Of a DNA stretch of 33,779 nucleotides, positions 1 to 33,779 are shown piece after piece. The translations under genes and the position numbers were made by a program. The number at the start of each line of letters is the position of its first letter. The stretch's first letter is position 1. The notes below the pieces were generated by a model. It made no database searches. It had not been told where the DNA came from and saw only the letters and a list, made by a program, of their open reading frames with translations. Source of the stretch: an uncultured Lachnospiraceae bacterium (GTDB taxonomy: Bacteria > Bacillota > Clostridia > Lachnospirales > Lachnospiraceae); the NCBI GenBank assembly GCA_947564645.1, contig CANOCU010000039.1:1-33779 (forward strand), in the 5' to 3' direction.

Positions 1-14
1 TTACTTATTTTCAC

Positions 15-39
15 GGACTTTGCAGCAAGTGCAAAGTCC
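15..39. repeat. Perfect 9-bp inverted repeat upstream of cas3
   Basis: GGACTTTGC (15-23) and GCAAAGTCC (31-39) are exact inverse complements around a 7-nt loop. Neither strand has a U-run after the stem, so it is not a clear intrinsic terminator. It could be the end of an upstream transcript or an operator near the cas promoter. Confidence 0.5.
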
Positions 40-64
40 TGAGCTGAACTGTTACAGATTCTTC

Positions 65-93
65 TTGACAACTTAAATGTGTAGTATTATTCT
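65..93 (+). promoter_or_regulatory. Putative promoter of the cas operon
   Basis: A perfect -35 box TTGACA (65-70) is followed by a 17-bp spacer and TATTCT (88-93). This is the only good sigma-A-like signal ahead of cas3. It leaves a 5' UTR of about 60 nt. The downstream cas genes are tightly packed, so it could drive cas3 through cas2. Confidence 0.55.
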
Positions 94-161
94 TGAAGTA
101 ATAGATTTATTAACTACATCACTAATGAAAATGAAATGAGTATAGTAGTAGGAGTGCAGAT

Positions 162-2603
162 ATGATCGCTCACATTTCAGAGGACGGACTTAATAGAGAA
201 GAAACTGTGGCGGAACATACGAGGAAGACAACGTTCCTGTGCAGAGAGAAGGGAAGGCGGTGCGGACTGGCCCAGGTCATGGCAATGTGCGGTGCCTATC
301 ATGATACCGGCAAGAATAAGAAGGCGTTTGAGGAGTATTTGCGTGCTGATGAAAATATAAGGAAGAAATTACGAGGGACGATCCCACATGCATCGACGGG
401 AGCAAAATATATATACGATCGATATCATGAACATGGCAGTTCCGGGAATACAAAGGTCATGGTTGAAATGATCTCTTATGCGATCGCGGCGCATCACGGA
501 CTGTTTGACTGTGTTGACATAGAACATAGGGATATTTTCTCCGAGAAGCTGGGTGTGGTTGCCGATTATGATGAGGCATGTAAGAATGCGGAAGAGGATT
601 ATCTGGATGAATATTCATTTCAGCTGGAAGAAATGTATTTGGAAGCGGCAGAGGAATTCAATCTGGTATGGAATAAGATAAAAGAATTGTTTGAGAAAGT
701 AAAGCAGTTGCTTCTGTCCGGAAACGATGTGAATGCAGGAGAAGCGGCCGGCAGCTGCAGTCTGTTTTTACTGGCATGTTTACAACGGCTGATCTTATCC
801 ATACTGATCGATGCCGATTGGGAGGCGACCTTCTATTTCATGAGCGGACAGGATACGCTGTCAAAGCTGAGCGATCCTGATACCGGGAAGGTCTTTGAGA
901 AAGCGAAAGAAAATTTTGATGTATATATGTTAAATAAGCAGAGCGCGGTAGATTCCTCCCGCTTGTCTGAGAAGGAGAAGATTATCTTTTGTGCAAGAAA
1001 TGCCTTGCAGGATGAATGCAGACAATTCGGGAGATATGCGGCCGGAATTTACTGTCTGCCTCTGCCGACGGGCGGCGGCAAGACACTAAGCAGCCTGGCC
1101 TACGCGTTGGAGTATTGCAGGAGGCATCCGGAGACGGAGCGCATTATCTATGTCTCTCCTTATATATCGATTTCGGAACAGAATGCGCAGGTATTCCGGG
1201 AGGCCGTCGGCAATGAGGACTGGATCCTGGAACATCATTCCTCTGTCATCAGAAAGGATGAGGACGGCAACGAGGATGATCGGGCAGGCGGCACGTCAAG
1301 ATATGAGATCAACTGGGAAGAACCGTTTATCTGCACCACGTTTGTCCAGTTTATGAATACGCTTTTTTCGGATAAAAGCGAGTCTGTCCGGCGGATGCAT
1401 CGTCTTGTAAATGCGATGGTGATCGTTGATGAAGTGCAGTCGATGCCTTTACAATGTATCCATACGTTCAACTATATGGCTAATTTTTTAAACGCAGTGT
1501 GCAATACCAATATCATTCTGTGTACTGCCACGCAGCCCACACTGGCGGAGGCGAAGTGCCCGGTCTGTTATAGTGCGCCAAAGTATATGATAGAGAATGC
1601 CGCTCAGTGGTTTTACCGGTTTGAGCGGGTAAAGATCCATACGCCTGCGCCGGATGAGAAGTATACCTTTGAGAGCCTGGGAGAGGAAATAGCCGAGCGG
1701 ATAGGAGAGTACCGATCCATTCTTGTGGTCTTAAATACAAAGTCGGCGGTGAGAAACCTGTATGACAGACTGAAGGCGCGGGGTGTTTTGGCAGAGTATC
1801 TTACGACCAATCTGTGTGCGGAACATAGAAGCGATAAGATCAAATCTATTAAGGAGATTCTGGAGAGCGGGCAGGAGCCCATTGTTGTAGTCAGTACGAA
1901 TCTCATCGAGGCGGGAGTTGACATTTCCTTTGCATGTGTCTATCGCTCCATGACAGGGTTGGACAGTCTGGCGCAGACGGCGGGACGGTGCAACAGAAAC
2001 GGGGAGCTGGAGTGGGGGATCATTCGCCTGATCGAACTGGAAGGGGAAAATGCCGGTAATATGGAGGAACTGCAGCAGAAAAAAAGAGCGACGGAAAGTA
2101 TACTCTTTGCATATGACAACAGTGAGAAGACGGAAAGTCTGCTGATGCCCGGATGGATGGACCGCTATTATCGATATGTTTACGCGAATGCTTCAAATAA
2201 AATGAATTTTCCGTTGAAGGAGTTGGACAAGAATATTCTGGAACTGCTTTCCGGAGGGTTCGGACCGGCGCAGAAGAAGAATCTGATGAATCAGGCGTAT
2301 AAGACAGCAGGGCAGGCGTACAGGGTGATAGACGATCATTCTTTTGGTGTGATCGTTCCTTACAAAAAAGGTGAGGAGATCATAGAGGCGATCCGGACAG
2401 CTGCCGATCCGACGGAGATCAAGGCCTGCATAAGGCAGGCGCAGCGCTATACCGTTAATGTAAGAGGAGGGCAGCTTAAGAAGTTTGAGGGACTGATACA
2501 GCCGGTGAGCGATAAGATACCGGGCCTGTATATGGCGGCGGCTCCCGGCGTCTACCATAGAGAATACGGGATATCGCCGGAGTGGGAGACGCTTATATTT
2601 TGA
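162..2603 (+). CDS. cas3: CRISPR-associated helicase/nuclease Cas3, type I-C, with N-terminal HD domain
   Basis: This is the effector nuclease-helicase that Cascade recruits to degrade target DNA after R-loop formation. The N-terminal HD nuclease domain has H19, the H47-D48 pair in YHDTGK, and further histidines in IPHAS and AAHHG. The SF2 helicase part follows: Walker A LPTGGGKT (residues 301-308), a DEVQ motif II (423-426) in place of the usual DEAH/DExH, TATQ motif III (455-458) and motif VI QTAGRCNRNG (from 605). At 813 residues it is the usual single-chain I-C length with no breaks. The ATG at 162 is chosen because AGGAG (150-154) lies 7 nt upstream. It is first in the cas operon, 25 nt before cas5c. 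Confidence 0.97.
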   Translation: MIAHISEDGLNREETVAEHTRKTTFLCREKGRRCGLAQVMAMCGAYHDTGKNKKAFEEYLRADENIRKKLRGTIPHASTGAKYIYDRYHEHGSSGNTKVMVEMISYAIAAHHGLFDCVDIEHRDIFSEKLGVVADYDEACKNAEEDYLDEYSFQLEEMYLEAAEEFNLVWNKIKELFEKVKQLLLSGNDVNAGEAAGSCSLFLLACLQRLILSILIDADWEATFYFMSGQDTLSKLSDPDTGKVFEKAKENFDVYMLNKQSAVDSSRLSEKEKIIFCARNALQDECRQFGRYAAGIYCLPLPTGGGKTLSSLAYALEYCRRHPETERIIYVSPYISISEQNAQVFREAVGNEDWILEHHSSVIRKDEDGNEDDRAGGTSRYEINWEEPFICTTFVQFMNTLFSDKSESVRRMHRLVNAMVIVDEVQSMPLQCIHTFNYMANFLNAVCNTNIILCTATQPTLAEAKCPVCYSAPKYMIENAAQWFYRFERVKIHTPAPDEKYTFESLGEEIAERIGEYRSILVVLNTKSAVRNLYDRLKARGVLAEYLTTNLCAEHRSDKIKSIKEILESGQEPIVVVSTNLIEAGVDISFACVYRSMTGLDSLAQTAGRCNRNGELEWGIIRLIELEGENAGNMEELQQKKRATESILFAYDNSEKTESLLMPGWMDRYYRYVYANASNKMNFPLKELDKNILELLSGGFGPAQKKNLMNQAYKTAGQAYRVIDDHSFGVIVPYKKGEEIIEAIRTAADPTEIKACIRQAQRYTVNVRGGQLKKFEGLIQPVSDKIPGLYMAAAPGVYHREYGISPEWETLIF

Positions 2604-2628
2604 AGGAAACAGAAAGGATGGGTGAGGC

Positions 2629-3375
2629 ATGGACAAGCCGAATATTATTGAATATCGCGTGCATGGGAGATACGCGCTGTTTACGGATCCGCTGTCGAAA
2701 ACAGGCGGAGAGAAGTGCAGCTATCAGGTTCCTACCTACCAGGCGCTGAAGGGGATCACGGAATCCATATACTGGAAACCGACCATAACATGGATTATTG
2801 ACGAATGCCGTATCATGAATCCGATCCTGACGGAATCAAAGGGCATCAGGCCGATCAAGTACGGCGGCGGAAATGATCTGTCTTATTACACTTATCTGCG
2901 GAATGTAGAGTATCAGGTAAGAGCACACTTCGAATGGAATGAGAACCGGAAGGATCTGGCACATGACCGCAACGAGAACAAGCACTATGACATCGCCAGA
3001 AGAATGGTAGAGCGCGGCGGAAGAAGGGATATTTTCCTGGGAGCGAGAGAATGTCAGGGATATGTGGAACCCTGTTCGTTCGGGGAAGAAAAAGGGGCAT
3101 ATGACGGGACGGATCTGTCTTTTGGCATTATGGTGCATGGGATTACCTATCCGGACGAGGCCGACAGGGACGCGGAAAAAGGGAAAATGACCGTACGGCT
3201 CTGGAACGTGCAGATGAGAGACGGCATCATCCGTTTCCTTCGGCCGGAGGCATGTGAGATCAGGCATGTTCTGCGGGATGCAAAGCAGAAGGAATTTGTT
3301 CCGGAAAAGAATTTCAGAGGACTTCAGGAATTTGAGGGAGGTGATCGTGTTGGCGTGGCTGAAAACTTTGGCTGA
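2629..3375 (+). CDS. cas5c: Cas5c (Cas5d), type I-C pre-crRNA endoribonuclease
   Basis: In type I-C there is no Cas6; Cas5c cuts the repeat RNA and stays bound to the crRNA 5' handle in Cascade. The protein (248 aa) has the Cas5 opening [15 protein letters not shown]. Its Tyr48 and Lys118-His119 align with the Tyr-Lys-His catalytic set known from Bacillus halodurans Cas5d, so it should be active. The GGTGAGGC just before the ATG is a reasonable ribosome binding site. The 3' end overlaps the predicted start of cas8c by about 29 nt, which suggests translational coupling. Confidence 0.95.
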
Positions 3376-5284
3376 AACCTATGACGTGTACGCGGATTGG
3401 GCAGGCACTGAACAGAACGACCAGGCCGTGCTGCTGCCGATCTCTCACTCGACGTTCAATGCGCAGATTGAAGTGGTTATCGATCAGGCCGGCAATTTTC
3501 TGAATGCGAGAAAGCTGGAAAAAGGCAGGGATGCCGTTACGATCATTCCGGTCACGGAGGATTCGGCGGCGAGGAGCAGTGGTATCGCGCCGCATCCGTT
3601 ATGCGATAAACTCTGTTATATTGCGGGCGACTATACAGCCTATACCGGCGATGATAAAGAGAAATACTATGAGGCATATATGGGACAGCTGCGGGACTGG
3701 ACGATATCGGAATATACGCATCCTATGATAGAGGCGGTATATCAATATCTGGAGAAAAGAGCGCTGATCCGGGATCTGGTCATGAGCAAGGCGCTGGAAC
3801 TTGACGGTAACGGCAGGCTTACGGATCAGACAAAGATACATGGACTGGGACAGACGGGGGCAAATGTACGTTTCAGAGTGCTTGGGGACAGTATGCCGCA
3901 GGAAGTGTGGAAAAACCAGGAATTGTATAAAAGGTACAGCGATTATTATCAACAAAGATCCGGGGGAAAGAAGCTGTGCTATGCATCCGGAAAAGTGGAG
4001 GCCTGCTCTGATAAACATCCGTCTAAAATACGGAACAGCGCCGACAAGGCAAAGCTGATTTCAGGCAATGACGAGTCCGGATTCACCTACCGCGGTAGGT
4101 TTACCGCAAAGGAACAGGCGGTCTCGGTAAGTTATGATGTATCTCAGAAGGCCCATAATGCGTTGAGATGGCTGCTCCAAAAACAGGGATATACGCGTGA
4201 CGAATCGGCTATTGTCTGTTGGATGACGAACAGGGAGATGCAGCTGCCTGACATGATGCAGGATTCTGTCAACGCTTATCATGGGGTCGATGATTTCGCG
4301 TTTAATTTTGATGATATAGATTCTTATGCGTCTGCGAACACTGCAAAACAGGATACGGGGAAATATTTTACAAGGCAGTTTGGCAATGCGGTAAACGGTT
4401 ATGCGGGGAAGATCAGGGTGGATGACAAAGTGGCCATTATAGCGCTGGATGCCGCTACTACTGGCCGTCTTTCGGTAGTATATTATGACGAGATGGGCGG
4501 CAGGCAGTACATAGAGGCAGTGCTGTACTGGCAGCAGCATTGCAGATGGCGCCGGACCGTCAAAGTGGGAGGCGCAGAAGAAGGTAAGAGAAGGGTTACC
4601 TTCGAGTGTACGCCGTCGCCCAGGGATATGGCGCTGGCGGCATTTGGGGTGCAGCGTTCAGAGTGGCTGGAAGCAGACGGCAAACTTCTCAGAACTACGG
4701 TAAAGCGGCTGCTGCCATGTATAACCGGAAAGAGGGCAGAAATCCCGGAGGATATCATCAGGGCAGCAGTACGGCGCGCTTCCATGCCGCAGACGATGAG
4801 TGATTTTGTCTGGTATAACGACGTGTTATGTGTTGTATGTGCGATGATACGATTTCGATATGAAAGGAGAGGCGGGAGAATGGAAAATTTCCTGAACGAT
4901 AATGTGGATGACCGGAGTGTCTTATTCGGAAGGCTGTTGGCGGTATATGACTATATGGAACAGCGGGCGATGTTTGAGCGTGATGAGACCGGAAAAGTGA
5001 AGGAAAGGCGTACGACCAATGCGAAGCGCTATTGGAATGCTTACAGCAGCAGACCGGCGAAAACATTTAAGACCATTAAACAGAACCTGATTGCCTATGA
5101 AAAGAAGCTGAGTGATTATGACCTGAGCAGATTTGAAGCATGGACCGGTGAGATCATGGCATATATGGACGAAAGCAAGTTTACAAATGCAGCTTTGAGC
5201 GAAATGTATCTGCCCGGATATTATCAACAGATGGAAGCTATGAAAGCGGCATTTCAGAAAAAGAGCAATGTAGAAGAGGCGTAA
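3347..5284 (+). CDS. cas8c: Cas8c (Csd1), type I-C Cascade large subunit
   Basis: The large subunit of type I-C Cascade is responsible for PAM recognition and R-loop stabilisation. The protein starts near [14 protein letters not shown], the typical Csd1 opening, and is about 645 aa, close to family length. The open frame extends upstream to an ATG at 3254, but that would bury about 120 nt inside cas5c. A strong GGAGGTGA at 3337-3344 instead points to a non-ATG start, either GTG 3347 (5 nt after GGAGG) or TTG 3350 (8 nt after). Either overlaps the cas5c end. The last 134 codons contain a separate internal start for Cas11c. Confidence 0.93.
4880..5284 (+). CDS. cas11c: Cas11c, small subunit translated from an internal start within cas8c
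   Basis: Type I-C systems are known to make the Cascade small subunit from an in-frame internal start in the 3' part of cas8c. Here an ATG at 4880 is in the cas8c frame. It is preceded by a purine-rich Shine-Dalgarno, AAGGAGAGG (4864-4872), 7 nt upstream. The product would be 134 aa, starting [13 protein letters not shown], and is rich in predicted helix with many Lys/Arg and Tyr residues, as expected of a non-target-strand-binding small subunit. It shares its stop codon with cas8c. The site and length fit the known arrangement; translation itself is inferred. Confidence 0.8.
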   Translation: MENFLNDNVDDRSVLFGRLLAVYDYMEQRAMFERDETGKVKERRTTNAKRYWNAYSSRPAKTFKTIKQNLIAYEKKLSDYDLSRFEAWTGEIMAYMDESKFTNAALSEMYLPGYYQQMEAMKAAFQKKSNVEEA

Positions 5285-5316
5285 GAGAAAATAAAAAGAA
5301 AAGAGAGGATATGTTC

Positions 5317-6162
5317 ATGAGTGCATTTACAAACAAGATTGACTTTGAAGTTCTGGTGATGGTGAAGAATGCGAATCCAAACGGAGACCCGCTGAATGGA
5401 AACCGGCCGCGTGAGACCTATGACGGGTACGGGGAGATATCGGACGTATGCATCAAGCGCAAGATCAGAAACCGGCTGCAGGATATGGGAGAAGCTATTT
5501 TTGTGCAGAGCGATGATCGTTCCGATGACGGCTGCAAAAGTCTTGCGGATCGGGCGAAGAGCAATGAGGCCATGCAGAAAGCATTGAAGAATAAGGACAA
5601 AGATGCCTATGCAGAAGCGGCCTGCGAGAAGTGGATCGATGTGCGCAGTTTCGGCCAGGTGTTTGCCTTTAAAGACGACAGCGTGTCTGTTGGCGTGAGA
5701 GGGCCGGTTTCCGTGCACTCGGCGTTCAGCGTACTGCCGGTCTCGATTGACAGTATGCAGATCACGAAGAGCGTCAACAGTGAGACAAAGGAGAAGAAGT
5801 CTTCCGATACAATGGGTATGAAACATAAAATATACTCGGCGCTCTATGTGATCAAAGGCAGCATTAACCATCAGCTTGCGGAGAAGACGGGATTCAGTGA
5901 CGAAGATGCGGAGAAGATCAAGGAGGCTTTGCGTACGTTATTCGTAAACGACAGTTCCTCTGCAAGACCCGACGGAAGTATGGAAGTATGCAAAGTGTTC
6001 TGGTGGAAACATAACTGTCCTATGGGGCAATATTCCTCCGCAAAGGTACATAGACTCATAAATATTACGGCGAAGAACGACGATCCGAAGGAGTTTGAAG
6101 ATTATAACGTAGAAGTAGATTCTCTGCCGGATCTGGCGCTTGAAGAAATAGAAGGGATTTAG
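5317..6162 (+). CDS. cas7c: Cas7c (Csd2), type I-C Cascade backbone subunit
   Basis: This is the RNA-binding RAMP protein that polymerises along the crRNA spacer to form the Cascade backbone. The hallmark motif NANPNGDPLNGNRPR lies near the N-terminus and is typical of the Csd2/Csh2 Cas7 family. Two in-frame ATGs exist, at 5311 and 5317. The second is preferred because AGAGAGG (5302-5308) is 8 nt from it and only 2 nt from the first. The resulting 281 aa matches the family length. It ends 2 nt before the cas4 start codon. Confidence 0.95.
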   Translation: MSAFTNKIDFEVLVMVKNANPNGDPLNGNRPRETYDGYGEISDVCIKRKIRNRLQDMGEAIFVQSDDRSDDGCKSLADRAKSNEAMQKALKNKDKDAYAEAACEKWIDVRSFGQVFAFKDDSVSVGVRGPVSVHSAFSVLPVSIDSMQITKSVNSETKEKKSSDTMGMKHKIYSALYVIKGSINHQLAEKTGFSDEDAEKIKEALRTLFVNDSSSARPDGSMEVCKVFWWKHNCPMGQYSSAKVHRLINITAKNDDPKEFEDYNVEVDSLPDLALEEIEGI

Positions 6163-6164
6163 GC

Positions 6165-6824
6165 ATGTATTCCGAAGAAGACTATCTGATGCTGTCGGGG
6201 ATCCAGCATTTTGCATTTTGCAGGAGACAGTGGGCTATCATACACATTGAGCAGCAGTGGGCTGAAAATTACAGAACGACTGCGGGGGAACTGATGCACA
6301 AGAAAGCGCATGACGCCGACTCGTTTGAAAAGAGAGGAGATCTGATGATCATCAGAGGAATGCGGATCTCATCCCGTGAGCTTGGATTTAGCGGGCAGTG
6401 TGATGTGGTGGAGTTTCACCGGGATGAAAAGGGTGTCAGTCTGTCTGGCTATGATGGAACCTGGAAGCCTGTGCCCGTGGAATATAAGCACGGAGAACCC
6501 AAAGAAAACAATGCGGATGAATTACAGTTGTGCGCGCAGGCAATCTGCCTTGAAGAAATGTTTCAGACAAATATAGACGGCGGATATTTATATTATGGAC
6601 AGAACAGACGGCGCAGCCATGTGGAATTTACGGACGGCCTGCGGGAAGAAGTGAGGAAGGCAGCGACAGAAATGCATGATCTGTTTCAAAGAGGATACAC
6701 GCCCAATGTCAAACCAGCGAAGAAATGTAAAGCATGTTCATTGGAGAATCTATGTGTTCCCAGACTACGGAAGGCAGTGGGGGTCCGGGCATATATTGAA
6801 CGAGAAATCAGTGAAAGAGATTAG
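6165..6824 (+). CDS. cas4: Cas4, FeS-cluster RecB-like nuclease for spacer acquisition
   Basis: Cas4 works with Cas1-Cas2 to trim prespacers and to select the PAM and orientation. The 219-aa protein has the PD-(D/E)XK core: His45, Asp80 (GQCDVVE), Glu106-x-Lys108 (EYK) and Gln121 in QLCAQA. Four cysteines suit a [4Fe-4S] cluster: C19 near the N-terminus and C188, C191 and C197 near the C-terminus. All key residues are present. The start follows the cas7c stop after only 2 nt, and an AGAAGGG within the cas7c end can serve as ribosome binding site. Confidence 0.96.
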   Translation: MYSEEDYLMLSGIQHFAFCRRQWAIIHIEQQWAENYRTTAGELMHKKAHDADSFEKRGDLMIIRGMRISSRELGFSGQCDVVEFHRDEKGVSLSGYDGTWKPVPVEYKHGEPKENNADELQLCAQAICLEEMFQTNIDGGYLYYGQNRRRSHVEFTDGLREEVRKAATEMHDLFQRGYTPNVKPAKKCKACSLENLCVPRLRKAVGVRAYIEREISERD

Positions 6825-6877
6825 AAATTTAAGGAAAAGAGAGGCAATGTCAGTTTGACTGCAGATGGGGTACTGAT

Positions 6878-7909
6878 ATGCGTAAGTTGCTGAATACGTT
6901 ATATGTTATGACGGAGAATTGCTATTTAACACTTGACGGTGAAAACATCGTGATACAGGATGGCGAGAAGACGTTGGGCAGATTTCCACTCCATACATTG
7001 GAGAACATTATCTGTTTTACATACAAAGGAGCAAGTCCGGCGCTGATGGGAGCCTGTGCAGAGCGGAAGATCGGGATGAGCTTCTTTTCGCCCAAAGGTG
7101 CATTTTGGGCCCGGGTTGTGGGAAAAGAATATGGCAATGTGCTTCTTAGAAAGGAACAGTATCGAATATCGGATGATGAGGAGAGAAGTGTTGCATACGC
7201 CGGGAATATGATCGTCGGGAAGGTATTTAACTGCAGATGGAGCATAGAGCGTACCCTGCGTGACCATGCATTCCGGGTGGATGCCGAAAGACTGAAACAG
7301 GTATCAAATATTTTGTATGAAACACTGCCTAAGATAGACAGCAAACTTCAACTGGACGAACTGAGGGGAATAGAAGGAAAGGCGGCAGAGCAGTATTTTT
7401 CCGTGTTTAATGAAATGATATTAAATCAGAAGGATGCCTTTACATTCACCACAAGGAATCGCAGGCCGCCTCTTGACAATATCAATGCCATATTATCGTT
7501 TGCTTATACAATACTTGCCGGAGACTGTGCTAATGCACTGTCAAGTGTGGGATTGGATCCGTATGTCGGATTCATGCACGGGGACAGACCTGGACGGACA
7601 TCCCTTGCACTGGATCTGATGGAGGAGTTGAGACCGGTATTAGCGGACAGATTTATTCTGACCTTGATAAATACGAAGGCAATCCAGGCATCTCATTTTG
7701 AGAAACAAAAGGATGGTGCGGTATTTTTAAATGATGAGGGCAGAAAGGTATTTTTTGGTGCGTGGCAGAATCATAAGAGGGAGACCATAACACATCCATA
7801 TCTGAAAGAGAAGATTGAATGGGGGTTGGTGCCCTATGTGCAGGCGCTTTTGCTTGCCCGTACGGTACGTGGGGATGTTGAAGAGTATCCGCCGTTCTTG
7901 TGGAAGTAG
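6878..7909 (+). CDS. cas1: Cas1 integrase, type I-C
   Basis: This is the metal-dependent integrase that inserts new spacers at the leader end of the array. The protein (343 aa) has the I-C Cas1 opening MRKLLNTLYVMTE. The metal-binding set is intact: Glu166 in LRGIEGKAAEQYF, His234 in GFMHGDRPGR, and the acidic residues of LDLMEELRP (E249/E250). It is separated from cas4 by 53 nt and from cas2 by 78 nt of apparently non-coding sequence. The ATG at 6878 follows a weak GATGGGG. Confidence 0.96.
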   Translation: MRKLLNTLYVMTENCYLTLDGENIVIQDGEKTLGRFPLHTLENIICFTYKGASPALMGACAERKIGMSFFSPKGAFWARVVGKEYGNVLLRKEQYRISDDEERSVAYAGNMIVGKVFNCRWSIERTLRDHAFRVDAERLKQVSNILYETLPKIDSKLQLDELRGIEGKAAEQYFSVFNEMILNQKDAFTFTTRNRRPPLDNINAILSFAYTILAGDCANALSSVGLDPYVGFMHGDRPGRTSLALDLMEELRPVLADRFILTLINTKAIQASHFEKQKDGAVFLNDEGRKVFFGAWQNHKRETITHPYLKEKIEWGLVPYVQALLLARTVRGDVEEYPPFLWK

Positions 7910-7987
7910 ATGTAGAAGCGGAAGATATATTTTCGTTTGGTTATGTACTGTTAATCAAAATGTGAGAGTGAGAGAATGGAGGTTTAG

Positions 7988-8278
7988 ATGTTGGTATTGA
8001 TCACATATGACGTTTCTACGCAGAATGCAGCAGGTAAGAGCCGTCTTCGCAAGGTTGCCAAGGAGTGCGTAAATTATGGACAGCGTGTCCAGAATTCAGT
8101 ATTTGAGTGTATTTTGGATGCTTCGCAACTGCTGTTATTAAAAGACCGTTTAGTGACACTGATCAATGAGAAAGAAGACAGTCTGCGCTTTTATTATCTG
8201 GGTAATAATTATCGGACAAAAGTGGAACATTTTGGGTGTAAAGCTTCTTATGAAGCCGAGGGAACCTTAATGATATAA
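7988..8278 (+). CDS. cas2: Cas2, adaptation complex subunit
   Basis: Cas2 is a small ferredoxin-fold protein that bridges two Cas1 dimers in the integration complex. It is 96 aa, starting MLVLITYDVST; Asp8 in the first beta strand is the conserved Cas2 acidic residue. The ATG follows GGAGGTTTAG, a good ribosome binding site. The stop codon lies inside the left arm of a 14-bp palindrome (8275-8288) that begins the array leader. Confidence 0.96.
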   Translation: MLVLITYDVSTQNAAGKSRLRKVAKECVNYGQRVQNSVFECILDASQLLLLKDRLVTLINEKEDSLRFYYLGNNYRTKVEHFGCKASYEAEGTLMI

Positions 8279-8444
8279 TCCGGTGCGAGAGACAAGCTGA
8301 CATAGAATGTCCGGGAGGTTCGCACCGGATTATGGTAAGATGATGACGTAGCTTATGAGGTTGTATAGAATAGGGTATGCCATGAATTGGTGGTATTGCC
8401 TAAGCATGAATCACTTTAATGATTAAATATTAGTGATTTTTGCT
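8275..8444 (+). promoter_or_regulatory. CRISPR leader with a cas2-end palindrome and an array-adjacent inverted repeat
   Basis: This stretch between cas2 and the first repeat holds no gene. It starts with a perfect 14-bp inverted repeat (8275-8288 and 8320-8333) that includes the cas2 stop codon. A nested GACAT-AGA-ATGTC (8299-8311) lies between its arms. The rest is AT-rich, and AATCACT (8409-8415) and AGTGATT (8432-8438) form a second inverted repeat ending 6 nt before repeat 1. The position upstream of the intact-repeat end identifies it as the leader. No convincing -35/-10 pair could be fixed. Confidence 0.75.
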
Positions 8445-10326
8445 GTCACTCCCCTCGCGGGAGTGTGGATTGAAATCACAAGACAGCGAGATTGAGGTAT
8501 AGCCATGACTCGTCACTCCCCTCGCGGGAGTGTGGATTGAAATTCCTTTTTCTCCCTCCAAAATCCGATGTATCGCCCGTCACTCCCCTCGCGGGAGTGT
8601 GGATTGAAATTATAATCTGTATATAATATATATCCGCACGCATTGTCACTCCCCTCGCGGGAGTGTGGATTGAAATTGTCACAGGTGCAGTACCATTAAC
8701 TGCCCGCAGGTCACTCCCCTCGCGGGAGTGTGGATTGAAATATCTGAAAATCAGCGACTTGCAGGAACGTGTCGAAGTCACTCCCCTCGCGGGAGTGTGG
8801 ATTGAAATTGTATGAACTATTAGTAATCGAAAATCCGTACCACGTCACTCCCCTCGCGGGAGTGTGGATTGAAATATCTGCTGTGGTTGGAACGAATAGC
8901 TCGGATAAGTCACTCCCCTCGCGGGAGTGTGGATTGAAATATATCTAATCATCCGCAACACCGCCAGACTTGACTGTCACTCCCCTCGCGGGAGTGTGGA
9001 TTGAAATCTCGAACCCAAGAAACGATATATCGCATTCTGCGTCACTCCCCTCGCGGGAGTGTGGATTGAAATTGCCTGACAAGAAACGTTTGTGTACGCT
9101 CCAATCTTGTCACTCCCCTCGCGGGAGTGTGGATTGAAATTTTGTATAAAAGAGTGTTGGCAGAAAGCAATTATGTCACTCCCCTCGCGGGAGTGTGGAT
9201 TGAAATCACTCAAAAGAGTAGCTTGAAATCGTCCCCATAGGTGTCACTCCCCTCGCGGGAGTGTGGATTGAAATTCAAACGGATGGTCGGTGGTTCCGGG
9301 CGTATGATGTCACTCCCCTCGCGGGAGTGTGGATTGAAATTGTATCTCCCAGACTGCATCCGCACCCATAGCCGTCACTCCCCTCGCGGGAGTGTGGATT
9401 GAAATTAAGGTCATAGATCCAAAAACTCCGTCGATAGTGTCACTCCCCTCGCGGGAGTGTGGATTGAAATAAATACCTGCAGGACATTGCGGTAGTCGGT
9501 TCGGGTCACTCCCCTCGCGGGAGTGTGGATTGAAATGTCAAGGCTCATAGCCTTAAACTTCTCGGAAGTGGTCACTCCCCTCGCGGGAGTGTGGATTGAA
9601 ATTCTGGTAAAACTTACAGATGAATGCTACATCAACGTCACTCCCCTCGCGGGAGTGTGGATTGAAATTTTTGCGTAATGGTATCTTGCCATAGGGAAAA
9701 ATGTCACTCCCCTCGCGGGAGTGTGGATTGAAATTGTTATTTTGTTGTTCTTTGTTTGTCCTCCATATGCGTCACTCCCCTCGCGGGAGTGTGGATTGAA
9801 ATTGCGAAAAGTGCGATCGGAGTTAAAGTCACTCCCCTCGCGGGAGTGTGGATTGAAATCCATTTGTACTAAATAACACCGGCACGCTCATCAAGGTCAC
9901 TCCCCTCGCGGGAGTGTGGATTGAAATGTCATAGATAACTTCCGCATCAAACCCCAGTACAGGTCACTCCCCTCGCGGGAGTGTGGATTGAAATACCTCC
10001 TTTAACATTATAATACCACAAGTAACCGGTCACTCCCCTCGCGGGAGTGTGGATTGAAATGCCAAACTGCCGCTTATTCAGCTGATCTACTGTCGTCACT
10101 CCCCTCGCGGGAGTGTGGATTGAAATTGAGCATTAAGACTAAAAGATGACTCAACACCAGAGTCACTCCCCTCGCGGGAGTGTGGATTGAAATTCATAAA
10201 AATTTGCACTTAAAAAAACCAAATCAGTCACTCCCCTCGCGGGAGTGTGGATTGAAATTCTGGCTATTGGTACACCAATGGAAGAAATGGACTGTCACTC
10301 CCCTTCGCGGGAGTGTGGATTGAGAT
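8445..10326 (+). CRISPR. Type I-C CRISPR array: 29 repeats, 28 spacers
   Basis: The repeat is 32 bp, beginning GTCACTCCCC and ending GTGGATTGAAAT. It holds a 6-bp stem (ACTCCC/GGGAGT) with loop CTCGC. By analogy with other I-C systems, Cas5c should cut 3' of this stem, leaving a 5' handle of about 11 nt ending ATTGAAAT. Repeats 1-28 read as identical. Repeat 29 (10294-10326) has an extra T in the loop and GAGAT in place of GAAAT, so it is the leader-distal end. Spacers are 33-36 nt except spacer 21 (9803-9827), which is 25 nt. Spacers appear unique. Transcription from the leader gives + orientation. Confidence 0.98.
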
Positions 10327-10351
10327 AAAGAAAGGGGGGGGCAGCGTGGCA

Positions 10352-11412
10352 ATGAGAAAAGAACTTCCGATCGGTGTTGAGAGTTTCGAAGAAATGCGTA
10401 CGATGGGATTTTACTACGTAGATAAGACGGAATTTATCAAAACACTTTTGGAGAATTGGGGAAAGGTAAAATTATTTACACGACCCAGGCGATTCGGAAA
10501 ACCTTAAATATGAGTATGCTGAAATACTTTTTTGAATGTGGGTGCGATGCGGGGTTATTTGAGGGACTGACAATCTCGAAGGAGAAAGAACTGTGTGATA
10601 AGTATATGGGGAAATATCCTGTTATTTTTGTCAGTTTGAAAGAAGTGGCAGGAGGAAGTTATGACGATGCGAAAGCGATCCTCTGTCAGATCATAGGAAA
10701 AGAAGCATCGAGATTCCAATTCCTGTTAGAAAGTGAGCGAATTTCGGAGACGGAACGTCTGCAGTACAGCAAAATGATCGAACTGAATGAAAAAAGTGTT
10801 TTTGCAATGGCAGACGAACTTTTAATGGACAGTCTGCTGACATTATCTCAGCTTCTGCGGAAACACTATAAGCAGAAGGTGATTGTATTGATAGACGAGT
10901 ATGATGTGCCTCTTGATAAAGCGTTTCAGTCAGGATATTATGATACTATGACAAATTTGATTAGGACACAGCTTGGCATGGCGGAGCTTGCGATTCCGAA
11001 TAAGGAGATACGTTGGATTTTTGTGGAGCAGATCCAGGAATGGTTCAAAGAAGAGAGCAGAAAGGATGTCGGCCGACTGGAAGACTTCTGCAGAGCTTTT
11101 CAGACCAATGATGTATCTGCCATCGAAGAGGGCTTTACTGCATATCTGAAAAAGACGATCAGTGTTCGTGATACAGGTGTCAGGAAGGAAATGAAGGAAA
11201 ACTTCTACCATGGCATTTTATTGGGACTGTTTGGCAATATGGATGACTGGATCGTGATGTCGAATGCCAAGTCCGGAGAAGGATGCATGGCTGCTATGCA
11301 GCAGATCCGGGACAGGCATTATGAGGAGACCCTGGTAAGGGATGGTATGAAGACGATCTATCGATATGGCATTGCCTGTTATAAAAAGTGCTGCCGGGTA
11401 GTGTCGGGATAG
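10352..11412 (+). pseudogene. Decayed AAA-ATPase-like / PD-(D/E)XK (DUF1703-type) gene
   Basis: The reading frame from ATG 10352 gives MRKELPIGVESFEEMR, then YYVDKTEFIKTLLENWGKV and FTRPRRFGK, which is the N-terminus of the AAA-ATPase_like/DUF1703 family common in Clostridia. At the Walker A lysine the frame breaks into a stop at about 10505. The next frame resumes with KTLNMSMLKYFFECG, so one A appears lost from the A-run near 10498-10501. The continuation has DEYDVPLDKAF. It then jumps from YYDTMTNLIR to LAIPNKEIRWIFVEQIQEWF, so roughly the middle third of the usual protein is missing. After DWIVMSNAKSGEG the nuclease core also seems deleted before YGIACYKKCCRVVSG. Family roles (mobile or conflict-related) are unproven. 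Calling the deletions relies on remembered full-length relatives. Confidence 0.85.
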
Positions 11413-11558
11413 AGGATCGTCATGAATCCGGCAGTAAATACAGGCACAGGAAGTATCAGGGATAATCAACAGAAGAATGCTGTTAAGCGGGCAGGAATCC
11501 GGTAAAAAGAAATTTGAACAGTCAAAGGAGCAGAAAACACGAAAGGAGCGCTGCAAAC

Positions 11559-12701
11559 ATGAAGTACAGAGAACTTGGCAGGACCGGCCTGATGGTCAGT
11601 GAGATCGGACTTGGTGGAGAGTGGCTGGAACGCCACAATACGGAAGAGGTGAGGGAGATCATAGATGTCTGTGAGAAAGAGGGCATCAACATTCTGGACT
11701 GTTGGATGTCAGAGCCGAACGTCCGCTCGAATATCGGACTGGCCATCCAGGGTCGACGGGAGAGCTGGATCATTCAGGGGCATATCGGTTCCACCTGGGA
11801 GAACGGACAGTATGTCAGAACGAGGGACATGGCGAAGGTGAAGCCTGCGTTCGAGGATCTGCTTAATCGAATACAGACGGATTATATCGACCTGGGGATG
11901 ATCCATTTCGTGGATACGGAGGAAGAGTTTGACGAAGCCTTAGGCAGCGACTTTATGGATTACGTGCGCCAGCTGAAAAGGGATGGTGTGATCCGCCATA
12001 TCGGCATGAGCACACATAATCCGGAGATCGCGAAGCGGGCAGCCTGTCAGGGTGAGATCGAGATGATCCTGTTCAGTGTCAATCCGGCCTTTGACATGCT
12101 GCCGCCGATCACGAACATAGATGATTACTTCGCGGACAGTTTTGATGAAAGCCTGGGCGGCATCGCACCGGAGCGGGAAGAGCTGTATAAGCTTTGCGAG
12201 CAGAAGGGCGTGGGAATCACCGTGATGAAGGGATATGCCGGAGGGCGGCTGTTCGATGCACAGACATCGCCCTTTGGGGTTGCGCTGACGCCGGTACAGT
12301 GTCTGCACTATTCGCTGACCAGGCCGGCAGTGGCCGCAGTGATGGTGGGATTTGACACGCCTCAGCATGTCTATGCGGCCACGGCTTATGAGACGGCATC
12401 GGAAGAGGAGAAGGACTATGCCAGCATACTGGCAGCAGCGCCGAGCCACGCTTTTTCCACAGGGCAGTGTACATACTGCGGACACTGTGCGCCGTGTCCG
12501 GTGAAGATTGACATTGCCATGGTCAATAAATTATATGATCTGGCAACGATGCAGGAAGAGGTGCCGGCTACGGTCCGTGCACATTATGCGCAGCTTAAGG
12601 CGAACGCATCAGACTGTATCGGCTGTAAGACCTGCGAGGGCAGATGTCCCTTCCATGTGCCGATTGCAGAGCGGATGCAGAAGACGAAAGAACTGTTTTA
12701 A
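11559..12701 (+). CDS. Aldo/keto reductase-like protein with C-terminal 2[4Fe-4S] ferredoxin domain
   Basis: The protein (380 aa) starts MKYRELGRTGLMVSEIGLGG, the standard aldo/keto reductase barrel opening. At the C-terminus it carries two cysteine motifs, C304-C307-C310-C313-Pro and C353-C356-C359-C363-Pro, typical of a bacterial 2[4Fe-4S] ferredoxin. Such fusions are widespread in anaerobes and probably move electrons rather than using NADPH alone. Asp47 fits the catalytic Asp. The expected Tyr position in the next segment reads CWMSEPNV, and the usual Lys strand reads WIIQGHIG, so the classical Asp-Tyr-Lys-His tetrad is incomplete. The start is set by AAGGAG about 10 nt upstream. Substrate unknown. 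Confidence 0.88.
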   Translation: MKYRELGRTGLMVSEIGLGGEWLERHNTEEVREIIDVCEKEGINILDCWMSEPNVRSNIGLAIQGRRESWIIQGHIGSTWENGQYVRTRDMAKVKPAFEDLLNRIQTDYIDLGMIHFVDTEEEFDEALGSDFMDYVRQLKRDGVIRHIGMSTHNPEIAKRAACQGEIEMILFSVNPAFDMLPPITNIDDYFADSFDESLGGIAPEREELYKLCEQKGVGITVMKGYAGGRLFDAQTSPFGVALTPVQCLHYSLTRPAVAAVMVGFDTPQHVYAATAYETASEEEKDYASILAAAPSHAFSTGQCTYCGHCAPCPVKIDIAMVNKLYDLATMQEEVPATVRAHYAQLKANASDCIGCKTCEGRCPFHVPIAERMQKTKELF

Positions 12702-12764
12702 CCTTTTTTCTGCGAAAGGAATTTATTGAAATTATGATAGATTTTATGGTTTGCTTCCGGAAAA

Positions 12765-12775
12765 TGTGATATACT
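12765..12775 (+). promoter_or_regulatory. Extended -10 promoter before the S1-domain gene
   Basis: TGATATACT (12767-12775) matches the extended -10 form TGnTATACT. The hexamer 17 bp upstream (TGGTTT) is a poor -35, as is common for extended -10 promoters. It sits about 75 nt before the start of the S1 gene. Confidence 0.5.
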
Positions 12776-12850
12776 GGATAGGTCATACGTGCAATCTGTT
12801 TACATAGAAGCGTATGGCATGAAAAATAAGATATACGGGGGACACAGATT

Positions 12851-13756
12851 ATGGAAGAGACAATGAAGGACTATGAGAAAGAACTGGAGGCGTCTTTCCG
12901 CACCATCCAGGAAGGCGATGTGATCAAGGGCACTGTGATCGGAGTGAACGAGGAAGAGGTGACTTTAGATCTTAAGTATTACACGCAGGGGATCATCAAA
13001 GCGTCGGATATGAGCAGCGATCCTGCTTTTTCCGTGCTGACGGATGTACATGAGGGCGATGTGATCGAGGCTTCGGTGGTGAAGATGGATGATGGCCAGG
13101 GTAATATCCTGCTTTCCAGGAAAGAGGCCAATGCGGTGCTTGCGTGGGATGTGCTCACAGGGTATCTGGAGGAGAAGAAGGCCGTCACCGTCAAGGTCAA
13201 TGATGTGGTCAACGCGGGCGTGGTCGCATATCTGGAAGGGACCCGCGGTTTCATACCGGCGTCTCACCTTGCGCTTTCCTATGTGGAGAATCTTGAGGAA
13301 TATAAGGGAAAGACGCTGGAGGTCAGAGTCATTACGGTGGATCGGGAGAAAGAGAAACTGGTGATGTCGGCCAGGGAGATTCTGCGGGAGAAGGAGAAGG
13401 AAGCCCATGACCACAAGGTGGCTATGATCGTTCCTGGGACGGTGATGGAAGGAACGGTGGAGAGCCTGCAGCCTTACGGTGCATTCGTAGATCTGAATGA
13501 CGGGCTGAGCGGTCTGGTGCATATTTCCCAGATCAGCCAGAGGAGGATCAAGAAGCCTTCCGAGGTGCTGAAGGTCGGCGATAAGGTGAAGGTGAAGGTT
13601 CTCAATACGAACAACGGTAAGATCTCACTGAGCATGAAGGCATTGGAAGAGATGCAGGTGGATGAAGTGGAGAAGATTGACGTGAAGCAGTACGGCAGCA
13701 GCGAGAGTCTGGGAACCAGTCTGGGAGATCTGTTTGCGAAGCTGAATATCAAGTAG
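12851..13756 (+). CDS. S1-domain RNA-binding protein (three S1 repeats), ribosomal protein S1-like
   Basis: The protein has three S1/OB-fold RNA-binding domains at about residues 20-91, 107-175 and 194-264. The last is the most canonical, with VMEGTVESLQPYGAFVDL followed by GLVHISQIS. A short acidic tail ends in LGDLFAKLNIK. At 301 aa it is shorter than the six-domain S1 of E. coli but fits the compact S1 homologues of Firmicutes, which may aid translation initiation or bind mRNA. GGGGGA about 8 nt upstream supports ATG 12851. It has its own promoter and a downstream terminator, so it is monocistronic. Whether it is the ribosomal S1 of this organism cannot be told from sequence. Confidence 0.88.
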   Translation: MEETMKDYEKELEASFRTIQEGDVIKGTVIGVNEEEVTLDLKYYTQGIIKASDMSSDPAFSVLTDVHEGDVIEASVVKMDDGQGNILLSRKEANAVLAWDVLTGYLEEKKAVTVKVNDVVNAGVVAYLEGTRGFIPASHLALSYVENLEEYKGKTLEVRVITVDREKEKLVMSAREILREKEKEAHDHKVAMIVPGTVMEGTVESLQPYGAFVDLNDGLSGLVHISQISQRRIKKPSEVLKVGDKVKVKVLNTNNGKISLSMKALEEMQVDEVEKIDVKQYGSSESLGTSLGDLFAKLNIK

Positions 13757-13794
13757 TTTTTATTTGCTATGGATTGGAGAGAGAAGCGGTTTAA

Positions 13795-13836
13795 GGGTTG
13801 TCGCAGAACGATTGTTTTGCGGCGGCCCTGATTTTA
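13795..13836 (+). terminator. Intrinsic terminator after the S1-domain gene
   Basis: A 15-bp stem (13795-13809 and 13814-13828) with several G-U pairs and a GATT loop is followed by TGATTTTATA. It lies between the convergent S1 gene and the minus-strand ATPase. The minus direction lacks a U-run, so it mainly serves the + strand. Confidence 0.7.
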
Positions 13837-13854
13837 TATAGGAAATTCTTTCGC

Positions 13855-14589
13855 CTAACCGGGTTCGCCGATCAGCCGCCGCAGGATCTGCTCCCGGTTC
13901 TCGATAAACATCTTCGTGATCTGGTAGCTGTCGGTTTCCTCATAAGTGCAGGGATGCACCGGACCGTCGTCAAAGGTCAGGATCAGGGCGTCCGGAATAC
14001 TGAGCAGGATCGGAGAATGGCTGACGATGATAAACTGAGAGCCGTTTTTAGCACAATTGCAGATTTCCATCAGCAGTGTCAGCTGCCTCTGGGGAGAGAG
14101 GGCGGCCTCCGGCTCGTCGAAGAGATAGACGCCGTCCGGGTTCAGACGCTTCTGTGCGAGGGCAAGGAAACTCTCACCATGGGACTTCTCGTGGTAATGT
14201 TCGGAGGGGTGGAGCCAGTCGGCGTAATCTTCCTCTTTCGTAGCTACATTATAAAAGCTTTCTGCCCGCAGGAAATAGCCGCCTTTCACCCGGCGGTATC
14301 CTTTTGACAGGGTGATGGCTTCATACAGGTCCGAGTGGGAATCGTAGGTGGAAAAGTTATAGTTCTTCGTGCCGCCCTCGGGATTAAAGCCGTAGGCCAC
14401 GGCGACCGCCTCCAGCAGGGTGGACTTGCCGCTGCCGTTCTCCCCGACGAAGAAGGTGATGGGTCGGGTGAGCTCCAGTGTATGCAGTCTGTGGAGCGCA
14501 GGAATCTTTCTTAAGTAACTGCTCTTCTCTATTTTGTTCCAGTCGATGGCGATTCGTTGGATGAATTGGTCGTTCAATGTGGTGATCAT
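13855..14589 (-). CDS. AAA/ABC-type ATPase, single domain, function unknown
   Basis: This 244-aa soluble ATPase has Walker A GENGSGKST (49-57), an ABC-like signature SHGESF (136-141), Walker B VYLFDEPE (154-161), and an H-loop His191 in IVSHSP. All catalytic residues are present. It has no membrane partner or coiled-coil arm, so it belongs to the free-standing SMC/RecF-like ATP-binding proteins often labelled AAA family ATPase, not to a transporter. AAGGAAGG upstream of the ATG on the minus strand supports the start. It is divergent from the LysR gene. Its physiological role is unknown. Confidence 0.85.
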   Translation of the reverse strand: MITTLNDQFIQRIAIDWNKIEKSSYLRKIPALHRLHTLELTRPITFFVGENGSGKSTLLEAVAVAYGFNPEGGTKNYNFSTYDSHSDLYEAITLSKGYRRVKGGYFLRAESFYNVATKEEDYADWLHPSEHYHEKSHGESFLALAQKRLNPDGVYLFDEPEAALSPQRQLTLLMEICNCAKNGSQFIIVSHSPILLSIPDALILTFDDGPVHPCTYEETDSYQITKMFIENREQILRRLIGEPG

Positions 14590-14651
14590 GCCTTCCTTTT
14601 AGTGTATGCGGCCGGTTGATGTGTGAAACACTACTTAGTTTTATTGGTTGT

Positions 14652-14660
14652 ATTGTAACA
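14652..14660 (-). promoter_or_regulatory. Extended -10 promoter for the minus-strand ATPase
   Basis: On the minus strand TGTTACAAT (14660 down to 14652) fits TGnTACAAT. No good -35 is seen. It lies about 65 nt before the ATPase start codon, within the divergent intergenic region. Confidence 0.45.
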
Positions 14661-14694
14661 TATGTATGAGATTTTGTAGAGTAGAGATTTTGTA

Positions 14695-14724
14695 TTGTGT
14701 TCGCTAAAAAGCCCGTGATACAAT
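14695..14724 (+). promoter_or_regulatory. Promoter of the lysR-type regulator
   Basis: TTGTGT (14695-14700), an 18-bp spacer and TACAAT (14719-14724) preceded by TGA give an extended -10 sigma-A promoter. It leaves a UTR of about 95 nt before the regulator start at 14824. Confidence 0.6.
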
Positions 14725-14823
14725 AAAGAAAATATGCGGATAGAAGCGGATCTGACTGCCAGGGGACAGCCTGGTTCAGAAATATCAGGAAATGAAGCAC
14801 AGGAAACAGGTGTATAGGTAAAG

Positions 14824-15681
14824 ATGGATACAAAGGATTTAAGGGCATTTCTGCGGGTGTACGAGGAGAAAAGCGTTCATAAGGCGGCGAAGCAGCTTTT
14901 TATCACGCCGCAGGGTTTAAGCAGGGTCATCCATAATCTGGAGACGGATTTAAGTACGTGTCTGTTCGAGCGCACGCCGGGCGGCATGGTGCCGACGGAA
15001 AGCGGGGTATATCTGTATGAGAACAGCCGTACGCTGTTACAGGAACTGGATGCATTGGAGACCGGCATCCGGCGCTTTCGGGACCGGAACAGCAGAATGG
15101 AGATCGGATTTTCCTGCGGGGTGCTGAATGTGTTTCCGATCCGGAAGCTGGAGGCATATCAGAGACGGCACCCGGAGAAAACAGTCCAGTGGGAGGAGGC
15201 CTCGAACCGGGAGATCATCGATAAGGTGCTTAAGGGCGAATTGGATGTCGGATTCGTGATCGGCCAGGTAAGCGGCAGAGAACTGTGGGTGCGGGAAGTG
15301 TTCAGCATCCGGTTGTCCGTTTTGGTGTATGAGGGGCATCCGTTGTTTGGGAGGGACAGCCTGTCGGTGAAAGATCTGCAGGGAGAGCCGCTGATCTCCC
15401 TGAATGAGAAGTTTTACTGTTATCACAGTCTGGTGGAGCGGTGCCGGGATTTCGGGTTTATGCCGGACATCGTAGTCAAGACCATGGAGGGACAGCTGAT
15501 CTACCGGTTCTGCAAGGAGAAGATCGGCCTGGGCATCGTGGTTGATATCCATAAAGACGAGATCAGGAAAGAAGGGCTGCGCATGATCGGGCTTGCGGAT
15601 TCACTGCCGTGGAAAATTTCGGTGATTGCACGGGAAGAGAGAAAGGACGAGAAGGGGATTTTGGAATTGATCGCGGAATAG
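14824..15681 (+). CDS. LysR-family transcriptional regulator
   Basis: The protein (285 aa) has the LysR winged helix at residues 1-60, with the recognition segment AAKQLFITPQGLSRVIHNLE and the following LFERTPGGMVPTESG. A type-2 periplasmic-binding-like effector domain fills the rest (from about residue 88, MEIGFSCGVLNVFP). Length and layout are standard. It lies directly upstream of, and parallel to, the flavin oxidoreductase, which it probably controls. A dyad with T-N11-A spacing lies just after its stop codon. The effector is unknown, though an enoate or similar substrate of the neighbour is plausible. Confidence 0.92.
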   Translation: MDTKDLRAFLRVYEEKSVHKAAKQLFITPQGLSRVIHNLETDLSTCLFERTPGGMVPTESGVYLYENSRTLLQELDALETGIRRFRDRNSRMEIGFSCGVLNVFPIRKLEAYQRRHPEKTVQWEEASNREIIDKVLKGELDVGFVIGQVSGRELWVREVFSIRLSVLVYEGHPLFGRDSLSVKDLQGEPLISLNEKFYCYHSLVERCRDFGFMPDIVVKTMEGQLIYRFCKEKIGLGIVVDIHKDEIRKEGLRMIGLADSLPWKISVIAREERKDEKGILELIAE

Positions 15682-15699
15682 TCCGGCAGAGCAGTCTGA

Positions 15700-15718
15700 C
15701 AGTATCAAGAAAATACTG
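15700..15718. promoter_or_regulatory. Candidate LysR box upstream of the flavin oxidoreductase
   Basis: CAGTAT (15700-15705) and ATACTG (15713-15718) form a 19-bp dyad. The T at 15703 and A at 15715 are exactly 11 nt apart, matching the T-N11-A LysR-type operator rule. It lies 19 nt after the lysR stop and about 95 nt before the next start codon. Confidence 0.55.
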
Positions 15719-15762
15719 ACAGGTTGTACGGTTTGGTTGATGGAGAAGAGCGCCTGAGAGTG

Positions 15763-15792
15763 GTAATATTTTCTATAGAAGAAAAATATTAC
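15763..15792. repeat. 10-bp inverted repeat just before the flavin oxidoreductase ribosome binding site
   Basis: GTAATATTTT (15763-15772) and AAAATATTAC (15783-15792) are exact inverse complements around a 10-nt spacer. The arm ends 4 nt before the AGGAGGG Shine-Dalgarno. It could be a second operator, or an mRNA hairpin close to the ribosome entry site. Confidence 0.5.
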
Positions 15793-15810
15793 GAACAGGA
15801 GGGTTACAGG

Positions 15811-17799
15811 ATGTATGAGAAACTGTTTACGCCGGTGAAGATCGGTTCGCTTACCATCAAGAACCGGTTTGCCATGGCGCCTATGGGGCCGCTTGGGCTT
15901 TCGGATTCGGAGGGTGGTTTTAACCAGAGGGGGATTGACTATTACACGGAGCGGGCGAAGGGAGGAACGGGTCTGATCATCACGGGCGTTACCTTCTCTG
16001 ACTGTGAGGTGGAGAAGCCGAGTATGCCCAACTGCCCTAATTCCACTTACAATCCGGTGCATTTTATCCGCACGGGACGGGAGATGACGGAGCGGGTACA
16101 TGCCTACGGCAGTAAGATATTTCTGATGATGTCGGGCGGGTTCGGGCGCGTGACGATCCCTACGAATCTGGGAGAGTTTCCGCCGGTGGCGCCTTCGGAG
16201 ATTCCTCACAGATGGCTGGACAAAACCTGCCGGGCGTTGACGGTGGAGGAGATCCACAGCATCGTGAAGTCTTTCGGCGACGGGGCGTACAATGCGAAGC
16301 GCGCAGGCTTCGACGGTGTGGAGATCCATGCGGTGCATGAAGGATATCTGTTGGACCAGTTCGCGATCTCCATGTTCAATCTGCGCACGGACGAGTACGG
16401 CGGTTCTCTGGAGAACAGGCTGCGGTTTGCGAGAGAGGTCGTGGAGGAGATCAAGAACCGGTGCGGACAGGATTTTCCGGTGGCGCTTCGTTTCAGTGTG
16501 AAGAGCATGATCAAAGACTGGCGGGTAGGAGCCTTGCCGGGAGAGGAATTCGAGGAAAAAGGACGGGATATCGAGGAAGGCTTAGAAGCGGCAAAACTGT
16601 TGGCGGCATATGGCTATGACGCGCTAGATACGGACGTGGGAACCTATGACGCGTGGTGGTGGAATCATCCGCCGATGTATCAGGAGAAGGGCCTTTTCCG
16701 TACTTACTGTAAGATGGTGAAGGAGGTCGTGGACGTTCCCGTATTGTGTGCGGGGCGTATGGATGATCCGGATATGGCGCTTGCTTCCCTGGAAAATGGG
16801 GACTGCGACATCATCAGTCTGGGACGGCCTCTGCTGGCGGATCCCGACTATGTCAATAAGCTGCGCGCCGGAAGAAGAGATGAGATCAGGCCCTGCATTT
16901 CCTGTCATGAAGGGTGCATGGGACGGATCCAGGAGTATTCCATGATCAACTGTGCAGTCAATCCGCAGGCTGCTAGAGAGCGGGTGACGGCCTATGAGCC
17001 GATCCTGAAAGCCAAAAAGATCATGATCGTGGGCGGCGGCGTTGCGGGCTGTGAGGCGGCCAGAGTGCTGGCGGTCAGAGGGCATAAGCCGGTGCTTTTC
17101 GAGAAGGGAGCGCAGCTTGGCGGTAATCTTTTACCGGGTGGCGCGCCGGAGTTTAAGGAAGACGATATTGCGCTTGCAAAATGGTATGAGGTACAGCTGC
17201 AGAAGCTGAATGTGCCGCTACAGCTGAATCATGAGGTGACGGCGAAGGAGGCGCTTGACGGCGGCTTTGATGCGGTGATCGTGGCGACAGGCTCCACACC
17301 GAAGGTCTTTTCCCTGGGAGATGATGCGCATACCTATACGGCAGCGGAGGTGCTGCTTGGACAGAAGGACTGCGGGGAAAGTACCGTGGTGATCGGCGGC
17401 GGCCTGGTAGGCTGTGAGACGGCGCTTTGGCTGGCGCAGCATGGGAAGAAGGTTACGATTGTGGAGGCGCTTGATAAGATCCTGGCCGTGAACGGGCCGC
17501 TTTGCCATGCGAATAAGGATATGCTGGAGCAGCTGATCCCTTACAACGGGATCGAAGTGGTGACCGGGGCGAAGGCGAAAGGATATCATGACGGTGTGCT
17601 CAGCGTGGAGTGTGCGGACGGCGGGAAGGATATTGCCTGCGACAGCGTAATCCTGTCCGTCGGTTACAAGGAGGAAGATACGCTTTATCACGAGTTGGAG
17701 TTCGAAGTGCCGGAGATTTATCTGTTGGGCGATGCGAAGAAGGTGAGCAATATCATGTATGCGATCTGGGATGCGTTTGAGGTCGCGAATCATATCTAA
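15811..17799 (+). CDS. NADH:flavin oxidoreductase, Old Yellow Enzyme / 2,4-dienoyl-CoA reductase family
   Basis: This is a 662-aa anaerobic multi-cofactor reductase. Residues 1-340 form the FMN TIM barrel (LFTPVKIGSLTIKNRFAMAP at the start; H173 and H176 in the active-site region). C362, C365, C369 and C381 bind a [4Fe-4S] cluster. A FAD Rossmann motif VGGGVAGCEAA begins at 407, and a second NAD(P)-type motif VVIGGGLVGCETA follows. The architecture is shared by FadH, trimethylamine dehydrogenase and the bile-acid enzymes BaiCD/BaiH. The exact substrate is not decided by sequence, and no other bai genes are nearby. AGGAGGG 7 nt upstream of ATG 15811 sets the start over the longer open frame. 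Likely under the adjacent LysR regulator. Confidence 0.92.
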   Translation: MYEKLFTPVKIGSLTIKNRFAMAPMGPLGLSDSEGGFNQRGIDYYTERAKGGTGLIITGVTFSDCEVEKPSMPNCPNSTYNPVHFIRTGREMTERVHAYGSKIFLMMSGGFGRVTIPTNLGEFPPVAPSEIPHRWLDKTCRALTVEEIHSIVKSFGDGAYNAKRAGFDGVEIHAVHEGYLLDQFAISMFNLRTDEYGGSLENRLRFAREVVEEIKNRCGQDFPVALRFSVKSMIKDWRVGALPGEEFEEKGRDIEEGLEAAKLLAAYGYDALDTDVGTYDAWWWNHPPMYQEKGLFRTYCKMVKEVVDVPVLCAGRMDDPDMALASLENGDCDIISLGRPLLADPDYVNKLRAGRRDEIRPCISCHEGCMGRIQEYSMINCAVNPQAARERVTAYEPILKAKKIMIVGGGVAGCEAARVLAVRGHKPVLFEKGAQLGGNLLPGGAPEFKEDDIALAKWYEVQLQKLNVPLQLNHEVTAKEALDGGFDAVIVATGSTPKVFSLGDDAHTYTAAEVLLGQKDCGESTVVIGGGLVGCETALWLAQHGKKVTIVEALDKILAVNGPLCHANKDMLEQLIPYNGIEVVTGAKAKGYHDGVLSVECADGGKDIACDSVILSVGYKEEDTLYHELEFEVPEIYLLGDAKKVSNIMYAIWDAFEVANHI

Positions 17800-17831
17800 G
17801 GCGGATGCGGTTTAACTTGATGAACAAGGGT

Positions 17832-17864
17832 CGGGCGTTGTGTAAACACAGCGCCTGATTTTTT
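17832..17864 (+). terminator. Intrinsic terminator after the flavin oxidoreductase
   Basis: GGCGTTGTG (17834-17842) pairs with CACAGCGCC (17847-17855) around TAAA, and the stem can extend to 17832/17857. Six Ts follow at 17859-17864. It closes the lysR-oxidoreductase unit. Confidence 0.85.
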
Positions 17865-17880
17865 CTTCGCAAAAATAAAA

Positions 17881-17909
17881 TTGAATAAAGCGTGAATATT
17901 GAGTACAAT
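17881..17909 (+). promoter_or_regulatory. Promoter of the HipA-like kinase / HIRAN cassette
   Basis: TTGAAT (17881-17886), a 17-bp spacer and TACAAT (17904-17909) make a near-consensus sigma-A promoter. A 5' UTR of about 150 nt follows with no credible gene in it. Confidence 0.65.
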
Positions 17910-18064
17910 GGATGAGGAACAAAATCTTAAGAAGCAGTTGCCAGAAATAGGGATTTGATCAGCAAAAAATAATATTTTGGTTAAAGAGTTATTTATCGGA
18001 CTGGTGATATGCGATAATGTATGGCAGATGCATTGTTTGGATCAAATAAAAGGGAACAAAGCTG

Positions 18065-18940
18065 ATGAAAGATTTTTCTAACTGGAAAGAATATGAAGGA
18101 GCATCGGAAGGAAGCGGGCGTAGTGAAAAGCTGTGGCTGATTAATCCGGATACAGCGCAGACAGGTTTGTTTAAATATAAAAAGGATGTTGGGACTACTG
18201 ATCATGTGTCTGAATGCATTGCAAGTGATCTGGCGGGATTAATTGGAATTCCATGCGCACAATTTGAAATAGGATTATTTCACGGGCGGGAAGGTTCTAT
18301 CAGTTATAACATCGTCGGGCATGATGGGATGACGCTGATAGAAGGCATTTACTGTATCAGCCTGTTGCATGTCAATTTTGATGTAGATAGACTGATGGAT
18401 GTCGAAAGTGGTGAAAGATACTCGCTTGAAATGATAGAACAAGTATTGAATATGTTCTGTCTTTTTGAGAAATTTTTACCGGTATTGGTTTTTGATTTTT
18501 TAATTGGAAATACAGACAGGCATCAAAGTAACTGGGCATTGATCATGGAAGATAAAGAATTGAGGTTAAGCCCCTTATATGATAATAGTTCGTCCCTTTG
18601 TGCTTATGTAGCGGAATCAAAGATAGAGCGCTACTTTGGCAGCGACAAACTGTTATGGAGATCATTGGTCGATTCTAAGTCCAGATCTTTGATCAGAATC
18701 CACTCCAATGATCAGAAATTGCCAACACATACAGAAGTACTGCGATATCTACGGCAAAATTATTTTGAACAGACTGTGAGTACGGTAGACAGCATCAGGT
18801 CATCTGTGACAAATGGTAAGATTTGTGCTATACTTGACAAATACAGCGAAGTACTGTCTGAAAGAAGAAAGCTTCTTATAAAGAAATATCTTTTGTCTAA
18901 AATAGAGATCATGCAGGACATTTATTGGGGAAAGGAATAG
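18065..18940 (+). CDS. HipA-type Ser/Thr kinase domain protein (HipT-like, lacking the N-terminal HipA subdomain)
   Basis: The 291-aa protein holds the HipA kinase core. It has a Ser/Gly-rich segment near residues 13-22, an ATP-binding lysine in GLFKYKK (K38), the catalytic loop GNTDRHQSNW (D151, H153, N156), and the metal-binding LSPLYDNSSS (D173). It lacks the N-terminal subdomain of full-length HipA; a similar segment appears in the next gene. HipA-type kinases phosphorylate aminoacyl-tRNA synthetases or other proteins and act as toxins in some toxin-antitoxin systems. No HipB-like helix-turn-helix antitoxin is seen beside it. It is 4 nt from the next gene, so they are co-transcribed. Base composition is AT-richer than the flanks. 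Its target and toxicity are unknown. Confidence 0.82.
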   Translation: MKDFSNWKEYEGASEGSGRSEKLWLINPDTAQTGLFKYKKDVGTTDHVSECIASDLAGLIGIPCAQFEIGLFHGREGSISYNIVGHDGMTLIEGIYCISLLHVNFDVDRLMDVESGERYSLEMIEQVLNMFCLFEKFLPVLVFDFLIGNTDRHQSNWALIMEDKELRLSPLYDNSSSLCAYVAESKIERYFGSDKLLWRSLVDSKSRSLIRIHSNDQKLPTHTEVLRYLRQNYFEQTVSTVDSIRSSVTNGKICAILDKYSEVLSERRKLLIKKYLLSKIEIMQDIYWGKE

Positions 18941-18944
18941 GGCA

Positions 18945-19637
18945 ATGCTACAAAAAGATGGAAGGGACTACTTGTTTTTAATTTGGAAATCTGAGCAGTC
19001 GAGAAAACAGTACATCGTGGGACAGCTGGTAAAGAATGGTCAATATGAGTTCAGATATGCGGAAGAGATCCATGCTGCCATGGAAGATGGCTTTACCCCC
19101 CTGCTCTGTTTTCCAGATATTTTTAAAGTATACAGGGATCAAAAACTTTTTCCGGTTTTTTCAAGCCGTTTACCGGATAAAAGAAGAAAAGATATTCAGA
19201 ATATCCTTAAAAAATATGATCTGGAGCACTATGACGAATACTTGCTTTTAAAGAGAAGCGGCGCCCGACTGCCCATTGACCATTTTGAGTTTATCGATCC
19301 AATAATGAATGTGGACGAAAATATAGAAAGGAAGTTTTTTATTGCGGGAGTCAGGCATTATATTGGCTGTGACGGTGACAACTGTGAGAAATCGATTCCG
19401 GTTACCAGGGGAGATGAGATTGTGCTGCGCAGAGAACCGGGCAATCGCTATGATGATAATGCTGTGCAGATGTTGGATGTTTCTGGTCATTTACTCGGCT
19501 ATATTCCCAGATATTATAGCGAGGGCGTGTCAGGAATGATTGATAGCAATAAGAAAATCACATGTCATGTATCTTATGTCGATCATAAGAAAAATTGTAA
19601 TGAGTGTATCAGAGTCATTCTTAAATGCTTCAAGTGA
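18945..19637 (+). CDS. HIRAN-domain protein with a HipA N-terminal-like segment
   Basis: The 230-aa product has two parts. Residues about 10-95 resemble the N-terminal HipA subdomain: YIVGQLVKNGQYEFRYAEE, then DGFTPLLCFPD and LFPVFSSRLPD. Residues about 129-230 are a HIRAN domain, with FFIAGVRHY, the conserved REPGNRYDDNAVQM, and GHLLGYIPRYYSEGV. HIRAN domains bind DNA 3' ends in eukaryotic HLTF; bacterial stand-alone HIRAN proteins are poorly understood. The start follows the kinase gene by 4 nt with GGAAAGGAATAGGGC as Shine-Dalgarno region. The kinase and this protein together recreate a split HipA, so this one may regulate the kinase. The HipA N-terminal assignment is moderate; the HIRAN call is strong. 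Confidence 0.75.
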   Translation: MLQKDGRDYLFLIWKSEQSRKQYIVGQLVKNGQYEFRYAEEIHAAMEDGFTPLLCFPDIFKVYRDQKLFPVFSSRLPDKRRKDIQNILKKYDLEHYDEYLLLKRSGARLPIDHFEFIDPIMNVDENIERKFFIAGVRHYIGCDGDNCEKSIPVTRGDEIVLRREPGNRYDDNAVQMLDVSGHLLGYIPRYYSEGVSGMIDSNKKITCHVSYVDHKKNCNECIRVILKCFK

Positions 19638-19671
19638 AGCCAAAGAAGAGTGCCTTTGGGAATCATTATGT

Positions 19672-19715
19672 AAAAGCAGGAAACCAAATACTGAAGTTAT
19701 CCTGCTTTTGTTTTT
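19672..19715 (+). terminator. Intrinsic terminator closing the kinase/HIRAN cassette
   Basis: AAAAGCAGGA (19672-19681) pairs perfectly with TCCTGCTTTT (19700-19709), followed by GTTTTTG. The loop is 18 nt. Confidence 0.8.
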
Positions 19716-19795
19716 GTAAAACTGGCATGTATTCGGGAGGATAAATGAGCGTACCCGTGCCATGCAGCCCAAGCCAAAGAGAGGAGAGCGTGCGG

Positions 19796-20566
19796 ATGAG
19801 TTATTTCACCATATCAATGAAAAAGGTGCTGCACTACAGATGGCATAATCTATTCTGCATCATGGGAAGTTTATTGTCTGTCGCGGCCACCGCTCTTATG
19901 TGGCATTATATTTATTGGGAGGACTGGGAGATGCGGCAGTATATGACGTCCTATGTCATCCTATCCAACCTGATCTCCTTGCTTTATACTTCGCGATATG
20001 CCGACTGTGTTGCGGATAAAGTCTATAAGGGAACCTTTGCGGTGGATCTGCTGCGTCCGGTCAGTTTCCTGAAGTTGAATTTCATTGAGACGGCCGGGGA
20101 AACGGCGGCGGAAGTGATCGTGAGAGGAATACCCACCGGCGCCGTGCTTTTCTACTTCTACCGGGAGCAGATCAAAAGAATCGAGCCGGGGTATGCGCTG
20201 TTAGGCGCCGCCGCCGTTTTTCTTGCCTTTCTGTTCTATATGATGGCGTTTACGGTGATCGGATTTCTGGCGTTCCGGTTTTATGAGATCTGGCCGTTCA
20301 ATAGACTGCTGAATGACACGATACGGTTTTTCTCGGGCTGCTTTATCCCGCTCGCGCTGTTCCCGGCGTGGATGCAGACGCCGGTACGGCTGATGCCTTT
20401 TCAGTATCTGTATTCTTTTCCGATCGAGCTGATCTTAAAGGGGAGCGGCTGTGTAAATATCGGATGGAATTTCGCGATACTGGGCGTGTGGGATATCGGA
20501 ATGGCGGCGGTGCTGGCGCTGGTATACAGGAAAGCGCTGCTGCACTGTGTCGTACAGGGCGGATGA
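19796..20566 (+). CDS. ABC-2 type exporter permease, first subunit
   Basis: A 256-aa membrane protein beginning MSYFTISMKKVLHYRWHNLF, with about six hydrophobic segments, for example LLGAAAVFLAFLFYMMAF. It belongs to the ABC-2 permease group found as two different permeases plus one ATPase, often annotated as daunorubicin- or viologen-type exporters. The start at 19796 has AGAGGAG 9 nt upstream and gives the usual N-terminus; an ATG at 19745, also with a Shine-Dalgarno, would add 17 residues. Membrane location is clear; the exported substrate is unknown. Confidence 0.82.
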   Translation: MSYFTISMKKVLHYRWHNLFCIMGSLLSVAATALMWHYIYWEDWEMRQYMTSYVILSNLISLLYTSRYADCVADKVYKGTFAVDLLRPVSFLKLNFIETAGETAAEVIVRGIPTGAVLFYFYREQIKRIEPGYALLGAAAVFLAFLFYMMAFTVIGFLAFRFYEIWPFNRLLNDTIRFFSGCFIPLALFPAWMQTPVRLMPFQYLYSFPIELILKGSGCVNIGWNFAILGVWDIGMAAVLALVYRKALLHCVVQGG

Positions 20567-20586
20567 GGCAGAGAAGGGAGATGCCG

Positions 20587-21390
20587 GTGAGAGACTTTTT
20601 TTCGACTTATTTTGTGTATATCAAAACTTTTTTCAGATCGCGTGCAGAGTATAAGACGAGCTTCGTGCTTGGGATGGCGTCGAATTTCTACTGCTACCTG
20701 ATCACTTATATGAGTTACTGGGTGTTGGTAAACGGTGTGGACGATCTGGGAGGATGGGATTTCTCAGACCTTTCCATCCTATATGGGCTGTCGCTGCTTA
20801 CCTATGCGGTCTCCGGAATGCTGGTCTGGTATAGTGTATATGCGCTGGAGGATCTGATCATCAGCGGGCAGCTGGATATTATGCTGCTGCGTCCGCAGGG
20901 ATTGCTCAGGCAGATGATCTTTCAGAGATTCGGCGATACTTTTCTTGGACAGATCGTTGTCACCATTATCTTCCTGTGTGCGGCGTTTGCCGCAAAGACG
21001 GAAATAGTAAGCCTGCAGACAGGCATCTATTTTGTACTGGCGGTCATTGGCGGTATTTTCATGCAGACAGGCTCTATGATCTTATTCGGGGCGTTCAGCT
21101 TCTGGACGATGAAATCCGGGGCGCTGATCGATATGCTGTTCTATGATCTGCGGGGGCTGACAAACTATCCGCTTGTGCTTTACCCGAAAGCGCTGCGGCT
21201 CTTTCTGACTTTCGTGCTGCCGTGGGCGTTTATCAATTATTATCCGACGCTGTTCATCACCGGGAAGAGTGTGAACGGGTATGAGACGGCGCTTGGCCTG
21301 GCCGCGCCGTTTGTGGGGGTGTTGTGGTTCCTTCTGGCGATGGGAGTGTTCCGGATGGGATTGAGGCGGTATACAGGAGCCGGCGGCTGA
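20587..21390 (+). CDS. ABC-2 type exporter permease, second subunit
   Basis: A 267-aa integral membrane protein starting VRDFFSTYFVYIKTFFRSRAEY, with a hydrophobic body and a loop of the form LDIMLLRPQGLL that is also seen in the first subunit (VDLLRPVSFL). It is the partner permease of the same exporter. The GTG start at 20587 is 6 nt after AAGGGAG; an ATG at 20581 touches that Shine-Dalgarno and is less likely. The gap to the upstream permease is 20 nt. The C-terminus RRYTGAGG is at the usual place. Confidence 0.82.
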   Translation: MRDFFSTYFVYIKTFFRSRAEYKTSFVLGMASNFYCYLITYMSYWVLVNGVDDLGGWDFSDLSILYGLSLLTYAVSGMLVWYSVYALEDLIISGQLDIMLLRPQGLLRQMIFQRFGDTFLGQIVVTIIFLCAAFAAKTEIVSLQTGIYFVLAVIGGIFMQTGSMILFGAFSFWTMKSGALIDMLFYDLRGLTNYPLVLYPKALRLFLTFVLPWAFINYYPTLFITGKSVNGYETALGLAAPFVGVLWFLLAMGVFRMGLRRYTGAGG

Positions 21391-21468
21391 AGGCCGGACA
21401 GGGAGCGGGTGGATGCATCAATGGCATAGGATCGGGAGCGATCCGGAAAATTAAGGGGAAGTACAGAC

Positions 21469-22437
21469 ATGAGGAATATCATACAGGTAAGCAATCTGAG
21501 CAGAAATTATACTGTCGCCGAGAAGCGCGCAAGGCGTTACCGGCCGGGGATGAGCAGTCATAAGACGATCTATGCGGTAAAGAATATTTCGTTTGAGATC
21601 CGCGAGGGAGAAACGGTGGGCTTCATCGGGCCGAACGGTGCGGGCAAGTCCACGACGATCAAGATGCTGGCGGGGATCCTGCATCCGACGGAGGGAGATG
21701 TGGAGGTTCTTGGCAGGGAGCCGTACAAGTACCGCAGGGAGAACGCGAAGCAGATCGGGGCTATCTTCGGCCAGAAATCACAGCTGTGGTGGGATTTGCC
21801 GGTGATCGATACATATACGCTGTTAAAAAAGATCTATAAGATACCGGATGAGACTTATGACAGGAATCTGGAGTCATATACGGAGTGCCTGCAGATGAAA
21901 GAGTTTCTGCATCAGCCGGTGCGGCAGTTATCGCTGGGACAGCGTATGCGGGCGGAACTTTGTGCGGCGCTGCTCCATGATCCGGCGCTGCTGTTTCTGG
22001 ATGAACCGACGATCGGGCTGGATATCGTAGTCAAGAAGCAGATCAGGGAGATGATCCGCAGGATTAACCAGGAGAGGAATACGACAATTCTGCTGATAAC
22101 CCATGATCTGCGCGATATCGAGGAGGTGTGCGACAGGATCATCCTGATCAATCACGGCGAGATCATCGTGGACGGGGAATTACAGGAAGTGAGGAAGAAC
22201 TTTGAGGGGTTCCACGCGGTGGAATTCTTATGTAAGATGCCGTTTCGGGAGGACATAGAACTGCCCGGTGTGGAGAAGTGGAAAGCGGGGGAGGGCAGCT
22301 TTACGGCTTTTTACAGAAACGAAGAGATCTTACCGGCGAAGATCATCGAGACGGTACTACAAAGTTATCTGGTGGAGGATATCAGGATCAAGGAACCGAC
22401 GATCGAGGAGATCGTTGAGAAATATTACAGAGCATAA
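21469..22437 (+). CDS. ABC exporter ATP-binding protein
   Basis: The 322-aa nucleotide-binding subunit has Walker A GPNGAGKST (54-62), signature LSLGQ (154-158), Walker B LLFLDEP (174-180) and H-loop His212. It has the long C-terminal extension seen in ATPases that pair with ABC-2 permeases. It should couple ATP hydrolysis to export through the two permeases upstream. The ATG is preceded by AAGGGGAAG. It ends the three-gene operon; no strong terminator is seen after it. Confidence 0.93.
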   Translation: MRNIIQVSNLSRNYTVAEKRARRYRPGMSSHKTIYAVKNISFEIREGETVGFIGPNGAGKSTTIKMLAGILHPTEGDVEVLGREPYKYRRENAKQIGAIFGQKSQLWWDLPVIDTYTLLKKIYKIPDETYDRNLESYTECLQMKEFLHQPVRQLSLGQRMRAELCAALLHDPALLFLDEPTIGLDIVVKKQIREMIRRINQERNTTILLITHDLRDIEEVCDRIILINHGEIIVDGELQEVRKNFEGFHAVEFLCKMPFREDIELPGVEKWKAGEGSFTAFYRNEEILPAKIIETVLQSYLVEDIRIKEPTIEEIVEKYYRA

Positions 22438-22460
22438 GGAAAGAAAAATATAAAAAAGTT

Positions 22461-22488
22461 TGAACACTTCTTTCTTCTCAAACGTTAT
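22461..22488 (+). promoter_or_regulatory. ECF-type promoter upstream of the sigma factor gene
   Basis: TGAACA (22461-22466), exactly 16 nt, then CGTTAT (22483-22488) resembles the Bacillus ECF sigma consensus TGAAAC-N16-CGT. Its place directly ahead of an ECF sigma gene suggests autoregulation. The remaining 140 nt to the gene hold no other clear feature. Confidence 0.55.
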
Positions 22489-22629
22489 CTATATGAAAGC
22501 GCAGAGGACAGGGCGGCAGACCTGACAGGATACAAGGCTGAAAAGAGACGGATCATGCGGGCGTTTGCGGCAGCGATCTGTGCCTGAGAGTACAGAGCCG
22601 TACAATGGGAAAGGAGCTTGTTAACAGAT

Positions 22630-23112
22630 ATGATTGACGAATTGTATGATTCCCTTTATCGGGAGCTGACAGGCTGGTGTACGGCCATGACGGGAAACAA
22701 GACCGTGGCGGAGGATCTGGTGCAGGAGGCGTTCCTGCGCGCGCTGATCAATGGCGGACTGCTAGAAGGGATGGACGCCGGCAAACGCCGGGCCTGGATG
22801 TACCGCACGGTAAAGAACCTGTACATAGACAGGAAGCGCCGGGAGGCCTTCGAGACGATGGCGGAACAGCTGCCGGAGGAAGGCGCCTGGGACGCGGAAT
22901 ATGCACAGGTGGACGATGAGCAGCTTCTGTCAGTCCTTACGCCGGAGGAGAGGATCCTTTTTACCCTGCGCTATCTGGAAGGCTATAACTCCGCGGAACT
23001 GGGAAAGCTCTTCGGGCTGCCGCCCGGAACGGTAAGATCCAGGCTGTCCGGAGCCAGACACCGTCTGCGGCAGGCGCTGAAAGACGACGGCCGTCAGGGA
23101 AAACGAAGGTAA
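22630..23112 (+). CDS. ECF-type RNA polymerase sigma factor
   Basis: The 160-aa protein has sigma region 2 at about residues 5-75 (VAEDLVQEAFLRAL, then AWMYRTVKNLYIDRKRR) and region 4 at about 100-150 (LTPEERILFTLRYLEGYNSAELGKLFGLPPGTVRSR is the core, read here in parts). This two-domain layout is that of ECF sigma factors. ATG 22630 is used; AGGAG ends 13 nt upstream, a slightly long spacing, and a TTG at 22618 is too close to it. No anti-sigma factor with a membrane helix is adjacent; the next gene encodes a soluble repeat protein instead. Likely drives its own promoter at 22461. Confidence 0.88.
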   Translation: MIDELYDSLYRELTGWCTAMTGNKTVAEDLVQEAFLRALINGGLLEGMDAGKRRAWMYRTVKNLYIDRKRREAFETMAEQLPEEGAWDAEYAQVDDEQLLSVLTPEERILFTLRYLEGYNSAELGKLFGLPPGTVRSRLSGARHRLRQALKDDGRQGKRR

Positions 23113-23160
23113 CGGTTCCGGGTGAAAACGGGACGCAAAGAAAGGGAAGAGGAAGGTAAT

Positions 23161-24399
23161 ATGTTTGAGAAGAAAAATTTCGTATTAAATTGTGATGTGT
23201 GTGACGCCAGAAAGATCAAGGAAGAAAATCTCGCAGGTTATGAGAAGATCGTTATCAATGCGGATGTTATCCTGGTGGATGAGCGCAGCAGGGAAGTATT
23301 GAACAGGCTCCCTATGCTGTGTAACACGGACGAGATGCTGGATGTGGAAGGTGAGGTAGCGGCGGTCTCTGTCAACGGCAACTACGAGATCGGCAGCGAC
23401 ACGGCGTATACGGAAAGGACCGTGCTGTGTGTGAACGGCAATCTGTCTGTCCGTGCCGGGTCGCAGAAGGCGTTTGACAATATGGTGAAGATCTGTGTGA
23501 ACGGCAGCGCCAGATATCCGGAGAGCATGGCGCCCTATATGAACAGGCTGGCAGTCAACGGTTCAGTGCACTGTATTCCGGACGACTGTATCGAGCTGAA
23601 ACCGGTCTTTGTCATCGATAAATATTTTCCGCTGCGGGCAAAGCAGGACGGGAAATATTATGTGGAGCACAAGGTGAAACTGACCGATGCGGATGTGGAT
23701 GTGCAGGCGCTCACGGATAAGAATGTGCACTTCGTGACAAAATGCTTTCTGGTACGGGAGGACCGGGTTCCGCAGACGATCGTAATGTTTGACGATAATG
23801 TAGAACTGGATGTGGTGCCCGCAGGCTTTGCTTATGTGGGCGAGGATGTGGAATTGAGTGAAGCGCTGCTTGGGAAGTACGGGACGAAGCTGTATATCGA
23901 CGGCGATCTGACGCTGCGGGGCGGAAGCGAGAACCTTTTTGACCGGGTGGAAAAGCTGCAGGTAAACGGTGATATCCGTCTCTTAAAGCGGCAGGCCGAA
24001 GCTTTCGCCAAAGTGGATGCATCCTATAAGGAACTGATTTTTATAAAAGGGCGGCAGATATCGAACAAGGCGCTTGTGGTGGTGGATGAGACCTTGCTTA
24101 CCGCTTCGCCGGATGGGGTGGAGATCGAAAACTGTGCGGTTCTGAAGGTCAATAAAGCGGTATCGCCGGAAGTGATCCTGGAGAAGTTTTCCGTGAAAAA
24201 CTGTGCGCAGGTCTTCTGCAGCAAGGAACAGAGGAGTGCCCTACAGCTAATCTGCACGAATGTGGCGAGAATCAGTGACGGAGAACCGCAGGAAGAAGGG
24301 GACGGACAGAATGGAGAAAAAGGGATCGGCGGGGTTCTTGGATTGTTAAAGGAAGCGGCAGGCAGTAAAGTGGTGAACGCGGATTCCTATATTTTGTAG
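23161..24399 (+). CDS. Repeat-rich protein of unknown function, co-encoded with the ECF sigma factor
   Basis: I do not recognise a named family. The 412-aa protein has no signal peptide or membrane segment. It starts with a CxxC motif (C11, C14). Short repeats of the form VNGN/VNGS followed by a turn and polar strand recur at residues 71, 91, 113, 132 and 268, with a related IDGD at 247. This pattern suggests a beta-solenoid or bactofilin-like stacked-strand fold. The C-terminus is a Gly/Glu-rich linker and a short tail GVLGLLKEAAGSKVVNADSYIL in two parts. It is 48 nt from the sigma gene, with AGGAAGG before the ATG, so it is probably co-transcribed and may sense a signal or modulate the sigma factor. 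Confidence 0.7.
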   Translation: MFEKKNFVLNCDVCDARKIKEENLAGYEKIVINADVILVDERSREVLNRLPMLCNTDEMLDVEGEVAAVSVNGNYEIGSDTAYTERTVLCVNGNLSVRAGSQKAFDNMVKICVNGSARYPESMAPYMNRLAVNGSVHCIPDDCIELKPVFVIDKYFPLRAKQDGKYYVEHKVKLTDADVDVQALTDKNVHFVTKCFLVREDRVPQTIVMFDDNVELDVVPAGFAYVGEDVELSEALLGKYGTKLYIDGDLTLRGGSENLFDRVEKLQVNGDIRLLKRQAEAFAKVDASYKELIFIKGRQISNKALVVVDETLLTASPDGVEIENCAVLKVNKAVSPEVILEKFSVKNCAQVFCSKEQRSALQLICTNVARISDGEPQEEGDGQNGEKGIGGVLGLLKEAAGSKVVNADSYIL

Positions 24400-24437
24400 G
24401 GAGGCGTTGGCGGCGGGAATTGCCAGCAGAATGCGGG

Positions 24438-24472
24438 CAGGCGGCAAAACGGAATGTTTTGCCGCCTGTTTT
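24438..24472 (+). terminator. Intrinsic terminator between convergent genes
   Basis: A perfect 13-bp stem (24438-24450 and 24456-24468) with loop GGAAT is followed by TTTT. It ends the sigma factor operon. On the minus strand the stem comes just after the trpB stop but lacks a U-run, so a bidirectional role is only possible. Confidence 0.85.
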
Positions 24473-24477
24473 GAAGT

Positions 24478-25851
24478 TTACTCGCATTTCGGAAGTCTGT
24501 TGCGGTAGGCTGCCAGCTCCTCGTCGGTGGGGATATAGTCATCCATTTTCCCGTCATGGAATTTCTCGTAAGCCACCATATCGAAGTAACCTGTGCCGGT
24601 AAGGCCGAAGACGATGGTCTTGTCTTCGCCGGTCTCTTTACACTTTACGGCTTCGTCGATGGCGACGCGGATCGCGTGGGAACTTTCCGGTGCGGGCAGG
24701 ATGCCCTCCACGCGGGCGAAATACTCCGCGGCTTCGAACACATCCGTCTGCTTAACGCTGACGGCTTCCATCAATCCCTGATGATACAGTTCGGACAGGG
24801 TGGAACTCATGCCGTGATAACGCAGGCCGCCGGCGTGATTGGCCGAGGGGATGAAGTCACTGCCCAGGGTGTACATTTTGGCTAGCGGACATACCATGCC
24901 CGTATCGCAGAAATCGTAGGCGTATATGCCGCGGGTCAGGCTCGGACAGGAGGCCGGTTCCACGGCGATGAAGCGGTAGTCGGTTTCCCCGCGGAGCTTT
25001 TCGCCCATAAAAGGCGCGATCAGGCCGCCCAGATTGGAGCCGCCTCCGGCACAGCCGATGATAAGATCGGGCTTGATGTTATATTTGTCCAGGGCGGCCT
25101 TGGTCTCTAAGCCGATGACGGACTGGTGGAGAAGTACCTGGTTCAGCACGCTGCCCAGCACATAGCGGTAGCCGTCGCTGGACACCGCTTTTTCCACCGC
25201 TTCGGAGATGGCACAGCCAAGACTTCCCGTGGTACCCGGGTGTTCGGCAAGGATCTTCCGGCCAACTTCCGTCTCCATGGAAGGCGACGGTGTTACCGAT
25301 GCGCCGTAAGTACGCATTACTTCGCGACGGAAAGGTTTCTGCTCGTAGGAGCATTTCACCATATAGACTTTGCAGTCCAGACCGAGGTAGGAACATGCCA
25401 TGGAAAGGGCAGTCCCCCACTGGCCGGCTCCGGTCTCGGTGGTCACGCCCTTTAAGCCCTGTTTCTTCGCGTAATAGGTCTGGGCAATGGCGGAATTTAA
25501 TTTGTGGCTGCCGCTGGTGTTGTTGCCCTCGAACTTGTAGTAGATCTTCGCGGGTGTATCAAGCTTCTCCTCCAGACAGTAGGCGCGCACGAGAGGAGAA
25601 GGACGGTACATCTTATAGAAATTGCGGATCTCCTCCGGAATCTCGAAGAACGGCGTATCGTTGTCCAGTTCCTGCGCTACCAGTTCCTTACAGAAAACGC
25701 CGGACAGTTCTTCGGCTGTCATCGGCTGATGGGTGCCGGGATTTAAGAGCGGTGCCGGCTTCGTCTGCATATCGGCGCGCAGGTTATACCATGCCCTGGG
25801 CATCTCGTTTTCGGTGAGATAGATCTTGTAAGGGATTTTTTCGTTGTTCAT
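24478..25851 (-). CDS. trpB2: TrpB2-type tryptophan synthase beta chain (PLP enzyme)
   Basis: This enzyme condenses indole and L-serine to tryptophan, using pyridoxal phosphate. The 457-aa protein has the PLP lysine K117 in GSHKLNSA, the ETGAGQWG motif (139-146) and the phosphate-binding GCAGGGSN. Its length and the N-terminal extension YLTENEMPRAWYNL mark the TrpB2 (TrpB-like) branch, which often acts without TrpA and can use free indole. The perfect AAGGAGGT on the minus strand 7 nt before ATG 25851 sets the start. It is monocistronic, with no other trp genes in the window, and is led by a T-box with a UGG specifier. Physiological indole salvage is an inference. Confidence 0.93.
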   Translation of the reverse strand: MNNEKIPYKIYLTENEMPRAWYNLRADMQTKPAPLLNPGTHQPMTAEELSGVFCKELVAQELDNDTPFFEIPEEIRNFYKMYRPSPLVRAYCLEEKLDTPAKIYYKFEGNNTSGSHKLNSAIAQTYYAKKQGLKGVTTETGAGQWGTALSMACSYLGLDCKVYMVKCSYEQKPFRREVMRTYGASVTPSPSMETEVGRKILAEHPGTTGSLGCAISEAVEKAVSSDGYRYVLGSVLNQVLLHQSVIGLETKAALDKYNIKPDLIIGCAGGGSNLGGLIAPFMGEKLRGETDYRFIAVEPASCPSLTRGIYAYDFCDTGMVCPLAKMYTLGSDFIPSANHAGGLRYHGMSSTLSELYHQGLMEAVSVKQTDVFEAAEYFARVEGILPAPESSHAIRVAIDEAVKCKETGEDKTIVFGLTGTGYFDMVAYEKFHDGKMDDYIPTDEELAAYRNRLPKCE

Positions 25852-25904
25852 TGTAGTGACCTCCTTGTGAAAATGTGTGATCGGTAACAACAAGCTCTTT
25901 CTGT

Positions 25905-26217
25905 CAAACAAAAAACGCCCCTGACAGAAAGAAACTCTCTGTCAAGGACGAATAGATACAGATCAAAACTGTATGACACTATCCGCGGTGCCACCTTGAT
26001 TCACGGTATGACCCGTGCGCTTAGCAGGATACCAACATATCCCCGGCATGTTACGCCTGCCTGCAGCGTCGCAGAATACTCTGTGAAGATCACATTTGAC
26101 TGCGCCCTCAGCGGTCCATTTGACAACTTGTTTCTCACCTGCTTCTCAGCATCGCAGGCTCTCTGTAAAGGCATCATTGCCGTTATCTCCGCTTCAACGG
26201 TTTGGTTTATTGAATTT
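25905..26217 (-). promoter_or_regulatory. Tryptophan-type T-box riboswitch leader of trpB2
   Basis: Read on the minus strand, the leader contains the conserved T-box AAGGTGGCACCGCGG (about 25996-25982), which base-pairs with uncharged tRNA in the antiterminator. Downstream is a terminator stem, CCTTGACAGA with TCTGTCAGGG, followed by GCGTTTTTT (25945-25909). Upstream, a stem I region carries AAATGGACC with UGG at 26118-26116 as the probable specifier codon, matching tryptophan and the gene controlled. Uncharged tRNA-Trp should therefore permit read-through. The T-box and terminator are clear. The exact stem I fold was not computed. Confidence 0.9.
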
Positions 26218-26223
26218 TTATAC

Positions 26224-26252
26224 ACTATAGCATCATTTTATGCAGGTGTCAA
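26224..26252 (-). promoter_or_regulatory. Promoter of the trpB2 T-box transcript
   Basis: On the minus strand TTGACA (26252-26247), a 17-bp spacer and TATAGT (26229-26224) give a near-perfect sigma-A promoter. Transcription should begin near 26217 and run through the T-box leader. Confidence 0.85.
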
Positions 26253-26283
26253 TCATTTTGTGAACAGAATCTACTTTTTAAAT

Positions 26284-27036
26284 TTACTTTTTCTTTTCTT
26301 CCATGCGATATCTTTTGGGTGTGATGCCCACACTCTTTTTGAACTGCCGCTGAAAATAGGAAGGCGTTGAAAAGCCGGTTCTGTAGCTGATCTCCTGTAG
26401 GGAATAGTCCGTGGTGGCCAACATGACCTTTGCGGCTTTCAGCCGTTCCTTCAGAATAAAGCTGGTGAGAGATTCTCCGGTCTTCTTGCTGAAAATGGCG
26501 GAGATATAATCCGGATTCATGTGAACAAATTCTGCAATGAGCTGTCGGTTCAGATCGGGGGAAGAGAGGTTCTTGCGCACACAGTCCCGGATGATCTCGA
26601 TCGTTGGCGCCTGCGGCTCCGTTTCCGGATTGATCCGAAATAATTCGGGATATACATTTCTTAGTTTGCTCTCTTTTACAGCCTTTTCCAGAGCGCTTTC
26701 CAGATGGGCAATATCCACCGGTTTGGTAAGGTAGCTTAAGACATGCAGTTCAATGGCGGAATGGGCATAGTCAAACCGTTCGTGACCGGTAAGCAGCAGA
26801 ACCACAGGATTCAGATTCTTTTCGTGGAGCCATCGGATAAGGTCAAATCCGTTTTCTTTGGGCATTTCGATGTCTGTAAGGACAATATTCATATCAGGAT
26901 GCTGCTCCATCACTTTTTTCGCTTCCTGTACGCTGTGAGCCGTATATTGTTCACTGATGCCCAGTTTTTCCCAGTCGGTATTCAGACGGATGTCCTCAAT
27001 AATATAAAATTCATCGTCTATGATCAGTATTTTCAT
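26284..27036 (-). CDS. AraC/YesN-type response regulator
   Basis: The 250-aa regulator has an N-terminal receiver domain (MKILIIDDEF; phospho-acceptor Asp55 in VLTDIEMP; Lys105 in YLTKPV). A C-terminal AraC-type double helix-turn-helix covers about residues 150-250 and includes YSLQEISYRTGFSTPSYFQRQFKK. It pairs with the sensor kinase encoded just upstream on the same strand, 39 nt away. By analogy with YesMN-type systems it likely activates the divergent carbohydrate uptake genes. GGAAGGT 6 nt before ATG 27036 sets the start; a longer frame to 27060 is less likely. Confidence 0.93.
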   Translation of the reverse strand: MKILIIDDEFYIIEDIRLNTDWEKLGISEQYTAHSVQEAKKVMEQHPDMNIVLTDIEMPKENGFDLIRWLHEKNLNPVVLLLTGHERFDYAHSAIELHVLSYLTKPVDIAHLESALEKAVKESKLRNVYPELFRINPETEPQAPTIEIIRDCVRKNLSSPDLNRQLIAEFVHMNPDYISAIFSKKTGESLTSFILKERLKAAKVMLATTDYSLQEISYRTGFSTPSYFQRQFKKSVGITPKRYRMEEKKK

Positions 27037-27075
27037 GGGTACCTTCCTTTCAACACGCAAGATCAGTATGCAATC

Positions 27076-28833
27076 TTAAGAATCCTGGTAGGAAATATAG
27101 GGAAGAATGATGTCCACCTGTGCCCCTTCTCCACCTGGGAGATTGGAAAAAAGGATACTGGTGTGAGAGTCACCATATGCCAAGAGAATCCTCTTCTTGA
27201 TATTGTAGAGTCCGATCCTGGATCCGTTGGCAATCTCTTCCACAGCGGGAGCCGGGTTGTTCAGATCTTCCAACAGCTGCTCCGGGAAGCCGATCCCCGT
27301 GTCCGTATGTCTGATATGCACATAGACCTGTCCGCTTTCATTCTGCTCCTCAAAGGCAGTGACGGTAAGTTTCAGCTTTTCGCTGCTGCTTAAATTGTGC
27401 TTGATAGAGTTCTCATTTAACATCAGAACAAGACTCGGAAAGACAGCCGCATTATCGCATAGCCCGTGTATATTGATCTGCCAGGTCAGACTGTCGGGAT
27501 ACCGATAGCTGTTCAGATCATAATAATTGCGTACAAAGTGCATTTCTTCTGCCAGGCTGACAAAGGGCTTGGTGGAAAGGGTATAGCGCAGATGTCCGGC
27601 CAGAGTGGAGATCATGGATTTTAAGACGGTGCGGCTTACAGAGGTACCTGCCATGGAGGAGATAACACTCAGGCAATTGATCAGAAAATGAGGCGATACC
27701 TGATTGCGCAGACTCAGAAGCTCGTACTCTTTTTTCAGAAGCTGTTCCCGCAGCACCTGGTTTTCAAGAGAATCGATATGCTCCAGAAGCCGGATGACTT
27801 CCTCGTGAATCTCCCTGACCTCCTTGCAGCGGCTGACCTCCTGCAGCTTAAGTGCTTCAAGCTGAGGATTCTCCTTAACTGTCTCCGAGATCCTGTACAG
27901 TTCGCGGATCGGCAGACGCAGCCTGGTGCTGAACAGGATAAAGGTGGAGAGAAAGCAAAGCGTGAGCATAACAATGAATACGCTTTGCAGTTTAAACCGG
28001 AAATGCAGTGTCTGCTGCAGATAGGAATACGGCATCAGGATCAGCAGATCCGACTGGCAAAAGGAGGGCGTGATCTCGAACTTCAGATATTTGCTGCCGG
28101 AACAGGTTACGATCTGGTGATCTACGCCCAGAAGCTGTGCCATCTCACGAAGATCGGCGGTCTGATTGACGACGGGAACCTCTGGACTGGGCGCGTTCAG
28201 AAAGGCGCAGAGAGTATCCCCGGAAGTGCTTTCTTCCAGATCTTTCATAATGGTATCCACATCGACCCACACTCCGCCAATGGTATCCTTATAGGCAAAC
28301 ATACGCGCCAGACAGTAACTGCCGTCAACTTCATAGAAAGCAAAGGAACTCTTCTGGGAAGTAAGCTCCCTGGCAAAGGCATCGAAATCCACCGACCGCA
28401 GAGAATTTCTGAAATAGATGGAAAAGGAATTGTTGGGGGCTCTGGCTTCGGAAATAAAGCGGTCATTGTATTCGCTGTAGAAAAATAACCCGTCCACGGT
28501 CGAATAACACAGCAAATAAGAACTCAGCGTTCTCCGAAGGCGTGATTCACAGGCGGAGACCGTCATGATATTGTCCGAAGCGGACAATTGGGACAGATCA
28601 GGATTATTATACAGCGTCGATACAACGGAGCGCCGGGCGATCTCCAGATCATTTTTGATCTCGTCCAGACAATAATCAATCGTTCTGTAGTAGCTGTCAT
28701 AGAGATTAGTGCGCATATTGTGGTTCAGAAACAGAAAAAGAACCAGAAAGGAACCTAAAAAAAGGCCGTATATCACTAAAACAATTTTGATCAGCTGAGA
28801 AAAAAGTGAGTACTGTCGTTTACGAAAAAACAT
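27076..28833 (-). CDS. YesM-type membrane sensor histidine kinase
   Basis: The 585-aa protein has an N-terminal membrane helix (about residues 14-40), an extracytoplasmic sensing region of about 240 residues, a second helix (about 283-303), a HAMP-like linker, and a HisK domain with QVSPHFLIN in which His382 is the phospho-site. The ATPase domain follows, with N-box LNENSIKH and G-boxes GIGF and GSRIGLYNI. This is the layout of the YesM/LytS-like kinases that sense sugars or a solute-binding protein. GGAGG 5 nt before ATG 28833 sets the start. It forms an operon with the downstream response regulator. Confidence 0.93.
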   Translation of the reverse strand: MFFRKRQYSLFSQLIKIVLVIYGLFLGSFLVLFLFLNHNMRTNLYDSYYRTIDYCLDEIKNDLEIARRSVVSTLYNNPDLSQLSASDNIMTVSACESRLRRTLSSYLLCYSTVDGLFFYSEYNDRFISEARAPNNSFSIYFRNSLRSVDFDAFARELTSQKSSFAFYEVDGSYCLARMFAYKDTIGGVWVDVDTIMKDLEESTSGDTLCAFLNAPSPEVPVVNQTADLREMAQLLGVDHQIVTCSGSKYLKFEITPSFCQSDLLILMPYSYLQQTLHFRFKLQSVFIVMLTLCFLSTFILFSTRLRLPIRELYRISETVKENPQLEALKLQEVSRCKEVREIHEEVIRLLEHIDSLENQVLREQLLKKEYELLSLRNQVSPHFLINCLSVISSMAGTSVSRTVLKSMISTLAGHLRYTLSTKPFVSLAEEMHFVRNYYDLNSYRYPDSLTWQINIHGLCDNAAVFPSLVLMLNENSIKHNLSSSEKLKLTVTAFEEQNESGQVYVHIRHTDTGIGFPEQLLEDLNNPAPAVEEIANGSRIGLYNIKKRILLAYGDSHTSILFSNLPGGEGAQVDIILPYISYQDS

Positions 28834-28906
28834 AAATCCTCCATTGTGTAATATGCAAATGCCATAACTATGAGCAGCCGGAAGCTGTGAATAGTAACAT
28901 AGTAAT

Positions 28907-28934
28907 GTTATAGAAGAGGAAAAGCAATTGACAA
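28907..28934 (-). promoter_or_regulatory. Promoter of the sensor kinase / regulator operon
   Basis: On the minus strand TTGTCA (28934-28929), a 16-bp spacer and TATAAC (28912-28907) form a good promoter about 75 nt before the kinase start. Confidence 0.6.
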
Positions 28935-28979
28935 ACCGGAAGTTGTAAGAATATTGAAACATTCGCTCAAATATGTACA

Positions 28980-29008
28980 TAGTTTTTCGACAGACTCCTT
29001 TCTATAAT
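28980..29008 (+). promoter_or_regulatory. Putative activator-dependent promoter of the sugar-utilisation genes
   Basis: A perfect TATAAT (29003-29008) lacks a good -35 at 17 bp. A T-run ends 15 nt before it, as also at the promoter near 30409. Weak -35 elements fit activation by the adjacent AraC-type response regulator. The 317-bp region between the divergent genes (28834-29150) contains this, the minus-strand promoter and a leader of about 140 nt with no gene. Confidence 0.5.
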
Positions 29009-29150
29009 GAAAATACCGATAAAGGCTTGGTCCGTGGGATGCCTCCTGCATAGCCAGGCAGTGCCGGCGGCCGGATCACTATGGAAGGGAATCGGTTAGA
29101 TCATAGGAACAGGAAATGCCGTATGTGCGGCAGAAAGGAAAAGGCAGATT

Positions 29151-30338
29151 ATGAAAACCTGGAGAGACAGAGTGAAATCAGATTACAGTGAGATCCGAGG
29201 CGTACACCATGGACCAAGAGAGGGAGCTTCCATGGAGCAGTTGGATCGGGAATTGGGATATGCGCAAAGGCTGCGCGTCAATTCCGTCCGTACCTGGATC
29301 AGGGAAGCGCAGTGGCATAAGGATCCCGAGACCGTAGAAAGGAACATACTGGATTATACAAGGCTGTGCGCCGCTCATGGGATCAGCATTATGCCCATTT
29401 TTTCAAGTGGAAACCAGATCCGTACTTATGAGCTTCTGACGCAGGAGGAATGGGATAAGAAGCATGCTTTCCTGACGGCGATGATCCGTCTGCTGAAGAA
29501 GGAGCCTAATCTGCTGATGTGGGACGTATATAACGAGCCCTTCTGTAACGACTATTTGAGAAATTGTCCTGTACAAGAGTATGAATCCCGCTATAAGAAG
29601 ATTGAGCATGATCTGAGACTTCAATGTCAGATGGTACGTGAACTGGACGACGATACGCCGATCACTGTGGGCCATGAGCTGAAGGAGCATCTGGAATCCA
29701 CGGCAGATCTGGTTGATGTGATCGCATTCCATGATTATCTGACAACCAGGAAGGACATCCGGGAAGTATATGAATATGCCGGGAAGATCGCCGGGGAACA
29801 GGGCGGCAAGCCGGTTATCAATAACGAGATGGGCTGCATCGGCCGTGCGAACCCGTATGATGTGGAACTTCAGTTCTGTGAAGAGTTCCACTATGGATAT
29901 TACCTGTTCAATCTGGTGATCGAAGGCTTCTGGGCGCCTCTTCATGGGATCGTATATCCGGATGGAACGGTGCGTGATCCTTCTATTGTGGCAGCTATGT
30001 TTGGCTTCTACAGGAACAGAGGTACGAGCAGAGTGATCCCACAGGGGAACCGCGAAGAATACGCCGCAGTGGCAGTGGAACGGGTCAAGAAGGCGCTTTC
30101 TGTGGATAAGCAGAGTCTTTTCACCAGATTTGAGGCTACCACGGACGAGATCCTGGAAGCGGCAGAGGTATGCGTGAATATTCTGGAATGCTGCGAGATC
30201 GTTCCGATGGATGATCTGTTGTCTGCCCGGCTGTCTGCGTTACGGGATATTCCGGAAGAGATGCGTGACCGTGCACAGATCAGAAGATTTGCCTATGATG
30301 TCTCCAGAAGACTGCAGGAATACTACTGCCTGTATTGA
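29151..30338 (+). CDS. Clan GH-A (GH5-like) glycoside hydrolase, intracellular
   Basis: The 395-aa protein has a TIM-barrel glycosidase pattern. Glu129 in WDVYNEPF is the likely acid/base (NEP motif), Glu226 in VINNEMGC is the likely nucleophile, and His194/Tyr196 in AFHDYL line the active site. The first 260 residues make the catalytic barrel and the rest is helical. No signal peptide, so it probably acts on oligosaccharides brought in by the following ABC transporter. The start is supported by AAAGGAAAAGG before the ATG. The exact GH family and substrate cannot be set from sequence alone; similar mannosidase- or glucosidase-like proteins exist. Confidence 0.8.
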   Translation: MKTWRDRVKSDYSEIRGVHHGPREGASMEQLDRELGYAQRLRVNSVRTWIREAQWHKDPETVERNILDYTRLCAAHGISIMPIFSSGNQIRTYELLTQEEWDKKHAFLTAMIRLLKKEPNLLMWDVYNEPFCNDYLRNCPVQEYESRYKKIEHDLRLQCQMVRELDDDTPITVGHELKEHLESTADLVDVIAFHDYLTTRKDIREVYEYAGKIAGEQGGKPVINNEMGCIGRANPYDVELQFCEEFHYGYYLFNLVIEGFWAPLHGIVYPDGTVRDPSIVAAMFGFYRNRGTSRVIPQGNREEYAAVAVERVKKALSVDKQSLFTRFEATTDEILEAAEVCVNILECCEIVPMDDLLSARLSALRDIPEEMRDRAQIRRFAYDVSRRLQEYYCLY

Positions 30339-30385
30339 TGGGGAAAAGATATCAAAATAGTGCAATAACAGCTAAGATGTGTGAA

Positions 30386-30414
30386 TATTTTTTGGTACCG
30401 GAAACAGCTATAAT
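30386..30414 (+). promoter_or_regulatory. Putative promoter of the solute-binding protein gene
   Basis: TATAAT (30409-30414) is preceded by a T-run that ends 15 nt upstream and by a weak -35. The spacing of T-run to -10 is the same as at 28980-29008, which suggests common regulation. Confidence 0.5.
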
Positions 30415-30485
30415 AATGGCATAATAATGAGAAGAAAATATCGGCCGATAAGAACTTCTTGAATAAACGAAGGAGGAACTATTGC

Positions 30486-32096
30486 ATGAAAAAGATACTT
30501 GCGCTTATGATGTGCTTTGGCCTTGTGGCGGGAACCCTCGCCGGATGTGGGGGAGGAAAGGCTGAAACGACTGGTGGCGACGCAGCCGCGCCGGCAGTGG
30601 AAGACACAGGAAATGAGGCGTCCGATGATGAGGCAGCTGCTAAGGAGCCTGCAGGCGATCTGATCACTGATTTTGGAGGAGAGACGATCGTTGTTGCATT
30701 ATACTGTAACGATGACTCCGTGCCCGGAAAAGACAGAGTATTTGGTAAGATCAAAGAATATTATCTGGACACTTACAACATTAATGTTGAGTTTGTAACT
30801 TCCCTTATGGGTGATTATACGCAGAGTGTGAATATGATGCTTTCCTCAGGAGAGCAGGTGGATATCTTCAGCTCAGGCGTCATGAATTTCTCGAATACGG
30901 TAGCCAATGAGAGCACCTATGATCTGAATGAGGGCGATCTGCTCAATAACTATGGCAAGGATATTGTGGAACTGATCGATCCGGAGTTCTTAAAGGGTTG
31001 TGTCGTAAATGGTACCCTGTATGGGATTCCCTGTATGCGTGATCTTGCGACCGGTATGTGGTGCGTCGTAGTCGACAAGGAGTACATGGATGGTATCGAC
31101 TATGATTATTCCGGGATCAACATGGAAGAAGTCAACCCTGCAACTGCAGAGGATATGACGGAGCTGTTTACACAGCTTCATGAGGCATATCCTGATGTAA
31201 ATGTAGTGTATCCTTGGAATTATGGCTATCTTGGACAGAAGCTTGCCTATGATGCCATTGGCGGAGATGTGTTTGGCGTTCTTCTGGATCCGTCCAACAG
31301 CCTGGAAGTATCCAATCTGTTTACCAGTGATATGTTCAGGGAGTACTGTGAGCTGATGTATGAATGGCAGCAGGCAGGCTTTATGTCGAAGGATGCCGCT
31401 ACCGAGACACAGAACGGCGGAGCACAGGTTATTGCCGGTACCCTGATCGCTGATACGACGGCCGGAAAGCCGGGTATTGTACGTCAGAAAGAAGCAGAAC
31501 GCGGTGGCCGGGATGCCGTTGTATTCCAGTTAGGTCCTGACTTCGTGGCGAGCAGTGCGCCTGTTGGCGCTGCATGGAGCATCAATTCCACGACGGAAGC
31601 TCCTGAGGCTGCCATGACGGTTCTGAACGATCTGTATACCAGCCCTGTAGTGACCAACCTGCTTCTGTGGGGTGAAGAAGGTGTGGACTATGTTCTCACG
31701 GAGTCCGGCCACTGTACTTTCCCGGAGGGAGTGACCGAGCAGACAGTAGAGTATTACAATCTGGTGTGGGCATGGATGATGCCTTGTGAGTATCCGACCT
31801 ATGTACGTGAGGGGGACGATATTGACCTTTGGGAGAAAACGATAGATTTCAATAATAATGCCATGAAGTCCAAGGCGCTTGGCTTCAGCTTTGACTCCTC
31901 GGCAGTAAGCGCGGAATATACGGCCCTGACCAATGTATGGGAAGAATATGGAAACAGCCTTGTATTTGGTCTGATCGAGCCGGAGGCAGGTATTGCCGAG
32001 CTCAATGAGAGACTGGAGGCTGCGGGACTTTCGACTTATATGGATGAGAAGAAGGCGGCTTTGGAGGCATGGGCAGCCGAGAACGGTGTCGAATAA
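30486..32096 (+). CDS. Extracellular carbohydrate-binding lipoprotein of an ABC importer
   Basis: The 536-aa protein begins with a lipoprotein signal MKKILALMMCFGLVAGTLAGC, with the lipobox cysteine at 21, so it is anchored outside the membrane. An acidic, Ala/Gly-rich linker (to about residue 60) is followed by a family-1 type solute-binding domain. It fits the LplA-like class that feeds LplB/YtcP-type permeases. AAGGAGG is 9 nt before ATG 30486. It lies 147 nt from the glycosidase with its own -10, and a stem-loop separates it from the permeases, consistent with higher expression of the binding protein. Substrate likely an oligosaccharide. Confidence 0.92.
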   Translation: MKKILALMMCFGLVAGTLAGCGGGKAETTGGDAAAPAVEDTGNEASDDEAAAKEPAGDLITDFGGETIVVALYCNDDSVPGKDRVFGKIKEYYLDTYNINVEFVTSLMGDYTQSVNMMLSSGEQVDIFSSGVMNFSNTVANESTYDLNEGDLLNNYGKDIVELIDPEFLKGCVVNGTLYGIPCMRDLATGMWCVVVDKEYMDGIDYDYSGINMEEVNPATAEDMTELFTQLHEAYPDVNVVYPWNYGYLGQKLAYDAIGGDVFGVLLDPSNSLEVSNLFTSDMFREYCELMYEWQQAGFMSKDAATETQNGGAQVIAGTLIADTTAGKPGIVRQKEAERGGRDAVVFQLGPDFVASSAPVGAAWSINSTTEAPEAAMTVLNDLYTSPVVTNLLLWGEEGVDYVLTESGHCTFPEGVTEQTVEYYNLVWAWMMPCEYPTYVREGDDIDLWEKTIDFNNNAMKSKALGFSFDSSAVSAEYTALTNVWEEYGNSLVFGLIEPEAGIAELNERLEAAGLSTYMDEKKAALEAWAAENGVE

Positions 32097-32126
32097 GCAA
32101 TAGTTGACGGATGTATCTGAAAACGG

Positions 32127-32165
32127 GAAAAAGGAATGGAAATCTAGGATTCCTGTTCCTTTTTC
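32127..32165 (+). terminator. Stem-loop between the binding protein and permease genes
   Basis: GAAAAAGGAA (32127-32136) pairs with TTCCTTTTTC (32156-32165), with inner GGAA/TTCC pairing. The U-rich 3' arm suggests a partial terminator or an mRNA-stabilising stem after the binding protein gene. Confidence 0.6.
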
Positions 32166-32190
32166 TCTTGTATAAGAAAGGCTGGCATAC

Positions 32191-32212
32191 TGTGAAAAAT
32201 AAATTTTTCACA
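32191..32212 (+). repeat. Second intercistronic hairpin
   Basis: TGTGAAAAA (32191-32199) and TTTTTCACA (32204-32212) form a perfect 9-bp stem with loop TAAA. A further imperfect stem (CTTGCGCTCAA with TTGAGCAAG) follows up to about 32253, just before the permease ribosome binding site. Confidence 0.55.
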
Positions 32213-32266
32213 GGCAAATTTGTGCTTGCGCTCAAATTCGCGCGTTGAGCAAGAATGGAGATTTCT

Positions 32267-33211
32267 ATGAAACAGACAGCAAAAGTAAAGAGGGATTCCA
32301 GGAAGACTTTAAAACTTGTCAAAAGATTCATTCCCGTATATCTGATGGCTCTTCCGGGCATTATCTATCTGTTTATCAATAATTATATGCCGCTTCCGGG
32401 CCTGGTGCTGGCATTTAAGAAATATTCCACGAAAAAGGGGATCTGGGGTTCGCCGTGGGTAGGGCTCAAAAATTTCAAATATCTGTTCCGGACACAGGAT
32501 GCCTGGATCATTACAAGAAATACACTGGGTTACAATATCTTATTTATCATCGTTAACGTGATCATGGCAGTTTCGATTGCCATTATCTTATCGGAACTTA
32601 CCACGAGATGGAAGAAGGTTTATCAGTCCACCATCCTGCTGCCTCATTTTTTGTCTACGGTCATCATCAGTTATCTGGTGTTTGCTTTCCTGAGTTCGGA
32701 AAACGGATTCTTGAATAACAGTATCTTTCCCTTATTTGACAAGGAACCGATCCCCTGGTATACGGAACCGAAATACTGGCCCTTCATCCTGGTATTTGTT
32801 CAGACCTGGAGGGGTGTGGGCTACAACTGTATCGTGTATCTGTCCACGATCCTGGGATTTGACAGAGAGATCTATGAGGCATCTGCCATTGACGGTGCAT
32901 CCAAATGGCAGCAGATCAGAAAGATTACGCTGCCGCTTCTAAGGCCTACGATCATCATGCTGGTGCTGCTCTCTGTCGGGCGCATCTTCTATTCGGATTT
33001 CGGCCTGTTCTATCAGGTGCCCCAGCAAAGCGGCGTATTGATGAATGTGACGCAGACCATAGATACTTATGTGTACAGGGGACTGCTGGAGAGAAACGAT
33101 ATGCCTATGGCTACGGCAGCAGGCGTCTATCAGTCACTGATCGGATTTATCCTTGTAATGTCCGCGAACCTGATCGTTCGTAAGATAGATCCGGACAGCG
33201 CGTTATTTTAG
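32267..33211 (+). CDS. ABC sugar importer permease, LplB type
   Basis: The 314-aa membrane protein begins MKQTAKVKRDSRK and has about six membrane segments. The conserved EAA loop EASAIDGASKWQQIRKITLP starts at residue 204 and contacts the ATPase. It matches the LplB/YtcP class of carbohydrate permeases that use a shared ATPase encoded elsewhere. No ATPase is encoded here before the window ends. ATG 32267 has GGAG 6 nt upstream; an ATG at 32255 would lie on the Shine-Dalgarno. It ends 17 nt before the next permease gene. Confidence 0.93.
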   Translation: MKQTAKVKRDSRKTLKLVKRFIPVYLMALPGIIYLFINNYMPLPGLVLAFKKYSTKKGIWGSPWVGLKNFKYLFRTQDAWIITRNTLGYNILFIIVNVIMAVSIAIILSELTTRWKKVYQSTILLPHFLSTVIISYLVFAFLSSENGFLNNSIFPLFDKEPIPWYTEPKYWPFILVFVQTWRGVGYNCIVYLSTILGFDREIYEASAIDGASKWQQIRKITLPLLRPTIIMLVLLSVGRIFYSDFGLFYQVPQQSGVLMNVTQTIDTYVYRGLLERNDMPMATAAGVYQSLIGFILVMSANLIVRKIDPDSALF

Positions 33212-33228
33212 GGGAAGGAGAGGGAATT

Positions 33229-33779
33229 ATGAAGTCAAAAGACGAAAAACGCTTTCAATTTATTGGCAATGTTGTTATGATAATCATGACGATATTAGCG
33301 GTGGCGCCTTTGCTCCTGGTGATCATCTCTTCCTTTACAGACAATAACACATTGATCCGGAACGGTTACAGCTATTTTCCCGAGAAGTTCAGTTTGGATG
33401 CTTATCATTATATTTTTGTAGAAAATCCGCAGGTTTTGAAGGCGTATCTCGTATCCTTCAGGCTTACGGCTGTGGGAACGGTATTGTCGTTGTCCGTCAC
33501 AACATTGCTTGCCTATGCTATTTCCAAGAAAGAACTTCCGGCAAGAGGCGTTCTTACTTTCTACGTTTTCTTTACCATGCTGTTTAACGGCGGATTGGTC
33601 CCGACCTATATTAACTACGTGAATATTTTCCATATTAAGGATACTTTCTGGGGGTTGTTGCTGCCGGGCCTGGTGACGAACGGATTTAACGTTCTGCTCA
33701 TGAAATCTTACTTCACATCCAGTATTCCGGATGAGATCGTTGAAGCGGCGTATATTGACGGGGCATCTGAGACGCAGAC
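33229..33779 (+). CDS. ABC sugar importer permease, YtcP/LplC type (truncated by the window edge)
   Basis: The open frame starts at ATG 33229, after AAGGAGAGGG, and stays open to the end of the window (183 complete codons). It begins MKSKDEKRFQFIGNVVMIIM and has several hydrophobic segments; the EAA loop VEAAYIDGASETQ is reached just as the window ends, so roughly the last third is missing. It is the second permease of the importer, paired with the LplB-type gene upstream. Confidence 0.92.
   Translation, partial: MKSKDEKRFQFIGNVVMIIMTILAVAPLLLVIISSFTDNNTLIRNGYSYFPEKFSLDAYHYIFVENPQVLKAYLVSFRLTAVGTVLSLSVTTLLAYAISKKELPARGVLTFYVFFTMLFNGGLVPTYINYVNIFHIKDTFWGLLLPGLVTNGFNVLLMKSYFTSSIPDEIVEAAYIDGASETQ

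Follow-up and report, generated by a model that had tools for sequence, protein, structure and literature searches.

A hipIN locus pairing a HipA-type kinase with a HIRAN-bearing putative antitoxin in an uncultured Lachnospiraceae bacterium

Introduction

How might a HipA-type kinase be controlled when its N-terminal subdomain is supplied by a neighboring gene, fused there to a HIRAN domain, and no HTH antitoxin is encoded beside it? This question is raised by two adjacent genes in an uncultured Lachnospiraceae bacterium (contig CANOCU010000039.1, assembly GCA_947564645.1). The window analyzed here is the whole stretch of 33,779 nucleotides in which they lie. The original prediction, made from the letters of this DNA, took the pair for an under-described toxin-antitoxin or defense module, with a kinase controlled by DNA ends or damage. 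We followed up that prediction using profile searches, predicted structures and a comparison of related loci.

Results and discussion

A kinase core followed by a HipS-like and HIRAN protein

Both open reading frames lie on the + strand, with the kinase gene first and 4 nt between the hipI stop and the hipN start. The hipI gene (18065..18940, + strand) encodes a HipA-type Ser/Thr kinase core of 291 aa, which matched the Pfam HipA_C model above its cut-off (E 2.4e-12). The catalytic loop and metal site that had been read from the sequence (D151-R-H-x-x-N156 and D173) were found as claimed, the former as D151-R-H-Q-S-N156 at 18515..18532 and the latter, a metal-binding Asp, at 18581..18583 (both + strand). 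The Gly-rich (ATP) loop, GSGRSEK, occupies residues 16-22 (18110..18130, + strand); since it is reached so early in the chain, HipI has no room for N-subdomain-1, and the predicted absence of the N-terminal HipA subdomain is thereby borne out. Residues G18, K22, K37, E50, D151, R152, H153, N156 and D173 are invariant in both of our HipI alignments, A1 (14/14 rows) and A4 (19/19 rows). The AlphaFold2 model of HipI, built from an alignment of 19 sequences (pLDDT 91.6, pTM 0.91), spans the kinase core only.

The hipN gene (18945..19637, + strand) encodes a putative antitoxin or sensor of 230 aa, composed of a HipS-like domain, equivalent to HipA N-subdomain-1, at residues 7-120 (18963..19304, + strand) and a HIRAN domain at residues 123-230 (19311..19634, + strand). 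Pfam Couple_hipA, the HipA N-terminal domain, matched residues 23-109 (E 5.5e-6) and Pfam HIRAN matched residues 131-209 (E 1.1e-14), both passing their cut-offs; the NCBIfam couple_hipA model scored below its own. In the AlphaFold2 model of HipN (pLDDT 88.0, pTM 0.79; 18 sequences), the predicted fold resembles HipS/HipA-N over residues 7-120 and HIRAN over residues 123-230, and the fold matches of the model take in HLTF and Rad5. The original prediction of a HipA N-terminal subdomain fused to HIRAN in the next gene, 4 nt away, is thus confirmed by the Pfam matches and the model fold, including the structural match of the N-terminal part, for which it had called. Genes for an Oxidored_FMN protein and for ABC-2 permeases (ABC2_membrane_6) flank the pair, before and after it respectively; no HTH gene adjoins it, as had been noticed from the sequence.

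The pair is a hipIN module

Based on PADLOC-DB, the best models for the two adjacent proteins were PDC-M03A for HipI (E 2.4e-124) and PDC-M03B for HipN (E 3.5e-104, residues 1-228), both matching end to end. PDC-M03 is a candidate system whose models carry no description, and we found no mention of it in the open-licence literature. In the sections used here, Gerdes, Baerentsen and Brodersen 2021 (mBio, PMC8262856) defined hipIN by name, described HipN as a putative antitoxin and gave a length of 279-321 aa for the hipIN kinases. The window HipI has the published traits of such a kinase, namely its length, the core Hip motifs, the absence of N-subdomain-1 and a Ser/Thr beside the Gly-rich loop near the N-terminus (S17 and S20 flank G18), and the gene downstream encodes a HipS-like part and then HIRAN, as in hipIN. 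On the strength of the end-to-end PDC-M03A and PDC-M03B matches, the Pfam domains, the folds and the published definition, the window pair is a hipIN module, comprising a HipI kinase and a HipN putative antitoxin; there is no measurable difference between it and published hipIN, and none was seen from PDC-M03.

The description of the module as under-described therefore does not hold, as it was already hipIN in Gerdes et al. 2021 and is PDC-M03 in PADLOC-DB. The same authors proposed that HIRAN might recognize the DNA ends of invading phages, leading to kinase activation and abortive infection (PMC8262856); the first reading of the window arrived independently at this hypothesis of the hipIN discoverers. 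No experimental test of any hipIN was found among the matches listed in a search of the open-licence literature, with preprints covered as far as they are in PMC.

The analogy drawn with HipBST, and the anatomy behind it, proved right. Membership in HipBST was considered and rejected: HipB is missing, the gene order is another one, and there is no counterpart of HipS Trp65. HipBST is ordered B-S-T, with a stand-alone HipS and the HTH protein HipB, whereas in the window the kinase comes first, the HipS-like part is fused to HIRAN, and the operon encodes no HTH protein. In E. coli HipBST, HipS Trp65 is inserted beside the Gly-rich loop and blocks HipT, although this residue is kept in some, not all, HipS proteins (PMC10627512); in a second HipBST system, HipS acts by shifting the P-loop and blocking ATP (PMC9325769). 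The single tryptophan of HipN is W14, near the N-terminus. Without a counterpart of Trp65 in HipN, the mode of inhibition in HipBST is not directly transferable.

HipL joins the kinase, HipS-like and HIRAN parts in the same order in one polypeptide, while the window encodes them in two (PMC8262856). Residues 329-528 of the 547-aa phrog_26212 match HipN, and on this part the family may represent a HipL-like, one-chain form in phages. Hachiman HamAB consists of a helicase sensor and a nuclease effector and contains no kinase, in contrast to hipIN, in which the effector would be a kinase.

The HIRAN pocket

HIRAN is part of the fork-remodeling protein HLTF, where Tyr72 and Tyr93 stack a single-stranded dinucleotide between them (PMC4666394). 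The corresponding pocket motif of HipN, N167-R-Y169-D170-D-N-A173, is encoded at 19443..19463 (+ strand), and its Tyr169 aligns with HLTF Tyr93. The counterpart of HLTF Tyr72 is presumably HipN His138, a register that we set by motif. In our two HipN alignments, which have rows in common, His, Tyr or Phe stands at position 138 in 18/18 rows of A3 and 15/15 rows of A2, and an aromatic residue or His at position 169 in 17/18 and 13/15 rows, respectively. N167 is invariant in both alignments; D170 is invariant in A3 (18/18) and present in 13/15 rows of A2, the exceptions being two actinobacterial HipNs in which D170 is replaced by Asn and position 169 by Ser or Val. This loss fits the remark in PMC8262856 that the DNA motifs are absent from actinobacterial HipN, and because of it DNA sensing may not be general. 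The pocket residues are mostly kept in HipN, and DNA-end binding is a putative property of the protein.

Promoter, terminator and upstream region

The pair had been credited with its own near-consensus promoter and terminator. The promoter did not withstand comparison: the site at 17881-17909 scores only 9/12, and such sites are no commoner than in shuffled sequence, with 8 as good within 17000-20500 against 6.4 +/- 2.5 in shuffles. It also falls outside the block of DNA common to the two nearest relatives, which begins at 18002, and we rejected it as a near-consensus promoter. A better candidate is the extended -10 sequence TGcGATAAT (18010..18018, + strand), which lies inside the conserved block and is identical in both relatives.

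The terminator was recovered, as a hairpin (19671-19710) with a T-run, together spanning 19671..19715 on the + strand (-13.8 kcal/mol; z -4.0). The 51-nt piece folded better than every one of 200 shuffles (0/200 as good); a simple terminator scan, which admitted loops of 3-8 only, missed the hairpin. No obvious operator was noticed by eye in the short conserved upstream block. Compared with Rfam at gathering scores, the window gave no match, nor did the 27 spacers of the CRISPR array of the window when compared with the collected loci at E 0.01.

Distribution and gene linkage

A close full-length HipI occurs in 4/77 genomes of the window's genus (G000, G062, G074 and G044), and any HipA-like match at E 0.001 in 29/77. 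Across the family sample, 9/397 genomes have a HipN match that spans at least 174/230 residues at 57% identity or more, and 6/397 have a close intact HipI (E < 1e-100), with HipN adjoining in 6/6. The phylum sample held near-full-length HipN in 7/398 genomes, the window included, and HipI was adjacent in 6. G062 and G074 have the pair at this same chromosomal location, preceded by the oxidoreductase gene that also precedes it in the window; the DNA in common runs from 18002 to near 19630, and the G074 contig ends inside hipN. In G043, the oxidoreductase gene is present, with no HipI match and no pair.

In a tree of 57 kinases, near-copies included, the 33 with a HIRAN-type partner fall on one side of one branch, so that partner type changes once, against a mean of 18.6 in shuffles (0/500 as low). 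The branch that parts these 33 has modest support (74/71); a 100/100 branch places them and the long row L087 on one side and the remaining 23 on the other. Deep in the HIRAN-partnered set lies the window kinase, enclosed by nested starred groups of 2, 3 and 7 rows that are all HIRAN-partnered. The hipI-hipN gap, computed for 32/33 pairs, lies between -14 and +17 nt for 31 of them and is +61 for the other, with start codons chosen automatically and differing from the annotation in at least two plasmid pairs. The conserved two-gene neighborhood sought as a check on the original prediction therefore exists, both in these 33 kinases and in 18/19 IMG/VR contigs.

On a neighboring branch of the tree, six kinases are paired with proteins resembling HipP of hipMP (Gerdes et al.), and all six of these align. 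Two were examined: the partner at L074 has clear Pfam Resolvase and resolvase-HTH matches, and that at L065 has a weak Resolvase match, below cut-off. Section 16 of PMC8262856 makes no mention of a resolvase-like part of HipP. The pattern suggests that one HipS-like brake has been combined with different DNA-handling modules.

Carriage by phages and plasmids

Profile scans of IMG/VR returned 19 distinct contigs with either gene, 18 of which carry both, adjacent and kinase first; as IMG/VR is viral by design, 18/19 is no enrichment figure. The nineteenth, the 63.7-kb phage contig L121, has only a HipS-like ORF of 140 aa. Terminase and portal genes flank four of the 18 pairs, and likewise the HipS-only ORF of L121, in late-gene order, an odd location for a self-restrained suicide switch. 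Four other pairs have an integrase gene within about 1.1 kb downstream. Additionally, hipIN adjoins the integrase in C. difficile phage phiCDKH02. Matches to both genes also came from four Vibrio phage records, the two examined being tailless Vinavirales with the pair beside the integrase. Clostridioides phage CP067352.1 (H32) encodes a distant kinase and then a HipS-like gene without HIRAN; it is not kinase-only. Single-protein scans of viral contigs gave three stretches per protein, none of them a relative. Kinase-HipN pairs of the kind found in the window are carried by many bacterial viruses.

HipN matches on plasmids came from 5 records, of which four were examined: the Rhodococcus, Mycolicibacterium TY66 and Nostoc (H2) plasmids carry the pair and the Oscillatoria plasmid hipN only. 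A DNA-level plasmid search with 17800-19745 of the window found no match. The Rhodococcus pair is found within a type I-like R-M cluster, where it separates the gene for subunit S from that for the methyltransferase. PADLOC on other neighbors identified Septu PtuA/PtuB (L133), PD-Lambda-1 (L137), a type II methyltransferase (L136) and a SIR2 protein (L158), with nothing clear in L134 and L162; these 10 proteins come from 6 loci picked by eye (4/6 positive) and are anecdotes, not a measure of enrichment. The same-family chromosomal loci L159-L163 have, by eye, housekeeping neighbors, which count against a defense-island reading.

Kinase loss and selection

G104 has lost the kinase gene except for about 25 bases at its 3' end, while its hipN (230 aa) is intact. 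This hipN lies at the same site as in the genus mate G422, within 1.4 kb of sequence sharing 86% identity, and the changes between the two hipN genes are mostly silent (dN/dS 0.077). By parsimony, with the two values of each count coming from different outgroups, the G104 hipN branch carries 21 or 28 silent changes and 11 or 7 that alter an amino acid; for the branch of G422, whose pair is intact, the figures are 29 or 29 and 9 or 13. Judged by these counts, no relaxation is visible in G104 hipN. Across pairs, dN/dS was 0.075-0.099 in four comparisons of HipI and 0.075-0.125 in 4/5 comparisons of HipN (one not computable), rough values, as most pairs approach saturation at silent sites.

Damage takes other forms elsewhere: G376 has a truncated kinase and a hipN split by a short insert, and in G442 and G048 both genes are damaged. 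Three hipN genes are orphans (G104, G520 and the Oscillatoria plasmid), in addition to the HipS-only L121; a kinase was searched for over 1.5 kb upstream in G520 and 2.5 kb upstream on the Oscillatoria plasmid, where a weak C-terminal kinase remnant was detected (E 0.0056). No HIRAN-branch kinase without HipN was found, against the three orphan hipN genes, numbers too small for significance. The retention in G104 of an intact, mostly silently changed hipN after deletion of the kinase fits the logic of an antidote, and the comparative evidence favors a toxin and its antidote carried by phages.

A proposed mechanism and its alternatives

The explanation that we prefer, and to which we give slightly better than even chances as a whole, is that HipN restrains HipI until its HIRAN domain takes up abnormal DNA. 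It is built on the domain make-up, the predicted folds, the kinase motifs, the linkage, the low dN/dS, the phage carriage and the one kinase loss with hipN kept. The mostly kept HIRAN pocket and the R-M, integrase or other defense-linked neighbors of some pairs also speak for it, whereas the housekeeping neighbors of the same-family loci and the late-gene position of four phage copies speak against it. By analogy with HipA and HipT, free HipI would halt growth by phosphorylating some core component of the cell. From the fold and the gene pairing, we infer that HipN docks via its HipS-like domain where N-subdomain-1 sits in HipA, keeping the kinase inactive. Because the sole tryptophan of HipN is Trp14, this inhibition would use a contact other than the Trp65 wedge of HipS. 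HIRAN would act as the trigger, taking an exposed DNA 3' end or a single-stranded dinucleotide generated during phage DNA entry, replication or damage. DNA capture would then loosen the HipS-like domain from the kinase, with abortive infection or dormancy as the outcome. In our judgement, which is not a computed value, the restraint of HipI by HipN is quite probable, the gating of the pair by DNA could go either way, and a mainly anti-phage role stands at about even odds.

A more specific version, which we put forward as a speculation and hold to be rather unlikely in its entirety, makes HipN a DNA-end-gated inhibitor in which a 3' end in the HIRAN pocket pulls the HipS-like domain off HipI, leading to phosphorylation and abortive infection. 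This would be the logic of Hachiman with a kinase effector; prophages would use hipIN against rival phages, and a stand-alone HipS-like protein such as that of L121 could disarm it.

The strongest competitor is plain toxin-antitoxin addiction, in which HIRAN replaces the HTH protein only for holding DNA or repressing the operon and senses neither damage nor phage. The locus has no HTH gene, other Hip modules autoregulate (PMC8262856), phages and plasmids both carry the pair, and the HipS-like and resolvase-like fusions paired with related short kinases suggest that the second half perhaps needs DNA binding only. Nevertheless, the HIRAN domains studied bind DNA ends or a dinucleotide, not a named operator, in the parts of PMC8262856 and PMC4666394 used here; the pocket positions are mostly kept, and the conserved upstream block offered no operator to the eye. 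We consider addiction doubtful, if deserving of serious attention. A different role for HipN would be that of a targeting subunit, not an inhibitor, which brings HipI to DNA ends or stalled forks so that a repair or replication protein is phosphorylated in a DNA-damage response. The presence of HIRAN in fork-remodeling HLTF and, by the fold matches, in Rad5 (PMC4666394) is in keeping with such a role, as is HipL, whose three domains in one chain are what a recruited enzyme could have (PMC8262856); the HipS-like domain, however, shares its fold with a proven kinase inhibitor (PMC10627512), and the persistence of hipN after kinase deletion in G104 is unexpected for pure targeting, so that we regard this role as improbable. 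That the pair is a decayed or neutral passenger, a mobile-element remnant without present function in its host, would suit its patchy occurrence (4/77 genus genomes) and the degenerate copies in G048, G376 and G442, but is very unlikely given two intact window ORFs that keep all motifs and the low dN/dS of both genes.

Restraint of HipI by HipN, released by abnormal DNA, is thus the reading that we carry forward. The comparison provides several handles on it: the orphan hipN, the phage that holds only the HipS half, the mostly conserved pocket residues and the missing tryptophan. The window locus is a compact, intact example of hipIN, and, if the DNA gating is real, the module would represent a new coupling of DNA integrity to protein phosphorylation in bacteria.

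Genomic surroundings of hipIN

Upstream of hipIN in the window lies a type I-C-like CRISPR-Cas locus (positions 162-10333), separated from the module by 7.7 kb. Pfam and PADLOC searches identified cas3 (162-2603), cas5 (2629-3375), cas7 (5311-6162) and cas1 (6878-7909), while cas8 (3254-5284) and cas4 (6165-6824) were putatively assigned from gene order. The associated array extends from position 8445 to approximately 10333 and comprises 28 perfect 32-nt repeats and one degenerate repeat, with 27 distinct spacers located between the perfect repeats. Two genomes of the same genus were compared with this arrangement: the upstream region of G074 retains all six cas genes (cas3, cas5, cas8, cas7, cas4 and cas1), and a search of 19.5 kb in G062 detected none of the six.

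Immediately 5′ of hipI, three other genomes (G044, G343 and G339) carry an ORF of approximately 330 aa (L158, 8213-9193; L162, 4509-5507; L060, 1847-2830), which is absent from this position in the window. No Pfam or PADLOC match was obtained for the two of the three copies tested. In G376, a short insert bearing inverted ends, located by eye at approximately 2044-2154 of locus L031, breaks hipN, and the kinase gene of this pair is truncated.

HipS-like partners and phage-borne copies

The HipP-type kinase partners of six loci (L065, L068, L074, L077, L079 and L080) consist of a HipS-like N-terminal part and a resolvase-like C-terminal part, the former matching the HipS-like domain of HipN in a profile comparison (E = 2.3e-5). 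A further layout occurs in a Clostridioides phage record (CP067352.1; L139, 2869-4024), where the gene of a distant kinase precedes a HipS-like gene that lacks HIRAN, similar to the published layout of hipJS. Additionally, residues 329-528 of the 547-aa phage protein family phrog_26212 match HipN; this family may represent a phage-borne, one-chain form similar to HipL.

Complete hipIN modules were also found in four phages (IMG/VR contigs L112, L115, L116 and L119), flanked by the terminase and portal genes within the late-gene order. On a fifth, 63.7-kb phage contig (L121), the genes for the terminase large subunit and the portal flank an ORF (4944-5366) whose product corresponds to the HipS-like half of HipN alone, with 53% identity. 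Either this ORF is a remnant, or it is a candidate antidote by which the phage would counteract hipIN kinases.
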